This document shows, piece by piece, positions 1 to 64,000 of a DNA stretch of 64,000 bases; position 1 is the stretch's first letter; each line of letters begins with the position of its first letter. The position numbers and the translations under genes are program-made. The notes below the pieces were generated by a model, which searched no databases, was not told the DNA's origin, and worked only from the letters and a program-made list of their open reading frames with translations. The DNA is from Pigmentiphaga kullae. GTDB lineage: Bacteria > Pseudomonadota > Gammaproteobacteria > Burkholderiales > Burkholderiaceae_B. Location: the NCBI RefSeq assembly GCF_004216695.1, contig NZ_SGXC01000002.1:1550001-1614000 (forward strand), written 5' to 3'.

Positions 1-703
1 CAAGATCGGCGACTCCATCGCGATGGTCTCCATCGCGGACGGCTTCGGCATCGAACTGGCCACCGCGGCGCGCGCGGCGTTCCAGAAGACGGGCTTCAAG
101 CTGGCCTACGCCAAGACCTATCCGGTGGGCACGCAGGACCTGGCGCCCATCGTGAACGAGGCCAAGAAGCTGAACCCCGACGTCTTCATCGCGTTCAGCT
201 ATCCGCCCGACACCATGGCCATCACGGACCAGGCGCGGGTGCTGGGCTTCAATCCCAAGGTGTTCTACACCGGCGTGGGCACCGCCTTCCCGCTGTACAA
301 AAACCGCTTCGGGGCGAACGTCGAGGGCGTGGCCAGCCTGGGCGGCATCGACGCCAACAGCCCCGCCGTCAAGGCCTACATCCAGCGCCACAAGGAAGTG
401 ACCGGCGCCGAGCCGGACCGCTGGGCCAGTCTGGTCACCTACGCCGGACTGCAGGTGCTGCAGCAGGCCATCGAGAAGGCCGGAACCCTGGACCGCAAGG
501 CCGTGTCGGCCAAGATCGCCAGCGAGGAGTTCGACACCATCCTGGGCCGCATCAACCTGAAGAACCACATGGTGCCCAACATGCTGACGCTGGGCCAATG
601 GCAGAACGGCGAGTTCGTCGGCATCGAGCCGGCCAGCCACGCCGGCGCCGCCAAGCTGGTCTTCCCCAAGTCCGCCTGGCAGGCCGGCGCCGCCGCGCGC
701 TGA
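1..703 (+). CDS. Liv-type ABC transporter periplasmic binding protein (5' truncated by window)
   Basis: The frame is open from the first bases of the window, so the start codon and signal peptide lie upstream. About 233 C-terminal residues are visible. They read as the second half of a type I periplasmic binding fold of the leucine/isoleucine/valine-binding family (Peripla_BP_6), with a GFGIELATA segment followed by the typical 'NPDVFIAFSYPPDTMAI' ligand-loop region. Such proteins capture amino acids or aromatic/acid substrates in the periplasm and deliver them to LivHM. The livHMGF genes follow in order on the same strand. The downstream aldehyde dehydrogenase makes an aromatic or other catabolic substrate as plausible as an amino acid. 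Substrate is not readable from sequence. Confidence 0.9.
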   Translation, partial: KIGDSIAMVSIADGFGIELATAARAAFQKTGFKLAYAKTYPVGTQDLAPIVNEAKKLNPDVFIAFSYPPDTMAITDQARVLGFNPKVFYTGVGTAFPLYKNRFGANVEGVASLGGIDANSPAVKAYIQRHKEVTGAEPDRWASLVTYAGLQVLQQAIEKAGTLDRKAVSAKIASEEFDTILGRINLKNHMVPNMLTLGQWQNGEFVGIEPASHAGAAKLVFPKSAWQAGAAAR

Positions 704-712
704 CCCTCAACC

Positions 713-743
713 CGCGCCGCCCGGCCGCATGCCGGGCGGCGCG
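713..743 (+). promoter_or_regulatory. Intercistronic hairpin between binding-protein gene and livH
   Basis: A perfect 13-bp GC-only stem (713-725 with 731-743) with a 5-nt loop lies between the binding-protein stop codon and the livH ribosome binding site. There is no T-run after it, so it looks like a transcript-stabilising or partial-attenuating hairpin rather than a full terminator. Such elements commonly let the binding protein be made in excess over the membrane subunits. Confidence 0.6.
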
Positions 744-758
744 CGACAGGAATCCCGT

Positions 759-1631
759 ATGTTCATCGATGCACTCTTCTCCGGCATCACGCTGGGAGGC
801 ATGTACGCGCTCGTCGCCATGGGACTCACCCTGCAGTATGGCGTCTCGCGCATCATGAATCTGGCCTATGGCGAGTTTCTCGTCGCCGCGGCCTTCTGCG
901 CCTACCTGCTGATGACCGGCCTCCAGGTCACCCCGCTGTGGGGCCTGCTGCTGATCGTCCCCGTCGCCTTCGCCCTGAACTGGCTGGTCTACCGCTTCCT
1001 GCTGACGCCGCTGGTCAAGCGAACCCGCACGCGCGCCGCGCTGGAGGTGGACAGCATCCTGGCCACCTTCGGTCTGCTGTTCATCGTGCAGGGCGTGATG
1101 CAGGTCAGCTTCGGCGGCAACTACTACAGCTATTCCTATTTGAACGAACCCGTGCGCATCCTGGATTCGGTGCTGGCCCTGAACCGGCTGCTGGCCCTGG
1201 GCTTCGCCGCCGTGCTCGGCATCGGCTTCTATCTGGCGCTGACCCGTACCCGCCTGGGCACCGCCATCCGGGCGGTGGCGGTGGACCCGGTGGCCGCGCG
1301 CCTGGTCGCCATCGACGTGCGCTGGGCCTCGGCCCTGGCCTTCGCCGCCGGCGGCGCGCTGGCGGCCGGCGGCGGCGTGCTGGTCAGCATGTTCCTGACC
1401 TTCAACGCCAACATGGGCGTGATCTTCACCATGAAGGCCCTGATCGTGATCATCATGGGCGGCGTGGGCAACGTCCTGGGCGCGCTGGTCGCGGGCCTGC
1501 TGCTGGGCCTGGCGGAATCCTTCATCGCCACCTACGTCGACCCCGGGCTGACGATCGCCGTGACCTACGGCGTGTTCCTGCTGGTGCTGCTGGTGCGTCC
1601 CACCGGCCTGTTCGGGAGGGCCGCGCGATGA
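759..1631 (+). CDS. livH: Liv-type ABC transporter permease LivH
   Basis: Inner-membrane permease subunit of a branched-chain-amino-acid-type importer, 290 residues with about eight hydrophobic segments. It carries the family N-terminus 'SGITLGGMYALVAMGLTL' and 'GVSRIMNLAYGEF', and the conserved 'IIMGGVGNVLGAL' loop near the C-terminus that contacts the ATPases. I chose the ATG at 759 because GACAGG lies 8 nt upstream; an in-frame ATG at 729 sits in the loop of the preceding hairpin and adds ten residues atypical of the family. The stop overlaps the livM start (ATGA), indicating translational coupling. Confidence 0.92.
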   Translation: MFIDALFSGITLGGMYALVAMGLTLQYGVSRIMNLAYGEFLVAAAFCAYLLMTGLQVTPLWGLLLIVPVAFALNWLVYRFLLTPLVKRTRTRAALEVDSILATFGLLFIVQGVMQVSFGGNYYSYSYLNEPVRILDSVLALNRLLALGFAAVLGIGFYLALTRTRLGTAIRAVAVDPVAARLVAIDVRWASALAFAAGGALAAGGGVLVSMFLTFNANMGVIFTMKALIVIIMGGVGNVLGALVAGLLLGLAESFIATYVDPGLTIAVTYGVFLLVLLVRPTGLFGRAAR

Positions 1632-2575
1632 ACGCCCCGCTGCGCATTCCGCTGATCGCCGGCGCCGCCGTGCTGGCCGTGCTGGCAGGCGTGCCCCTGG
1701 TGGCCGACGGCTATGGCCTGTCGCTGGCCATCAACATCCTGAACTACGCGGTGCTGGCCACCGCCTGGGCGATGTTCTCGGGCCCCACCCGCTACGTGTC
1801 GCTGGCCACGGTCGCCTTCTTCGGCATCGGCGCCTACACCGTGGCGGTCCTGGGCGAGGCCCTGCCCTGGCCGGCCGTGCTGGCGGCCGCCGCCCTGGTC
1901 GGCCTGGTGGTCGCCATCGTCGTCGGCCTGTCCACGCTCAGGCTGGCCGGCGTCTATTTCGTCATCTTCACCTTCGGGCTGACCGAACTGATCCGCCAGC
2001 TGGTCACCTGGTACGAGGTGAACGTGTCGAATTCCATCGGCCGCTATGTATTCCTGGACATCAGCCAGGAACAGATCTACTGGCAATTGCTGGCCCTGGG
2101 CGCGGTCCTGTTCCTGGCCACGCTGCTGCTGGGCCGCTCGCGCCTGGGCTTCGCGCTGCGCATCATCGGCGCGGACGAAACGGTGGCCCGCCACTGCGGC
2201 ATCGACACCACCCGCGCCAAGGTGCTGCTGTTCGCCCTCAGCGCCGTGTTCATGACGCTGTCGGGCGCGATCATGGCGCCGCGCTGGACCTACATCGATC
2301 CGGCCATCGCGTTCAATCCCGTGATGTCGTTCCAGGTGCTGATCATGGCGCTGCTGGGCGGCGTGCAGCGGCTGTACGGTCCGCTGCTGGGCGTCATCCC
2401 CCTCGCGCTGCTGTTCGAATACCTGGGCGCGAACTTCCCCAATCACTACAGCATCCTGCTCGGCGCCGTCTTCATGATCATCGTCTACCTGCTGCCCAAC
2501 GGCGTCGTCGGCCTCGCCCGGCGGCTGCGCAAGGCCGACCGGCCGACGGCCCCCGCCGCCAGGGAGGCATCATGA
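1628..2575 (+). CDS. livM: Liv-type ABC transporter permease LivM
   Basis: Second membrane subunit of the importer, 315 residues, highly hydrophobic. It shows the LivM pattern 'LNYAVLATAWAMFSGPTRYVS' (in part) and the C-terminal 'LLGGVQRLYGPLLGV' coupling loop. The open frame extends far upstream of 1628, but that part is an out-of-frame reading of livH; the ATG at 1628 overlaps the livH stop and begins a normal LivM N-terminus. It ends in an ATGA overlap with livG. Confidence 0.92.
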   Translation: MNAPLRIPLIAGAAVLAVLAGVPLVADGYGLSLAINILNYAVLATAWAMFSGPTRYVSLATVAFFGIGAYTVAVLGEALPWPAVLAAAALVGLVVAIVVGLSTLRLAGVYFVIFTFGLTELIRQLVTWYEVNVSNSIGRYVFLDISQEQIYWQLLALGAVLFLATLLLGRSRLGFALRIIGADETVARHCGIDTTRAKVLLFALSAVFMTLSGAIMAPRWTYIDPAIAFNPVMSFQVLIMALLGGVQRLYGPLLGVIPLALLFEYLGANFPNHYSILLGAVFMIIVYLLPNGVVGLARRLRKADRPTAPAAREAS

Positions 2576-3297
2576 ACAGCCTGCGCATTTCCCAGCTGCG
2601 GAAAACCTTCGGCGGCCTGACGGCGGTCAACGACCTGAGCTTCTCGGTCGAGGCAGGCGAGATCGTCGGCCTGCTGGGGCCCAACGGCTCGGGCAAGACC
2701 ACGGTCATGAACCTGATCTCGGGCGCGCTGGCCCCGGATGCCGGCGACATCGAACTCGCGGGCCGGCCCATCGCCGGCCAGGCGCCCCACAAGGTGGCGC
2801 ACGCGGGCGTCGCGCGGACCTTCCAGCTGGTACGGGTGCTGGCCGACATGGACGCGACCGAGAACGTGGTGGCGGGCCTGGCCTTCTCGCGCGAGCCGAC
2901 GTGGGGCGCGCAGGCCACCGCCAGGGCCGGCGAACTGCTGGCGCGCGTCGGCCTGGCGCGCCATGCCCGCACGCTGGCCGGCGAACTGACCTACATCGAT
3001 CAGAAGCGGCTGGAACTGGCGCGCGCCCTGGCCCTGTCGCCCCGCCTGCTGCTGCTGGACGAATGGCTGGCCGGGCTGAATCCGTCCGAGCTGCTCGAAG
3101 GCATCGCCCTCGTCCGCTCGCTCAAGGACGAAGGCGTGAGCATCATCCTGGTCGAGCACGTCATGGACGCCGTGCACTCGCTGTGCGATCGCTGCGTCGT
3201 GATGAACGCCGGCGCCAAGATCGCCGAAGGCACGCCCGCCGCCGTCCTGTCGGATCCGGAAGTGATCCGCGCCTACCTGGGAGACGCCAGTGCTTGA
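2572..3297 (+). CDS. livG: Liv-type ABC transporter ATPase LivG (divergent signature motif)
   Basis: Cytoplasmic ATP-binding subunit, 241 residues. Walker A is GPNGSGKTT near residue 37, and 'ARTFQLVRVL' follows as in LivG proteins. The ABC signature is unusual: 'ELTYIDQKRLELARAL' replaces the usual LSYGxQ, and Walker B reads 'LLLLDEWLAGLNP', with Trp where Pro is normal after Asp-Glu. The catalytic Glu and the switch His ('LVEHVMD') are intact, so activity is expected. A good AGGGAGG ribosome site precedes the ATG, which overlaps the livM stop. Confidence 0.92.
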   Translation: MNSLRISQLRKTFGGLTAVNDLSFSVEAGEIVGLLGPNGSGKTTVMNLISGALAPDAGDIELAGRPIAGQAPHKVAHAGVARTFQLVRVLADMDATENVVAGLAFSREPTWGAQATARAGELLARVGLARHARTLAGELTYIDQKRLELARALALSPRLLLLDEWLAGLNPSELLEGIALVRSLKDEGVSIILVEHVMDAVHSLCDRCVVMNAGAKIAEGTPAAVLSDPEVIRAYLGDASA

Positions 3298-4006
3298 AGT
3301 CGCCAACCTGTCGGTCGCCTACGGCAAGCACACGGCGCTGCGCCAGGTGGCGCTGTCGGTCAAGCCGGGCGAGATCGTCGTCATGCTGGGCGCCAACGGC
3401 GCCGGCAAGAGCACGCTGCTCAAGGCCGTGGCCGGCCTCGTCCCGCACGACGGCCAGGCCGTCGTGCGCCTGTCGGGACAGGACATCGCCGCCACGCCCG
3501 CCCATCGCATCGTCGAGCTGGGTATCGCCCTGGTCCCCGAGGGACGGGGCATCTTCGGCGAACTGACCGTGCGCGAGAACCTGCGGCTGGGCGCCTATGC
3601 GCGCCGCGCCCGGGAAAGCGAGGCCGCGACGCTGGAACGCGTGCTGACCCTGTTCCCCCGGCTGGGGGAACGCCTGGGCCAGACCGCGCGCACCATGAGC
3701 GGCGGCGAGCAGCAGATGGTCGCCATCGGCCGGGCGCTGATGTCGCGGCCGGAGATCCTGCTGCTGGACGAACCGTCGCTGGGCCTGTCCCCCTTGATGA
3801 GCGCCGAGCTGTTCAAATCCCTGGCCGCCATCCGGCAGGACGGGGTCGGCATCCTGCTGGTCGAGCAGAATGCCCGCCTGAGCCTGGCGATCGCCCAGCG
3901 CGGCTACCTGATCGAGAACGGCGCCATCGCCGGCGAAGGCGAAGCCGGCGCGCTGATGAACGATCCGGCCGTGCAGAAAGCCTACCTCGGCATGGCAACC
4001 GCCTGA
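3290..4006 (+). CDS. livF: Liv-type ABC transporter ATPase LivF
   Basis: Second ATP-binding subunit, 238 residues, read from a GTG start preceded by GGAGA and overlapping the end of livG by 8 nt. Walker A GANGAGKST, signature 'MSGGEQQMVAIGRALM', Walker B 'ILLLDEPSLGLSP' and 'LVEQNARLSLAIA' are all canonical for LivF. With livG it energises the LivHM permease. This completes a full binding protein/permease/ATPase set in one transcript. Confidence 0.93.
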   Translation: MLEVANLSVAYGKHTALRQVALSVKPGEIVVMLGANGAGKSTLLKAVAGLVPHDGQAVVRLSGQDIAATPAHRIVELGIALVPEGRGIFGELTVRENLRLGAYARRARESEAATLERVLTLFPRLGERLGQTARTMSGGEQQMVAIGRALMSRPEILLLDEPSLGLSPLMSAELFKSLAAIRQDGVGILLVEQNARLSLAIAQRGYLIENGAIAGEGEAGALMNDPAVQKAYLGMATA

Positions 4007-4016
4007 TACGAATCAA

Positions 4017-4034
4017 GGCGGCCGCAGGGCCGCC
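4017..4034 (+). promoter_or_regulatory. Hairpin between livF and aldehyde dehydrogenase gene
   Basis: A 7-bp perfect GC stem (GGCGGCC with GGCCGCC) and 4-nt loop lie in the 46-nt gap before the dehydrogenase. No T-run follows, so read-through into the dehydrogenase is expected; the hairpin may adjust its level. Confidence 0.4.
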
Positions 4035-4052
4035 ATTACTGGAGTCATACCC

Positions 4053-5504
4053 ATGTTCGACATCAAGCTCCTGATCGACAACGAAGACCGCGACGCCACC
4101 GGCGGCGCCACGTTCCTGCGGCGCGACCCGGTCACCGGCGCCGACAGCACGCGCGCCGCGGCGGCCACCGTGGCCGATGCCCGCGCCGCCGCCGATGCCG
4201 CCGCGGCCGCCTTTCCCGCCTGGGCTGCGCTGGGCCCGAACGAGCGGCGGCGCCTGCTGAACCGCGCTGCCGATCTGCTGGACGAGCGCACGCCGGAATT
4301 CATCGCCCGCATGATCGCCGAAACCGGCGCCACGCGCGGCTGGGCCGGATTCAATGCGCACCTGGCCGCCGGCATCCTGCGCGAGGCCGCCGCCATGACG
4401 ACGCAGATCGCCGGCGAGGTGATCCCCTCCGACGTGCCGGGCAGCCTGGCCATGGCCGTGCGCCAGCCGGTGGGCGTGGTGCTGGGCATCGCGCCCTGGA
4501 ACGCGCCCATCATCCTGGGCACGCGCTCGATCGCCATGCCGCTGGCCTGCGGCAACACGGTCGTATTCAAGGTGTCCGAGCTCTGCCCCGCCACCCACCA
4601 CCTGATCGCCCGGACCCTGTGCGACGCAGGCCTGCCGGCCGGCACCGTCAACGTCGTCGCCAACGCGCCCGACGACGCCCCCGCGGTGGTCGAGGCGCTG
4701 ATCGCCCATCCGGCGATCCGCCGGGTCAACTTCACCGGCTCGACCCGTGTCGGCCGCATCATCGCGCAGAGCGCCGCCCGCCACCTGAAGCCGGTCCTGC
4801 TGGAACTGGGCGGCAAGGCGCCGCTGCTGGTGCTGGACGACGCCGATCTCGATGCCGCGGTCGCGGCGGCGGCCTTCGGCGCCTTCATGAACCAGGGCCA
4901 GATCTGCATGTCCACCGAACGCCTGGTCGTCGACGACGCCATCGCCGACGCCTTCGCCGCCAGATTCGCCGCCAAGGCCGCCTCGCTGCCCGCGGGCGAC
5001 CCGCGCCGCGAGGACGTCGTGCTGGGCGCGGTCGTGACGCCGGAGGCCATCCAGCGCATCCGGCGGCTGATCGACGATGCCGTGTCCAAGGGCGCCAGAC
5101 TCATCGCCGGCGGCGGCATCGACGGCAACGTCATGGCGGCCACCGTGCTCGACAAGGTGACCCCGGCGATGGAAATCTACAGCGAGGAATCCTTCGGCCC
5201 GGTGGTGTGCATCGTCCGTGTCAGCGGCACCGAGGAAGCGATACGCGTGGCCAACGACAGCGAGTACGGACTATCGTCGGCCGTGTTCAGCCGCGACATC
5301 GCGCGGGCGATGGAAGTGGCCAAGCGCATCGAGAGCGGCATCTGCCACATCAACGGCCCCACCGTGCACGACGAGGCGCAGATGCCGTTCGGCGGCGTCA
5401 AGGCCAGCGGCTACGGCCGCTTCGGCGGCAAGGCGGGCATCCACGAATTCACCGAATTGCGATGGATCACCGTCCAGACCACGCCCCGGCACTATCCGTT
5501 CTGA
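4053..5504 (+). CDS. NAD(P)-dependent aldehyde dehydrogenase, vanillin/salicylaldehyde-type
   Basis: Oxidises an aldehyde to the acid in the cytoplasm. The 483-residue protein is full length for the aldehyde dehydrogenase superfamily. The catalytic Cys is residue 285 in 'NQGQICMST', the general base Glu is residue 251 in 'LELGGKAPL', and the cofactor loop 'NFTGSTRVGR' precedes it. The 'PWNAPIILGTRSIAMPLACGN' region (in part) resembles benzaldehyde, vanillin and salicylaldehyde dehydrogenases, which I infer from memory of the family. It follows the Liv-type importer on the same strand, 46 nt after livF, with GGAG before the ATG, so import and oxidation of an aromatic compound is a reasonable joint role. 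Confidence 0.85.
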   Translation: MFDIKLLIDNEDRDATGGATFLRRDPVTGADSTRAAAATVADARAAADAAAAAFPAWAALGPNERRRLLNRAADLLDERTPEFIARMIAETGATRGWAGFNAHLAAGILREAAAMTTQIAGEVIPSDVPGSLAMAVRQPVGVVLGIAPWNAPIILGTRSIAMPLACGNTVVFKVSELCPATHHLIARTLCDAGLPAGTVNVVANAPDDAPAVVEALIAHPAIRRVNFTGSTRVGRIIAQSAARHLKPVLLELGGKAPLLVLDDADLDAAVAAAAFGAFMNQGQICMSTERLVVDDAIADAFAARFAAKAASLPAGDPRREDVVLGAVVTPEAIQRIRRLIDDAVSKGARLIAGGGIDGNVMAATVLDKVTPAMEIYSEESFGPVVCIVRVSGTEEAIRVANDSEYGLSSAVFSRDIARAMEVAKRIESGICHINGPTVHDEAQMPFGGVKASGYGRFGGKAGIHEFTELRWITVQTTPRHYPF

Positions 5505-5522
5505 CGTAGTCTCAGGCAAAAA

Positions 5523-5550
5523 AAATGCCGCCCCGAGGGGCGGCATTTTT
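5523..5550. terminator. Bidirectional rho-independent terminator
   Basis: A-run, 9-bp stem TGCCGCCCC/GGGGCGGCA and T-run on the other side, symmetric on both strands. It lies between the convergent dehydrogenase and histone-like genes and would stop transcription from both. Confidence 0.9.
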
Positions 5551-5564
5551 CATCCGGCAGCCTG

Positions 5565-6074
5565 TCAGGCGGCGGCGGGAGCCGAAGCGGCCGACTGCTC
5601 GGCGGCGGCCGGAGCGGCAACCGGAGCAACAGCCTTCTTCGCCACGCGCTTGGCGGCGGGCTTCTTCGCGGCAGGCTTGGCAGCCGGCTTGGCGGCGGGC
5701 TTGGCGGCGGGCTTCACCGCGGGCTTGGCGGCCTTGGCGGCGGGCTTGGCAGCCGCCTTCTTGGCCGGAGCGGCGGCCTTGGCTTTCTTGGCAGCAGGCT
5801 TCTTGTCGCCTGCGGCCACGACAGCCTTGGCTTCCTTCACGGCGGCCTTGACGGCCTTCTCGTAAAGGCTCACGCGCTGAGCGGCGTCCTTGCGGGCCTT
5901 CTCCGAACGCTCGAGCGCCTTCTTGGCGGCATCGCCCAGACGCACGGCGGCGGCTTCGAGCTTCGCCAGCACGCCGGCCGACTTGGCCGGAGCGGCTTTC
6001 TTGGCGACCTTCGCGGCCGGCTTCTTGGCTGCCGGCTTGGCAGCTGCCTTAACGGGTTGCGATTTCTTAACCAT
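5565..6074 (-). CDS. Lys/Ala/Pro-rich histone H1-like DNA-binding protein
   Basis: A 169-residue, strongly basic protein made almost entirely of Lys, Ala and Pro. The C-terminal half has tandem 'KPAAKPAAK'-type repeats like bacterial histone-H1-like proteins (BpH1 of Bordetella, HctB, AlgP). Residues about 33-90 differ: 'AGVLAKLEAAAVRLGDAAKK' starts an Ala-rich segment likely to form amphipathic helix. The expected role is non-specific DNA binding and nucleoid organisation. The gene stands alone, with its own promoter and a terminator shared with the convergent dehydrogenase. The repeats make length variation between strains likely. Confidence 0.75.
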   Translation of the reverse strand: MVKKSQPVKAAAKPAAKKPAAKVAKKAAPAKSAGVLAKLEAAAVRLGDAAKKALERSEKARKDAAQRVSLYEKAVKAAVKEAKAVVAAGDKKPAAKKAKAAAPAKKAAAKPAAKAAKPAVKPAAKPAAKPAAKPAAKKPAAKRVAKKAVAPVAAPAAAEQSAASAPAAA

Positions 6075-6101
6075 ATCAATCTCTAAAAGTCGAGGCCCGA
6101 A

Positions 6102-6129
6102 GTGTTAATGGTGCTCAAAACAATGTCAA
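6102..6129 (-). promoter_or_regulatory. Probable sigma-70 promoter of the histone-like gene
   Basis: Reading the minus strand there is a perfect -35 TTGACA (6129-6124), a 16-nt spacer and a weak -10 TAACAC (6107-6102), about 28 nt before the ATG at 6074. The surroundings are AT-rich compared with the rest of the window. Confidence 0.5.
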
Positions 6130-6206
6130 CCCTTTTAGATGCCAACGACAAAAATTTTTGCGCCGGCACCACGCGCCATGTCACGTCATCGCATCGTGCA
6201 TGATCG

Positions 6207-7490
6207 TCACGACGACGTCCGGCCGAAGGTCGCACGCGCGATGATCCATATCGCCACGCCGCACAGCGCGGCCAGCGCTCCCACCGCGACGACGGGCGCG
6301 ACCGGCAGCACGCCCACCGCCGTGCTGCCCAGCGCGCCTCCCAGCATCTGCGATGCCCCCAGCACCGCGGCACCCACGCCCGCCATCGCTCCGGCATCCT
6401 GCAAGCCCAGCGCGAAGATGGTCGGCATGATGAAGCCGCCGAAGAAAAGGCTGGCGGCCATCGCCACGACGAAGACGGCGATCTCCCACCATTGCCCGTG
6501 CGCGCCGCGCAGCGCGAGTCCGACCGCCAGCGCGGCCAGTCCGGCGCAGGCCGCCCCGCGCACGCCCGCGTACAGGACGCGCTGGGGCGGTACGCCCCGC
6601 TGCGACAGACGCGCGGTCGTCAGCGATCCCGCCAGCACCGCGGCCGAGGCCAGCGCGAATGCGATGGCGTAGACCGAACTGGACACGCCCATGCCGTCGA
6701 TCAGCACGAAAGGCGAACCGCTGATGAAGACGAACATGCCGCAGAACACCACGCCCAGCGCGCACGACAAGGCGCGCGCGTGCGGCAGCGCAAGAAAGCC
6801 GCGATAGCCCGCCGGGCGCCCGCCTCCTTCGCGCGGCGGCTGTCCGGCCCCGGAACCTGCCGACTCGGGCCCGGCGGGCTGCACGCCCCGGAGCGCGCGC
6901 AAGCGGCCCGCCCGCAGGCGGACCCCGACGATGACGGCCAGCAGCAGCCCCGCCCCGGCCAGCACCGCGAACAGTCCGCGCCAACCGACCGCATGAATGA
7001 CGAACGCCCCGATCAGCGGCGCGACGATGGGCGCCAGGCTCAGCACCGCGACGATGAAGGACTGGATGGTGGCCCGCTGCTGCGGCTGGGGAAAGACGTC
7101 GCGGACCAGCGCGATGCCGGCCACCGACGCGGCCGACGCGCCGAAGCCCTGGACCGCCCGCCAGCCGATCAGCGCCGCGCCGTCCGCGGCCAGCGTGCAG
7201 GCGATGGCCGCCACCACGTACACGGCCAGGCCGAGCAGGATGACACGCAGGCGCCCGTGGCGATCGGACAAGGGTCCCCAGGCCAGTTGGCCGAATCCGA
7301 AGGTCAGCATGAAGGCGCCCAGCGTGGCCTGCATCTGCGAGTCGGTGGCGCCGAGTTCAGTGCCGATGGCCGGCAGCCCCGGCAGGCTGATGTCGATGGA
7401 CAGGGGCGGCAGGCCGGCCAGCATGCCCAGCACGACGATGAAGCCGACCGGCAGTGCGATCCGGGTCGGCGGGGAATGCCTTGCTTGCAC
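6207..7490 (-). CDS. Bcr/CflA-type drug-resistance transporter (MFS, 12 TM)
   Basis: Proton-driven major-facilitator exporter of 427 residues with about twelve hydrophobic helices. It has the DHA1/Bcr motif 'GQLAWGPLSDRHGRLRV' between helices 2 and 3, and 'DISLPGLPAIGTELGA' early, both typical of Bcr/CflA proteins. A hydrophilic 40-residue central loop rich in Gly/Arg/Pro links the two halves. I placed the start at the GTG at 7490 because AGGAG lies 8 nt upstream; an in-frame ATG at 7538 lacks a ribosome site. It is the last gene of the LysR-aldolase-Bug-MFS series and may export a pathway intermediate or drug. Confidence 0.85.
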   Translation of the reverse strand: MQARHSPPTRIALPVGFIVVLGMLAGLPPLSIDISLPGLPAIGTELGATDSQMQATLGAFMLTFGFGQLAWGPLSDRHGRLRVILLGLAVYVVAAIACTLAADGAALIGWRAVQGFGASAASVAGIALVRDVFPQPQQRATIQSFIVAVLSLAPIVAPLIGAFVIHAVGWRGLFAVLAGAGLLLAVIVGVRLRAGRLRALRGVQPAGPESAGSGAGQPPREGGGRPAGYRGFLALPHARALSCALGVVFCGMFVFISGSPFVLIDGMGVSSSVYAIAFALASAAVLAGSLTTARLSQRGVPPQRVLYAGVRGAACAGLAALAVGLALRGAHGQWWEIAVFVVAMAASLFFGGFIMPTIFALGLQDAGAMAGVGAAVLGASQMLGGALGSTAVGVLPVAPVVAVGALAALCGVAIWIIARATFGRTSS

Positions 7491-7562
7491 GAAGCGATCT
7501 CCTGGCTGATGCGCGCCCCGGATCAGCCGGGGCGCCAAAGAGCGGAGGATATCGTGCTTTGC

Positions 7563-8552
7563 TCAGTTCGGTTGCAGGCCGGCGTCCCGGATGATCTTGC
7601 GCCAGCGCTTCTCCTCGGCGCGCACGTAGCGGTCCATCGACGCGGGATCGCCCGTCACCTTGATCAGGCCCTCCTCTTTCACCAGGCGCTGAAACGTCGG
7701 CGTCTCGGCCGCATGGTTGATCGCCCGGTTCAGGCTGTCGATGACAGGCGCCGGCGTACCGGCCGGCACGAGAAAGCCGTACCAGGCCTGGGCATCGTAC
7801 CCCGCCACCCCGGCCTGGGCCACGGTGGGCAGGTCCGGCAGCACCGCCGACCGGTCGGCCGAGGTCACGGCCAGCGCCCGCAGCTTGCCCGCCTTGATGT
7901 AGCTCAGGGCACCGGGAATGGTCGAGAAGATGACGTCGATCTGCCCGCCGATCAGATCGTTCAACGCGGGCGCCGCTCCCTTGTAGGGCACGTGCGTCAG
8001 CTCCGTTCCGGAAAGCGTCGCGAACAGCGCGCCCGCCAGGTGCGCGGAGGTCCCGTTGCCGTTGGACCCGTAGTTGATCTTCCCGGGGTTGGCCTTCGCG
8101 TAGGCGATCAGCTCCGCGACCGTCCTGTAGGGGCGCTCGGGATTCACCACCAGCACGTTCGGCGCCTTGGCTACCATGCCCGCGGAAACCAGCGAGGTCT
8201 CGTTGGAATACGGCAGCTTCTCCTGCAGGCTGGGATTGACCGCGTAGGCGAACGTACCCATCACGATGGCATAGCCGTCGGGCGGACTCTTGGCGACGTA
8301 GTCGGTGCCGATCACCGTGCCGCCGCCCGGCCGGTTCTCGACGATGACCGGCTTGCCGAAATACTCGCCCATCTTCTCGGCGACGATGCGCCCGACCAGG
8401 TCCGTCCCCCCGCCAGGCGGAAAGGGAACGACGAGCTTGAGCGGCCGCTCGGGAAAGGAAGCCGCCAGGGCCGGTCCGGCCAGCAGCGGACCCGCGACCG
8501 CCACGCACGCGGCGCCAAGGCGCACGCGCCAGGGGGATGCCAGGAAAGTCAT
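7563..8552 (-). CDS. Bug family tripartite tricarboxylate transporter binding protein
   Basis: A 329-residue exported protein with a signal peptide ending near 'GPALAAS'. It shows Bug (TctC) landmarks: '[19 protein letters not shown]', 'IVENRPGGGTVIG', 'HVPYKGAAPALNDLIGGQID' and 'GKLRALAVT'. Bug proteins bind small carboxylates and related solutes in the periplasm. No TctA/TctB membrane genes are next to it, which is common for the expanded Bug families of Bordetella and relatives. A GGAG sits 5 nt before the ATG. It lies 41 nt after the class II aldolase gene, suggesting it captures that enzyme's substrate. Confidence 0.9.
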   Translation of the reverse strand: MTFLASPWRVRLGAACVAVAGPLLAGPALAASFPERPLKLVVPFPPGGGTDLVGRIVAEKMGEYFGKPVIVENRPGGGTVIGTDYVAKSPPDGYAIVMGTFAYAVNPSLQEKLPYSNETSLVSAGMVAKAPNVLVVNPERPYRTVAELIAYAKANPGKINYGSNGNGTSAHLAGALFATLSGTELTHVPYKGAAPALNDLIGGQIDVIFSTIPGALSYIKAGKLRALAVTSADRSAVLPDLPTVAQAGVAGYDAQAWYGFLVPAGTPAPVIDSLNRAINHAAETPTFQRLVKEEGLIKVTGDPASMDRYVRAEEKRWRKIIRDAGLQPN

Positions 8553-8593
8553 GTTGTCTCCGTTGTCTTGATTCTGTCTGGCCTCGATGCGGG

Positions 8594-9385
8594 CTACAGC
8601 CGGTAGCTCGGATCGATCCGGTCCAGCTTGCGCAGCAGCGCGGGCCATTCCATGACGCCGTACGGCCGCCGGGTCTGCGGCTGGTAGTTCATGTAGGTCT
8701 TGTCCAGGACATCCCGGGGAACGGGGTTCAGCGGACTGTTGCAGGCCATGGCCGCCAGTTGCAGCTTGCAGGACAGCTCCAGGCGGTGCATGGCGTTGAA
8801 CGCCTCGGGTATCGTGCGCCCGACGGTCAGCAATCCATGGTTCCTCAGGATCATGGCGTTGTTTCCGCCCAGGTCGGCCACCAGCGAGGCCTGCTCGGCC
8901 TCGTCCAGCACCACGCCCTGATAGTCGTGGTAGCTGATGTTGACGAAGCGCATGGAGGTCTGCGCCAGCGGCAGCAGGCCGCATTCGAGCGCCGACACGG
9001 CCATGCCGGGCCAGGTGTGCGTGTGGATGACGCACGACAGTTCGTGCCGGGCCTGGTGGATCGCGCTGTGGATGACGAAGCCCGCGCGGTTCACGCCGTA
9101 CTTCAGGTCCGGGCCGAAATCGGGCGCGCTCAGGATCTCGCCGTCGGCGTTGATCTTGATCAGGCTGGACGCGGTGATTTCCTCGTACAACAACCCGTAG
9201 GCGTTGATCAGGAACGCGTTTTCCTCGCCGGGCACCCGGGCCGAGATGTGGTTGGCGGCCATGTCGGCCATGCCGTAGAACTCGATCAGGCGGTAGCACG
9301 CCGCCAGATCGACCCGGGCCTCCCATTCGGCCTCGGAACATCGGGACCGCATGGATGCGATACCCAGGTCCGCCAATTCAGCCAT
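8594..9385 (-). CDS. Class II aldolase/adducin family protein
   Basis: Zinc-dependent aldolase-fold enzyme of 263 residues acting in the cytoplasm on a sugar-acid or hydroxy-acid type substrate. The zinc-binding His pair is in 'CVIHTHTWPGMA', with a further His in 'ILRNHGLLTVG'; 'AANHISARVPGEENAFLIN' is the phosphate/substrate-binding region of the family. A strong AGGAGG precedes the ATG at 9385, so the longer frame upstream is not used. The LysR gene upstream is probably its regulator. Exact reaction (aldol cleavage, decarboxylation or epimerisation) cannot be told. Confidence 0.85.
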   Translation of the reverse strand: MAELADLGIASMRSRCSEAEWEARVDLAACYRLIEFYGMADMAANHISARVPGEENAFLINAYGLLYEEITASSLIKINADGEILSAPDFGPDLKYGVNRAGFVIHSAIHQARHELSCVIHTHTWPGMAVSALECGLLPLAQTSMRFVNISYHDYQGVVLDEAEQASLVADLGGNNAMILRNHGLLTVGRTIPEAFNAMHRLELSCKLQLAAMACNSPLNPVPRDVLDKTYMNYQPQTRRPYGVMEWPALLRKLDRIDPSYRL

Positions 9386-9473
9386 CGTCGATTCCTCCTG
9401 CGCAAAGTCGTGCCTTGCATTCTGCGCACTCGCGAGGCGGCGGGGAAATGACTTTTCGGGCGGATCAGGCCAA

Positions 9474-10412
9474 CTATTTTGTAGGGTTGGGCGGCACGGG
9501 CGCCTCATCCATCACGTCGTCGGCGCGCGAGCCCAGCTCGGTCAGCAGCCACCTGCGGAAGGCCCGGAATGCGGCGGTGGGGGCGCGGTCCTTGGGATGC
9601 ACGAGAAAATAGCCGCCCGCGGGCCGATAAGAGGCGTCGAACGGCGCGACGAGCTGCCCCGAGGCCAGGTAGCCCTCGACCAGGATGCGGACGCCCAGCG
9701 CCACGCCCAGGCCGCGTATCGCCGCCTCGTAGGCCATCAGCGAACTCTCGAACTTGTGGCCCCGGCCGGCATGGTCGCTGGCCAGCCCCGCGTGACGGAA
9801 CCAGCCCTCCCAGTCCCCCGGACGGGCCAGCGAATGCAGCAGCGGCAGCTCGAGCATGGCCGATATGCCCGGCGAACCGCCGGCCTTGCCCAACAGTTCC
9901 GGGCTCATGACCGGCACGAGTTCGATCGGCGCCAGCATGTCGACTTCGATTCCCGGGATGTCGGGCACCCCGAAACGGATGGCTGCGTCGAAATCCTGGT
10001 GGTTGAAATCGACCAGGGCCGAGGACGCCGACAGCCGGATCTCCACCGTGGGATGCTGTTCGTGGAAGGCCGGCAGCATGGGAATCAGCCAGCACTGCGC
10101 GAAGGTGTTGTAGGCCAGGATGGACAGCACCTGGGGCTGTCCGCGCCGGCTGAGCTGGGAGGTCGCGAACGCCAGGTCGTTCAACGCCCGGCGCACCGCG
10201 GGATAGTAGCGGCTGCCCGCCTTGGTCAGCGCGATCGACTGCCCGCGCCGGTCGAACAGTTCGACGCCCAGGAAATCCTCCAGGCCGCGGACCTGGCGGC
10301 TGACCGCCACCTGCGTGACGCAGAGTTCGTCGGCCGCCGCCGTGAAGCTCATCAACCGCGCCGCAGCCTCGAAGGCTCGCAGCGACTTCATCGGAGGCAG
10401 GGGCAGCTTCAC
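9474..10412 (-). CDS. LysR-family transcriptional regulator, GcvA-like
   Basis: A 312-residue regulator with an N-terminal winged HTH ('SFTAAADELCVTQVAVSRQV') and a C-terminal co-inducer domain starting near residue 90. The 'PLPPMKSLRAFEAAARLMSF' start and 'LEDFLGVELFDRRG' match the GcvA/amino-acid branch. It precedes the aldolase gene by 88 nt on the same strand and probably activates that cluster, an inference from position. Its start lies 13 nt from the end of the second livF, so it might also be read from the Liv operon. Confidence 0.88.
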   Translation of the reverse strand: MKLPLPPMKSLRAFEAAARLMSFTAAADELCVTQVAVSRQVRGLEDFLGVELFDRRGQSIALTKAGSRYYPAVRRALNDLAFATSQLSRRGQPQVLSILAYNTFAQCWLIPMLPAFHEQHPTVEIRLSASSALVDFNHQDFDAAIRFGVPDIPGIEVDMLAPIELVPVMSPELLGKAGGSPGISAMLELPLLHSLARPGDWEGWFRHAGLASDHAGRGHKFESSLMAYEAAIRGLGVALGVRILVEGYLASGQLVAPFDASYRPAGGYFLVHPKDRAPTAAFRAFRRWLLTELGSRADDVMDEAPVPPNPTK

Positions 10413-10424
10413 GGCATCACGGGG

Positions 10425-11138
10425 CTAGCCGCCCAGGTAGGCTTCCACCAGGCGGCGGTCGCCCAGCAGTTCCTTGCCGGAGCCGGACAAGGCGATGCCG
10501 CCCGTCTCGAGCACGTAGCCGCGATGGGCGATCTTCAGCGCCTGCCGCACGTTCTGCTCGACCAGGAAGATCGTCAGCCCCTGCCGGTTGATCTCGCGCA
10601 GGATGCGGAAGATCTCCTGCACGATGATGGGCGCCAGCCCCATGGACGGTTCGTCCAGCAGCAGCAGGCGCGGCTTGGCCATCAGCGCCCGCCCGATCGC
10701 CAGCATCTGCTGCTCGCCGCCGGACAGGTTGCCCGCCATGCCGTTCAGGCGTTCCTTCAGCCGGGGAAAGAGTTCGAACACGCGGTCCAGGTCGGCGCCG
10801 ATCCCGCCCTTGTCGCGCCGGGTGTAGGCGCCCAGCTCGAGGTTCTCGCGCACGGTCATCGTGGTCAGGATGGCGCGCCCCTCGGCGACCTGCACGATGC
10901 CCTTGGAGACGATGCGGTGCGGCGCCATGCGCGAGATGTCCTCGCCCTGGAACGTGACCGTGCCCGCTTCCTTGGGGATCAGGCCCGACAGCGCCAGCAG
11001 CGTGGTGGACTTGCCGGCGCCGTTGGCACCGACCAGCGTCGTGATCTCGCCCTCGCGCAATTCGAGATCGATGCCCTTGACCGCGGCGATGTGGCCGTAG
11101 GAAACCTTCAGGCCGTCGACTTTCAGCAGCGGGTTCAT
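10425..11138 (-). CDS. livF: Liv-type ABC transporter ATPase LivF (second system)
   Basis: ATP-binding subunit of 237 residues. Walker A GANGAGKST, signature 'LSGGEQQMLAIGRALM', Walker B 'LLLLDEPSMGLAP' and 'LVEQNVRQALKIA' are canonical. The ATG at 11138 overlaps the livG stop (ATGA). It is the last gene of the second Liv operon, whose order is binding protein, livH, livM, livG, livF. Confidence 0.94.
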   Translation of the reverse strand: MNPLLKVDGLKVSYGHIAAVKGIDLELREGEITTLVGANGAGKSTTLLALSGLIPKEAGTVTFQGEDISRMAPHRIVSKGIVQVAEGRAILTTMTVRENLELGAYTRRDKGGIGADLDRVFELFPRLKERLNGMAGNLSGGEQQMLAIGRALMAKPRLLLLDEPSMGLAPIIVQEIFRILREINRQGLTIFLVEQNVRQALKIAHRGYVLETGGIALSGSGKELLGDRRLVEAYLGG

Positions 11139-11914
11139 GCGTGCACCTCGTCCGCCACGTCGTCCTCGCGGCCCAGGTAGGCCTCGATCACCATCGGGTT
11201 GCTGCGGATTTCCTCGGGCAGGCCCTCGGCGATGATACGCCCGAAGTTCAGCACCGCGATGCGGTCGCACAGGCCCATCACGAAGCGCATGTCGTGCTCG
11301 ATCATGAAGATGGTGTAGCCCCGCGCCTTGATGTTCTCGATCTCGGCCATCAGGTCCACTTTCTCGCCGGTGTTCATGCCCGCCACGGGCTCGTCCAACA
11401 GCAGCAGCCTGGGCTCGGTCGCCAGCGCGCGCGCCAGCTCCAGTTTGCGCTGGTCGCCGTAGGACAGGTTGTCCGCGGTCTGGTGCGCCTTGTGCTCGAG
11501 CTTGACCCAGGACAGCAGCTCGAGCGCCCGTTCGCGCGCGCGGCGCTCCTGGGCACGGAAGCCGGGCAGTGCCAGCAGCAGGCCGGCGGGGCCGTAGTCC
11601 AGGTGGCGGTGCATGCCGACCACCACGTTCTCGAGCAGCGACATTTCCTTGAAGATGCGGATGTTCTGGAACGTGCGGGCGATGCCGCGCCGGGTGATCT
11701 GGTGCGGCTTGGCGCCCACGAGATCCTGGCCGTCGAAGGTGAGCGAGCCGCCCGTGGGCTCGAGCAGGCCGGTGATCAGGTTGAACACCGTCGTCTTGCC
11801 CGCGCCATTGGGGCCGATCAAGCCGAAGATCGTCCCCTGCGGCACCTCGATGTTGACGTCCTGCAGCACGTGCAGGCCGCCGAAGCTCTTGGAGATGGAT
11901 TGCAGTTTCAGCAT
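11135..11914 (-). CDS. livG: Liv-type ABC transporter ATPase LivG (second system)
   Basis: ATP-binding subunit of 259 residues with Walker A GPNGAGKTT, 'IARTFQNIRIF', signature 'LSYGDQRKLELARAL' and Walker B 'LLLLDEPVAGMNTGE', followed by 'MIEHDMRFVMGLCDR'. Unlike the LivG at 2572 it keeps the standard signature and Walker B. It begins one base after the livM stop and overlaps livF. Confidence 0.94.
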   Translation of the reverse strand: MLKLQSISKSFGGLHVLQDVNIEVPQGTIFGLIGPNGAGKTTVFNLITGLLEPTGGSLTFDGQDLVGAKPHQITRRGIARTFQNIRIFKEMSLLENVVVGMHRHLDYGPAGLLLALPGFRAQERRARERALELLSWVKLEHKAHQTADNLSYGDQRKLELARALATEPRLLLLDEPVAGMNTGEKVDLMAEIENIKARGYTIFMIEHDMRFVMGLCDRIAVLNFGRIIAEGLPEEIRSNPMVIEAYLGREDDVADEVHA

Positions 11915-11915
11915 G

Positions 11916-12773
11916 TCAGTGGCTCCGCCGGCGGAACCAGCTGCGCAGCAGCGCCGGATCCCAGATGCCCTTGGGCAGGAACAGCACGATCAGGACCAGG
12001 ATCACGCCGTTGATGACGAGGCGGAAATCGTTGAACGCGCGCAGCGTCTCGGGCAGCAGCGTCAGGATCACGGCGCCGGCCACCGGCCCGGCCAGGCTGC
12101 CTATGCCGCCCAGGATGGTCATGGTCAGGATCTCGACGCCCCGGTCGAAACCATATTCGTTGGGGCCGATGAAGAAGGTCAGGTGGGCATTGAGCGCGCC
12201 CGCGAGGCCCGCCAGCAGCGCGCCCAGGACGAAGGCCAGCATCTTGGTGTTGTTGACGTCGATGCCCATCAGCCCGGCGGCGGTCTCGTCCTCCTTGATG
12301 GCCTCGAACGCGCGGCCGACCTTCGAGCGCAGCAGCCGGAACAGGACCGCCAGCGCCAGCGCCACGGCCAGCGCGATGTGCCACCACTGCGTCAGTTGCG
12401 GGATGCCGTTCAGGCCCAGCGCGCCGCCCGTCCACGATTCCGTGTTCAGGATCACGACCCGGACCACCTCGCCGAAACCCAGCGTGGCCATGGCCAGATA
12501 GACCCCGGACAGGCGCAGCGTGGGCTTGCCGATGACGAAGGCCACCAGCATGGGCGCGGCCATGCCGCCCAGCAGCGCCACGGGGAAGGACATCTCGAAG
12601 TTCATCGTCAGGATGGACGCGGTATAGGCGCCTATCCCCATGAAGGCGGCATTGGCCATGGCCAGCATGCCGCAGGAAAGCGTCAGGTAGATCGACAGCG
12701 CCAGCAAGGCGTTGGTGCCCAGGGTCAGCACCAGGTTGCTGTAGATCGACCAGAAGTTATCGAACCATTCCAT
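11916..12773 (-). CDS. livM: Liv-type ABC transporter permease LivM (second system)
   Basis: Membrane subunit of 285 residues with about eight hydrophobic helices. 'MLAMANAAFMGIGAYTASIL' is the conserved LivM segment, and 'MTILGGIGSLAGPVAGA' is the ATPase-contact loop. It ends in a basic tail 'WFRRRSH'. It sits between livH (15 nt upstream) and livG. Confidence 0.93.
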   Translation of the reverse strand: MEWFDNFWSIYSNLVLTLGTNALLALSIYLTLSCGMLAMANAAFMGIGAYTASILTMNFEMSFPVALLGGMAAPMLVAFVIGKPTLRLSGVYLAMATLGFGEVVRVVILNTESWTGGALGLNGIPQLTQWWHIALAVALALAVLFRLLRSKVGRAFEAIKEDETAAGLMGIDVNNTKMLAFVLGALLAGLAGALNAHLTFFIGPNEYGFDRGVEILTMTILGGIGSLAGPVAGAVILTLLPETLRAFNDFRLVINGVILVLIVLFLPKGIWDPALLRSWFRRRSH

Positions 12774-12788
12774 TTCTTGTCTGCGTCC

Positions 12789-13670
12789 TTATGCCTTGCG
12801 TTCCAGCACCTTGCCGAACAGGCCCTGCGGCCGGACGAGCAGGATCAGGAACAGGAGGCCGAAGGCCACCGCGTCGCGCATGGTCGAACCGATGTAGGCC
12901 ACCGACAGCACTTCCGCGAAGCCCAGGAACAGGCCGCCTATCATGGCGCCGCGGATGTCGCCCATGCCACCCAGGATGATGACGGCGATGCCCTTGTGCA
13001 GCATGGGCTGGCCCATCAGCGGGAACACCGCGTTGGAATAGAGGCCGATCAGCACGCCGGCCACGCCGCCCAGGGCGGCCGCGGCGAAGGAGGTCAGCAT
13101 GAACAGCCCCTCGACGTTGATGCCCAGCAGCGAGGCCGCCTTGGGCGACTCGGCGATGGCGCGCAGCCCCCTGCCCAGCTGGGTGCGCTTCATGACGACC
13201 ATCAGCGCGGCCATCAGCGCGAACGACAGGAAGATGATGACCAACTCGATCACGGTCATGTGCAGCCCGGCGATCTCGATGGCATCGTCGGGCACCAGGC
13301 CCGCCGGGAAGCGCATGTTGGCGGCGCCGTAGATGCCCTGCATGCCGCTGTTGAGCGCGATGGCCACGCCTATGGTGGCGATCATGGGTATCAGGTGGGG
13401 CGCGTTGCGCTTGCGCAGGCGCTTCAGGACGAGCACGTCGATCAGGATGCCGACGATGCCGCTGCCCGCCGCCGCCGCGGCCAGGCCGGCCCACAGGGGC
13501 AGATCGAACTGGGTGATCAGTTGCAGCGCCACGTAGGCGCCCACCATGAACACCGCGCCGTGCGAAAGATTGATGACGCCCAGCACGCCGAATACCAGCG
13601 TGAAACCGAGCGCGAACAGAGCGTAAACGCACCCCAGCGATAGTGCGTTGACGAGTTGCTGTTGAAACAT
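12789..13670 (-). CDS. livH: Liv-type ABC transporter permease LivH (second system)
   Basis: Membrane subunit of 293 residues. It starts 'MFQQQLVNALSLGCVYALFA', has 'GVINLSHGAVFMVGAYVAL' and the C-terminal 'VIILGGMGDIRGAMIGG' coupling loop. The start abuts an interspersed repeat whose G-run (GGGGGGG on the coding strand) lies just before the ATG and is the only ribosome-site-like sequence. The binding-protein gene is 239 nt upstream on the same strand. Confidence 0.93.
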   Translation of the reverse strand: MFQQQLVNALSLGCVYALFALGFTLVFGVLGVINLSHGAVFMVGAYVALQLITQFDLPLWAGLAAAAAGSGIVGILIDVLVLKRLRKRNAPHLIPMIATIGVAIALNSGMQGIYGAANMRFPAGLVPDDAIEIAGLHMTVIELVIIFLSFALMAALMVVMKRTQLGRGLRAIAESPKAASLLGINVEGLFMLTSFAAAALGGVAGVLIGLYSNAVFPLMGQPMLHKGIAVIILGGMGDIRGAMIGGLFLGFAEVLSVAYIGSTMRDAVAFGLLFLILLVRPQGLFGKVLERKA

Positions 13671-13671
13671 G

Positions 13672-13756
13672 CCCCCCCCTACGCGCTTCGCGCGCCCCCC
13701 AGGGGGCGGCGCTGGAGGACCGGCGGAGCCGGATCCTCGGCGCCCTGGATCGGGCG
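13672..13756. repeat. Interspersed GC-rich repeat, copy A
   Basis: Begins with a C-run and TACGC, then GCTTCGCGCGCCCCCCAGGG, then GGACCGGCGGAGCCGGATCC and ends near CCCTGG. The same blocks in the same order occur in reverse orientation at 49884-49980. It lies inside the second Liv operon, between the binding-protein gene and livH. No coding sequence is seen; it resembles REP-like intergenic elements of Burkholderiales. Confidence 0.7.
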
Positions 13757-13841
13757 GCCTACTTTTTGCCAGGGCCGGATACAGGAGCGAAGCAGCAAGA
13801 TTACCAATGGAAAATGGGCACGAGCCCTACTTTGCTATTAC

Positions 13842-13868
13842 AAAGGGCGCGGGAGTCCCGCGCCCTTT
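13842..13868 (-). promoter_or_regulatory. Hairpin after the second Liv binding-protein gene
   Basis: A perfect 12-bp stem (AAAGGGCGCGGG with CCCGCGCCCTTT) and 3-nt loop, 42 nt past the binding-protein stop codon. Only three T residues end the stem, so it probably acts as a partial terminator or 3' protector separating abundant binding-protein mRNA from the permease genes. Confidence 0.65.
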
Positions 13869-13909
13869 CGGATCGCCGGCGCAAGGCCGGCGGGTTCCGC
13901 GGGTGCCGC

Positions 13910-15061
13910 TTATTTCTCGATGACGTAGCGGCCGCCGCGGGTGACCATCACGATGGGGGTCTGGACCGCATCGTAGCCGCCGGGCTTGCCGGCGGCGCCC
14001 TTGGCCTGGCGGAACTGGAAGGCTCCGGTCGCGCCGGTGATCTTCACCGCGGGCAGCGCCGCCTGGAGGGCGTCGCGGTCGGCCTGCAGCTTGCCCGAGA
14101 GTTTCACCTTCTTCAGGGCTTCGGCCACGATGTGCATCGCGTCGTAGGCCTGGGCGGCGAACTGGTCGGGGGCCACATTGTACTTCGCCTTGTAGGCGGC
14201 GATGAACTTGGTGTTCTCGGGGGTGCCGTTCTCGATGGACCAGGGGCTGCCGACCCACAGGCCGTCGGCCCGCTCCTTGGCCAGGTCGAACACCTTGACC
14301 GAGTTCATGCCGTTGCCGCCGATGAAGGGCACGTTCAGGCCCAGCTGGCGCGCCTGCACCATGATGGGACCGCCTTCGGCGATCAGCGCCGACAGCACCA
14401 CGGCGTCGGGGTTGGTGGCCTTGATCTTGGTCAGCTGGGCCTTGAAGTCGACGTCGCCCTTGGCGAAGGTCTCGGTCGTGGTGACCGGGATCTTCAGGTC
14501 TTCCAGGGCCTTCTTGAAGTTGTCGTAGCCGCTCTTGGTGAAGACGTCGTCGTTGCCGTAGAACACCGCGACCTTCTTGATGCCGTTGTGCTTGGCGGCG
14601 ACGCGGATGGTCTCGGGCAGCACGTCGGCCTCGGTGACCGAGTTGCGGAAGACGTAGTTGCCGATGGAGGTGATGCCGTCCGCGGTGTTGGAGGTGCCGA
14701 ACACCGGGGTCTTGGCGGCCTGCGCGATCGGGTCGGCGGCCTGGGCCGAGTTGGACAGCGTCGGGCCGAAGATCAGCACGACCTTGTCCTGGAACACCAG
14801 TTTCTTAAAGACGTTGATGGCCTCTTCCTTCTTGCCCTGTTCGTCTTCGATGACCAGCTTGATGGTGTTGCCGTTGACGCCGCCGGCGGCGTTGAGTTCG
14901 TCGGCGGCCAATTGGAAGCCGTTGCGGATGGCGGCGCCGTACTGGCCGGCACCGCCGGACAGGGCGGCCGCCAGGCCGATCTTGACTTCGGCGGCCTGGG
15001 CGAACGCAGCGGCGCCGAGGGCGGCCGCTGCCACCAGCGATTGACTGAGAATGCGGTTCAT
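13910..15061 (-). CDS. Liv-type ABC transporter periplasmic binding protein (second system)
   Basis: Full-length 383-residue binding protein with a cleavable signal peptide ending in 'AAFAQA'. 'VKIGLAAALSGGAGQYGAAI' and 'NGNTIKLVIEDEQGKKEEA' are the opening strands of the LivJ-type fold, and 'VFYGNDDVFTKSGYDNFKKA' opens the second lobe. It binds an amino acid or related solute and feeds LivHMGF encoded downstream. AAAGG precedes the ATG. It is transcribed divergently from cysE. Confidence 0.92.
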   Translation of the reverse strand: MNRILSQSLVAAAALGAAAFAQAAEVKIGLAAALSGGAGQYGAAIRNGFQLAADELNAAGGVNGNTIKLVIEDEQGKKEEAINVFKKLVFQDKVVLIFGPTLSNSAQAADPIAQAAKTPVFGTSNTADGITSIGNYVFRNSVTEADVLPETIRVAAKHNGIKKVAVFYGNDDVFTKSGYDNFKKALEDLKIPVTTTETFAKGDVDFKAQLTKIKATNPDAVVLSALIAEGGPIMVQARQLGLNVPFIGGNGMNSVKVFDLAKERADGLWVGSPWSIENGTPENTKFIAAYKAKYNVAPDQFAAQAYDAMHIVAEALKKVKLSGKLQADRDALQAALPAVKITGATGAFQFRQAKGAAGKPGGYDAVQTPIVMVTRGGRYVIEK

Positions 15062-15178
15062 TTGAGTGTCCCTTTAGGTGTCGCGTTTGTGCGTGGACTC
15101 CTGCGGCGCGGGCCGGCGCGAGCCCCATGCGCGGGCGACTTGGGGCGATATTCTACCGTTTCGAGCCATACCAGACGA

Positions 15179-15217
15179 GTCGAAAGGGTTTCCCCTAGCG
15201 GGGAAAGCCGCTTCGAC
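15179..15217. promoter_or_regulatory. Inverted repeat in the cysE/binding-protein divergent region
   Basis: Nested symmetry: outer GTCGAA (15179-15184) with TTCGAC (15212-15217), and inner TTTCCCC/GGGGAAA around a TAGC loop. It lies about 40 nt before the cysE start and could be a leader hairpin or an operator. No known regulator motif is recognised. Confidence 0.4.
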
Positions 15218-15257
15218 TATGCTTGGAGGCATTGCCCACGCAACCCATTTTTCCGTC

Positions 15258-16178
15258 ATGAACCTACCGCACACGCCGTCCCCGGACATCGCTCCCGAAT
15301 GGCACCTGGCCGACATCGTCGAGCAGCTGCGCACCTCGCGCGAGATCGAGCACAAGATCCGCTACCTGGACCGGGTGCGCGAGCTGCCCTCGCGCGAGGC
15401 CCTGGTCACCGTGCTGGACGGCCTGTCGGCCGCGCTCTTCCCCACGCATTACGGCCGCTGCAAGCTGACCGACGACAGCATCGACTATTTCGTCGGCAAC
15501 ACGCTGAACGCCACGCTCAATCTGCTCTGTGAACAGGTTCGCCGCGCGCTGTACTTCTCGGAAGCGCCGGACACCCACGACAAGCAGAACCTGCAGGGCA
15601 AGGCGGTCGAGCTCACCCGCCGCTTCGCCGCGCAGCTGCCGGCCATCCGCGCCGTCCTGGTCAGCGATCTGCACGCGGCCTACCAGGGCGACCCGGCGGC
15701 CACCAGCATTTCCGAAATCCTGCTGTCCTATCCCGGCATCAAGGCCATCATCCACTACCGGCTGGCCCATGCCATCCACAAGCTGGGCGCCCCCTTCCTG
15801 GCGCGGCTGATCTCGGACATCGCCCACTCGGCCACCGGTATCGACATCCACCCGGCCGCGCAGATCGGCGCCAGCTTCTTCATCGACCACGGCACGGGCG
15901 TGGTGATCGGCGAAACCACGATCATCGGCGAACGCGTCCGCCTGTACCAGGCCGTCACGCTGGGCGCCAAGCGCTTTCCCGCCGATCCCGACGGCAAGCT
16001 GACCAAGGGCATCGCCCGCCACCCCATCGTGGAGGACGACGTGGTCATCTACGCCGGCGCGACCATCCTGGGCCGCATCACCATCGGCCGGGGCTCGACG
16101 GTCGGCGGCAACGTCTGGCTGACCCAGAGCGTGCCCGCCGGCACCAACGTCAACCAGGCCAAGAACCAGGAAGACTGA
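15258..16178 (+). CDS. cysE: Serine O-acetyltransferase
   Basis: Transfers acetyl from acetyl-CoA to L-serine, the first step of cysteine synthesis. The 306-residue protein has an N-terminal helical domain and a C-terminal left-handed beta-helix made of hexapeptide repeats ('GIDIHPAAQIGASFFIDHGT', 'GVVIGETTIIGERVRLYQAV'). The catalytic His/Asp region 'IDHGTG' and 'SYPGIKAIIHYRLAHAIHKL' are as in the long EpsC-type enzymes. The ATG at 15258 has only a weak ribosome site; an in-frame ATG at 15219 adds 13 residues and is the alternative. It stands alone between divergent and convergent neighbours. Confidence 0.9.
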   Translation: MNLPHTPSPDIAPEWHLADIVEQLRTSREIEHKIRYLDRVRELPSREALVTVLDGLSAALFPTHYGRCKLTDDSIDYFVGNTLNATLNLLCEQVRRALYFSEAPDTHDKQNLQGKAVELTRRFAAQLPAIRAVLVSDLHAAYQGDPAATSISEILLSYPGIKAIIHYRLAHAIHKLGAPFLARLISDIAHSATGIDIHPAAQIGASFFIDHGTGVVIGETTIIGERVRLYQAVTLGAKRFPADPDGKLTKGIARHPIVEDDVVIYAGATILGRITIGRGSTVGGNVWLTQSVPAGTNVNQAKNQED

Positions 16179-16198
16179 CGCTGCCGGGCGGCGGACCC

Positions 16199-16714
16199 TT
16201 ACGGCTGCTTGCCGCGAGGGCCCAGCCAGCCCAGGTCGGCATCCTGCAGGCCGACCAGCAGCGCGCGGCCGTCCTCGCCCACGCGCAGCGCGCCGTAGCG
16301 GGCGCGCTCGTAGTCCGCGGCGTGCCCTTCCTGGAAGAAATAGGCGTCGGTAACGATCCTGACCCGCCCGTCCCGCACGGTATAGGCCAACCGGCTTTCG
16401 CGCTCGGCCAGCGGCGTGCCGTCGTCCAGCCTGGCCAGTCCGGCGCGGCTGGAACCGGCCTCGCGCCGGACCACGAGGCTTCCCGAGGCGGGCAGTCCCT
16501 GGCCCAGGCGCTGGCGCAGTTCGCGCGCCACGGCCCAGTCCAGCGCCATGTAGTCGCCTTGCATCAGCGACCGGGGGTCGACCGGCGCCAGTTCCAGCGA
16601 CACCAGCGTCCCCCGGGCCAGCAGCGATTCGTTGCGCCAGATCGAGGCATTGACCAGGCCCAGCACCAGGACCAGCCCGGCGGCGATCAGCCAGCGGACC
16701 ATGCGTTCACTCAT
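16199..16714 (-). CDS. GDYXXLXY-domain protein
   Basis: A 171-residue protein with one N-terminal membrane helix (about residues 7-25) and a periplasmic domain carrying the hallmark 'MQGDYMALDW'. The GDYXXLXY family is of unknown function and is known to occur next to DUF2157 and DUF4401 membrane proteins, as here. The ATG at 16714 overlaps the DUF4401 gene by 8 nt. It is the last gene of a five-gene unit that begins with c-di-GMP and HDOD signalling proteins. Confidence 0.85.
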   Translation of the reverse strand: MSERMVRWLIAAGLVLVLGLVNASIWRNESLLARGTLVSLELAPVDPRSLMQGDYMALDWAVARELRQRLGQGLPASGSLVVRREAGSSRAGLARLDDGTPLAERESRLAYTVRDGRVRIVTDAYFFQEGHAADYERARYGALRVGEDGRALLVGLQDADLGWLGPRGKQP

Positions 16715-17744
16715 GGCCGGCCTCGGGCGCGCCCAGCCGGACGATGCCGCGCCAGGCCAGGAGCAGCACGCCCCCCAGCGCCAGCAGCACGGCTGCCTTG
16801 CGCGGCAGGGACCAGGCCTGCGCGTAGTAGAACCACCCCATGCTCCACAGCGCCACCAGCAGCCCGCCCACCCAGAGCGGGGTACGGGCACGGGCATGGC
16901 CCAGCAGCGCGGTCATCAGGCCGAAGGCCGCGCCCGGGACCCAGGCCCCGACCAGCACCAGAACGCACGCGGTGCCGGCGGCCCAGCCGCGGACGGCCGG
17001 GCGCGCGCGGGCCGACAGGCGCCAGGCGACCCAGGCCAGCGGCAGCGCCGCCAGCAGATACGCCGCCCAGGCCAGGCCACGCCAGGCGGGCGGCACCGAC
17101 AGGTCCATGCCGGGCAGCAGCGCGCCGGCCAGGCCCAGCCCCCATAGCGCCAGCGTCGCGCCCCAGGCCAGCGGTGCCTGGCTCTGTCCCAGGCGATGCG
17201 CCCACCGGGTCTCTTCCAGCCAGGCCGCCGCGCAGGTCCAGGCCGCGATGGCCGGCACGGGACTGGGCCAGCCCAGCTCGCGCAAACACCCCTCGCCCGC
17301 CAGCAGCAAGGCCAGGACGCCGAAACAGCGGGCGATCGCATTCGGCATGACGACCGCCAGGACCAGCCCCAGTCCCGCTGCCGCCAGGAAAGTCCCCCAT
17401 ACGGACAACCAGGCCGCGCCCGCGACAGCGACGGCACCGTAGCCCGCCAGGCAAAGACTGAGCGCGAACTGCTCGCGCAGTTCGGGCGGCTGGCCGTGCA
17501 GCAGCATGCGCGCGACGATCAGCAACAGCGCGCCCACCACCACCAGGCTGTGCGAATCGAAGGGATCCGGCATGACCAATCCCGCGAACACCAGCAGCAG
17601 CAGGCCGCCCAGCCAGCCGCATACGCCCAGCATCAGGCGCACATGCCAGGGCGTCGCGGCTTCGTCCGGCATCGCGGGCGGGACGTCGCCTTCGGCCAGC
17701 CCCTGCCGGCGCAACGCGTCCCAGACCTGCGGCAGGCCGTTCAT
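16707..17744 (-). CDS. DUF4401-type multi-pass membrane protein
   Basis: A 345-residue inner-membrane protein with about ten hydrophobic segments after a short cytoplasmic N-terminus. It matches DUF4401 by length and by 'TPWHVRLMLGVCGWLGGLLLL' (in part) and 'HGQPPELREQFALSLCLAG', with the same gene partners. Function unknown. The ATG at 17744 overlaps the DUF2157 stop (ATGA), and its own end overlaps the GDYXXLXY gene, so the three products are probably made in fixed ratio. Confidence 0.8.
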   Translation of the reverse strand: MNGLPQVWDALRRQGLAEGDVPPAMPDEAATPWHVRLMLGVCGWLGGLLLLVFAGLVMPDPFDSHSLVVVGALLLIVARMLLHGQPPELREQFALSLCLAGYGAVAVAGAAWLSVWGTFLAAAGLGLVLAVVMPNAIARCFGVLALLLAGEGCLRELGWPSPVPAIAAWTCAAAWLEETRWAHRLGQSQAPLAWGATLALWGLGLAGALLPGMDLSVPPAWRGLAWAAYLLAALPLAWVAWRLSARARPAVRGWAAGTACVLVLVGAWVPGAAFGLMTALLGHARARTPLWVGGLLVALWSMGWFYYAQAWSLPRKAAVLLALGGVLLLAWRGIVRLGAPEAGHE

Positions 17745-18745
17745 GCGGATTCTCCCGCCCACCGGGCCTGCAGGCGCCGCAGCCAGACGGCGGCGCCCGC
17801 CGAAGCCGCGATCAGGAAGCCGCCGATGACGAGCAGCGAGAGCTCCCCCGGATCGCCTTCAGCCAGCAGGCGCGCGAGCCCCGCCGTCGCCACCGCGATC
17901 GCCGCCAGGCAGCACAGGGTCAGCATGGGCAGGTCCCGGCGCCATTGGTAGAACAGGAAACCGCCGGCCAGGACCAGCACCATCGCGGCCAACGTGGTCC
18001 AGGCCAGGATGCCTCCGCCGCGCGCCTGGTCCAGGATGGCGCCGACCAGCGCGCTGACGATGATGGCTAGCGCCAGCACGCCGGCCAGCCGGGGCAGGAA
18101 ACGCAGCCGGCCACCGTCGGCAAGCCGGCCGCCCAGCCCTTCGGCCGCCGCGACGGCGGCCAGGTCCAGCCAGAACAGCCAGGGATGCGGCCATCCGCCG
18201 TCCAGCGCAGCCAGCAGGAAAGGAGAGAAGCGCCCCACGTAGAGCTGGACGGCCAGGTTGGCCAGCACCAGCAGCAGCGCCCACGCCGCGGCCGACCGCG
18301 AGGCGGCCACCCAGGGCAGGATGAGGAATCCCCATGCCAGGAACAACTGGTAGCTGTCGGCCCCCGTCTGATAGTGCTGGCCGAGATAGGCCAGCAGCGC
18401 GCCGCAAAGGATCATCGCGAACAGCAGCGCCACCCGGCCCGCCGGGCGCGCCGTACCCAGGCGCCAGGCCACCGCGGCGGACGCCGCCAGCAAGGCCTGC
18501 AACAGGGCGAACTTGGCGATGGGCGGCCATTCCTGCCAATTGAAGGCCACCAGGAAAATGATGCCGGCGGCGCAAGCCAGCGCGCCGCCATAGGCGCATA
18601 CGTATTCGAGGAAGCGCCGCCAGGCCGGCCCGTCGGGCAGCACCGCCGCCAACCGCAGCCCTTCTTCGGCCGCCTGGGCCGACAACACCTTTCTCCGTGC
18701 CAGTTCGATCAACTGGCGATGCACGATGCTGCGGCCGCCGTTCAA
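17741..18745 (-). CDS. DUF2157-type multi-pass membrane protein
   Basis: A 334-residue protein with a cytoplasmic N-terminal segment ('RQLIELARRKVLSAQAAEEG') followed by about nine hydrophobic helices, including 'IIFLVAFNWQEWPPIAKFAL', typical of DUF2157. I read the start as TTG at 18745, which overlaps the stop of the HDOD gene (TTGA); a GTG at 18724 would start the protein seven residues later and is equally possible. Function unknown; the family is linked to DUF4401 and GDYXXLXY genes. Confidence 0.8.
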   Translation of the reverse strand: MNGGRSIVHRQLIELARRKVLSAQAAEEGLRLAAVLPDGPAWRRFLEYVCAYGGALACAAGIIFLVAFNWQEWPPIAKFALLQALLAASAAVAWRLGTARPAGRVALLFAMILCGALLAYLGQHYQTGADSYQLFLAWGFLILPWVAASRSAAAWALLLVLANLAVQLYVGRFSPFLLAALDGGWPHPWLFWLDLAAVAAAEGLGGRLADGGRLRFLPRLAGVLALAIIVSALVGAILDQARGGGILAWTTLAAMVLVLAGGFLFYQWRRDLPMLTLCCLAAIAVATAGLARLLAEGDPGELSLLVIGGFLIAASAGAAVWLRRLQARWAGESA

Positions 18746-20229
18746 GGCGCTTCGCGAGCCGCCGTACGGGCATGGCCGAAGAATCGGCCCAATTCCCGCG
18801 CCAGCTCGTTCAGGGCGGCCATTTCCTCGGGCAGGATCTTGCGAGCCAGCTGTGCGCTGTTCCAGTCGCCGTAGATCAGCGCCACGGTGTCCTTGTCGGC
18901 GCGCACGGGCAGCAGCACGAAGGCGTGCGAATCGGGCACGGCCTCGCGGAACCAGCGCGGGATGTGGACGCTGAACTTGGGATCGCAGGCGTTCTCGATG
19001 AAGATTCCCACTGAATTGGTGATGGCCAGGTGGAAGACGTCTACCGAGAATATCTCATTGAAGCGCAATTGGGGGAGCAGTTGTTCGATGCCGCGGCCGA
19101 ATCCCAGCCGCGCCTCGAAGGTATGGCGACGGGGATCCCGCACGAAAACGATGGTGCGCGAGAACTGCATGCCGGCCAGCATGGCCTCGGACGCCATGGC
19201 CAGCACCGGCCCCAGGTGGTGCTCGGACGGCAGCGAGCGCAGGTCGCGCATGCCCTCGCGCAGCGTGCGCTCGGCGTTGTGCGAGCCGCCCTGGGTCGAT
19301 TCGGCGTGCAGGTCGTCGATTTCCTGGATGAAGCGCTGGCTGGCCCGCTCGCGGGTCAGTTCCTCCATGATCTCGTACAGCGGCTCGGGCTCGACCGCCA
19401 GCGCGCGCGCATAGCGCTGCACCGTCTCGCGCATCCGGCGCTCGCGCAGCTCGACGTCGCCACCGGCGATGGTCATGCTGCGCGACATCTGCACCGAGAA
19501 GCTGGCCACCGCGCACAGCCATGGGTCGTGGTCCAGCACGATGTCCTGGTCGGCCGGCAGGCCGGCCAGGTCGAAGGGCTCCATGCCGCGCCGGATCACC
19601 GCCGGCAGCCCCCAGCGCTCGGCGGCGTCCTCGGCCAGTTCCTCGAAGCTGATGCCCAGCACCTCGGCCGACACCTCATCCTCGGTGCGGCGGTATTCCA
19701 GGGCATGTTCGCGGATCTGGGTCCACTCGCTCTCGAGATAGAAGATGCACAGCAGCTTGCCGAGCTGGCGCATCAGCGTGCAGACCACGGCCTCCTCGCT
19801 GGTCAGCAGCTCGCGCACCTCGCACACCCGGCGCGCCACGCAGCCGGCCAGCATCGCCCGGTTCAGCTCCAGCTTGGCGTCCAGCCGCTGCAGTTGCAGG
19901 TGCGACTGCTGGAAATGGTCGACCAGCTTGAGCCCCAGCACCAGGTGTCCCACGGCCTCGATGCCCAGCACGACCAGCGCGCGGGACACCGTGGTGATGT
20001 TGCCGCCGAAGGCCATGTACATGGCCGAGTTGGCCAGGCGGATGACGCGCTGCGTCAGCGTGAAGTCCGACAGCACGATCTGGGCCAGCGCCGTGATGTC
20101 GTGGTCGTCCCCCTTCATGGCCGAGATGGTGGCGCGCAGGGAGTCGGACAGCAGCGGAAAGTCGCCGCGCTCGTTGATGCGCGACCATAGCTTGCGGGTC
20201 AACGCATGGCGTTGTTGGATGTCCGGCAT
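18742..20229 (-). CDS. HDOD-domain signalling protein
   Basis: A 495-residue cytoplasmic protein. Residues about 15-210 form an HDOD domain ('FPLLSDSLRATISAMKGDDH', 'TLTQRVIRLANSAMYMAFGG', 'VSRALVVLGIEAVGHLVLG'), an HD-related fold usually without the catalytic His-Asp pair that relays signals. The C-terminal 180 residues look like a GAF-like sensor ('FSRTIVFVRDPRRHTFEARL'). Its start is 20 nt after the EAL gene and its stop overlaps the DUF2157 start. The context suggests it acts in the same c-di-GMP circuit. Confidence 0.85.
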   Translation of the reverse strand: MPDIQQRHALTRKLWSRINERGDFPLLSDSLRATISAMKGDDHDITALAQIVLSDFTLTQRVIRLANSAMYMAFGGNITTVSRALVVLGIEAVGHLVLGLKLVDHFQQSHLQLQRLDAKLELNRAMLAGCVARRVCEVRELLTSEEAVVCTLMRQLGKLLCIFYLESEWTQIREHALEYRRTEDEVSAEVLGISFEELAEDAAERWGLPAVIRRGMEPFDLAGLPADQDIVLDHDPWLCAVASFSVQMSRSMTIAGGDVELRERRMRETVQRYARALAVEPEPLYEIMEELTRERASQRFIQEIDDLHAESTQGGSHNAERTLREGMRDLRSLPSEHHLGPVLAMASEAMLAGMQFSRTIVFVRDPRRHTFEARLGFGRGIEQLLPQLRFNEIFSVDVFHLAITNSVGIFIENACDPKFSVHIPRWFREAVPDSHAFVLLPVRADKDTVALIYGDWNSAQLARKILPEEMAALNELARELGRFFGHARTAAREAP

Positions 20230-20249
20230 GAAAAATCCGTGTTCCGGCG

Positions 20250-21947
20250 TCAACTCGCCAGCGGCCGCAGCTCGCCGGTTTCGAACTTGTGCGCCAGTTC
20301 GTTGATGGGCAGGGCCTTGCAGACCAGCCAGCCCTGGATCAATTCGCAGCCGCTGGCCACCAGCAGGTCGCGCTGGGCCTGGGTTTCGACGCCCTCGGCC
20401 ACCAGGTCCAGGCCCAGCGTGCCGGCCAGGCCCACGATGGCATCGACGATGGCCTGGTCGTTGCGCGAGGAAGGCAGGTTGCTGATGAAACGCCGGTCGA
20501 TCTTCAGCGCGGCCAGCGGAAAGCTCTGCAGGTAGGCCAGGCTGGAATAGCCGGTGCCGAAGTCGTCCACGGCGAAGCGCACGCCAAGATCGGTCAATTC
20601 CTCGAGCAGGGTCTTGGCGTGGGCCGGATCCTCCATCAGCACGCTTTCGGTGATTTCGAGCACGATGCGCCGGGGCGCCAGCCCCGTCAGCTTGAAGGCC
20701 TCGCGCACCGCCGCCGGGAAACGCTTGTCGCGGAACTGCTGGGCCGAGACGTTGACGCTGGCGTATTGCAGGTGGATGCCGCGCGCGTCCCACTGCATGA
20801 GCTGCATGCAGGCGTTCTTCAGGGCCCAGCCGCCCAGGAAGTTGATCAGGCCGGCCGACTCGGCCAGCGAGATGAATATTTCCGGCGAGACGGCGCCCAG
20901 GACCGGATGATGCCAGCGCATCAGGGCCTCGATCCCCGTCACCTCGCCGTTGCGCGCCTCGACGATGGGCTGGTAGTGCAGCGAGAACTCGCCGTTGCGG
21001 ATGCCGCTGTGCAGGTCGGATTCCAGCCTGAGAGTGTCGGGCCGGTTGCCGGCCGCGCGCCGTTCATAGAAGGCGAAGCTGTACCCGCGATTGCGGCCCG
21101 CCTGGGCCAGCGCCTCGTCCACGTGGTGGAGCAGCTGGTCGCAGCCGTTGGCCCGGTCGGGAAACAGCACGGCGCCGATGCGCACCGACAGTTGCAGCGT
21201 CTGCCCCTCGTGCGAATACGGGAGCTGGATCGCGTCGGAGACGCGGCGGGCGAATTCCTCGACGTAGTCGCGGTCGGGCACGTTGCGCAGCAGGATCAGG
21301 AAGGCGTCGCTGTAGCAGCGCGCCACGAATTCCCGGGCGTGGCAGGCGCTCTTGAGCCGCAGCGCCGTCTCGTGCAGGATGCGGTCGCCGGCCTCGTAGC
21401 CGAAGGCCTGGTTGACGCGGTGGAACTCGTCGATGTCGATCTGCAGCAGGGCCACGCGGTAGCCCTTGTCCAGCGCTTCCTGCTTGGCCCGCTCGATCTC
21501 GTGGCGCGCCGACGCCAGGTTGTCGAGCCCGGTCAGCACGTCGTGGTACATGGCGTAGGTCAGGCACTGCTCGTTGTCGGCCCAGGCCGACACGTCATGG
21601 CCGACCACCAGCAACTGCCCCGGCCCGGTCGCGTCGGGCGCGACGCGCAGCTCGACCAGCCGGGGATAGGTCAGCGTCTTGATCAGGTGCAGCGTGCACT
21701 TCTGCACCTCGCCCGTCTGCTGCGCCTGCCGCAGGCAGGCTTCCAGCAGGGGCGCGTCCTCCTGCGGGACCAGGTCGCGCAGCGTGACGATGCGCAGGTA
21801 CTCGCGGTGATAGCCGATGAACGCGAGCCCCGGCTCGGAGATGTACAGGAACCGGCCCTGCTGGTCGATGCGCGCGAAGAAATCGATGGCGCTCTCGAAA
21901 GAGGCCACCGGATCGGCGCAAACGCGGTCTAAGGTATCAAGTCGCAT
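20250..21947 (-). CDS. PAS-GGDEF-EAL protein, probable c-di-GMP phosphodiesterase with degenerate GGDEF
   Basis: A 565-residue protein with a PAS domain (about residues 15-110), a GGDEF-like domain (about 130-290) and an EAL domain (about 310-555). The cyclase active site reads YSDAF (about residues 210-214) instead of GGDEF, so cyclase activity is unlikely. The EAL residues are present: EALMRW (about 339), 'ASVNVSAQQF', 'ITESVLMED', 'DDFGTGYSSLAYL', 'LKIDRRF' and 'AEGVETQAQ'. The expected net role is hydrolysis of c-di-GMP in response to a PAS ligand or redox signal. It is the first gene of the five-gene unit ending at 16199. Confidence 0.9.
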   Translation of the reverse strand: MRLDTLDRVCADPVASFESAIDFFARIDQQGRFLYISEPGLAFIGYHREYLRIVTLRDLVPQEDAPLLEACLRQAQQTGEVQKCTLHLIKTLTYPRLVELRVAPDATGPGQLLVVGHDVSAWADNEQCLTYAMYHDVLTGLDNLASARHEIERAKQEALDKGYRVALLQIDIDEFHRVNQAFGYEAGDRILHETALRLKSACHAREFVARCYSDAFLILLRNVPDRDYVEEFARRVSDAIQLPYSHEGQTLQLSVRIGAVLFPDRANGCDQLLHHVDEALAQAGRNRGYSFAFYERRAAGNRPDTLRLESDLHSGIRNGEFSLHYQPIVEARNGEVTGIEALMRWHHPVLGAVSPEIFISLAESAGLINFLGGWALKNACMQLMQWDARGIHLQYASVNVSAQQFRDKRFPAAVREAFKLTGLAPRRIVLEITESVLMEDPAHAKTLLEELTDLGVRFAVDDFGTGYSSLAYLQSFPLAALKIDRRFISNLPSSRNDQAIVDAIVGLAGTLGLDLVAEGVETQAQRDLLVASGCELIQGWLVCKALPINELAHKFETGELRPLAS

Positions 21948-22094
21948 GGAGGGACGGGCTCAAGGGAGACCCGGAACCACGCCTGGACAGCTGGACGATA
22001 GTGGGGCCTGTCTCCGGTCAACGTACTTGCAACGGTATTAACGGCGGGCCCGCAGCCAAGTTGAGATGCGCTTCGCCGCGGAAAAGACGCCGAA

Positions 22095-23276
22095 TCAGGC
22101 CTCTCTTCCGGCGCCAACCGCCCGTGACAGGGCCTTGACAAGATCGGTTTGCGTGATGATACCGGCCAGCGTGCGTTCCTCGTCGATGACGGGAATGTGG
22201 TGATGGCCGCCGTCGGCGAACAGCGGGATCAGCTCGATCACGTAGCGGCTCGCGCTGACCACCCGGACATGGCGGGTCATGATCTGCGCAATGACCCGGG
22301 GGCGCCCGCCGCCGCCCGGCGCCAGGCCGATCAGCGCGCGCAGCCGTCCGCCCCATCCTTCGGGCTGGTCCATCTCCAGCTGCCGCATGAAATCGGCCAC
22401 CGTCACGATGCCCACCACGCCGCGGGCCTGGTCGATCACCGGCAGCGCCTTGATCCGATGCTGGCGCATCAGGGCCCAGGCCTCCTTGAGCGGCATGTTC
22501 TGCGTGGCGCTGAGCGGCTCGCGCGTCATGATGTCGCGGCAGCGCAGTTCGCCCAGGCTGCGCCGGTAGGCGGCCATTTCCGCATGATGCAGCAGGTTCT
22601 CCAGGTCGTCGGGGCTGACGTCCAGCACCTGGTTGTAGTGCGCCAGCGCGGCATCCAGGTCGGCCGCGGTGAAGCGGGACCGGGGGCCGGGCACGGGCTT
22701 GGCCTGCGCGTGGGGATAGCGGCGTCCGGTCAGGCTGTTGTAGGCCAGGCCGGCCATGATCAGCAGCACCGAATTGGCCAGCACCGGGAACAGCGCGTAG
22801 CGGTAGTCCGCGGCCTGGGCCAGCACAGCGGTCAGGGCGGCGGCGCCGCCCGGCGGATGCAGGCAGCGCAGCGACAGCATCACCACGATGGCGCCCCCCA
22901 CCGCCAGGGCGGCCGCCGGCACCGGATCGCCGATCAGGTTGACGCAAATGATGCCCACCAGCGCCGACAGCGTGTTTCCGCCGATGACCGACCAGGGCTG
23001 GGCCAGCGGGCTGGCCGGCAGGGCGAACACCAGCACCGCGCTCGCGCCCAGCGGCGCGACCATCCACGCGGCGCTCCCCAGGCTGCCGGCCATCGTCCGG
23101 CTCGCCCAGGCGGCCAGCAGGACGCCGGCCAGGGCGCCCAGCACGATGCGCAGGCGCTCCCGTCCGTTGATGCGCATGCGGCCCGGCCGGAAGGAAGCCA
23201 GCCAGGAACGCAGCGTGGCAAGGGAGAAACCGGGAAGCGACGCGCAAACCCGGGAGGCAGCGGAACGATCGGACAT
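22095..23276 (-). CDS. HPP family membrane protein with two CBS domains
   Basis: A 393-residue protein. The first half is an HPP transmembrane domain of four or more helices bearing 'LRCLHPPGGAAALTAVL', which gives the family its name. The second half has two CBS domains, 'CRDIMTREPLSATQNMPLKE' and 'IAQIMTRHVRVVSASRYVIE', which usually bind adenine nucleotides. HPP proteins have been linked to nitrite or other anion transport in some organisms; here the role is open. It is divergent from nemA and ends 147 nt before the start of the EAL gene. Confidence 0.85.
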   Translation of the reverse strand: MSDRSAASRVCASLPGFSLATLRSWLASFRPGRMRINGRERLRIVLGALAGVLLAAWASRTMAGSLGSAAWMVAPLGASAVLVFALPASPLAQPWSVIGGNTLSALVGIICVNLIGDPVPAAALAVGGAIVVMLSLRCLHPPGGAAALTAVLAQAADYRYALFPVLANSVLLIMAGLAYNSLTGRRYPHAQAKPVPGPRSRFTAADLDAALAHYNQVLDVSPDDLENLLHHAEMAAYRRSLGELRCRDIMTREPLSATQNMPLKEAWALMRQHRIKALPVIDQARGVVGIVTVADFMRQLEMDQPEGWGGRLRALIGLAPGGGGRPRVIAQIMTRHVRVVSASRYVIELIPLFADGGHHHIPVIDEERTLAGIITQTDLVKALSRAVGAGREA

Positions 23277-23386
23277 TGGAACGACGGCGACAACGGCACG
23301 GCAGACGGAGACCAGCCGGGCATAGTACCGGATTGCCGGGCGTCACCGCCGCCGGATAACCCCTCTGGCACCACGGGCATGAGCAT

Positions 23387-23428
23387 ATATCGTCATTTAA
23401 CGATATAAGATTCGCGATTCATCGATAT
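23387..23428 (+). promoter_or_regulatory. Three-half-site operator and -10 region upstream of nemA
   Basis: ATATCG (23387-23392), 8 nt, CGATAT (23401-23406), 16 nt, CGATAT (23423-23428). The first two form a perfect 8-bp inverted repeat TATATCGT/ACGATATA with a 6-nt gap. TAAGAT (23406-23411) is a likely -10. The same spacing occurs upstream of the arsR gene at 45750-45791, pointing to one shared regulator. Confidence 0.75.
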
Positions 23429-23459
23429 ATTTCGCCTCCCCGCCTAGCCAGGATTCTCT

Positions 23460-24569
23460 ATGACCACGCTGTACGACCCCATCACCGTCGGCGACCTGCA
23501 GCTCGCCAACCGCATCGTCATGGCCCCGCTGACCCGCAACCGGTCGCCGCGCGCCGTACCCCTGCCCGTCACGGCCACCTATTACAGCCAGCGCGCCAGC
23601 GCCGGCCTGCTGATCACGGAAGCCACGGCCATCAGCCACCAGGGCCAGGGCTATGCCGACGTGCCCGGCCTGTATTCGGAAGAACAACTGGCCGGCTGGC
23701 GGCGCGTGACCGACGCGGTCCACGCCGCGGGCGGCAAGATCGTCGTCCAGCTCTGGCACGTGGGCCGGATCTCGCATACCTCGCTGCAGCCCGGCGGCGG
23801 CGCGCCGGTGGCACCCTCGGCCATCCGGGCCAACGCCAAGACCTACCTGATCGGGCCGGACGGAGGCGGCTTCGCCCCGACTTCCGAACCTCGCGCGCTG
23901 CGGCTCGACGAGCTGCCCGGCATCGTCGCCGACTACCGGCGCGCCGCCCGCGCCGCCATCGAAGCCGGCTTCGACGGCGTCGAACTGCACGCCGCCAACG
24001 GCTACCTGATCGACCAGTTCCTGCGTTCGGGCAGCAACCATCGCGACGACGCCTATGGCGGCTCGATCGAGAACCGGGCGCGCCTGCTGACGCAAGTGCT
24101 GGACGCCATCACCGACGAAATCGGGGCCGGCCGCACGGGCATCCGCATCTCGCCCGTCACGCCCGCCAACGACGCCTCGGATCCGGAGCCCCAGCCCCTG
24201 TTCGACTACGTGGTGCGCAAGCTGGCCGGCTACGGGCTGGCCTACGTCCACGTCATCGAGGGCGCGACGGGCGGCGCCCGCGACTACCGCCAGGGCGACG
24301 CGCCGTTCGACTACGCCGCGCTGAAAGCGGCCTACGCCCAGGCCGGCGGCCGGGGCGCGTGGATGACCAACAACGGCTACGACCGCGCGGCCGCCGAGCA
24401 GGCGGTCGCCAGCGGGGCCGCGGATCTCGTGGCTTTCGGCAAGCTGTTCATCGCCAATCCGGACCTCGTGCGGCGCCTGCGCGAACAGGCGCCGCTCAAT
24501 GCGCCGGACAACGCCACGTTCTACGGCGGCACGGAAAAAGGGTACATCGACTACCCGGCACTGGCCTGA
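23460..24569 (+). CDS. nemA: Old yellow enzyme family ene-reductase (N-ethylmaleimide reductase type)
   Basis: FMN-dependent NADPH ene-reductase of 369 residues that reduces activated C=C bonds and some nitro compounds, used against electrophiles. Family landmarks: 'NRIVMAPLTRNRSP', 'VVQLWHVGRISHTSLQPGG', the substrate-binding His/Asn pair in 'GFDGVELHAANGYLIDQFLR', and 'DAYGGSIENRARLL'. AGGA lies 7 nt before the ATG. It is a single gene with an operator-like array upstream and a hairpin terminator downstream. No regulator is adjacent; the ArsR at 45817 is the predicted one. Confidence 0.88.
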   Translation: MTTLYDPITVGDLQLANRIVMAPLTRNRSPRAVPLPVTATYYSQRASAGLLITEATAISHQGQGYADVPGLYSEEQLAGWRRVTDAVHAAGGKIVVQLWHVGRISHTSLQPGGGAPVAPSAIRANAKTYLIGPDGGGFAPTSEPRALRLDELPGIVADYRRAARAAIEAGFDGVELHAANGYLIDQFLRSGSNHRDDAYGGSIENRARLLTQVLDAITDEIGAGRTGIRISPVTPANDASDPEPQPLFDYVVRKLAGYGLAYVHVIEGATGGARDYRQGDAPFDYAALKAAYAQAGGRGAWMTNNGYDRAAAEQAVASGAADLVAFGKLFIANPDLVRRLREQAPLNAPDNATFYGGTEKGYIDYPALA

Positions 24570-24589
24570 TCGACCCGGACAGGTAAACC

Positions 24590-24620
24590 AGGGGGGGCAA
24601 GCTCTGGGCTGCCCCCCCCT
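24590..24620. terminator. Hairpin terminator between convergent nemA and small lipoprotein gene
   Basis: AGGGGGGGCA pairs with TGCCCCCCCC(T) around a 10-nt loop. The stem is very GC-rich but has no clear T-run. It lies in the 62-nt gap where two genes converge. Confidence 0.55.
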
Positions 24621-24631
24621 GCACGGCCGCG

Positions 24632-24841
24632 CTAGCAGCGGCCTTTCTTGGCCTGCCCCGGCGGGCAGAAGCGCGGCCCGGGATAGTAGCCGCCCCGGTA
24701 CGCCGGCTGATACTCGTAGTAATACCCCGGCGAATCGTAGTAGTACCCCGGCGCCGGCGCCACGACGGCGCCTCCGGGGGTGTACACCGCGCATCCGCCC
24801 AGCACGGTCGCGGCGGCGATGGCGGTCAGGATGGATTTCAT
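24632..24841 (-). CDS. Small Tyr/Gly/Pro-rich lipoprotein
   Basis: A 69-residue protein with a lipoprotein signal peptide and lipobox LGGC (Cys at residue 17). The mature part is rich in Tyr, Pro and Gly ('APGYYYDSPGYYYEYQPAYR') and ends 'PPGQAKKGRC'. It is likely anchored to the outer membrane. I recognise no functional family. It follows the DUF4382 gene by 20 nt on the same strand. Confidence 0.75.
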   Translation of the reverse strand: MKSILTAIAAATVLGGCAVYTPGGAVVAPAPGYYYDSPGYYYEYQPAYRGGYYPGPRFCPPGQAKKGRC

Positions 24842-24861
24842 GATTGCTCCTTGCGTACGGA

Positions 24862-26037
24862 TCAGAACGCGAAGTCCCGCGTTGCCGGTCCCGTACCAAT
24901 GTCGACGGACGAGGACTTCACCGCGCCCGTCGACGTAGTGGCCTCTATCGCGTAGCGCCCCGCCGCGGTCGCGTCCGGGACCAGGGGAATGGGCAGCGTG
25001 GTCTGGTAGGTGCCGACCACCGGTGCGGCGGCGGGCAGGTTCATGCCATAGGCACCGGTCGTCATGCTGGCGAACGTGGAAGCCACTTCGAACTTCGCCC
25101 CGCCCGTCGTCTGCAAGGCGCGCAGCGACGCTTCGGCGCTCAACGGCGTCACGGTTCCCGACACGGTGTTGAAGGCCGACGGCGGCGGAGCGATGGGCGC
25201 CGTCGCCGTGGAGACCGTCGTGCTGGCTCCGGCCACCACCGGCACCGAACGGATGATGCCCACGCCGCGCGCGGCCGATGCCGGCGGCACCACCACGACG
25301 TCGACGTTGCCGGTCGTGCTGCTCTGCTCGATGGGAGACAGCGTGAACGCGCCTTCGCTGGTGGCCACGGTGCCCTTGACGACCTCGCCGCCGCGCTCGG
25401 CATAGACACGCGACCCGGCCGGGGCATAGCCGACCACCTTGCCGCTCACCACGATGGGGATCGCGGTCACCACGGGCTTCAGATTGAAGCCGCCGTTGCC
25501 GCGCGCGACGATGGACTTGCAGGCATCGAAGTCCAGCACCAGATCGGTCAGCGTATCCGGGGCGACGGTGAACGGCCGGATGATCTTGTAGCCGCTTTGC
25601 GAGGCGCTGGGCGTGGTCAGCGCGATCTCGTCCCCGCCGCCGCCGGTCTGCACCACGGCATTCGCATAGGGCTTGCCGGCATTGGCCTGCAATACCAGGC
25701 GGATCTGCTGATAGTCGCCTGCCGGCAGCGCCGACTTGCCCAAGGTGGCCATGGCGCCGTTGGTCAGCGACAGGAGATCGATGCGCCGGGCGGGCGTCAC
25801 CGGAATATCGACCCAGCCCGACCCGCTGTCGTCGACGTTCGGATTGCCGTTCACACGGATCTTACTGACGGTTACATAGACATGATCGAAGCCACAGGCG
25901 GGCGCATCGGTCATCGAGACTTGCAGCGTGCCCTGGGCGGGAGCGGACGAACCGTCGCCTCCCCCGCATGCCGCCAATCCCAGTGCTCCCGCACACCCCA
26001 GAGCCAGCATGCCATACGGAATTCTGTTGTTCGCCAC
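24862..26037 (-). CDS. DUF4382-containing lipoprotein
   Basis: A 391-residue exported lipoprotein with lipobox 'LGLAAC' followed by a GGGDGSS linker. Residues about 30-180 match DUF4382, with 'GTLQVSMTDAPACGFDHVYV' and 'LPAGDYQQIRLVLQANAG'; the rest is a beta-rich region that may be carbohydrate-binding-like. The start is GTG at 26037, chosen because AAAGGAGG lies 5 nt upstream. The much longer open frame upstream overlaps the ParB-domain gene in another frame and is not real. Function unknown; likely cell-surface or periplasmic. Confidence 0.82.
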   Translation of the reverse strand: MANNRIPYGMLALGCAGALGLAACGGGDGSSAPAQGTLQVSMTDAPACGFDHVYVTVSKIRVNGNPNVDDSGSGWVDIPVTPARRIDLLSLTNGAMATLGKSALPAGDYQQIRLVLQANAGKPYANAVVQTGGGGDEIALTTPSASQSGYKIIRPFTVAPDTLTDLVLDFDACKSIVARGNGGFNLKPVVTAIPIVVSGKVVGYAPAGSRVYAERGGEVVKGTVATSEGAFTLSPIEQSSTTGNVDVVVVPPASAARGVGIIRSVPVVAGASTTVSTATAPIAPPPSAFNTVSGTVTPLSAEASLRALQTTGGAKFEVASTFASMTTGAYGMNLPAAAPVVGTYQTTLPIPLVPDATAAGRYAIEATTSTGAVKSSSVDIGTGPATRDFAF

Positions 26038-26144
26038 GACGACCTCCTTTCGGTAAAGCGTGAACGCGGGGCGAGCATACGGCTGGTGATGTCGGAGGCG
26101 TGTAATCCATGTGTAAGCTCTGTAAGTCGGGCGGGAAACCGTTG

Positions 26145-27011
26145 TTACATACGGCTCTCGGCTTTCGGGCCGCGCGCCTCCTTCAGCGCCACGGTCAGGT
26201 TCGCCACCTTTCGCTTCAGGTCGGCATTCTCGGCCCTGAGCGCACGCACCAGGCCCTGCAGTTCGCCCACGTCGGTGCTCTCGGGCGGCAGATCGGCCGG
26301 CTCCTCGCCGCCTTCGCCCTGCGGCGCCTCTTCGGCCGGCCGGGCCCTGGCCTTCTTCTCGCGCACCTGGCGCGCGGCGCGCCGCAGTTCGTCCTTGCCG
26401 CCGGCAACGGCCACGACCTGCTCCTGGGCAGGCAGCGTGGCGACCGCCGCCGCCGCACTGATGGAAATGGTGCCCGACTTGACCGCCGCCACCAGCTCGG
26501 GCGCGGCCGCCTTCTGGATGCGCTCGATCTGGCCGACCGTCGCGGTGCTGAGCCGCGCGGCCCGGGCCACGGCCTCGCGCGTCGCCAGGGGGGGCCGGGC
26601 CGGTTCGGCGGCTGCGCCGCCCTGCGGCACGGGCGACGCCTCGGACGCGTCCGCGGAGGCCGCGGGAGCCGGCGCCTGCGCCGCCGTCCTGGCCTGCAGG
26701 ATGTCCTTCTTGCGCAAGGCCAGCACGCCCCGCTGGTAGTCGGAAATGCTGCGCCGGCCCAGGTGGTTGTCTATCATCCAGAGCCGCACGTCGTCCATCG
26801 ACTGGAAGGCCGTGTTCTGCACGGTGCGGAACTCGATGCCGTGCTTCCTGCATATGCCGTAGCGGTTGTGGCCGTCGACCAGCACGTTGCCCCACAGCAC
26901 CAGCGCATCGCGGCAGCCTTCGGCCAGCAGGCTGCCCTCCAGCGCGGCGTACTCGTCTTCGCTCAGCGGGTCGATGTAGGCCCGCAGTTCTTCGTTGATT
27001 TCTATGTCCAT
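26145..27011 (-). CDS. ParB-like nuclease-domain protein (orphan)
   Basis: A 288-residue protein. The N-terminal 100 residues carry a ParB/Spo0J-type domain with 'LVLWGNVLVDGHNRYGICRK'. A variable Ala/Pro linker follows, then an HTH-like segment ('ATREAVARAARLSTATVGQI'), and the C-terminus has a heptad-like coiled coil ('LVRALRAENADLKRKVANLT'). No parA, plasmid or phage gene is nearby, so chromosome partitioning is unlikely; a DNA-binding regulator is more likely. ATG at 27011 has AAGG upstream; an ATG at 27023 is possible but lacks one. Confidence 0.75.
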   Translation of the reverse strand: MDIEINEELRAYIDPLSEDEYAALEGSLLAEGCRDALVLWGNVLVDGHNRYGICRKHGIEFRTVQNTAFQSMDDVRLWMIDNHLGRRSISDYQRGVLALRKKDILQARTAAQAPAPAASADASEASPVPQGGAAAEPARPPLATREAVARAARLSTATVGQIERIQKAAAPELVAAVKSGTISISAAAAVATLPAQEQVVAVAGGKDELRRAARQVREKKARARPAEEAPQGEGGEEPADLPPESTDVGELQGLVRALRAENADLKRKVANLTVALKEARGPKAESRM

Positions 27012-27078
27012 GCAAACCTTCATTGCGGATCGGCCGGGAGTGTAATCGACCCGGTGGCGCGCGGCCGTCCCGGACGCA

Positions 27079-28110
27079 TCACGCGCTTTCGCGCGCCGCG
27101 ATGCGAAAGCCGATCTCCACGACCGCTTTCGCCGGCCGCTGCCCGTTGGCCCGGGCCGCTATCATCTCCGCCGCCTTGGCCCCGATCGCGGCGCCGTCCA
27201 CGTGCACCGACGTGATGGAGGGCGACATCGATGCGGCGAAGTCCATGTCGCCGAAGCCGATGACCGCCAACTGGCCCGGCACGGCCAGCCCCTGGGCCAT
27301 GGCTTCGGTGATCACGCCCGCGGCCATGAGGTCGGAGGTGCAGAAGACGCCATCGACGTCTCTGCCGGTGCGCTGGAGCGCGCGCAGGCCCTCGCGTCCC
27401 TGCGCATGCGTGGTGGGCGCCGGAAGATGGAGCACCACCGGCTCGGGCAGGCCCAGCTCGATGGCCGTGCGCACGTAGCTGTCCGCGCGCAGCCGCGCCC
27501 GCTCATCGTCCCCGCTCAGCACCGCCTGGCGGGTCTTGCCGGCCTCGAACAGATAACGGCTGACGGCCGCCCCGATCTCCTGGTGCGAGACGCTCAGCAG
27601 CATGTCGATGGGCGTGGCCGTGGTGTCCCAGGTCTCGACGATGGGGATGCCGGAAGCCTGGAGCAACTGGCGTCCCTGGGGCGAATGCATCACGCCGGTC
27701 AGCACGAGGCCATCGGGTCGACGGCCGATGATGGCCCGCAGCAATGCATCCTCGCGCGGCATGTCGTAGCCGCTCTGCCCCACCATGAGCTGGTAGCCCT
27801 TGGCGCCGAGCGACTCGGTCAAGGCCGTCAGCATGCCCGCGAACAGCGACCCCGCCACCGACGGCACGAGCACCATCACCAGATGGCTGCGCGACAGGCG
27901 CAGCGCGCCCGCCATCAGGTTGGGCACATAGCCCAGCGCGTCGATCGCGGCATGGACCCGCTCCAGCGTGGCGGGGGAAACCTGTTGCGGAGTATTGATG
28001 ACGCGCGAGACCGTGATCATCGAGACACCGGCGGCCTTCGCCACCTCGCGCACGGTCACACGCCCCCGCGGGGCAGGGGCAACGGCAGGTTTACGGGAAG
28101 ACGCGGACAT
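27079..28110 (-). CDS. LacI/GntR-type transcriptional repressor of the glucarate locus
   Basis: A 343-residue regulator with a LacI-type HTH ('VTVREVAKAAGVSMITVSRV', hinge 'INTPQQVSPATLERV') and a periplasmic-binding-like sugar/acid sensor domain. A 17-residue Ala/Pro/Arg-rich tail precedes the HTH. It is divergent from the Bug-gudD unit; two palindromes in the intergenic region are its likely operators. Glucarate, galactarate or a breakdown product would be the expected inducer, an inference from gene context. Confidence 0.9.
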   Translation of the reverse strand: MSASSRKPAVAPAPRGRVTVREVAKAAGVSMITVSRVINTPQQVSPATLERVHAAIDALGYVPNLMAGALRLSRSHLVMVLVPSVAGSLFAGMLTALTESLGAKGYQLMVGQSGYDMPREDALLRAIIGRRPDGLVLTGVMHSPQGRQLLQASGIPIVETWDTTATPIDMLLSVSHQEIGAAVSRYLFEAGKTRQAVLSGDDERARLRADSYVRTAIELGLPEPVVLHLPAPTTHAQGREGLRALQRTGRDVDGVFCTSDLMAAGVITEAMAQGLAVPGQLAVIGFGDMDFAASMSPSITSVHVDGAAIGAKAAEMIAARANGQRPAKAVVEIGFRIAARESA

Positions 28111-28253
28111 CGGCGGGATAAAAATACGAGCGATTCGAATGACACATGAGACAGAAGGCTAACCCGGCGCGCAAGCGGCAAGAGGCCCGGGCGGCCTGGG
28201 TTTCCCCCTATGGCGCGCGCCCGGCCTCGGGCCATACATTTCGCACATCCGGA

Positions 28254-28267
28254 TGTTAACGTTAACA
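28254..28267. promoter_or_regulatory. LacI-family operator O1
   Basis: Perfect 14-bp palindrome TGTTAACGTTAACA with a central CG, typical of LacI-family operators. Its centre is 42 bp from that of the second copy at 28296-28309, equal to four turns of B-DNA. Confidence 0.8.
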
Positions 28268-28295
28268 AACGATGATTAATGCTGATATCCGCGAT

Positions 28296-28309
28296 TGTTA
28301 ACGTTAACA
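28296..28309. promoter_or_regulatory. LacI-family operator O2
   Basis: Second perfect copy of TGTTAACGTTAACA, 24 nt before the Bug gene ATG and so close to its promoter and leader. Together with O1 it suggests cooperative or looped binding. Confidence 0.8.
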
Positions 28310-28332
28310 TTATTAAAAAATACGGAGGCGAC

Positions 28333-29304
28333 ATGAACGGCAAGACACGCGGATGGATAGTTGGAACGGCCTTGCTGGCGGCGGTCGGCACCGCCCACGC
28401 CTGGCCCGACAAGCCGGTGACGATGGTGGTCCCCTTCCCGCCTGGCGGAGCGACGGACTCGGTGGCGCGCGCCGTCGCCAACAAGCTGCAGGAGCGGCTC
28501 AAGCAATCCTTCGTCATCGAGAACAAGGCCGGCGCCACCGGCACGATAGGCGCCGCGCAGGTGGCCCGTGCTGCGCCCGACGGCTACACCCTCATGGTGA
28601 CCTCGCTCGCGCCGCTGGTGGTCGCCGAGCATCTGATGAAAGGCCTGCCCTACTCCCCGGCGAAGGACTTCACCTATCTCACCGTCGCCGTCCAGGCGCC
28701 CAACGTGCTGGTGGTCAGCCCGTCGCTGGCGCCCAGGATCAACAATGTCCAGGACGTCCTCGCGCTGCTCAAGTCCAGGCCGGGTGGCGTCAGCTTCGCC
28801 ACCTCGGGCGCGGGTTCGTCCGACCACCTGACCGCGGAACTGTTCTGGCAGAAAACGGGCACCAAGGGGCTGCACGTCCCCTACAAGGGCGGCGCGCCCG
28901 CCATCGCCGATCTGCTGGGCAACCAGGTCGACATGTCGTTCCAGAACGTCAATGCCGTGCTGCCCCACATCAAGGCGGGCAAGCTCAAGGCCATCGCCGT
29001 CACGGGCAACAGGCGCTCGCCGGTGCTGCCCGAGATCCCGACCTTCGCCGAGGCCGACGTGCCTGGCCTGGTGGTCTATTCCTGGCAGGCCGTCGTCGCC
29101 CCCAGGGGATTGCCGACCGACGTGCGCGACCGGATTTCCGCCGATTTGACGGGCGCCATCAAGGATCCTGCGGTCAGCAAACCCTTCACCGACGTCGGTC
29201 TCGAACTCGTGGCCAACTCGCCCGAGGAATTCGCACGCTTCCAGCAGCAGGAAAGCGCCCGCTGGAAGGAGGTGATCGAAGCGGGAAACATCTCGATCCA
29301 GTAA
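28333..29304 (+). CDS. Bug family binding protein of the glucarate locus
   Basis: A 323-residue exported protein with signal peptide ending 'GTAHAW'. Bug landmarks are present: '[19 protein letters not shown]', '[19 protein letters not shown]', '[20 protein letters not shown]' and '[10 protein letters not shown]'. GGAGG precedes the ATG at 28333; an in-frame ATG at 28279 lies between the operators and is rejected. It is followed 37 nt later by glucarate dehydratase, so D-glucarate or a similar aldarate is the likely ligand. No TctAB genes are adjacent. Confidence 0.9.
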
Positions 29305-29341
29305 TGCAACCCTTGAACGCCCCAGCGGACCAGAAACGACC

Positions 29342-30691
29342 ATGCATCATTCTTCCCAGGCAGCCGGACGCACGCCCGCCATCACCCGGATGCGCGTGAT
29401 CCCCGTCGCCGGCCGCGACTCCATGCTGCTCAACCTGAGCGGCGCCCATGCGCCCTACTTCACCCGCAACCTGGTCATCCTGACCGACAGCGCCGGCCAT
29501 ACCGGCGTGGGCGAAGTCCCCGGCGGCGAACACATCCGCGCGACGCTGGAAGACGCACGCGGTTTCATCGAGGGCAGTTCCATCGGCCGCTACACCCACA
29601 CCCTCAACCAGATGAGAAACGCGTTCGCCGGACGCGACAGCGCGGGGCGCGGGCAGCAGACGTTCGACCTGCGCGTTGCGATCCATGCCGTGACGGCCGT
29701 CGAGTCGGCCCTGCTCGACCTGCTGGGCCAGCACCTGGACGTGCCCGTCGCCGCGCTGCTGGGCGAAGGCATACAACGCACCTCGGTGCAGATGCTGGGC
29801 TATCTGTTCTACGTGGGCGACCGGACGCAAACCCCGCTGCCGTACGACAGCGCGCCGCATGCCCAGGACGATTGGCTGCGCCTGCGGCATGAAAAAGCGC
29901 TCACGCCCGAGGCCATCGTCAGGCTGGCCGAAGCCGCATACCGGCGCTATGGTTTCGAGGACTTCAAGCTCAAGGGCGGCGCGCTGCGCGGCGAGGAAGA
30001 GATCGAGGCCATCCGCGCCCTGCACGAACGCTTTCCCCGGGCGCGCATCACCCTCGACCCCAACGGCGGCTGGCCGCTGCGCGACGCCATCCGCCTGTGC
30101 CGCGACATGCACGGCGTGATGGCCTATGCGGAAGACCCCTGCGGCGCCGAAGGCGTCTACTCGGGCCGCGAGACCATGGCCGAATTCCGCCGGGCGACCG
30201 GACTGCCGACCGCCACCAACATGGTCGCCACCGACTGGCGGGAAATGGCGCACGCCCTGTCGCTGCAATCGGTCGACATCCCCCTTGCCGATCCGCACTT
30301 CTGGACCCTGCAGGGCTCGGTGCGCGTCGCCCAGACCTGCCAGGCGTTCGGCCTGACCTGGGGCTCGCACTCCAACAACCATTTCGACGTATCGCTGGCG
30401 ATGTTCACCCACGTCGGCGCGGCCGCGCCAGGCCGGGTGACCGCGCTCGACACGCACTGGATCTGGCAGGACGGCCAGAACCTGACGCGCAATCCGCTGC
30501 AGATCCGCAATGGCCACGTCGAACTGCCCCAGGCCCCGGGACTGGGCATCGAGCTGGACATGGAGGCGGTCGAGCGGGCGCACCAACTCTACAAGCAGCA
30601 CGGCCTGGGCGCTCGCGACGATGCCATGGCCATGCAATACCTGATGCCTGGCTGGAGGTTCGACAACAAGAAGCCCTGCCTGGTCCGCTGA
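29342..30691 (+). CDS. gudD: Glucarate dehydratase
   Basis: Enolase-superfamily enzyme that dehydrates D-glucarate (and often L-idarate) to 5-keto-4-deoxyglucarate. At 449 residues it is full length. The acid/base Lys pair is K209/K211 in 'FKLKGG', the metal Asp is in 'TLDPNGGW', a further ligand region is 'AYAEDPCG', 'ATNMVATDW' follows, and the catalytic His is in 'GSHSNNHFD'. It is cotranscribed with the Bug gene under the LacI-type regulator. Enzymes for the later steps are not in the window. Confidence 0.92.
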
Positions 30692-30751
30692 AAAAGGCCG
30701 CGGGCGCGGCCAACCATTCGACTTGCATAAGAACACCGAGGAGACAGCAGG

Positions 30752-33097
30752 ATGAGCACAGCATCGAGACATGCAGGAAAACTGCTGCCGGCATTCATCG
30801 CCGCGGCCCTTCTGGCCGGCTGTGGCGGGAGCGACGACGGCGGCGGCGCAGGCGCCGTGCCCCCGGATCCGCCGGGCGCCACGGTATCGTTCCGGACCGC
30901 GGGCCTGGTGCAAGGCCTTCCCCATCAGGAAACCGACTCCGGCGGCAAGCAGACCGTCCATGTCACCGTCCTGACGCAGGCGGGCCTGAAGACGCTGTCC
31001 ACCGCGCCCGGCACGCCGGAACGCGCGGCGGCGATCAAGGACGGGCTCGTACCGGGCAATCTCGTGGACTGGCTCGCATCCCCGGCCGGCACCGTCATCG
31101 TGCCCGAGGATGGTTCGCCGGCCTTCAACGTGATTCTGTCCAAGGGCTCGTCATCCGCTGCCCAGTTCAACCTGCAGAAATACGGTGCGGCGGTCACCCG
31201 CAACGATGGCGCGCCGGGACCCATGGTGGCCGCCGGATGGATCTATGGCAAGACCGGTTCGACCATTACCGTCGGCGACGGCACGATAGTCACCGCGGAC
31301 CAGGCGGGCCGGGCATATGCCACGCCGATCAAGCGCTACGAGGAAACCTACGCCGTTGCCCCTTATGCCAGGGTGTTCAACGTGAACACTGACGACTACG
31401 CCAAGAGCGAGACGTCCACATTCGACGCCATCCCCGTCACCGACAACTACCACTATGGGACCACTTCCCGCCAGGCCGCGTATCTGCTGTTCGACAACAA
31501 TTACCTGAACGCGGATCGCGCCAAGGTCGTGGCGATCTGGTATTTCACTCCGCCCTCCAGATCCGACGGCAAACCCACCTGGGACGTTCCGACGCAAAGC
31601 CCCATGCTGGCGGACAAAGGCATCGATCCGGTTTCGAGCCTGCCCTACGTGGCCATCAACGCGACCTCGGTATCCTCCGCGCCCTACACGCGCAGCACCG
31701 AGCCGTTCGAGATGGTGAAGGACACCCTGTACTACGTCGGCGACAACGAGGTGGCCTCATACGTGCTGAAGGCCGACATGGGAACCGCGGACACGTCCGA
31801 CGACAAAGTCATCAAGATCGACGCGGGCTGGCCCAACAGCGGCTACCAATACTGGAAGAACATGGAGCTGGTGGGGATAGATCCCCGGTCGGTCACCGAC
31901 CTATGGCTCACGCATGGCCATGCCGACCACTACGGCACGGCCGTCGAGCAGCTCAAGATGATGGACAACGCCGGCAAGACCATGGACGTCTGGGCCTCGA
32001 AAGAGGACGTGGCCGGCGTCAAGAGCGACCTGCAAGGCAATGCGTGGGACATCCCCGGCGCCCTGCCCGAGTCGGAAACCATCCTGCGCGCCCGCACCGG
32101 CAAGTTCTACGACTACGACCGGTGGTACGACTTCGGCAACGTGAAGATCATGGTGATCTGGTCGCCCGGCCACACGCCGGGTTCCACCAACATGCTCTTT
32201 CGCGTGAAGAATCCTGCCGACGGCAAGTTCTATACCTTCGGCTATCACGGCGGGTATGGTTTCAACGGCCTGAACTCGCCGACCGCCGCCAACGGTTGGC
32301 GCCGCCTGTCCTTCCAGCACGGCTTCAGCTACCTGCAGAGCACGGTCGAGGTGGATTTCGTAGCGCCGCAGCATACCAACCAGTACCCCATCGTCGAGGT
32401 CTACCAGGCGCTCAAGGCCTATAACCGGGATCCGGCCAATGCCGCAAGGCCATTGACGATGATGGAGGCGATGACGTCCAAGGTCCACGATGCGCCGGTC
32501 GTGGGCGGCAGCAGGATCACGAGCGAATTCGCCAACCAGTTGGAGAAACGTCGCTCGGTGGCTTCGTACAAGGCCAGCGATGCAGCCAACCGCTCGTACA
32601 AAAGCATAGAGACCTCGGGCCCCTTCAAGCCCGGCCGGGAAGCAGGCCTGGCCAACGTCCGGGCGACGCTGCTGGACGAAGGAAGGATCGTCCAGGGTTT
32701 CGTCGGCGCCCAGAACAAGAACCCGTCGATTCCGCTGCTGGCCCAGGGCATCGTGATCCCGACCGACAGCTACGTGAACGACCCCGGCGGTTTCTACGTC
32801 CAGGTCGCGGTCGACGTGCAGGACAGCACATACAAGGGCTACATCCCCCAAGGCTACAGGCAGGCAAGCCCGGGCATGGGCACCGAGATCACGTATGACG
32901 GCGGTCCGGTCGAATCGGTGCATGCGGCCACGGGCACCTTTCATCCGCCCGAATATCTGCGCACCCAGCGCCTGAACAGCCTGGCCGAGGCCCAAGCCGT
33001 CCTGGCCAGGGTCGCCAAGGGCCGAACGGTCACCCTCTCGCTCACGCCGGCGAGCGAGATCGTCGTACCGGCCAACGTCGCCGATGCCTTCCGCTAA
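30752..33097 (+). CDS. Large metallo-beta-lactamase-fold lipoprotein
   Basis: A 781-residue exported lipoprotein with lipobox LAGC (Cys 24) and a Gly/Asp-rich linker. The first 330 residues resemble no domain I know. Then comes a metallo-hydrolase core with the zinc motif 'LTHGHADHYGTA' near residue 387, 'IKIDAGWPNSGYQYWKN' before it and 'WSPGHTPGSTNMLFRV' after it. The C-terminal 250 residues again are unassigned. Hydrolysis of an ester, lactone or lactam at the cell surface is possible, but the substrate is unknown. It follows gudD by 60 nt and overlaps the next gene by 14 nt. Confidence 0.8.
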   Translation: MSTASRHAGKLLPAFIAAALLAGCGGSDDGGGAGAVPPDPPGATVSFRTAGLVQGLPHQETDSGGKQTVHVTVLTQAGLKTLSTAPGTPERAAAIKDGLVPGNLVDWLASPAGTVIVPEDGSPAFNVILSKGSSSAAQFNLQKYGAAVTRNDGAPGPMVAAGWIYGKTGSTITVGDGTIVTADQAGRAYATPIKRYEETYAVAPYARVFNVNTDDYAKSETSTFDAIPVTDNYHYGTTSRQAAYLLFDNNYLNADRAKVVAIWYFTPPSRSDGKPTWDVPTQSPMLADKGIDPVSSLPYVAINATSVSSAPYTRSTEPFEMVKDTLYYVGDNEVASYVLKADMGTADTSDDKVIKIDAGWPNSGYQYWKNMELVGIDPRSVTDLWLTHGHADHYGTAVEQLKMMDNAGKTMDVWASKEDVAGVKSDLQGNAWDIPGALPESETILRARTGKFYDYDRWYDFGNVKIMVIWSPGHTPGSTNMLFRVKNPADGKFYTFGYHGGYGFNGLNSPTAANGWRRLSFQHGFSYLQSTVEVDFVAPQHTNQYPIVEVYQALKAYNRDPANAARPLTMMEAMTSKVHDAPVVGGSRITSEFANQLEKRRSVASYKASDAANRSYKSIETSGPFKPGREAGLANVRATLLDEGRIVQGFVGAQNKNPSIPLLAQGIVIPTDSYVNDPGGFYVQVAVDVQDSTYKGYIPQGYRQASPGMGTEITYDGGPVESVHAATGTFHPPEYLRTQRLNSLAEAQAVLARVAKGRTVTLSLTPASEIVVPANVADAFR

Positions 33098-33824
33098 GGC
33101 CGTTGTCGGGACAGGGGAACGGCCGCGAAAAAAGGCCGTGCCCTCGCGCATCACAGCGCGGCTGATCCTGGGCGGATGGGTTGCCGTAGTCGCCGGGGTG
33201 AGTCTTCCCGGCGCGCGGGCCGGCGACGATGCAGCGGCGGCATACGCAATGGCGCGCCATTACAGTGGCCTGACAGGCGCGGCGCTCGATCGACGGAAGT
33301 CCTTCGACTACATGCGCAAGGCCGCCGAGCTCGGGCACGGCCCCGCGCAGGTCGACCTTGCCTTCATTTACTACAACGGCAATGACCGCGTCGCCAAGGA
33401 TCTCGCCCAGGCCTTCCGCCTGTTCGGCAAGGCGGCGGCGGGCGGCTCGGCGATCGCGCAATGCATGCTGGGCGATTTCTACAAGAAAGGACTGGGGGGC
33501 GCTCCGCGCGACGACAAGGAGGCATTCAAATGGCATCGGCTGGCCGCCGCCAGGGATGACCGCTGCTCCCCCCGGTCGCAGTACGAGCTGTACCTGGCCT
33601 ATGCCGCGGGCCGGGGAGTCCCCAGGGATACGCGAACAGCCGTCGCCTGGCTGGAACGTGCGGCCCAGGCGGGCAACCCGGTGGCTCAGGCCAGGCTGGG
33701 ACGTGCCTACCTGGAAGGGGACGGCGTTCCCCTAAACCTTGAACAGGGCAAGGCGTGGCTGAAGAAATCGCGCGAAGGCGTCGCTCCCCACGACGATGAG
33801 GAGGAAGACGCGCACGACCATTAG
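33084..33824 (+). CDS. Sel1-repeat (TPR-like) protein
   Basis: A 246-residue protein with a basic N-terminus and one hydrophobic signal-like segment ('LILGGWVAVVAGVSLPGARA'), then about five Sel1 repeats ('SFDYMRKAAELGHGPAQVDL', 'AFRLFGKAAAGGSAIAQCML', 'AVAWLERAAQAGNPVAQARL'). It ends in an acidic Asp/Glu/His tail. Likely a periplasmic protein-interaction scaffold. The ATG at 33084 lies inside the preceding gene; a GTG at 33138 with AAAGG upstream is an alternative start. Confidence 0.8.
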   Translation: MPSAKAVVGTGERPRKKAVPSRITARLILGGWVAVVAGVSLPGARAGDDAAAAYAMARHYSGLTGAALDRRKSFDYMRKAAELGHGPAQVDLAFIYYNGNDRVAKDLAQAFRLFGKAAAGGSAIAQCMLGDFYKKGLGGAPRDDKEAFKWHRLAAARDDRCSPRSQYELYLAYAAGRGVPRDTRTAVAWLERAAQAGNPVAQARLGRAYLEGDGVPLNLEQGKAWLKKSREGVAPHDDEEEDAHDH

Positions 33825-33849
33825 GGCCTCTTGGGACCAGGACGCCAGG

Positions 33850-34809
33850 TCACGCGGACGGAACGGCCGGTATGCGATTGACCTCCACGGTGACGTGCGC
33901 CAGTTCTTCATGGACGGCCAATACCTCCCGGAAATAGGAAGGGGTGGCTTGCGTATCGGTCACCAGGCCCAGGATGCAGGCGTACTTGCCTTTGCCGACC
34001 CGCCAGACGTGCAGATCGGTAATGGTCGCCTGGAATGGGCACGCCTCGATCGCCTCGTGGATCTCGGCCACCACCGGCGCATCCATCTCCGCATCGAGCA
34101 GGACCTTGCCCGAGGCGCGCAGCAGGCCATACGCCCAGACGGCCACCAGGCCGGCGCCGACGATGCCCATGACCGGGTCCAGCCAGGCCGCGCCCCAGAG
34201 CTTGCCGCCGAACAAGGCGACGATGGCCAGTACGGAAGTGGCGGCGTCGGCAACGACGTGCAGATAGGCGGAACGCAGGTTCAGGTCGCTGCCGTGCGCG
34301 TGTGCATGGCCGTGCCCATGGTCGTGATCGTGGCCATGGCCATGCCCATGATGCCCGTCCTTGAGCAGCCAGGCGCATGCGAGATTGATGGCCAGGCCGA
34401 CGGCCGCGATGGCGATCGCCTGATCGTAGTGGATGGGCGTGGGAGCCATCAGCCGCTCCACGGACTCGTACAACATCAGGGCGGCCACCCCGGCCAGGAA
34501 CAAGGCGCTCGTGTAACCGCCCAGCACCTCGATCTTCCAGGTTCCGAAAGCGAAGCGCCGGTCATGGGCATAACGCCGCGCCGCGCCGTACGCCAGCACC
34601 GCCAGCCCGAGCGCCAGCGCGTGCGAGCTCATGTGCCACCCGTCGGCCAGCAGCGCCATCGAATTGAAGACGTAGCCGCCAAGGATCTCGACCACCATCA
34701 TCGTCGCGGTAAGCAGGACCGCCCAGCGGGTATTGCGTTCGGCCAGGGGGTTGCCTTCGTCGAAGACGTGGCTGTGCGTCCAATTCTCGGGGGTGGCGGA
34801 TGTCGACAT
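33850..34809 (-). CDS. dmeF: Cation diffusion facilitator DmeF (Co/Ni/Zn efflux)
   Basis: Inner-membrane metal/proton antiporter of 319 residues with six helices. 'HMSSHALALGLAVLAYGAAR' and 'HVVADAATSVLAIVALFGGK' carry the metal-site His/Asp residues, and a His-rich loop ('HHGHGHGHDHDHGHGHAHAH') lies between helices 4 and 5. The N-terminal 'HSHVFDEGNPLAERNTRWA' is typical of DmeF. It is divergent from dmeR over a short region containing an operator, matching the dmeRF systems that respond to cobalt and nickel. Confidence 0.92.
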   Translation of the reverse strand: MSTSATPENWTHSHVFDEGNPLAERNTRWAVLLTATMMVVEILGGYVFNSMALLADGWHMSSHALALGLAVLAYGAARRYAHDRRFAFGTWKIEVLGGYTSALFLAGVAALMLYESVERLMAPTPIHYDQAIAIAAVGLAINLACAWLLKDGHHGHGHGHDHDHGHGHAHAHGSDLNLRSAYLHVVADAATSVLAIVALFGGKLWGAAWLDPVMGIVGAGLVAVWAYGLLRASGKVLLDAEMDAPVVAEIHEAIEACPFQATITDLHVWRVGKGKYACILGLVTDTQATPSYFREVLAVHEELAHVTVEVNRIPAVPSA

Positions 34810-34839
34810 GAAGCAGCCTGCTCGGCGATGGGATTGTAT

Positions 34840-34857
34840 ACTATACCCCAGTATAGT
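34840..34857. promoter_or_regulatory. DmeR operator between dmeF and dmeR
   Basis: Inverted repeat ACTATAC-CCCA-GTATAGT. As I recall, the dmeRF operators of rhizobia combine a C-run with flanking TATAGTATA-like arms, and RcnR/FrmR-type repressors recognise such C/G tracts. It sits 24 nt from the dmeR ATG and 31 nt from the dmeF ATG, so it can control both. Confidence 0.75.
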
Positions 34858-34880
34858 TCATCCGGCAGCGAGGGCCATCC

Positions 34881-35156
34881 ATGGCACACACCATCCACAA
34901 CCAGAAGCAGCTCCTGACGCGCGTGCGCCGGATCAAGGGGCAGGCCGAGGCCCTGGAGAACGCCCTTGGCCAGCAGGTGGAATGCGTGGCCATCCTGCAG
35001 CAGATCGCCGCGATACGGGGCGCCGTGAACGGGCTCATGGCCCAGGTGCTGGAGGGACACATCCGCGAACACCTGGGCCAGGCCGACGTGCCCGCCGACG
35101 TGCGGGCGGCCGACCTGGAAGAAGTCGTGGCAGCCGTGCGGTCCTACATGAAGTAA
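34881..35156 (+). CDS. dmeR: RcnR/FrmR-family metal-responsive repressor DmeR
   Basis: A 91-residue all-helical repressor. His3, Cys35, His60 and His64 are present in the positions used by RcnR to bind nickel and cobalt, which favours a metal sensor over the formaldehyde sensor FrmR. 'LLTRVRRIKGQAEALENAL' is the DNA-contacting first helix of the family. It would repress itself and dmeF until metal binds. Confidence 0.92.
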   Translation: MAHTIHNQKQLLTRVRRIKGQAEALENALGQQVECVAILQQIAAIRGAVNGLMAQVLEGHIREHLGQADVPADVRAADLEEVVAAVRSYMK

Positions 35157-35172
35157 GGGCTGGACGCGCACC

Positions 35173-35556
35173 ATGATCAAGCGGATGAAGCAGTGGGCCC
35201 GGCGCATCAAGCAGGATGTGGTCGCGATCTGGCTGGCGGCCCGCGATCCCCGGACACCCAGGATGGCCAAGTTGCTCGCCCTGCTGGTGGCCGCCTACGC
35301 GGTCTCGCCCATCGACCTCATCCCGGACTTCATCCCCGTGCTGGGGTACCTGGACGACCTCATCATCGTCCCGCTCGGCATCCTGCTGGTCGTGCGCCTC
35401 ATCCCCGCCGACCTGATGGCCGAATTCCGGCGAGCGGCGGCGGACATGTCGAACCGGCCGGTCAGCCGAACCGCGGCGGCGGTATTCGTCGCGATATGGG
35501 TGCTCGCCGCAGCCCTGGTCCTGTTAGTCTTCTTCCGGAAGGCGGCGTTCGCCTGA
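35173..35556 (+). CDS. YkvA/DUF1232 membrane protein
   Basis: A 127-residue protein with the DUF1232 core 'LLVAAYAVSPIDLIPDFIPV' and 'LGYLDDLIIVPLGILLVV', plus a C-terminal membrane helix ('AAVFVAIWVLAAALVLLVFF'). Function of the family is unknown. It starts 17 nt after dmeR and ends 17 nt before the acetyltransferase gene, so all three may share a transcript. Confidence 0.85.
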   Translation: MIKRMKQWARRIKQDVVAIWLAARDPRTPRMAKLLALLVAAYAVSPIDLIPDFIPVLGYLDDLIIVPLGILLVVRLIPADLMAEFRRAAADMSNRPVSRTAAAVFVAIWVLAAALVLLVFFRKAAFA

Positions 35557-35573
35557 CTCGACAAGGAGACCCC

Positions 35574-36380
35574 GTGGGCAATACGTTCGACATCGACGCG
35601 TACCTGGCACGGCTCGGATACCAGGGTTCCACGGCCCCTTCCCTCGCGGCGCTGGATGCGCTGACCCGCGCCCACTCGCAATCCATTCCGTTCGAGAACC
35701 TGGACGTGCTGCTGCGCCGGCCCATCCACCTCGAACCCCAGCGCCTGTACGACAAGCTCGTTGCCGCGCGCCGCGGCGGCTATTGCTTCGAGTTGAACGG
35801 CCTGTTCCTGGAACTGCTCGCGCGGCTGGGCTTTGCCGTGCGCCCCCTGGCGGCACGGGTGCGCCTGAGCACGGCCGATCGCAGCATCATGGTCCAGCGC
35901 ACGCACCTGACGCTGGCGGTCAACCTGGACGGACAGGACTGGATCACCGACGTCGGTGTCGGCGCGACTTCGCTCACCCGCGCCCTGCGGCTGGAGGACG
36001 GCGTGCCCCAGCCCACGTCCCACGACGTGCGGCGCCTGGTGCGCGAGGACGGCAAGTGGTACCACCAGGTGCAGCATGCCGGCCAGTGGATCGACGTCTA
36101 CGAGTTCACCGGCGAGGACATGCCCATGGTCGACCGCGAGGTAGCGAACTGGTACACCAGCACGCATCCCGCTTCGCACTTTCTGCAAGGACTCACCGCG
36201 GCGCGGGTACTGCCCGAAGGCCGCCGGGTGACCTTGTCCGGCCGCATATTGAAGATACGGGAGGCCGATGGCCACGCCCGGGAACAGGTGCTGGACGGTC
36301 CGCAGGCGCTCCAAGCGGCGCTGCACGGACATTTCGGAATCGCCCTGACCATCGAAGAGCTCGAGTCGACGCGGATCTGA
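35574..36380 (+). CDS. Arylamine N-acetyltransferase
   Basis: Acetyl-CoA-dependent N-acetylation of aromatic amines and hydrazines. The 268-residue protein keeps the catalytic triad Cys71 ('RRGGYCFELNG'), His111 ('QRTHLTLAV') and Asp126 ('WITDVGVGA'), and 'SIPFENLDVLLRRPI' near residue 37. The start is GTG at 35574 with AAGGAG upstream; the longer open frame overlaps the YkvA gene in another frame. Full length for the family. Confidence 0.92.
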   Translation: MGNTFDIDAYLARLGYQGSTAPSLAALDALTRAHSQSIPFENLDVLLRRPIHLEPQRLYDKLVAARRGGYCFELNGLFLELLARLGFAVRPLAARVRLSTADRSIMVQRTHLTLAVNLDGQDWITDVGVGATSLTRALRLEDGVPQPTSHDVRRLVREDGKWYHQVQHAGQWIDVYEFTGEDMPMVDREVANWYTSTHPASHFLQGLTAARVLPEGRRVTLSGRILKIREADGHAREQVLDGPQALQAALHGHFGIALTIEELESTRI

Positions 36381-36476
36381 CCTTTGTATGAGTGGCTGAA
36401 CGAAGGTGATGGCTTGTATTCGTCCGCCTGCCCTCGGATCACATTTCACATGTCATCACCATGCAGAAACGCCTCG

Positions 36477-36890
36477 TCACGCCTTCCTGACCTCGAACGG
36501 ATTGAAAACCTCCACCTCGAAATGAGCGAAATCGCCAGCGTTGCGTGTCACCACTACCAGTTGATGCTGCTGCGCGGTAGCGGCAATCATTGCATCTTCA
36601 TAGAGTGTCTCGGAACGCCGGTGCATCAGACGCGCCCAGCGCCTGAAGGTTTCCGCATCCATGGGAAGGACGTTGTAGGACGCAGCCACCAGATCGGCCC
36701 AGTGGGCGATTTCGTCAGCCTTGTCCGCGTCCTGGTCGCGCGTCAGTTCGATGCCGGCCTCGATCTCGCCCAGCGTCACCGCCGACAGATAGAGGTCTCC
36801 GTCGGCAACAGACCGGAGCCACGCAACGACCGCGCCGTGTGGGCGTGGCCGGCGCAATTCGGAAATGACGTTGGTGTCCAGCAGATACAT
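36477..36890 (-). CDS. VapC-type PIN-domain toxin
   Basis: A 137-residue ribonuclease toxin. PIN acidic residues are visible: Asp5 in 'MYLLDTNVISEL', Glu in 'VTLGEIEAGIEL', Asp in 'LYEDAMIAATA' and Asp in 'RNAGDF'. The ATG at 36890 gives the usual 'MYLLDTN' start; a GTG at 36899, directly after the antitoxin stop, is an alternative. Translation is coupled to the antitoxin gene, as expected for a toxin-antitoxin operon. Confidence 0.88.
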   Translation of the reverse strand: MYLLDTNVISELRRPRPHGAVVAWLRSVADGDLYLSAVTLGEIEAGIELTRDQDADKADEIAHWADLVAASYNVLPMDAETFRRWARLMHRRSETLYEDAMIAATAQQHQLVVVTRNAGDFAHFEVEVFNPFEVRKA

Positions 36891-36899
36891 GCGGTGCAC

Positions 36900-37157
36900 T
36901 CAACGAATCGGCGCAATGCGTCGGCGCCGCGCCGCGCCTCGCGGCGGCACGAGGCACTCCGTGCGTGCCTCATCCGAAAGCAGCAGTTCCTTCAGCGACG
37001 GCTTGGCCGCGGCATGCAGCCGCCTCCATTCGGCGGCGGGGACGAGCACGGCGGCTTCGGCGCCACGCTTGGTCACCATCTGCGGCCCGTCCGAGAGACA
37101 AGCCTCGAGAAACTCGCTGAAGCGCGCCTTTGCGTCCTGTACAGCCCAGCTTTTCAT
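36900..37157 (-). CDS. Phd/YefM-family antitoxin
   Basis: An 85-residue antitoxin. 'MKSWAVQDAKARFSEFLEAC' and 'GPQMVTKRGAEAAVLVPAAEW' are the Phd/YefM DNA-binding core; the C-terminal half, 'LKELLLSDEARTECLVPPRG', would wrap the toxin. The basic tail 'AARRRRIAPIR' is a little unusual. It is the first gene of the pair, behind a promoter with an embedded palindrome. Confidence 0.88.
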   Translation of the reverse strand: MKSWAVQDAKARFSEFLEACLSDGPQMVTKRGAEAAVLVPAAEWRRLHAAAKPSLKELLLSDEARTECLVPPRGAARRRRIAPIR

Positions 37158-37168
37158 GGTGCACCCCG

Positions 37169-37198
37169 ATAAAGACTAGTCACCTGACTAGTTTACAA
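37169..37198 (-). promoter_or_regulatory. Autoregulated toxin-antitoxin promoter with operator filling the spacer
   Basis: Minus strand: -35 TTGTAA (37198-37193), then the perfect palindrome ACTAGTCA-CC-TGACTAGT at 37192-37175 (read here on the plus strand), then -10 CTTTAT (37174-37169). The palindrome is exactly the 18-nt spacer. A bound Phd/VapC complex would occlude RNA polymerase. Confidence 0.65.
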
Positions 37199-37219
37199 CT
37201 TGACTCCATCTCCTACAAT
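37192..37219 (+). promoter_or_regulatory. Possible mutS promoter
   Basis: TTTACA (37192-37197), 16 nt, TACAAT (37214-37219) on the plus strand, giving a leader of roughly 145 nt to the mutS ATG. The -35 abuts the toxin-antitoxin palindrome, so the two promoters are back to back. Confidence 0.45.
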
Positions 37220-37372
37220 CGATCCGTGGCAATCTGTCTCATACTCGCCCGGTAGTCGAAAGCCCTCACTACAATGCCATATCTGGCAGGGACGGCGCTT
37301 CGCCCTTCCGGCCAAACTCGGCCAAAGTTGTCCATGCTCTCATCCAGCGCCTCAAGAACTTATTGATTTTTA

Positions 37373-39997
37373 ATGAAAGAATCGGATACCAGCGCCCACA
37401 CCCCCATGATGCAGCAGTATCTCCGCCTGAAGGCCGAAGCCGGCCCTCTGCTGCTGTTCTACCGCATGGGCGATTTCTACGAGCTGTTCTACGACGATGC
37501 GGAAAAAGCCTCGCGTCTCCTGAACCTGACGTTGACCACCCGCGGCGCCTCCAATGGCGTGCCCATACGGATGGCGGGCGTGCCTTTCCACGCCGTCGAG
37601 CAGTACCTGGGCAGGCTGGTCAAGCTGGGCGAATCGGTCGCGATCTGCGAACAGATCGGCGACCCCGCCGCCTCGAAGGGACCGGTGGAACGCCGCATCG
37701 TCCGCATCGTGACGCCCGGCACGCTGACCGACGAGGCCCTGCTTCCAGCCAAGGCCGATCGCGCCATCGCCGCGGTCCAGCCGGGCAACGGCAAGACGGG
37801 CCGCGTGGGCATTGCCTGGCTGAACCTGGCCAGCGGTGAATTCCGACTGACCGAATGCGCGCCGGCCCTGCTGGCGAGCGAGCTGCATCGCATCTCGCCG
37901 GCGGAAGTGATCCTGGCCGAAGGCCAGCCGCTGCCGGTCGACTTCAGCGCCCCCATCAGCCCGGTGCCGGTCTGGCATTTCGAGACCAGCGGCGCGCGCC
38001 AGCAATTGCTGAACCACTTCGGCACGGACTCGCTGGCCGGCTTCGACGTCGAGGACATGCCCGAGGCCATCTGCGCCGCCGGCGCGCTGCTGCGCTACGT
38101 CTCGAACACGCAGTCCCAGGCGCTGGCGCACGTGCAGCAGCTGACCGCCGACCGCGCCAGCCAGTACGTGCTGCTCGACCCCGTCACGCGGCGCAACCTG
38201 GAACTGACCGAGACCCTGCGCGGCGAGGAATCCCCCACGCTGTTCTCGGTGCTGGACCACTGCCAGACGCCCATGGGCAGCCGGCTGCTGCGCCGCTGGC
38301 TGCACCATCCCCTGCGCGACAACGAGCCCGCCGCCGCCCGCCTGCGCGCCATCGAAACCTTGCTGGACGGCGGCGACCCACGCCTGCTGCAGGATGCGCT
38401 GGCGCCGCTGCCGGACGTGGAACGCATCTCCGCGCGCGTGGCCCTGCGCTCGGTACGGCCGCGGGAACTGGCCAGCCTGCGCGACGCGCTGGCGCTGCTG
38501 CCCGGGTTGCACGCCATGGTGCTGCGCCTGGCCGGCGAAGGCTCGATGCTGTCGGCCGACACGCAGGCGCGGCTGCCCGAACTGGCGGCCCAGCTCGCCC
38601 CCGATCCGGCCATCGCCGAACTGCTGACACGCGCCGTCGCCGCCGAGCCCGGCGTCAACGTGCGCGACGGTGGCGTGCTGGCCGCCGGCTTCGATCCCGA
38701 GCTGGACGAGTTGCGCGCACTGGAATCGCACAGCGGCGATTTCCTGGTGCAGTTGGAGAAGCGCGAACGGGAACGCACGGGCATCGCCAACCTGCGCGTG
38801 GAATTCAACCGGGTGCATGGCTTCTTCATCGAGGTCACGCGCGGCCAGACCGACAAGGTCCCCGACGACTACCGCCGCCGCCAGACGCTCAAGAACGCCG
38901 AACGCTACATCACTCCCGAACTCAAGACCTGGGAGGACAAGATCCTGTCCGCCCAGGATCGCGCCCTGGCGCGCGAGAAATGGCTGTACGAGCAGTTGCT
39001 GGACACGCTGGCGCCGCACGTGCGGGCGCTGACGCGCACGGCCGCGGCGCTGGCCGAGATCGACGTGCTGGCCGCCCTCGCCTTCCATGCCCGCACGAAC
39101 GACTGGGTCGCGCCCGAACTGCTGGACACGGCCGAGATCCAGATCGAACAGGGCCGCCATCCGGTGGTGGAGCGGGTCATCGAACGCTTCACGCCGAATG
39201 ACTGCCGGCTGGCGCAGACCCGCCGCATGCTGCTGATCACCGGCCCCAACATGGGCGGTAAGTCGACCTACATGCGGCAGACCGCGCTGATCGTGCTGCT
39301 GGCGCGCATCGGCAGCTTCGTGCCCGCGCGGGCGGCCCGCATCGGCCGCATCGACCGGGTGTTCACCCGGATCGGCGCCGCCGACGACCTGGCGGGCGGA
39401 CGCTCCACCTTCATGATGGAGATGATCGAGGCCGCCGCCATCCTGTCGTCCAGCACGTCCGACAGCCTGGTGCTGATGGACGAGATCGGCCGCGGCACCT
39501 CGACCTACGACGGCCTGGCCCTGGCCTGGGCGATCGCCTTCCAGCTCGTGTCGCAGAACCGCGCGCTGACCCTGTTCGCCACGCACTATTTCGAATTGAC
39601 CCGCCTGCCCTCGGTACGCCCCGAGGTCGCCAACGTCCACCTGGCCGCGGCGGAATCGCACAAGGGCATCGTCTTCCTGCACGAGGTGCGCGAAGGCCCC
39701 GCGAGCCGCAGCTACGGGATCCAGGTCGCGCAGCGCGCGGGCATCCCCGCCGCGGTCGTGCGCATGGCGCGGCGTGAACTGGAAAAGCTGGAGACGCAGG
39801 GGGCCCAGGTCCCGCAGATGGCGCTGTTCGCGCCGCCGCAGGACGAGGCCGCCGAAGCGCAGGAGCTGGAACAGGCGCGCGACCACGCCCTGGAAGCCGT
39901 GCGGGACGCGCTGGACGGCATCGACCCGGACCGACTGAGCCCGCGCGAGGCGCTGGACGAACTCTACCGGCTCAAGAGCCTGGCCCTGCCGCAATGA
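37373..39997 (+). CDS. mutS: DNA mismatch repair protein MutS
   Basis: Recognises mismatches and small loops and recruits MutL. The 874-residue protein is full length. The mismatch-binding Phe-X-Glu is in '[13 protein letters not shown]' near residue 35. Walker A is '[13 protein letters not shown]' from residue 624, then '[14 protein letters not shown]', and Walker B is '[16 protein letters not shown]'. The C-terminal region has the family's helix-rich dimer/tetramer segment. The ribosome site is weak. The stop overlaps the next gene by 4 nt (ATGA). Confidence 0.97.
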
Positions 39998-41034
39998 CCG
40001 CACCGACGCCGCGCCCGCTTTCCTGGCCCCGCCTGCTGCTGGCGGCGGCGCTGGCATGCGCGGCCATGGCGCCGGCGGCGGCCGCCACCACCAATGCCGA
40101 ATCGGGCTATGCGGCCCGCCAGGGTTTCGCCTTCGCCCTGCTGGGCAGCGTGCCCGCGCACGACGGCGACGAAACCGCCGTCGCCCAGATGCTGGCCCAG
40201 TTCGGCACCGAGACCGACCTGGCCATCCACACCGGCAACATCAAGGGGCGCGACGAGCGCTGCGACGACAAGACCTATGCCCGCCGGCACGCCCTGCTGG
40301 ACGGCAGTCCGGTCCCACTAGTGCTGGTGCCGGGCGAGCACGACTGGGCCGAATGCGACCGCCCCGCCGCGGGGCAGTTCGGCCCGGTCGAACGCCTGAA
40401 CCGGCTGCGCGAGCTGTTTTTCGACCCGGACGATTCGCTGGGCATGCTGAAGCTGAACCTGCAGCGCCAGAGCGAGACCGCGCGCTTCCGCGGCTATCCC
40501 GAGAATGCGCGCTGGGAATACGGCGACGTGCTGTTCGTCACCCTGAACGTCCCGGGCAACCAGAACAACTACCGCACGGGCGCCGGACGCAACGGTGAAT
40601 ACGAGGAGAGAATCCAGGCCGATACCTCGTGGCTGCGGCAGGCCTTCGCGACCGCCACGCGGCTCAAGGCGCGCGGACTGGTCCTGGCCTTCTCCGCCGA
40701 CCCGCACTTCGAGGGCCGGCACACGCTGGCCGGCGGGGTCGATCCGTATGCCGCGCTGAAGGCCGACCTGGCCCGGCTGGCCGCCAAATATGCGGGCCAG
40801 GTGCTGGTCGTACACGGCGGCGGCCCCTCACACGACCGCGGCCGGCCGGGCCATGCCCTGGCGGATCATCCGGTCAAATTCAACGGCAAGACATTGCAGC
40901 ACGTGGCGCGCGTCGCGGTGCCCGCCGCGCCGGACCCCGCCCACTGGCTCAAGGTGAGCGTGGAGCCCGGCAACCGGGACGTCTTCCGGATAGAAAACGC
41001 CAACACGGTGCTGCGTCCTCCGCAGCCCCGCTAG
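39994..41034 (+). CDS. Secreted calcineurin-like phosphoesterase-fold protein (degenerate metal site)
   Basis: A 346-residue protein with a signal peptide ending 'MAPAAAA'. The order of motifs resembles metallophosphoesterases but the residues have drifted: '[11 protein letters not shown]' in place of GD-X-V-D, '[13 protein letters not shown]' in place of GNHD, and '[10 protein letters not shown]' late. Activity is therefore uncertain; a binding role is possible. It overlaps the end of mutS by 4 nt, which is probably packing rather than a functional link. Confidence 0.6.
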
Positions 41035-41041
41035 GGCCTGT

Positions 41042-41644
41042 TCAGTGCAGCGTACCGGGGTTGCGCCGGGCCTCGATCAGCGCATCCAGGATATCGTCGC
41101 TTTCCTCGTCGCTGTCGGCGTATCCCTGCTCGATTTCTTCCGGGTCGGCCGGCCGGACCTCCAGCAGCTTGATGCGCACGCGCAGCGCCATGCCCGCATA
41201 GGGATGGTTGGCGTCCAGCACCACCTTGTCGTCGGTCAGGTCGGTAACCGAGAAGATCAACGCGTTCTCGTCGCTGTCGCCGTCATCGGGCTCGACCTCG
41301 GTTTCCTCGCCGTCCTCGGCATCGCCGGGCACGCCTTCGAACTGCATGCCGACCTCGATCGGCTCCGGGAAACGCGAACGCGGCTCGACCCGCAGCAGCT
41401 CCGGATCGTAGTCGCCGAACGCGTCGCTCGGCTCGAGATGGAAGGTCTGCTCGAAACCGGCGGTCTTGCCTTCCAGGCCGTCGTCCAGGCGGGGCAGCAG
41501 GCTGTCCAGCCCGCGATGGAGAAAGCTCACGGGGCCATCGCTGTCATCGAGCGCTTCCCCGTCCGTGCTCATGATCCAGAACTCGACCGTGACGACGGTA
41601 TTCTCGCCGACGGCCAGGGCCGGATCGCTGTTGGAAGCGGTCAT
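41042..41644 (-). CDS. SlyD-like FKBP-type peptidyl-prolyl isomerase
   Basis: A 200-residue cytoplasmic isomerase/chaperone. 'VGENTVVTVEFWIMSTDGEA', 'LPRLDDGLEGKTAGFEQTFH' and 'EPSDAFGDYDPELLRV' are the SlyD/FkpB pattern, with an inserted chaperone flap. The flap carries a long acidic insertion ('GDAEDGEETEVEPDDGDSDE'). The His/Cys-rich metal-binding tail of enterobacterial SlyD is missing. It is divergent from roxA. Confidence 0.85.
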   Translation of the reverse strand: MTASNSDPALAVGENTVVTVEFWIMSTDGEALDDSDGPVSFLHRGLDSLLPRLDDGLEGKTAGFEQTFHLEPSDAFGDYDPELLRVEPRSRFPEPIEVGMQFEGVPGDAEDGEETEVEPDDGDSDENALIFSVTDLTDDKVVLDANHPYAGMALRVRIKLLEVRPADPEEIEQGYADSDEESDDILDALIEARRNPGTLH

Positions 41645-41724
41645 AATCTTGGTTTCCCGTATACGTTGGATGGCCTTTCATTCTACAGGCTGGCCCCCGC
41701 CCCTCCCGGACCCGAAGCATCTCC

Positions 41725-42870
41725 ATGAATCCCGACCTTCCCACCCGCCTCCTGGGCGGCCTCTCGCCATCCCGGTTCATGCAGCGCCACTGGCAGCGCA
41801 AGCCGCTGCTGATACGCGGCGCCTTCGAGAACCTCCGCCCGCCGCTGTCCATCGCCCAGGTCAAGCGACTGGCCCGCCGGGACGAAGTCGAGTCCAGGCT
41901 GGTCTGGCGCGAGCAAGGCGCCTGGCAGATGGAGCGCGGCCCGTTCGGACGGCTGCCGCCGGCGCGCGAGCCTGAATGGACGCTGCTGGTCCAGGGGGTG
42001 AACCTGCACGACGACGCGGCGGCCGATCTGATGGCGCAATTCCGCTTCGTTCCCGATGCGCGGCTGGACGACGTGATGATCAGCATCGCCACCGATCGCG
42101 GCGGCGTCGGCCCGCATTTCGACAGCTACGACGTCTTCCTCTTGCAGGCCAGCGGACGCCGGCGCTGGCGCATCGGCCGCCAGCGCGACCTGGAGCTGGA
42201 CCCCGACGCGCCGCTCAAGGTGCTGCGCCATTTCGAACCCACCGAGGAATTCGTGCTGGAAGCGGGCGACATGCTGTACCTGCCGCCCGCCTACGCTCAC
42301 GACGGCATCGCCGAAGGCGACGACTGCATGACGATCTCCATCGGTTTCCGCTCGCCGTCGCTGGCCGAACTGGCGCGCGGCATGCTGGAATTCGCGTCCG
42401 AGTCGCTGACCGAGCGTCTGCCGCCGGCGCTGCGCGGCCACTACAAGGATGCCGGCCAGCCCGCGGCGCGGCAGCCCGCCGCCCTGCCCGAAGCCATGGT
42501 CGAGGCCGCGCTGGCCGCCGTCTCGGCGGTGAAGTTCGACGCGGCGCTGGCCGCGCGCCACCTGGGCTGCTGGCTGACCGAGCCCAAGCCCGAAGTCGTG
42601 TTCGACCCGCCCGACCCCGCGACACTGCCGGACCTGGAAATGGATTGGCCGCCGTCGGGCGAGCTGGTGCTGGACCGCCGCACGCTGATGATCCACCGTG
42701 GCCGGATGCTGTTCATCAACGGCGAAAGAGCCGAGGTCGATGCGACCCCGGCCCTTCGTGGACTGGCGGACCTGCGTCGGCTGGCGTGCGCCTGGGCGAA
42801 ACCCGGCGACGACGAACGCGCGGCCCTGCAGGAATGGCTGGACTCAGGATGGCTGCACTACCGCCCCTGA
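41725..42870 (+). CDS. roxA: Ribosomal protein arginine hydroxylase (JmjC/cupin oxygenase, YcfD/RoxA type)
   Basis: 2-oxoglutarate/Fe(II) oxygenase that hydroxylates an arginine of ribosomal protein L16. The 381-residue length fits. The iron ligands are His131 and Asp133 in 'GPHFDSYDVFLLQ' and His192 in 'YLPPAYAHDGIAEG'. The N-terminus 'RFMQRHWQRKPLLIRGAF' is the family's opening, and the C-terminal winged-helix region is present. Confidence 0.88.
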   Translation: MNPDLPTRLLGGLSPSRFMQRHWQRKPLLIRGAFENLRPPLSIAQVKRLARRDEVESRLVWREQGAWQMERGPFGRLPPAREPEWTLLVQGVNLHDDAAADLMAQFRFVPDARLDDVMISIATDRGGVGPHFDSYDVFLLQASGRRRWRIGRQRDLELDPDAPLKVLRHFEPTEEFVLEAGDMLYLPPAYAHDGIAEGDDCMTISIGFRSPSLAELARGMLEFASESLTERLPPALRGHYKDAGQPAARQPAALPEAMVEAALAAVSAVKFDAALAARHLGCWLTEPKPEVVFDPPDPATLPDLEMDWPPSGELVLDRRTLMIHRGRMLFINGERAEVDATPALRGLADLRRLACAWAKPGDDERAALQEWLDSGWLHYRP

Positions 42871-42892
42871 AACCACGCTTCGCCGGCCTTGC

Positions 42893-43363
42893 CTACTTGC
42901 GGGCGGCCAGCGCGACGTTGATGCATTCCTCGTCCAGGTTGCCGCCCGGCGCGCCGCCGACGCCGATCGCGCCGATGGTCTCGTTGCCGACCTTGATGGG
43001 CACGCCGCCCGCCAGGATCAGGAAGTCGTCGATCGCCACCAGTTGGCGCGCGCCGGGGTTGTTCTCGATGGCATTGGCCAGCGCCGAGGTGGGCGCGCGC
43101 ATCGTCAGCGAGGTGTAGGCCTTGCGGCGCGAAGCGTCGGCGGTGTGCGGGCCCGACAGGTCGGAACGCAGCATGGCCAGCACGTTGCCGCCGCGGTCGA
43201 CCACGGTGGCGGCGACCTGGTAGTTCTTGGCCGCGCAGGCTTGCACGGCGGTCTGGGCCAGCTCGGTGGCCTGGGACAGCGTCAGCGACGCGGGCGTTTG
43301 CGCGTAGGCGCTGGAACCGGCACAGGCAGCCAGGACGAACAGGGTTTTGAGCAGACGGGACAT
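42893..43363 (-). CDS. Secreted HbpS/GlcG-family (DUF336) protein
   Basis: A 156-residue protein with a signal peptide ending 'SSAYAQ'. The mature part is the GlcG/HbpS fold: 'SLTLSQATELAQTAVQACAA', 'AATVVDRGGNVLAMLRSD', 'ASRRKAYTSLTMRAPTSALA' and 'GGVPIKVGNETIGAIGVGG'. HbpS of Streptomyces binds haem and modulates a sensor kinase. Here a response regulator and a histidine kinase lie directly upstream on the same strand, so a sensory accessory role is plausible. AGGAGG precedes the ATG. Confidence 0.85.
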   Translation of the reverse strand: MSRLLKTLFVLAACAGSSAYAQTPASLTLSQATELAQTAVQACAAKNYQVAATVVDRGGNVLAMLRSDLSGPHTADASRRKAYTSLTMRAPTSALANAIENNPGARQLVAIDDFLILAGGVPIKVGNETIGAIGVGGAPGGNLDEECINVALAARK

Positions 43364-43454
43364 CGTTTTTTCCTCCTGTGGAATCGACACCCGCAGTGTG
43401 CTCGCCGACGCGTCCGCCGCCCATCGTGCTCGCTACGCACCGGCATCCGTAGCG

Positions 43455-44072
43455 CTACGGATTCCCTCCTGGCCCCGGTTCCAGGCTCGCCTGCGCCAGG
43501 CGCGCGAACTCGACCACCGAAGTGCTGCCTATCTTCTCGGAAATATGGGCGCGATGGGTTTCGACGGTGCGCGGAGACAGCTCCAGCGCGGCGGCGATCT
43601 CCTTGGTCGCGTAGCCCTGCGCCACCAGGACCAGCACCTCGCGCTCGCGCTCGGTCAGGCGCGCGAGCAGCGCGCGCTGCTCGTCCTGTTCGCGATAGCG
43701 TGCCAGCGCGGCGAAGGCGGCGTTGACCGCCTCCATCAGCACGTGCTCGTCCACCGGCTTGCTCAGGAAATCCACCGCGCCCGCCTTGAAGGCACGCCGG
43801 CATGCCTGCATGTCGCCATGGCCGGTCAGCAGGACGATGGGCCAGCCGCAGCCCGACTCCTGGAGCTTCTGCTGCAGTTGCAGGCCCGTGATGGCGGGCA
43901 TGCGCAGGTCCAGCACGATGCAGCCCGGCTCCAGCTCGGGCTGGCGGGACAGGAAATCCAGCGGGTGGGCGAAAGTCTCCACGCGCAGGCCATACGTGGA
44001 CAGCAGCAGCGCCACCGCGTCGCGCACGGCGCGGTCGTCGTCGACCAGATAGACGGGAGGTTGGGAAGTCAC
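43455..44072 (-). CDS. FixJ/LuxR-type response regulator
   Basis: A 205-residue two-component regulator. The receiver domain has 'VYLVDDDRAVRDAVALLL', the phospho-acceptor Asp in 'CIVLDLRMPAITG', Thr in 'VLLTGHGD' and Lys in 'FLSKPVDEH'. The C-terminal LuxR HTH is 'LTEREREVLVLVAQGYATKE' and 'LSPRTVETHRAHISEKI'. The GTG start at 44072 overlaps the kinase stop (GTGA) with GGAG upstream. It resembles FixJ/TodT/StyR-type regulators. Confidence 0.9.
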   Translation of the reverse strand: MTSQPPVYLVDDDRAVRDAVALLLSTYGLRVETFAHPLDFLSRQPELEPGCIVLDLRMPAITGLQLQQKLQESGCGWPIVLLTGHGDMQACRRAFKAGAVDFLSKPVDEHVLMEAVNAAFAALARYREQDEQRALLARLTEREREVLVLVAQGYATKEIAAALELSPRTVETHRAHISEKIGSTSVVEFARLAQASLEPGPGGNP

Positions 44073-45676
44073 GCCATGGGCTCCTGCGAAGGTTTCCGGC
44101 CGCGGGCCAGCGGCAGCAGCACGGTGAACCGCGCGCCGCCCTCGGGCCGGTTGGCCGCCGAGATGCTGCCGTCGAAATGGTGGACGATGCTTTCGCAGAT
44201 GGCCAGCCCCAGCCCCATGCCGTCCTCCTTGTCGGAACGGAAGGGCTCGAAGACGTGCGCCAGCATGCCGGGCGCCACCCCCGGGCCGTCGTCGTCGACC
44301 ACGATGCGCGCCATGCCGTCGGCTTGATCGATGTGCAGCACGATGCGCCGGCGGTCCTCGGGCACCGCCGCCAGGGCGTCGGCGGCATTGCGGATCAGGT
44401 TGTGCATGACCTGCCCCGCCTGCACCCGGTCCACCCACGCGACGGGCGGCGGCACGGCCACCTCCGTATCGAGGCGCACGCCGCGCGCCGACAGGTCCGC
44501 CCCCATCAGCGCCACCATGTCGGCGGCGACCTCGCCCAGGTCGCAGGCCTGCGCCGCGGGCGGGTCGGCGCCGACGTAGGCGCGCATGCGAGCCAGGATG
44601 TCCGCGGCCCGGCGGGCCTGCTGCACGTTGGACTCCAGCACGCGGCGCATGGCGTCGGGCAGGTCGCCGGACAGATCGGCCAGGCGCAGCGCTGCCTGGC
44701 TCTGGCTCAGCAGCGCGGTCAGCGGCTGGTTCAATTCGTGCGCGATGCCCGAGGCCATTTCCCCCATCGCATTGACCCGCGCCGCGTGCGCCAGGGTGGC
44801 TTCCTGCTTGCTGAGCCGCCCCGCCTGGCGGGCCCGCTCGGCCTCGCCCCGGGCCTGGACGGCGCGGCGCCGCTGCACCGCCAGCAAGGCCGCCAGCGCC
44901 AGCAGGGCCAGGGAGACCAGCACCAGCAATGCCAGCGGCCTGCCCAGCGCCAGGTCCCCCCATCCCGGATGCCGGGACAGGCGCAGCATGATGGGCTGGC
45001 CGGCATTCTCCAGCATGCGCACCGCCGCCATGGCCGGCGGATGCAGCCCCTGCCCCGGCGGGACCGCGCCATGGTCGATCCGGGCCGCCGCGCCATCCAG
45101 GCGCAGGGCCAGCCGCGTCCCCATGGGCAATTCATCGGCGGCGACCAGCTCCGTCAAGTCCACGGTCAGCACCAGCGCCAGTTGGCCCGCGGCGGGCGGC
45201 AATCGCTTGACCAGCAGATAGCGGGACTGGCCGGCCTGCGGCACCGTGCTGACCGGCCGCCCGGGCTGGGCCGTCGCGATCACCGGGCCCAGGCGTTGCG
45301 GTTCAAGAGGCGGGAGGCCCGACCGGCGGCTGGACACCAGCGTATGCCAGCCGGACGGGGACGAGGTGTTCTCCCAGCCGACCAGGTCCACCGCCTCGAT
45401 GCGGGGATAGAACGCGCGGATCGCGCCCGCCACCTGCCCGATCTCGTCGAGCAGGATGCGATCGGATCGCTGCGCCAGCGCCGCCATGCTGGTCAGGTGG
45501 GCGTCATGCTGCGCGATGCGCTGCGACACGAGACCGGCCACGGCATCGGCCGCGCCGTCCAGGTCCGCGCGCAGCCGGTCCAGGGCCTGTCGATACAGCA
45601 AGACGGCGCCGGCCAGCGCCAGCACCAGCCAGGCCCCCGCCAGAACGGCGGCCAGCGCGGATTGACGTTTCATCAT
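44069..45676 (-). CDS. Sensor histidine kinase with periplasmic sensor domain
   Basis: A 535-residue membrane kinase: one helix at residues 10-28, a periplasmic domain to about residue 255, a second helix ('LALLVLVSLALLALAALLAV'), then HisKA with the phospho-His in 'MASGIAHELNQPLTALLSQS' and an ATPase domain ('MHNLIRNAADALAAV', 'VDDDGPGV', 'GMGLGLAICESIV'). The DctB/FixL-like layout fits the partner FixJ-type regulator. Start is one of two adjacent ATGs (45676 or 45673) with no clear ribosome site; the open frame upstream runs through the arsR promoter. Confidence 0.88.
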   Translation of the reverse strand: MMKRQSALAAVLAGAWLVLALAGAVLLYRQALDRLRADLDGAADAVAGLVSQRIAQHDAHLTSMAALAQRSDRILLDEIGQVAGAIRAFYPRIEAVDLVGWENTSSPSGWHTLVSSRRSGLPPLEPQRLGPVIATAQPGRPVSTVPQAGQSRYLLVKRLPPAAGQLALVLTVDLTELVAADELPMGTRLALRLDGAAARIDHGAVPPGQGLHPPAMAAVRMLENAGQPIMLRLSRHPGWGDLALGRPLALLVLVSLALLALAALLAVQRRRAVQARGEAERARQAGRLSKQEATLAHAARVNAMGEMASGIAHELNQPLTALLSQSQAALRLADLSGDLPDAMRRVLESNVQQARRAADILARMRAYVGADPPAAQACDLGEVAADMVALMGADLSARGVRLDTEVAVPPPVAWVDRVQAGQVMHNLIRNAADALAAVPEDRRRIVLHIDQADGMARIVVDDDGPGVAPGMLAHVFEPFRSDKEDGMGLGLAICESIVHHFDGSISAANRPEGGARFTVLLPLARGRKPSQEPMA

Positions 45677-45749
45677 GGATGCAGATAGTACTTGCAGGCG
45701 CCCGGTCGCGCCCTCCCCGACGTACCGGGATCTCCCTGTACCGGGGGGC

Positions 45750-45791
45750 ATATCGGATATAGGCGATCTATAATTCGATCCATGGCGATAT
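45750..45791 (+). promoter_or_regulatory. arsR promoter with three-half-site operator matching that of nemA
   Basis: ATATCG (45750-45755), 8 nt, CGATCT (45764-45769), 16 nt, CGATAT (45786-45791). TATAAT (45769-45774) is a perfect -10, aligned with TAAGAT in the nemA promoter, and ATTCG at 45773-45777 is also aligned. The half-site spacing is identical to 23387-23428. Confidence 0.75.
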
Positions 45792-45816
45792 TGTTCGCCC
45801 ATACCGTTTTCTCGTC

Positions 45817-46107
45817 ATGGACCTCGACGCCACCATCAAGGCGCTGGCGCATCCGGCGCGGCGCGACATCCTGCAATGGCTCAAGGAGCCGGAACGCCAT
45901 TTCGCCGGGCAGGAACATCCGCTGGAAGTCGGCGTCTGCGCCGGCATGTTCGAACGCTGCGGCCTGTCCCAGTCGACCGTGTCGGCCCATCTGGCCACCC
46001 TGCAGCGCGCCGGTCTCGTCACGACCCGGCGCATCGGACAATGGGTGTTCTACAAACGCAATGAAGAGGCCATCGCCCAGTTGGTCGACCAGCTCCGGGA
46101 GCTGTGA
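45817..46107 (+). CDS. ArsR-family repressor, predicted regulator of nemA
   Basis: A 96-residue winged-helix repressor: 'IKALAHPARRDILQWLK', recognition helix 'CGLSQSTVSAHLATLQRAG', wing 'LVTTRRIGQWVFYKRNE'. The classic ELCVCDL metal site is absent. Cys41 and Cys48 ('VGVCAGMFERCG') flank the start of the HTH and could sense thiol-reactive electrophiles or oxidants. Its promoter shares a precise operator layout with nemA 22 kb away. It is divergent from the histidine kinase. Confidence 0.88.
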   Translation: MDLDATIKALAHPARRDILQWLKEPERHFAGQEHPLEVGVCAGMFERCGLSQSTVSAHLATLQRAGLVTTRRIGQWVFYKRNEEAIAQLVDQLREL

Positions 46108-46386
46108 CCTGCCTCGGAATCCCCAGGGGAAAACGTGCCGGAATGTGCGTCAAAAACCACAAACCGAAACCCTTGCGCACATTATTGACCAATCGGATAC
46201 ACAAATTGCTTACGCAAATCTTACTTCCAGCCTCCACCATGGAAAATACCTAGAGACGCTGATAGAATTTACCCGTGCTCGAATAACGGCAGACACAGCA
46301 GCCTTGTTTGGGTAAGAACGGGAAATAGCGCTATTTCTGGTTTGTGTTTTGTGTATTACGACTGACACCTCAAAGGAAAAGAGATC
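46108..46386. other. 279-nt intergenic region, relatively AT-rich
   Basis: No coding frame or RNA gene is recognised. The region is more AT-rich than its surroundings and probably holds the promoter and a leader for the small lipoprotein gene. TAGAAT at 46262-46267 is a possible -10, without a convincing -35. Confidence 0.4.
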
Positions 46387-46608
46387 ATGAAGAAGACCCT
46401 GCTCCTGGCCTCGCTGCTGGCAATCGCTCTGTCGGCTTGCGGCAAGAAGGAAGAAGCTGCTCCGGCCCCGGCCGAATCGACTCCTCCGGCCGTCACCACC
46501 CCGGCTGAGCCCGCGCCCGCCCCGGCCGAGCCCGCTGCTCCGGCCCCCGCCGAGCCCGCCGCTCCTGCCGACCAGGCCCCCGCCGCCCCGGCTCCGGCCC
46601 AGCAGTAA
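46387..46608 (+). CDS. Small Ala/Pro-rich lipoprotein
   Basis: A 73-residue protein with a lipoprotein signal and lipobox LSAC (Cys 18). After a short 'GKKEEAAPAP' segment it consists of Ala/Pro/Glu repeats ('APAPAEPAAPAPAEPAAPAD'). It is probably an extended spacer anchored in the outer membrane. AAAGGAAAAGAG precedes the ATG and a strong terminator follows, suggesting an abundant monocistronic mRNA. Function unknown. Confidence 0.85.
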   Translation: MKKTLLLASLLAIALSACGKKEEAAPAPAESTPPAVTTPAEPAPAPAEPAAPAPAEPAAPADQAPAAPAPAQQ

Positions 46609-46678
46609 GTCGAATGCGAAACCCAGCCGGCCCCGCCGGTTCCGGGTTTCCGTAAATCGACAGCCGCCAGCGCGGCTG

Positions 46679-46711
46679 AAAAAAAGCCCTCGTCACCCGG
46701 GGGCTTTTTTT
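46679..46711 (+). terminator. Rho-independent terminator of the small lipoprotein gene
   Basis: A-run and GCCC pair with GGGC and a seven-T run around a loop. A further imperfect hairpin lies just upstream at about 46617-46650. Confidence 0.8.
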
Positions 46712-46731
46712 CATCGCCGGGCCGCCCCAAG

Positions 46732-46795
46732 ATGAAAAACGCCCCCTTGGGGGGCAGCGCCGCCGCGAAGCGGCAAGCGTGGGGGCATTTTTCAT
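46732..46795. repeat. 64-bp inverted-repeat element overlapping a gene end
   Basis: Outer arms ATGAAAAACGCCCCC (46732-46746) and GGGGGCATTTTTCAT (46781-46795) enclose CCTTGGGGGG and GCCGCTTCGCGGC-type inner symmetry. It covers the stop codon of the metallo-hydrolase gene and would act as its terminator. Its core (C-run, GCTTCGCG, CCCCCCAAGG) resembles the repeats at 13672 and 49884. Confidence 0.65.
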
Positions 46796-47574
46796 GGGTC
46801 CAGGGCCACCCAATCGAATCCGGTGTCCTGGTCGGCCACCCCGATTTGCTCGGGCTGCCATCCCAATATCGGCGCGAGCGCCGCCCGCGCCAGTTCCGGC
46901 ACATTGTTCTGCTTGCTGAGATGGGCCGCGTGCAGGTATTTCAGGCGCGATCGGTCCACTACGCGCAAGATCTCGGCCGCCGCCGCGTTGGACAGATGGC
47001 CGTAGCGGCCGGCTATCCGGTATTTCAGCGAAACGGGGTAATCGCTGCGCGCCAGCATGTCCGGGCAATGGTTGCATTCGAGCACCAGCGCATCGCAGCC
47101 GGACAGCGTCCGGTGTACGTGCGGCGTGCCCTCGCCCAGGTCCGTCAGCACCCCCAGGCGCCACTGGCCGTCGTCCAGCACGTACTGCACCGGCTCACGG
47201 GCATCGTGGGGCACGGGAAACGGCTGCACGCGCAGGCCGCCTATGGAAAAGGCGGTGTGGCTGTCGCAGCAGACGGCTGTCATGCCTTCGGGAATGCGGG
47301 CCGCCACGGCGGCGCGCGTGCCGGTGGTCAGGTGCACGGGAATGCCATGGCGGCGGGCCAGGCGGAATACGCCGCCGATATGGTCGCCGTGTTCGTGCGT
47401 GACCAGGATGCCGTTCAGCGATGAAGGCTCGATGCCACGGGCGAGCAGGCGCCTTTCGACCTCCTTCAGCCCGAACCCGCAGTCGATCATGACGCGGGTC
47501 ACCGACAACCCTTCCCTGGCCTCGACAACCAGGGCGTTGCCCTCGCTGCCGCTGCCAAGACTCGTATAACGCAT
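46792..47574 (-). CDS. MBL-fold metallo-hydrolase, YycJ/WalJ-like
   Basis: A 260-residue cytoplasmic enzyme with the zinc motif 'LVTHEHGDHIGGVFRLA' and 'MRYTSLGSGSEGNALVVEA' at the start, the latter typical of the YycJ group of putative exonucleases/phosphodiesterases. Later ligands are in 'TDLGEGTPHVH', 'LECNHCPDML' and 'HAAHLSKQN'. It is the last gene of the trpS-to-metallo-hydrolase operon, 66 nt after bamC. The true substrate is unknown. Confidence 0.85.
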   Translation of the reverse strand: MRYTSLGSGSEGNALVVEAREGLSVTRVMIDCGFGLKEVERRLLARGIEPSSLNGILVTHEHGDHIGGVFRLARRHGIPVHLTTGTRAAVAARIPEGMTAVCCDSHTAFSIGGLRVQPFPVPHDAREPVQYVLDDGQWRLGVLTDLGEGTPHVHRTLSGCDALVLECNHCPDMLARSDYPVSLKYRIAGRYGHLSNAAAAEILRVVDRSRLKYLHAAHLSKQNNVPELARAALAPILGWQPEQIGVADQDTGFDWVALDP

Positions 47575-47600
47575 GAAGGGCTCGCCCCTATGCGCGCGTA

Positions 47601-47623
47601 GCGCCCGGGAGTATCCCGGGCGC
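47601..47623 (-). promoter_or_regulatory. Intercistronic hairpin between bamC and the metallo-hydrolase gene
   Basis: Perfect 10-bp stem GCGCCCGGGA/TCCCGGGCGC with loop GTA and no T-run. It probably stabilises or attenuates the transcript. Confidence 0.5.
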
Positions 47624-47640
47624 TGGGCGGTTGCCGGCCA

Positions 47641-48825
47641 TTACTTCAGCTGGTTGGACAGGACGTTCAGGATGCGCCGGCCGGTGGCGGTGTTTTCGGG
47701 CGCGCCCTGCGCGTTCAGCACGGTGACCTGGGTGCGGTCGTTGGACGTGACCAGTTTCACGCGGTACTGCGGACGGGTTTCGGGCTTGTCGCCGCCGCGG
47801 CCGAACAGGCGGCCGAAGAAGCCCGGCTTGCTATCGGTGCTGGCCGCGTCGGTATCGACGTAGCGCACGTAGTAGACGCCCTCGGCGCGGTTGCGGTCCT
47901 CGACCGTGAAGCCGCCGCGATCCAGGGCCAGGCCCACACGGCGCCACGCACGATCGAACGGTTCGGCGATCTGCAGCGCGCCGGTGTCGCCCGAGCCGGT
48001 CACCAGTTGCGGCGCCGCGCCGGCGGTTACCGGCGTGGCGTTGGCCACCGCCGCCTTGGCCCGGTCGAAATCGGCGCCCAGGCGGGTCATCAGGCGGCTC
48101 AGCATCTCCGCTTCCAGGCCCGGGTCATTGGGACGGGTGGTCCAGGTGGTCTGGCTCTTCTCCGCGCCGGTCAGCACCTCGACCGCGCCGCGGTGGCTGA
48201 TGTAGATCTCGGTGCTGTTGCCCACGCGTTCGAGGCGGGTGCGGAACATGTCGCGTTCGCCGGTGGACCACAGCGAATCGAAGACCTTGCCGATGGTGTT
48301 GCGGATGAAGTCCTGCGGGATCTTCGCCCGGTTCTCGGCCCAGTCGGTTTCCATCACGCCGGCCTGGGGCAGGTCTTCGCGCATCAGGAAGCCCAGGTCC
48401 TGCCAGAACTGGCGCACCACGGGGTAGAGCTGCTCGGGCGAGCGATCGACCACCACCAGCCAGCGCTGGTCGCCGTCGCGTTCGACACGCATGTCGGAAC
48501 GCTCGGGCAGCACATTGCTGGCGGCCGGCTTGGTTTCAGGCTGGACCGTCGAGTAGCTGGAGAAGGTCGTGGTCGAGGGCGCCGGCGGCGTCGACCCGGA
48601 AGAAGTCTGGGAAGGGACCTGGAACCGGTTGTCGGTGGGAAGCTGGGTCAGGTCGGGGGGCACTTCCAGCTTGGCCGAAGGCGGCTTGGATGCGCTCTTG
48701 TAGTCGATGGACTCTTCCTTGCCCAGCAGCTGGTTGACGCTGCTGCATCCCGCGAACAGCGCGGACAGGGAAACCAGCACCGGCAGGACCGCCAGGCGCG
48801 GCAAATTCATACGAACTGCGTTCAT
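47641..48825 (-). CDS. bamC: Outer-membrane assembly lipoprotein BamC
   Basis: Lipoprotein subunit of the BAM complex that inserts beta-barrel proteins into the outer membrane. The 394-residue protein has lipobox FAGC, followed by 'SSVNQLLGKEESIDYKSASK' and 'LEVPPDLTQLPTDNRFQVP', the conserved BamC segment that contacts BamD. Two helix-grip domains follow. AGGAG lies upstream of the ATG at 48825; an ATG at 48810 is also possible. dapA lies immediately upstream on the same strand, as in E. coli dapA-bamC. Confidence 0.93.
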   Translation of the reverse strand: MNAVRMNLPRLAVLPVLVSLSALFAGCSSVNQLLGKEESIDYKSASKPPSAKLEVPPDLTQLPTDNRFQVPSQTSSGSTPPAPSTTTFSSYSTVQPETKPAASNVLPERSDMRVERDGDQRWLVVVDRSPEQLYPVVRQFWQDLGFLMREDLPQAGVMETDWAENRAKIPQDFIRNTIGKVFDSLWSTGERDMFRTRLERVGNSTEIYISHRGAVEVLTGAEKSQTTWTTRPNDPGLEAEMLSRLMTRLGADFDRAKAAVANATPVTAGAAPQLVTGSGDTGALQIAEPFDRAWRRVGLALDRGGFTVEDRNRAEGVYYVRYVDTDAASTDSKPGFFGRLFGRGGDKPETRPQYRVKLVTSNDRTQVTVLNAQGAPENTATGRRILNVLSNQLK

Positions 48826-48908
48826 TGATGAGTAACTCCTGAAGCCGCCGCCGGCCCATGCTGGGTCCGGCGGGTCATGTCGGGGCGAAACATGGGGGCG
48901 TGTGGGAT

Positions 48909-49808
48909 TCAGATTTCGACACCGGCCGCCTTGAGCGCCTCGCGCACCGCAGCGTGGTGCTGCGCGCCGAGTTCGGTCATGGGCAGGCGGTACCCCAGCG
49001 CCATGCGTCCCATCCGGGCCAGGGCCCACTTGACGGGAATGGGGTTGGGTTCGAGGAAGAGGTTGCGGTTCAACAGCGCCATGCGCTGGTTGATCTTCGC
49101 GGCCAGGCGGGCATCGCCGGCCACGGCCGCCACGCACAGCTCATGCATCAGGCGGGGCGTGACGTTGGCGGTGACGGAGATGTTGCCCCGCGCGCCCAGC
49201 AGCATCAGCGCCGCCGCGGTGGGGTCGTCGCCGCTGTAGACCGCGAAATGCTCGGGCACCTGGCCAAGCAGCAGCGCGCCGCGGCCGATGTCGCCGGTGG
49301 CGTCCTTCAGCCCGACGATCCCGGGCACCTGCGCCAGGCGCACCGTGGTCTCGCCCGCCATGTCGCAGCCGGTGCGGCCCGGCACGTTGTACAGGATCAT
49401 CGGCAGGTCGACCGCCTCGGCGATGGTCTTGAAGTGCCGGTACAGGCCTTCCTGCGTGGGGCGGTTGTAGTAAGGCACCACGGACAGGCCGGCGTCGGCG
49501 CCGACCTTCTTGGCGGCCTCGGTCAGCTCGATGGCTTCCGCCGTGGAGTTGGCGCCGGTACCGGCAATGACCGGCGCGCGGCCCGCCACGTGCTGGACGG
49601 CGAAACGAATCAGTTCGACATGCTCGTCCACCGCCACGGTGGGCGATTCGCCCGTCGTGCCCACCACCACGAAGCCATCGGTGCCCTCAGCCAGGTGCCA
49701 GTCGAGCAAAGCCCGGAACGCCTCGAAATCGAGCTTCCCGTCTGGCTGCATCGGAGTGACGATTGCGACGATGCTGCCTTCAATAGGAGTGCGAGATGTG
49801 GTTGCCAT
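48909..49808 (-). CDS. dapA: 4-hydroxy-tetrahydrodipicolinate synthase
   Basis: Condenses pyruvate with aspartate semialdehyde in lysine/diaminopimelate synthesis. The 299-residue protein has the TIM-barrel aldolase motifs '[19 protein letters not shown]', '[19 protein letters not shown]', Tyr in '[13 protein letters not shown]' and the Schiff-base Lys in '[13 protein letters not shown]'. It lies upstream of bamC, with an interspersed repeat between it and the protease gene. Confidence 0.95.
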
Positions 49809-49883
49809 ACGCTGCCAGGGGTGCCCGAAACCGGACGAAAAGGAAGAAAATCAATGGAGTATACCGCCTGTAGAGGCTCCCTC

Positions 49884-49980
49884 CTACGTGCCGCGCGCGC
49901 CCCCCAGGAAACCGCGGATCCGGCTCCGCCGGTCCGCCGGTTTCGCCCCCCCGGGGGGCGCCCGAAGGGCGTAGGGGGGG
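49884..49980. repeat. Interspersed GC-rich repeat, copy B
   Basis: Reverse orientation relative to copy A at 13672-13756. On the minus strand it reads a C-run, TACGCCCTTCGGGCGCCCCC, GGACCGGCGGAGCCGGATCC and CCTGGGGGGCGCGCG. It fills the gap between the M50 protease stop and dapA. No coding content. Confidence 0.7.
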
Positions 49981-49981
49981 A

Positions 49982-50629
49982 CTACAGAAACAACCGGACG
50001 ATGGCGTCGCCCAGGGCCAGCATGGGCTGGACCAGGAAGCCCAGCACGCCGGTCATCAGCAGCACGATCAGGATCATCATGCCGTAGGGTTCGATCTTGG
50101 AATATTTCCAGGCCAGATCGTGCGGCAGCAGGCTGAAGACGATGCGGGCGCCGTCCAGCGGGGGGATGGGCAGGAGGTTCAGGGCCATCAGCATCAGGTT
50201 GACCTGCACCCCCGCCACCGCCATGGCGACGAAGAAGGTTTCGTTCACGCCGGACTCGACCATGAGCTTGAGCCCCACCGCCCAGATGATGGCCATGACG
50301 AGGTTGATGCCGGGGCCGGCCGCGGCCACCCACAACATGTCCTGCTTGGGCCGGCGCAGGCGGCCGAAATCGACGGGCACGGGTTTGGCCCAGCCGAACA
50401 GCAGGCCCGCCCCGCCCAGCAGCTTGCTGGTCAGCAGGATGATCGCCGGCACCAGCAGGGTGCCGACCGGATCGATGTGCTTGATGGGATTGAGCGTCAC
50501 GCGGCCGGCCTGGGTGGCCGTGTCGTCCCCGAACATGCGCGCCACGTATCCGTGGGCGGCCTCGTGCAGGGTAATGGCGAAGATCAACGGGATCGCATAG
50601 ACCGCGATTGTCTGAATGATGGAATCCAT
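49982..50629 (-). CDS. Site-2-protease-like M50 metalloprotease
   Basis: A 215-residue inner-membrane protease with about six helices. The zinc-binding HEAAH is at residues 22-26 ('FAITLHEAAHGYVARMFGDD'), and the third ligand is the Asp in 'LNLLPIPPLDGARIVFSLLP'. It is the short, PDZ-less type, probably intramembrane-cleaving, with unknown substrate. The ATG at 50629 gives the normal start; an ATG eight codons upstream is less likely. It follows the YciO-like gene on the same strand. Confidence 0.9.
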   Translation of the reverse strand: MDSIIQTIAVYAIPLIFAITLHEAAHGYVARMFGDDTATQAGRVTLNPIKHIDPVGTLLVPAIILLTSKLLGGAGLLFGWAKPVPVDFGRLRRPKQDMLWVAAAGPGINLVMAIIWAVGLKLMVESGVNETFFVAMAVAGVQVNLMLMALNLLPIPPLDGARIVFSLLPHDLAWKYSKIEPYGMMILIVLLMTGVLGFLVQPMLALGDAIVRLFL

Positions 50630-50693
50630 CGCGGCATTGTAGCGGCAGAGCATGGCCGTCCGGCGACGGCCGCGCGCTTTTCCGGGCCGGGGA

Positions 50694-51323
50694 TTACCCC
50701 GCGATGCCGAGGGTGGCGGGATCGCCCCGGCCGCGGCGCACGACCTCCGGCTCGGCGCCGGTCAGGTCCACCACGGTGGTCGGCTCGAAGGGACAGGCAC
50801 CCCCATCGACCACCGCCGCCAGCTCATGCTCGTAGCGCTCGCGGATCTGCTCGGCGTCGTTGAGCGGTTCGTCCTCGTTGGCGGGAATCAGCGTGCTGGA
50901 AAGCAGCGGCGCGCCCATTTCCTCCAGCAGGCACAGCGCGATCGGATGATCGGGGACACGTATGCCTATGGTCTTGCGCGAAGGATGGGACAAGCGCCGC
51001 GGCACTTCGCGCGTGGCCTCGAGAATGAAGGTCCAGGGCCCGGGCGTGGCCGCCTTCAGCAACCGGTACTGCTGGTTGTCGACGTGGGCGAACTGGCCGA
51101 TCTCGGCCAGGTCCCGGCACAGTACGGTCAGGTGATGCCGCTCGTCCACGCCGCGCAGGCGCCGCAGCGCCTCGGCCGCGTGCTTATCGTCCAGCGGCGC
51201 CACCAGCGCGTAGCTGGAGTCGGTGGGTATGGCCACCAGTCCGCCGGCCCGGATCAACTGGACCGCCTGCTTGAGCAGACGCATCTGGGGATTCTGGGGA
51301 TGAACGGAAAAAAACTGTGCCAC
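50694..51323 (-). CDS. YciO/Sua5-family (YrdC-domain) protein
   Basis: A 209-residue protein with a YrdC domain: 'LIRAGGLVAIPTDSSYALVA', 'TPGPWTFILEATREVPRRL', 'RKTIGIRVPDHPIALCLLEE' and 'LLSSTLIPANEDEPLNDAEQ'. The 'HPQNPQMRLLKQAVQLI' start is of the YciO type. Relatives make threonylcarbamoyl-AMP for tRNA t6A; whether YciO proteins do so in vivo is less certain. The start is GTG at 51323. Confidence 0.85.
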   Translation of the reverse strand: MAQFFSVHPQNPQMRLLKQAVQLIRAGGLVAIPTDSSYALVAPLDDKHAAEALRRLRGVDERHHLTVLCRDLAEIGQFAHVDNQQYRLLKAATPGPWTFILEATREVPRRLSHPSRKTIGIRVPDHPIALCLLEEMGAPLLSSTLIPANEDEPLNDAEQIRERYEHELAAVVDGGACPFEPTTVVDLTGAEPEVVRRGRGDPATLGIAG

Positions 51324-51381
51324 GACTGCGGGCCCTCGCAAACATCGATCACGCCCGGAAACCGTCCGGGCACCCTGCCGC

Positions 51382-52740
51382 CTACTCGGCGGCCAGCGCG
51401 CGCAACTCGGCGGCCAGCTTGGCCAGCGCGGCATCGCGGCCGGCGGCATCGGCAAAAACGGAGCCGCGCGCGACCGCCGCGCCGTCCAGTTCCAGCACGT
51501 ACGAATCTCCCTGCGCCCGCAGCGACCGGGCCGGATCGGCCAGCGCGCGCAGCCGCTTGATGGCGGCGCCGGCCGCCTGGGCATCCGCATGCGGCTCGGA
51601 CAGCAGCAGGTCCTGGCCATCGGCAGCCAGGAAGCGGAAGCGGAAGCGGCCGTCGTCGTCACGGAAGCTGACGAAACGGGCCTGCTTGCCGGCCTTCTTC
51701 TTCGCGGACTGCGCGGGGGAAGACGCGCGCGGGGTATCCAGCCCGACCGCCGCGCGCAGCTCGGCCAGGAACGGCTCGCCTATGGCGCGCGCCTTGCGGG
51801 CGCCTTCCAGCAGGATGTCCTCGATGTCGTCGGGGCGGGCCATCAGGGTGTCGTAGCGCTCGCGCATGGGGCCGACTTCGCGCTCGATGCGTTCGTACAG
51901 CGCCTGCTTGGCGTCGCCCCAGCCCATGCCCTCTTCCAGCGAACGCCGGAACGCGGCGGCCTCGCCCTCGTCGGCGAAGGCCCGGTAGATCGTGTAGAGC
52001 TGCGAATTGTCCGGATCCTTGGGTTCGCCCGGCAGGCGCGAATCGGTCACGATGCGGCCGATGGCGTCGCGCAGGTGCCTGGCGCCGCCCTCGAACAGCG
52101 GAATGGTGTTGTTGTAGCTCTTGGACATCTTGCGCCCGTCCAGGCCCGGCAGGGTGGCCACGGCCTCGTCGATCTGCACCTCGGGCAGCACGAACAGTTC
52201 GCGGCCGCCGCCGTACAGGTGGCTGAACCGCTGGGCGATGTCGCGCGCCATCTCGATGTGCTGGATCTGGTCGCGGCCCACCGGCACGCGGTGCGCGTTG
52301 AACAGCAGGATGTCGGCGGCCATCAGCACGGGGTACGAGAACAGCCCCATCGTGACGCCGGCGTCCGGATCCTCGTTGTCGGCCACGTTCTGGTCCACCG
52401 CCGCCTTGTAGGCATGGGCCCGGTTCATCAGGCCCTTGGCGGTGACGCAGGTCAGCAGCCAGCACAGTTGGGGGATCTCGGGCAGGTCGGACTGCCGGTA
52501 AAAGGTGACGCGGCTGGGGTCCAGCCCGGCGGCCAGCCACGTCGCGGCGATCTGCAGGCGCGAGCGCTGCAGGCGCGCGGGGTCCTCGCACTTGATGAGC
52601 GCGTGGTAGTCGGCCATGAAGAAGAAGGCATCGTTGTCGTCGTTGCGGCTCGCCAGGATGGCGGGGCGGATGGCGCCCACGTAGTTGCCCAGGTGGGGCG
52701 TGCCGGTGGTGGTGATGCCGGTGAGGATGCGGGTTCTCAT
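51382..52740 (-). CDS. trpS: Tryptophanyl-tRNA synthetase with C-terminal YegP-like extension
   Basis: Class I synthetase charging tRNA-Trp. HIGH-type motif 'TTGTPHLGNYVG' at residues 11-22 and KMSKS near residue 203. The catalytic and anticodon parts end near residue 340. About 110 further residues follow a Lys/Ala linker and hold two DUF1508/YegP-like repeats: 'ARFVSFRDDDGRFRFRFLAA' and a weaker copy near 'GDSYVLELDGAAVARGSVFA'. At 452 residues it is about 110 longer than typical TrpS. It is the first gene of the operon running to 46792. Confidence 0.93.
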   Translation of the reverse strand: MRTRILTGITTTGTPHLGNYVGAIRPAILASRNDDNDAFFFMADYHALIKCEDPARLQRSRLQIAATWLAAGLDPSRVTFYRQSDLPEIPQLCWLLTCVTAKGLMNRAHAYKAAVDQNVADNEDPDAGVTMGLFSYPVLMAADILLFNAHRVPVGRDQIQHIEMARDIAQRFSHLYGGGRELFVLPEVQIDEAVATLPGLDGRKMSKSYNNTIPLFEGGARHLRDAIGRIVTDSRLPGEPKDPDNSQLYTIYRAFADEGEAAAFRRSLEEGMGWGDAKQALYERIEREVGPMRERYDTLMARPDDIEDILLEGARKARAIGEPFLAELRAAVGLDTPRASSPAQSAKKKAGKQARFVSFRDDDGRFRFRFLAADGQDLLLSEPHADAQAAGAAIKRLRALADPARSLRAQGDSYVLELDGAAVARGSVFADAAGRDAALAKLAAELRALAAE

Positions 52741-52859
52741 GGGTCGGAGCGCGACAAGCGGGAAGGTGGAACGTAGAGCCGCAGTGTACCTCCCGTGCCG
52801 GGAGCGCGCCCGGCATGGCGGATAATGGCGGATTGCCTTTTTACCTTCCCGGGTCCGCC

Positions 52860-53075
52860 ATGTCTTCGATTACGTTCACGCTCACGGGCGAGTTTGTGCC
52901 GTTGTGCGATTTGCTCAAGCTTACGGGTCTTGCCGACTCGGGCGGAGCGGGCAAGGCGCTGGTCGCGGCGGGGATGGTGAAGGTCGATGGGCAGGTCGAG
53001 TTGCGCAAGACCTGCAAGATACGCGCCGGGCAGGTGGTGGAAATGGATGGGGCGCGGATCCAGGTCCGGGGCTGA
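52860..53075 (+). CDS. Small S4-domain RNA-binding protein (YbcJ-like)
   Basis: A 71-residue single S4 domain: 'FVPLCDLLKLTGLADSGGAG', 'LVAAGMVKVDGQVELRKTCK' and 'IRAGQVVEMDGARIQV'. YbcJ/RqcP-like proteins bind structured RNA or the ribosome. The ATG at 52860 gives the compact domain; an upstream ATG at 52815 adds 15 residues that do not look conserved. It is divergent from trpS and converges on polA. Confidence 0.85.
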   Translation: MSSITFTLTGEFVPLCDLLKLTGLADSGGAGKALVAAGMVKVDGQVELRKTCKIRAGQVVEMDGARIQVRG

Positions 53076-53111
53076 CCGCAGCGCCCGATCCCCCTGCCCG
53101 GCGTCACCCGC

Positions 53112-55830
53112 CTAGTGCGCCTGTTCCCACGTGTAGCCCGTGCCCACCTCGGCCACCAGCGGCACTTTCAGTTCGGCCACGTTGCACATCATCTCGGGCA
53201 GGCGGTGGGCGACGATCTCGCTTTCCTCGCGCGGGACTTCCAGGACCAGTTCGTCGTGCACCTGCATGACCAGGCGCGCGCCCAGCCGGTCTGCATCCAG
53301 CCAGTCCTGCACCGCGACCATGGCCATCTTGATCAGATCGGCGGCGGTGCCCTGCATGGGGGCGTTGATGGCGGCGCGTTCGGCGGCCTGGCGGCGGGGG
53401 CCGCTGCCGCCGCGGATCTCGGGTAGCCACAGGCGGCGGCCGAAGACGGTTTCGACGTAGCCTTGTTCGCGCGCCTGTTCGCGCGTGTCGTCCATGTAGC
53501 GCGCCACGCCGGGGTAGCGGGCGAAATAGCGGTCGATGTAGTGCTTGGCCGCGTCGCGCGTGATGCCCAGGTTGCTGGCCAGGCCGAACGCGCTCATGCC
53601 GTAGATCAGGCCGAAGTTGATGACCTTGGCGTAGCGCCGCTGTTCGGCGTTGACCGCCTCGGGCTGGACGCCGAAGATCTCGGCCGCCGTGGCGCGGTGG
53701 ATGTCCTCGCCGCGGGCGAAGGCCGACAGCAGGTTCTCGTCGCCGGAAATGTGAGCCATGATCCGCAGTTCGATCTGCGAATAGTCGGCCGACATGATCA
53801 GGTTGCCCGGGTCGGCCACGAAGGCCTCGCGCACGCGCCGGCCCTCGGGCGTGCGCACCGGGATGTTCTGCAGGTTGGGATCGCTGGAAGCCAGCCGGCC
53901 CGTGACCACCGCCGCCTGGGCATAGCTGGTGTGCACGCGCCGGGTCCGGGCGTTGATCATCTTGGGCAGCTTGTCGGTATAGGTGGACTTGAGCTTGGCC
54001 AGTCCCCGGTAGCTCAGCAGCGCCTGCGGCAGCGGGTAGTCCTCGGCCAGCTTGCTCAGCACGTCCTCGTCGGTGGACGGCGCGCCGCCCGCGGTCTTCT
54101 TGACCACCGGCAGTTGCAGCTTGCCGAACAGGATCTCGCCCAGTTGCTTGGGCGAGTTCAGGTTGAAGGGCTGGCCGGCCAGTTCGTAGGCGCGTTGTTC
54201 GAGCACCAGCAGTTCCTGGCCGATGGCATGGCTCTGGCGGGCCAGCTCCTCGGGATCGATGCGCACGCCGTTGCGCTCGACGACGGTCAGCACGCGCGAG
54301 ACGGGCAACTCGATGGCGTAGATGCGCTCCAGGCCAGCGTCGGCCTCGATACGCGGATACAGCGTGGCATGCAGCTGGAGCGTGTAGTCGACGTCCTCGC
54401 AGGCGTACTGGGTGGCGACGTCGATGGCGACCTCGTCGAAGCAGAGCTGGTTGACGCCCTTGCCGCACACGTCGACGAAGGACAGGCCCTTGCGGCCCAG
54501 CCAGCGCTGCGACAGGTCGTCCAGCGACACGCTGCGATGCGACTCCAGCACGTAGGCTTCGAGCATGGTGTCGTGCGCGACGCCGCGCAGCGCGACCCCG
54601 GCGTTGGCGAAGACGTGCGTGTCGTACTTGGCGTTGTGCAGCAGCTTGGGGGCCTCGGCGTTCTCCAGCCAGGGGGCCAGGCGCGCCAGCACCTCGTCCT
54701 TGGGCAGTTGTTCGCCGGCGTCCGGATGCCGGTGGGTCAGCGGGATGTAGCAGGCCTCGCCCGGCTTGACCGCGATGGACAGGCCCACCAGCCGGGCCTC
54801 CATTTCCACCAGCGAATCGGTTTCGGTGTCCAGGGCCACCAGCGGCGCCGCCTGGATCGCGGCCAGCCAGCGGTCGAAGGCGGCCCAGTCGCTGACCGTC
54901 TCGTAGTTCACGGTTTCCGGCGCGGCCGGAGCGTCGGCCTGCACGCGCGAATCGCCTTCGGGAATGCGGGACTCGTCGCCCGTCAGCTCGCGCAGCCAGG
55001 TGCGAAAGCCGTAGCGTTCGTACATGACCTCGAGCTTCTCGCGGTCGACCGCGCGCATGGTCAGCGCATCCAGGTCGGGAATGTGGGCGCTCAGGTCGCA
55101 ATCGGTGCGGATGGTGATCAGCGAACGCGTCAGCGCGAAATTCGGGATCGCCGTGCGCAGGTTGGCGCCGGCCACGCCCTTGACGGTGTCGGCCTGCGCC
55201 ACCAGTTCTTCCAGCGTGCCATACTGGGCGAGCCACTTGGCCGCCGTCTTGGGCCCGACCTTCTCCACGCCCGGCACATTGTCGACCGAATCGCCGATCA
55301 GCATCAGGTAGTCCACGATGCGCTCGGGCGGCACGCCGAACTTCTTCAGCACGCCTTCGGCATCCAGCGTCTCGGAGGTCATGGTGTTGACCAGCGTCAC
55401 GTGGTCGTTGACCAGTTGCGCCATGTCCTTGTCGCCGGTCGACACCACGCTGTGTATGCCCTGCCCCGCCGCCTGCAGGGCCAGCGTGCCGATGACGTCG
55501 TCGGCCTCGATCCCCTCGATGGCGAACACCGGCCAGCCCTGGGCGCGTATGGCCTCGACGATGGGCCCGACCTGGCGCGCCAGGTCTTCCGGCATGCTGG
55601 CGCGGGTGGCCTTGTACTCGGGATAGAGGTCGTCGCGGAAGGTCTTGCCCGGCGCATCGAAAATGCAGGCGAGGTAGTCTGCCTTATGATCGTTCAGTGC
55701 GCGGCGCAGCATGTTCAGCACGCCGTACAGCGCCCCGGTCGGCTCCCCCTGCGCGTTGCGCAGGTCCGGCAGGGCGTGGTATGCGCGATATAGATAGCTG
55801 GACCCGTCCACCAACAGCAACGTCTTGATC

Positions 55831-55832
<2 letters not shown>
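53112..55832 (-). CDS. polA: DNA polymerase I
   Basis: A 906-residue repair/replication polymerase, full length. It comprises the 5'-3' exonuclease (residues 1-~300, 'LLVDGSSYLYRAYHALPDL', 'STGDKDMAQLV'), the 3'-5' exonuclease (~330-510, with the metal Asp/Glu in 'LVALDTETDSLVEM', so proofreading is kept) and the polymerase ('MSADYSQIELRIMAHISGDE', 'RRYAKVINFGLIYGMSAFGL', 'VMQVHDELVLEVP'). The start codon at 55832 overlaps the candidate start of the divergent LOG-family gene. The longer open frame upstream is that gene's antisense. Confidence 0.97.
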
Positions 55833-56622
<790 letters not shown>

Positions 56623-56708
56623 CGTCCGCGACGGACGGGCCGGCGGCGGGGGCGATGACGCTAGAATGCGGGGTAATCGTCGATATCCGCCCTCACCCCC
56701 GCTTATCC

Positions 56709-57677
56709 ATGGCCGTATTCACCCCCGTCACCGAAACGGATGCCCGCGCGCTGCTTGCCGACTATACGCTGGGCGAACTGCGCGCCCTGCGCGGCATCCC
56801 TTCCGGCATCGAGAACACCAACTATTTCCTTACGACCAGCCAGGGCGAATACGTGCTGACCCTGTTCGAGCGCCTGACGCGCGAACAGTTGCCGTTCTAC
56901 ATCGACCTGATGACGCACCTGGCGGAACACGGGATTCCCGTCCCCCACCCCCAGGCCACGCGCGACGGGCGCCGGCTGGCCGAGTTGAACGGCAAGCCCT
57001 GCACCATCGCCACCCTGCTGCCGGGCAAGTGCGAGATGTCGCCCCTGCCCGCCCATTGCGAACAGGTCGGCGCCACGCTGGCCCGCATGCACCTGGCCGG
57101 GCGCGACTTCCCGGCGATGCAGCCCAACCTGCTGGGGCTCGACTGGTGGCGGGAGACCGAGCCCGTCGTCGCCCCCTACCTGGACCCGGCCGCCGCCGCC
57201 ATGCTGCGCGACGAAGTGGCGGTCCAGACGGCGTTCGCGCAGACCGACGTCTGCCGCGCGCTGCCGCGGGGGCCGGCGCACTGCGACCTGTTCCGCGACA
57301 ACGTCCTGTTCGCCGGCACGCGCGAGGCGCCGGTGCTGGGCGGTTTCATCGACTTCTACTTCGCCGGCTGCGACACCTGGCTGTTCGACCTGGCGGTCTG
57401 CGTCAACGACTGGTGCATCGCCCACGCCAGCGGCGCGTTCCAGCCCGAGCTTGCCCAGGCGATGCTGGGCGCCTACGACCGGGTGCGGCCGCTGACCGAT
57501 GGCGAACGCGACGCGTGGCGCACCGTGCTGCGGTCCGCCGCGCTGCGTTTCTGGATGTCCCGGCTGCGCGATTTCCACCTGCCGCGCCCGGCGCAGACCC
57601 TGACGCCGCACGATCCCACCCATTTCGAACGCATCCTGCGCCTGCGGCGCGACGGCGACATTTTTCCGCTTCCCTGA
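56709..57677 (+). CDS. thrB: Homoserine kinase (ThrB, APH-type fold)
   Basis: Phosphorylates L-homoserine in threonine synthesis. The 322-residue protein is of the aminoglycoside-phosphotransferase-fold ThrB type used by many Proteobacteria. It has 'GIPSGIENTNYFLTTSQGEY', the catalytic 'GPAHCDLFRDNVLF' (His-x-Asp...Asn) and 'GFIDFYFAGCDTWLFDLAVC' with the metal Asp. Chosen start ATG 56709 gives 'MAVFTPVTETDARALLADY', normal for the family. No thrA or thrC is adjacent. Confidence 0.93.
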   Translation: MAVFTPVTETDARALLADYTLGELRALRGIPSGIENTNYFLTTSQGEYVLTLFERLTREQLPFYIDLMTHLAEHGIPVPHPQATRDGRRLAELNGKPCTIATLLPGKCEMSPLPAHCEQVGATLARMHLAGRDFPAMQPNLLGLDWWRETEPVVAPYLDPAAAAMLRDEVAVQTAFAQTDVCRALPRGPAHCDLFRDNVLFAGTREAPVLGGFIDFYFAGCDTWLFDLAVCVNDWCIAHASGAFQPELAQAMLGAYDRVRPLTDGERDAWRTVLRSAALRFWMSRLRDFHLPRPAQTLTPHDPTHFERILRLRRDGDIFPLP

Positions 57678-57754
57678 GCCATGACACATCTTTCCTACCG
57701 GCACGCGCCGACGAGGGCCCACGCACGCATTCCGCATCCGCGGGGGGACCGCTG

Positions 57755-58540
57755 ATGCAAGCCGCCTCCCTGGCACCCCGCGCCGGCTGGCAGTGGGTGC
57801 GCGACGGACTCGCCCTGTTCCGCCTGCAGCCCATGGCGATGTTCACCTGGGCCCTGACCGTCGGTTTCATGGTCCTGGTGGCCAGCATTCTCGCCCCCGT
57901 CGGCCCCCTGCTGTTCGTCGTCGGCATGCCGGCGATCACGGTCATGACGCTGGAGGCCTGCCGCGCCATCGAGCAGGGCCGCACGGTGCTGCCGCTGCGC
58001 CTGTTCCAGGTGCTCAAGGCGCCGGGCCTGTTCAAGAAGCTGCTGGCGATGGGCGCCCTGTACGTGGCCGCCGTGCTGGTGGCGGGCCTGGTCGCCTTCC
58101 TGCCTTTCGCCGATGGCCTGAGCGAGGCGATGTCCGGCCTGTCGTCGGACGACGTCGCCGGGGTGCTGGCGGCCATGCGCGCGCCCATCGCCTTGTTCGG
58201 CATCCTCTACGTCATCATCGCGGGCTTGTTCTGGCACGCGCCGGCACTGGTGGCCTGGCACCGGCTGGGCATTCGCAAGGCCCTGTTCTTTTCCGGCATC
58301 GCCTGCTGGCGCAACAAGGGCGCGTTCCTGATGTACGGCGCGACCTGGCTGCTCGTGGTGCTGGCCCTGGAACTGGGCGGCGGCCTGCTCGAAGCCGTCG
58401 GCATGTCGCCGACGATTTCCGGGCTGATTCAAATGCCTTTCAATTTCGTCGCGGCCGCGGTGCTGTATTGCAGTTTTTATCCTACTTACACCAGCGTATT
58501 CGGAGCGCCTCCCGCACCGGGTTTCGGCAACGGTTCGTGA
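57755..58540 (+). CDS. BPSS1780-family multi-pass membrane protein
   Basis: A 261-residue inner-membrane protein with about six helices. The opening 'RAGWQWVRDGLALFRLQPMA' and the 'KALFFSGIACWRNKGAFLMY' segment fit a family found in Burkholderiales and often placed beside thrB. Function unknown. It follows thrB by 77 nt. The open frame before 57755 is an out-of-frame reading of thrB. Confidence 0.8.
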   Translation: MQAASLAPRAGWQWVRDGLALFRLQPMAMFTWALTVGFMVLVASILAPVGPLLFVVGMPAITVMTLEACRAIEQGRTVLPLRLFQVLKAPGLFKKLLAMGALYVAAVLVAGLVAFLPFADGLSEAMSGLSSDDVAGVLAAMRAPIALFGILYVIIAGLFWHAPALVAWHRLGIRKALFFSGIACWRNKGAFLMYGATWLLVVLALELGGGLLEAVGMSPTISGLIQMPFNFVAAAVLYCSFYPTYTSVFGAPPAPGFGNGS

Positions 58541-58625
58541 GGGATTTTGTGGGCGATTTTCTCAGTGAAAACCCGGGACTTCACCCACACCGCCGGCATT
58601 TTCCGGTTCAATCCGGCAAACGCGG

Positions 58626-58654
58626 TTGACGGGCCCAAAGATAGCCCGTATAAC
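58626..58654 (+). promoter_or_regulatory. cspA promoter
   Basis: TTGACG (58626-58631), 17-nt spacer, TATAAC (58649-58654). Transcription would start near 58661, giving a leader of about 127 nt before the cspA ATG, in line with the long cold-responsive leaders of csp genes. Confidence 0.75.
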
Positions 58655-58787
58655 GGCGGGGCATGATTTTCAAGAGTACGAGTTGCTGTACAAAATCGCT
58701 TACCACTGCGGTACGGTTGTTCATGGTCTCCATCCTTGATTGTCTTGCTTACATTCGTTTGGTCATTTCATTTCAAGGATAAACACC

Positions 58788-58991
58788 ATGGAAACCGGCA
58801 CCGTCAAATGGTTCAACGACGCCAAGGGTTTTGGCTTCATCACGGCTGATTCGGGCGGCGACGACCTGTTCGCCCACTTCTCCGAAATCCGTGTGGACGG
58901 ATTCAAGACCCTGCAGGAAAACCAAAAGGTTCGTTTCGAAGTCACCGTCGGCCCCAAGGGTCGCCAGGCTTCCAACATCCAGCCTGTATAA
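58788..58991 (+). CDS. cspA: Cold shock protein
   Basis: A 67-residue single cold-shock domain that binds single-stranded RNA/DNA and melts mRNA structure. RNP1 is 'KGFGFI' and RNP2 'DLFAHF', within '[20 protein letters not shown]'. The ATG at 58788 is preceded by AAGGAT; the in-frame ATG at 58740 lies in the leader and is rejected. A strong terminator follows. Confidence 0.95.
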
Positions 58992-59012
58992 GCTATAATC
59001 AGCTTATCCGCC

Positions 59013-59040
59013 AAAACCCCCGCTTGCGGGGGTTTTTTGT
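59013..59040 (+). terminator. Rho-independent terminator of cspA
   Basis: AAAACCCCCGC-TT-GCGGGGGTTTT stem-loop followed by further T residues. The A-run on the 5' side makes it workable on both strands. The remaining sequence to 59281 shows no gene. Confidence 0.9.
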
Positions 59041-59281
59041 TTTTGCCTGGAAGAAAGGCCCCTGCCACGGGCCACCCCAGGAAGCCATCCCAAGCTTCCG
59101 CGACACGGCAAACCCAAACCCCAGGCGGCAGCCACTACGCCCCGGCCTTAGAACGGCTCGCGGCGTTTCAACGCGAACTTTCCCGTCATCGCTGGCGCTT
59201 CGCGCCACCTTGCCGCATGCCATGGCCCCGCCGTGGCCGAAGCTCGCATTTATGCATTCGCATGTACAGGAGGAATTGACC

Positions 59282-59551
59282 ATGGCGAATAAGGAAGAAC
59301 TGATCGAAATGGAAGGCGTCGTCGCCGAAGTGCTGCCCTCGACCAGCTTTCGCGTCACGCTGGAAAACGGCATGGAGGTTGCCGCCTACGCATCGGGCAA
59401 AATGCGCAAGCACCGCATCCGTATCCTGGCCGGCGACCGGGTCACGATGGAATTGTCCCCGTACGACCTGACCAAGGGACGCATCAGTTTCCGGCACAAG
59501 GACGGCCCGTCGCCCGTGTCCGGCAATCGCCGCCCCCTGCGCCGCAACTGA
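59282..59551 (+). CDS. infA: Translation initiation factor IF-1
   Basis: An 89-residue S1/OB-fold factor binding the 30S A-site. '[20 protein letters not shown]' and '[20 protein letters not shown]' are canonical. The tail '[20 protein letters not shown]' is longer than in the ~72-residue E. coli protein. Some beta-proteobacteria carry such a longer second copy apart from the ribosomal protein operon; whether another copy exists here cannot be seen. A strong AGGAGG precedes the ATG. Stop and next start are 1 nt apart. Confidence 0.93.
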
Positions 59552-59552
59552 C

Positions 59553-60041
59553 ATGCTGCGGCAGGCGTTCCAGTACAAGGCCTGGGCGGACCTGCGCACC
59601 CTCGAGGCCATCGGCCGGCTGGACACCGCGCGGGCGGAATCCCTGCGCTTCGCGACGCAGCAGCTCAATCACATGATCATCGTCGAGGACCTGTTCCGGT
59701 CGCGCCTGGAAGGCGCCCCGGCGCCGCATGCCTCGACCAACACGCCGCGCCTGCCCGCGCTGGACGAACTGCGCGAACGCATCGCCCGCTCCGACGCCTG
59801 GTACGGCGCCTACGCCGCCCGGCTCGGGCCGCCCGAGGAAGACGAGACCGTTTCCTTCGTGTTCGCCGACGGCCAGCGCGGCGCGATGTCGCGCAAGGAA
59901 ATGCTGTTCCACATCGTCAACCACGGCACCTATCACCGTGGCGCGATCGGCCATGCGCTCGACCTGGCCGGGGTTCCCCACCCCGCCGATACCTACACCG
60001 TCTTCATCCACGCCACCGAGCCGCAGCGCCGCCAGGCGTAA
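59553..60041 (+). CDS. DinB-family putative metal-dependent enzyme
   Basis: A 162-residue four-helix-bundle protein of the DinB/YfiT group. Metal-binding His candidates are in 'TQQLNHMIIVEDLFRSRL' and 'LFHIVNHGTYHRGAIGHALD'. Family members include thiol-dependent transferases and damage-inducible proteins of unknown role. It begins 1 nt after infA, so the two are probably cotranslated, though no functional link is known. It converges on uvrD with an 17-nt gap. Confidence 0.88.
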   Translation: MLRQAFQYKAWADLRTLEAIGRLDTARAESLRFATQQLNHMIIVEDLFRSRLEGAPAPHASTNTPRLPALDELRERIARSDAWYGAYAARLGPPEEDETVSFVFADGQRGAMSRKEMLFHIVNHGTYHRGAIGHALDLAGVPHPADTYTVFIHATEPQRRQA

Positions 60042-60058
60042 GACCGCCGTCCGGCCCC

Positions 60059-62347
60059 TTAGACCGGATCGAGCTTGGCCATGGCAAGCGCCAGCGTCTT
60101 GGTCCCCACCCCGCCGAAATTGACCTGGACCTGGGCATCCTGGCCGCTGCCCATCAGGCTGACGATGACGCCTTCGCCGAACTTCGGATGCGCCACGCTC
60201 TGGCCCACCTTGAAGGTGCGCCCGTTGACCTCGACCCCGGCGTCCGAGGTGCGGCGGCTGGAATAGCCTTCCGACGAGCCCACGTAGGGCGCATCCTTGG
60301 CCGGCCGCGAAAAGCCGCCGCGCTCGGAGTCCTCGCCCCAGGCGGCGCGCCCCCAGCCGCCGGCGGTATCGACCGCCTTGGCGCGGCCGTTGCGGGGCGT
60401 CAGCCACTTCAGCGATTCCTCGGGCACCTCGCTCAGGAAGCGCGACCGCATGTTGTAGCGGGTCTGGCCGTGCAGCATGCGCGTCTGCGAGAAGCTCAGG
60501 TACAGGCGCTCGCGGGCGCGCGTCACCGCCACGTACATCAACCGCCGCTCCTCCTCCAGCCCGGATTGCTCCAGGACGCTGTTCTCGTGCGGGAACAGCC
60601 CTTCCTCGAGCCCGGTGATGAAGACGGCCTCGAACTCCAGGCCCTTTGCCGCATGCACCGTCATGAGCTGGACCGCGTCCTGGCCTTCGCTCGCCTGATT
60701 GTCGCCCGCTTCCAGCGCCGCGTGCGACAGGAAGGCCGCCAGCGGGGACGGCAGCTCGACGCCGGCCTCGGGCAGGGTCTGCGCCAGCGCGCCGGCATCG
60801 GCCAGCCCATAGCCGTCCTCGGCGGCGAAAGCCGCCGCCGCATTGACCAGTTCCCTCAGGTTCTCGATGCGCTCGGCGCCTTCCTTTTCCTGCAGATAGT
60901 GCTGGATCAGGCCGCTGGCCTCGATCACGTGGTCCACGATCTCGTGCAGCGGCAGGTTCTGCGTCTCGAAGCGCATGCGGTCGATCAGGCCCGCGAACTG
61001 TGCCAGGTTGTTGCCGCCCCGGCCGGGCACCTGGCTCACCGCCGCATACAGGCTGCAATTGTGCAGGCGCGCGATGTCGGCCTGCTGCTCCAGCGTGCGG
61101 GCGCCTATGCCCCGCGCCGGGAAATTCACCACCCGCATCCAGGCCGTGTCGTCGTGCGGATTTTCCATCAGGCGCAGGTAGGCCAGCGCGTGCTTGACCT
61201 CCTGGCGTTCGAAGAAGCGCAGGCCGCCGTAGACCTTGTACGGAATGCCCGACGAGAACAGCGCATGTTCCAGCACCCGCGACTGGGCGTTGCTGCGGTA
61301 CAGGATGGCGATCTCGCGGCGCAGCCGGCCCTCGCCCACCAGCGAGCGGATCTCCTCGATCACCCACTGGGCCTCCTGGGCGTCGGACAGCGCCTCGTAG
61401 ACGCGGATGGGTTCGCCGTGCCCCTGGTCGGTCCACAGGTTCTTGCCCAGGCGGCCGGAGTTGTTGCGGATCAGCGTGTTGGCCGCGTCCAGGATGTGCC
61501 CGTGCGATCGGTAGTTCTGCTCGAGCCGGATGACCCGCTCGTGGGCGTATTCGCGCTCGAACTCGGCCATGTTGCCGACGTTGGCGCCGCGGAATGCGTA
61601 GATGGACTGGTCATCGTCGCCCACGGCGAACAGGGCCGCGCCGCCGCCCGCCAGCAGCTTGAGCCAGCGGTACTGGAGCCGGTTGGTGTCCTGGAACTCG
61701 TCTACCAGGATATGGCGGAAACGGTGCTGGTAGTGCTCGCGTATGGGCGCGTTGTGGGTCAGCAGCTCGTAGCAGCGCAGCAGCAGTTCGGGAAAGTCGA
61801 CCACGCCCTCGCGCTGGCACTGGGCGTCGTACATGCCGTAGAGCTCCACCATCTGCCGGTTGAAGCTGTCGTAGGCCTCGACCTCGGTATGGCGCAGCCC
61901 CTCTTCCTTGGCGGCGTTGATGAAGTGCTGCAACTGGCGCGGCGGGTATTTTTCGTCATCCACGCCCGCCCCCTTCAACAGCCGCTTGATGGCCGACAAC
62001 TGGTCGGCCGTGTCCAGGATCTGGAACGTCTGGGGCAGCCCGGCATCCCGGTAGTGCGCACGCAGCATCCGGTTGCACAGGCCGTGGAAGGTGCCTATCC
62101 ACATGCCGCGCGTGTTGATGGGCAGCAGCGCGCTGATGCGGGTCAGCATCTCGCGCGCGGCCTTGTTCGTAAAAGTAACCGCCATCAGGCCGTGCGGGCT
62201 GACCTGGCCGGTCTGGATCAGCCAGGCCATGCGCGTGGTCAACACCCGTGTCTTGCCGCTGCCGGCGCCGGCCAGCACCAGGGCGTGGCGGGGTTCGATC
62301 GTGACGGCGGCGTGCTGGGGGGCGTTGAGATTGTCGAGCAGGGACAT
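60059..62347 (-). CDS. uvrD: UvrD-type DNA helicase II
   Basis: A 762-residue superfamily 1A 3'-5' helicase acting in nucleotide excision and mismatch repair. Walker A is 'LVLAGAGSGKTRVLTTRMAW' near residue 27, followed by 'MAVTFTNKAAREML', 'ILVDEFQDTNRLQYRWLKLL', 'VGDDDQSIYAFRGA', 'LEQNYRSHGHIL', 'MTVHAAKGLEFEAVFI' and 'LMYVAVTRARERLYLSF'. The C-terminal Tudor-like RNA polymerase-binding region ('VGQSVAHPKFGEGVIV') is present. With mutS and polA it gives three repair genes in the window. Confidence 0.95.
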   Translation of the reverse strand: MSLLDNLNAPQHAAVTIEPRHALVLAGAGSGKTRVLTTRMAWLIQTGQVSPHGLMAVTFTNKAAREMLTRISALLPINTRGMWIGTFHGLCNRMLRAHYRDAGLPQTFQILDTADQLSAIKRLLKGAGVDDEKYPPRQLQHFINAAKEEGLRHTEVEAYDSFNRQMVELYGMYDAQCQREGVVDFPELLLRCYELLTHNAPIREHYQHRFRHILVDEFQDTNRLQYRWLKLLAGGGAALFAVGDDDQSIYAFRGANVGNMAEFEREYAHERVIRLEQNYRSHGHILDAANTLIRNNSGRLGKNLWTDQGHGEPIRVYEALSDAQEAQWVIEEIRSLVGEGRLRREIAILYRSNAQSRVLEHALFSSGIPYKVYGGLRFFERQEVKHALAYLRLMENPHDDTAWMRVVNFPARGIGARTLEQQADIARLHNCSLYAAVSQVPGRGGNNLAQFAGLIDRMRFETQNLPLHEIVDHVIEASGLIQHYLQEKEGAERIENLRELVNAAAAFAAEDGYGLADAGALAQTLPEAGVELPSPLAAFLSHAALEAGDNQASEGQDAVQLMTVHAAKGLEFEAVFITGLEEGLFPHENSVLEQSGLEEERRLMYVAVTRARERLYLSFSQTRMLHGQTRYNMRSRFLSEVPEESLKWLTPRNGRAKAVDTAGGWGRAAWGEDSERGGFSRPAKDAPYVGSSEGYSSRRTSDAGVEVNGRTFKVGQSVAHPKFGEGVIVSLMGSGQDAQVQVNFGGVGTKTLALAMAKLDPV

Positions 62348-62399
62348 GGCGCGGAATGCTGGGAATGAGAGAGTGCGGCAGGCAGTCTAGCACCGCTGG

Positions 62400-62428
62400 C
62401 CCAGCAGAGCCCCGCCTGCTTCTATAAT
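62400..62428 (+). promoter_or_regulatory. Probable leuS promoter
   Basis: A perfect -10 TATAAT at 62423-62428 with a poor -35 17 nt upstream. The leader of about 93 nt contains GC-rich dyads (GCCGGC near 62439-62447 and 62462-62467) that may fold before the leuS start. Confidence 0.5.
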
Positions 62429-62512
62429 GAGGGGTTTAGCCGGCCGGCTGCCCTCGCGCGAGCCGGCCCAGGCCCGCGGCCATGGCGTCATCGCCGCGCC
62501 AGAATACCTTAG

Positions 62513-64000
<1,488 letters not shown>

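Follow-up and report, generated by a model that had tools for sequence, protein, structure and literature searches.

Tandem operators at arsR and at a distant nemA point to a split ene-reductase switch under ArsR-family control in Pigmentiphaga kullae

In Pigmentiphaga kullae, the regulator gene arsR and the old-yellow-enzyme (OYE) gene nemA lie 22 kb apart within the 64,000-nucleotide stretch of DNA that we analysed (hereafter the window), and each promoter carries a copy of the same tandem operator. Very probably, the two genes are parts of one detoxification switch that has been split in this lineage with its wiring kept. With a probability of about 0.8, we consider that ArsR is a PyeR/CyeR-like repressor that senses through Cys41 and governs both arsR and the distant nemA by way of the tandem operators, and that NemA reduces the electrophile. 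In near relatives the pair mostly forms one unit behind one operator; comparison of the loci at the sequence level shows that in this lineage the genes stand apart with an operator at each promoter.

The arsR gene (45817-46107, plus strand) encodes a 96-residue winged-helix regulator with cysteines at positions 41 and 48, which profiles, an AlphaFold2 model, and Foldseek searches place in the ArsR/SmtB family; both HTH_20 (5.7e-10) and HTH_5 (9.1e-8) scored over the cut-off. The nemA gene (23460-24569, plus strand) encodes a 369-residue OYE-type alkene/N-ethylmaleimide reductase. Profile searches assigned it to this class (Oxidored_FMN PF00724, 7.5e-78; PRK10605, 402.6 bits, just under the cut-off of 403), and no other gene in the genome gave a match as good as E <= 1e-60.

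The initial annotation had placed the two 42-bp sites correctly, at 45750-45791 for arsR (ATATCG-N8-CGATCT-N16-CGATAT) and at 23387-23428 for nemA (ATATCG-N8-CGATAT-N16-CGATAT), both on the plus strand, but its count of three half-sites has to be revised to four, which form a tandem pair of 20-bp palindromes spaced 22 bp apart. The ATTCG that it had noticed in both sites is indeed present in the two sequences and is in fact the left half of palindrome 2. Written as a consensus, the first palindrome is ATATCG-N8-CGATMT and the second RATTCG-N8-CGATAT, with a period of 22 bp and 2 bp between them. In full, the arsR operator consists of ATATCG-N8-CGATCT (45750-45769), 2 bp, and AATTCG-N8-CGATAT (45772-45791), the latter lying 22 bp downstream of palindrome 1 and holding the half-site that had gone uncounted. 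The nemA operator consists of ATATCG-N8-CGATAT (23387-23406), which is a perfect palindrome, 2 bp, and GATTCG-N8-CGATAT (23409-23428); all four palindromes are given on the plus strand. The 22-bp period is about two helical turns and would fit two ArsR dimers on one face of the helix. Between the arsR palindromes stands TATAAT (45769-45774, plus strand), and in the same register at nemA stands TAAGAT (23406-23411, plus strand). Their equal placement, described before, is plain in the sequence, whereas their role as -10 elements is a candidate assignment made from position, since a sigma-70 consensus scan called neither promoter. That scan gave nothing at nemA and only an unrelated candidate (45662-45689) at arsR, and at neither promoter did it give a -35 box fitting the candidate -10 elements.

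When up to three mismatches were allowed, the operator pattern occurred at only two places in the window (four matches over both strands), against an expectation of 0.03 from 100 shuffles. Scanning the whole 6,220,214-bp genome with up to two mismatches returned the arsR and nemA sites only, while the reversed-pattern control gave 0 matches. Many unrelated occurrences of the pattern, named at the outset as evidence against the proposal, are thus not what the genome scan found. A single palindrome with up to two mismatches was present at 77 places in the genome versus 27 for the reversed control; among the places listed, it was perfect at nemA only and had one mismatch at arsR and at three places on contig C1.

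As a second measure of specificity, we used a sequence-only profile, R1, made from 34 operators; the 11 genomes that belong to the window's genus contributed none of these, nor did Bordetella, where the nearest relatives in named genomes are found. On the window's genome, where scoring covered 150 of the 321 first-look candidates and E-values are rough, the only matches up to E 10 among the candidates scored were the promoters of arsR (45750-45791, 2.6e-7) and nemA (23386-23429, 5.1e-5). No additional tandem operator was found in this genome by either the pattern scan or R1. Across 61 related genomes, with at most 104 candidates scored in each and sites assigned by comparing their positions with those of the arsR and nemA matches, R1 detected 19 distinct sites at E <= 0.01, of which 12 were just upstream of arsR and seven just upstream of nemA. 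Seven weaker sites had E-values of 0.027-0.096, one of them at nemA of genome G004. The profile is incomplete, as it gave no match in G006 although arsR there has a perfect first palindrome and the third half-site.

Whether arsR and nemA adjoin in related genomes, a check suggested at the outset, was examined next. The ArsR search of named genomes yielded at least 583 matches, and among the best 80 of these, which are the nearest relatives by design, an OYE gene was located just downstream of arsR at every locus (80/80), starting within about 1.4 kb of it; one locus, L124, is cut by a contig end. The gene types compared across these loci were arsR and OYE, and the loci include Bordetella, Azoarcus, Rhizobium, Sinorhizobium, Mesorhizobium, Pseudomonas, Massilia, and Cupriavidus. 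At some loci a transporter gene separates the two, being of the MFS type in L092 (by Pfam) and in an annotated Rhizobium leguminosarum plasmid. For six plasmid-borne homologues, an alkene reductase gene adjoined in two, L194 (upstream) and L196, and none was found within 2.5 kb in L191, L192, L193, or L195 (46-50% identity; L195 by annotation only).

The operator was then followed through 94 arsR homologues (the 80 named-genome relatives and 14 from the 61-genome search) with an ungapped 44-column profile fitted to the 200 bp before each gene. The best score of 470 shuffled sequences was exceeded by 90 of the 94 upstream regions, a figure that describes these loci, because the profile was trained on them. 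Of the 90 scored sites, 80 had WTCG at position +24 and 79 had CGAT at position +36, and the columns of palindrome 2 were about as conserved as those of palindrome 1. The four regions below threshold were L155, whose site overlaps the start codon and was clipped by the 200-bp region used; L104, where the arrangement is a different one; L148, which is also without Cys41; and L010, the arsR of G004, which begins some 35 bp after the apparent end of the upstream gene as judged by eye. In G004, a split relative, the operator is missing at arsR while nemA keeps the first palindrome, so that autoregulation is not universal. We also observed that the operators of L137 and L148, the two homologues with Ser instead of Cys41, rank with the most degenerate in the set of 94, with the OYE gene still linked. 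Separately, the homologue on a Staphylococcus hominis plasmid (L192, 46% identity) has ATATCG-N8-CGATTT, overlapped by TTGACA, shortly before its start (L192:2440-2500), and the site may therefore reach the Firmicutes. A published description of the tandem operator was not found among the listed titles and abstract openings of the open literature; a comparable site may be on record in the papers on PyeR or CyeR.

The 11 genus genomes are a subset of the 61 searched for both genes, and in eight of them (G000, G002, G003, G004, G005, G007, G008, and G009) arsR and nemA are apart. In six of these split genomes both genes are on one contig and share their direction, with nemA 12-62 kb upstream of arsR. 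Of the 23 positions of the tandem operator, seven of the eight genomes matched 22-23 at the nemA promoter, and G004 matched 17, with the first palindrome only. In the remaining three genus genomes, G010 has nemA about 0.5 kb after arsR with just 10 of 23 positions matched upstream of nemA, and in G001 and G006 the OYE that comes after arsR has 48-49% identity. Two further genomes, G019 and G021, encode a NemA that is 78-80% identical, with an upstream region that matches at just 10-12 of 23 operator positions; neither has an ArsR of the window's clade, family matches reaching at most 41% in G021 and G019 having the paralogous clade only (57%).

A simple insertion is the less fitting account of the split, since nemA should then still lie downstream of arsR and lack an operator. 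Tandem duplication, after which each copy lost one of its two genes, would fit better. Four flanking genes were of no help in tracing the original position of the pair; over the 105 loci searched, they had matches in the genus genomes only. On the arsR side, a sensor histidine kinase gene (44069-45676, minus strand) starts about 74 bp from the operator and might share arsR control; among the loci searched, it adjoins arsR in six split genus genomes only. Downstream of arsR there is a short Pro/Ala-rich open reading frame with a lipoprotein-like start (46387-46608, plus strand). On the nemA side, a gene for an HPP-transmembrane/CBS-domain protein (22095-23276, minus strand) starts about 110 bp from the operator and adjoins nemA in seven of the eight split genomes, the window's own included.

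Taken together, the comparisons strongly support the proposal that ArsR controls nemA in trans, and support control of its own gene, because the OYE linkage holds at all 80 loci, R1 is restricted to the two promoters, and the split genomes keep the operator, or its first palindrome, at nemA.

What ArsR might sense was approached through its fold and cysteines. The AlphaFold2 model (mean pLDDT 91.4) has Cys41 just before a helix at residues 42-48, and the recognition helix of the model is likely residues 52-64. As the initial annotation had maintained, the classic metal site is missing: GVC stands in place of the helix-3 CxC found in metal sensors such as ArsR, CadC, and SmtB, and Cys41 is the only conserved cysteine. 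It is kept in 92 of 94 homologues, the exceptions being L137 and L148, where it is Ser, and in 21 of 21 of a second set, seven of which belong to a paralogous clade. In 18 of the 94, Cys41 is the sole cysteine of the protein. With Cys41 in 92 of 94 homologues, thiol sensing by ArsR is plausible. The earlier pairing of Cys41 with Cys48 was accurate for this protein, which contains both, but does not hold as a defining pair: Cys48 is present in 70 of 94 homologues, and its absence from 24 led us to reject it as the defining sensor residue. Sorted by the linked OYE, Cys48 was observed in 60 of 61 homologues when that enzyme shared 60% identity or more with the window NemA, in two of 25 when identity was lower, and in eight of eight split genomes. 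The 60% line was set after the data had been viewed, and the sequences are not independent by descent, so we read this as a correlation rather than a test. The persulfide sensors SqrR, BigR, and HlyU have two cysteines, one on helix 2 and one on the last helix. We rejected this type, as the only cysteines here are Cys41 and Cys48 and the BigR model NF040642 gave 40.7 against a cut-off of 155.

That redox-sensing ArsR regulators control OYEs is already known from PyeR-PyeM-XenB and CyeR-Cye1. According to the available excerpt of PMC7950407, the PA4354-PA4355-xenB genes of Pseudomonas aeruginosa form a single operon that encodes the ArsR-family autorepressor PyeR and a xenobiotic reductase of the OYE type, and pyeRM-xenB is induced by HOCl, protects against HOCl, goes down with HOSCN, and is also regulated by MexT. 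With HOCl and HOSCN acting in opposite directions and MexT in co-control, more than a simple thiol switch may be at work. The window resembles this system in that the ArsR gene is linked to an OYE in all 80 relatives, although in the window itself only through the operator. An operator is present at arsR's own promoter, where autorepression would be predicted. The window differs in that its OYE is 22 kb off and has a separate copy of the operator, in that no transporter gene intervenes, and in that its ArsR has Cys48, which is found at none of 11 Pseudomonas loci. The homologues of P. nitroreducens and P. delhiensis are 68-69% identical to the window ArsR; the P. nitroreducens locus (L158, 68%) has arsR, an MFS-like open reading frame (judged by eye), the OYE gene, and, further on, feoB, which is the gene order of PAO1, and it carries the tandem operator.

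In Corynebacterium glutamicum, the ArsR-type CyeR controls the OYE Cye1 under oxidative stress, and its inactivation relies on one cysteine equivalent to RexT Cys41, a second cysteine being seven residues away (PMC8960804, in the part available). The Cys41-Cys48 spacing is that of the CyeR pair, with the equivalence of Cys41 suggested by position. CyeR is actinobacterial and is likened to the window ArsR by its published description; the one actinobacterial homologue examined (L191, Embleya, 50% identity) has GVC and no Cys48, and no OYE was found within 2.5 kb of it. RexT of Nostoc is described in the same paper as an ArsR-fold thiol sensor with a reactive Cys41 on helix 3; its signal is H2O2, its target is thioredoxin, and its disulfide joins Cys40 and Cys41 (PMC8960804). 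Such a disulfide is impossible in the window protein. Three of the 94 homologues, all from Massilia (L143, L156, and L157), have adjacent Cys41-Cys42. RexT (7txo) was itself a weak Foldseek match to our model (E 1e-3, rank 50). The NemA ene-reductase of Escherichia coli is repressed by NemR, which answers electrophiles and reactive chlorine; NemR is a TetR-family protein, in contrast to the ArsR-family regulator of the window.

It is rather unlikely that the regulation in trans is right and the signal is different, either a metal(loid) bound through Cys41/Cys48 or a small ligand, with a NemA substrate that is not an electrophile. The protein does score 69.5 bits with the metalloregulator subfamily model NF033788 (curated cut-off 55), the best Foldseek matches to its model are ArsR (6j05), SrnR, and HlyU, the first of them As(III)-responsive, and, by our own reading of the available portion of PMC10509353, Cys41 falls near the place of the helix-3 CxC in a large ArsR group. 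Against a metal(loid) stands the single conserved cysteine, which as the sole cysteine of 18 of 94 homologues leaves too few thiols for a three-thiol As(III) site, and the linked gene is a reductase at all 80 loci.

The shared palindrome could instead be the site of another regulator of both promoters, with arsR merely a target, an idea to which we give very little credence. Its attraction comes from a second ArsR clade (seven loci, L033-L039, 54-58% identical), in which a palindrome of the same type precedes arsR at five of seven loci and a neighbouring zinc-type dehydrogenase gene at five of seven; this gene was found by its start motif at six of the seven (L033 and L035-L039) and checked by Pfam in L035. 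The site is consequently not unique to the window ArsR, yet these palindromes too adjoin ArsR paralogues of the same family. Moreover, nemA has the operator where ArsR sits apart and is without it in G019 and G021, which have a similar NemA and no ArsR of this clade. The paralogous ArsR and its dehydrogenase look like a second reductase switch. Other ArsR matches in the window's genome are at most 38% identical, that is, the paralogous clade is absent, and cross-talk is not expected there. Barely credible, finally, is a likeness that arose by chance or a nemA site left over, without function, from an old operon promoter. Window shuffles, genome scan, and R1 make chance very unlikely. Both promoters could descend from a single operon promoter, but a relic would be expected to decay, and 22-23 of 23 positions are kept in seven of eight split genomes while spacer bases vary.

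We therefore retain control of both genes by a Cys41-sensing ArsR and hypothesize the following sequence of events. The repressor, PyeR/CyeR-like and without the classic metal site, would bind as two dimers to the two tandem palindromes on the same helix face, as sequence conservation suggests. These dimers would cover the -10 region of the arsR promoter and that of the nemA promoter 22 kb off, and thereby repress both genes. An electrophile or oxidant would react with the conserved Cys41, which lies immediately ahead of the helix in front of the recognition helix, and the DNA would be released; Cys48 may form a resolving disulfide in the subclass to which the window protein belongs. With arsR and nemA derepressed, NemA would reduce the electrophile, as the activity of its family predicts.

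This analysis adds the split pair, the tandem operator across alpha-, beta-, and gammaproteobacteria, and the correlation of Cys48 with the OYE. The operator is precise and testable, and it applies to widespread, little-studied ArsR regulators of ene-reductases, whose roles in P. aeruginosa are still called unclear in the available part of PMC10134825. The locus offers a natural case of an operon that was divided into a two-promoter regulon with its control sites kept, and the Cys48/OYE correlation indicates which homologues to compare for one-cysteine versus two-cysteine ArsR sensors. More tentatively, and as a possibility that we would not call probable, these proteins may be proteobacterium-wide ArsR thiol sensors with one essential cysteine and a double-dimer operator, in which Cys48 has co-diversified with the reductase class and the pairing of sensor and enzyme survives even a split. 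If this is true, NemA-like enzymes would go with two-cysteine sensors and XenB-like enzymes with one-cysteine or neighbouring-cysteine sensors, and the chemistry of the sensor would be matched to the substrates of the enzyme.
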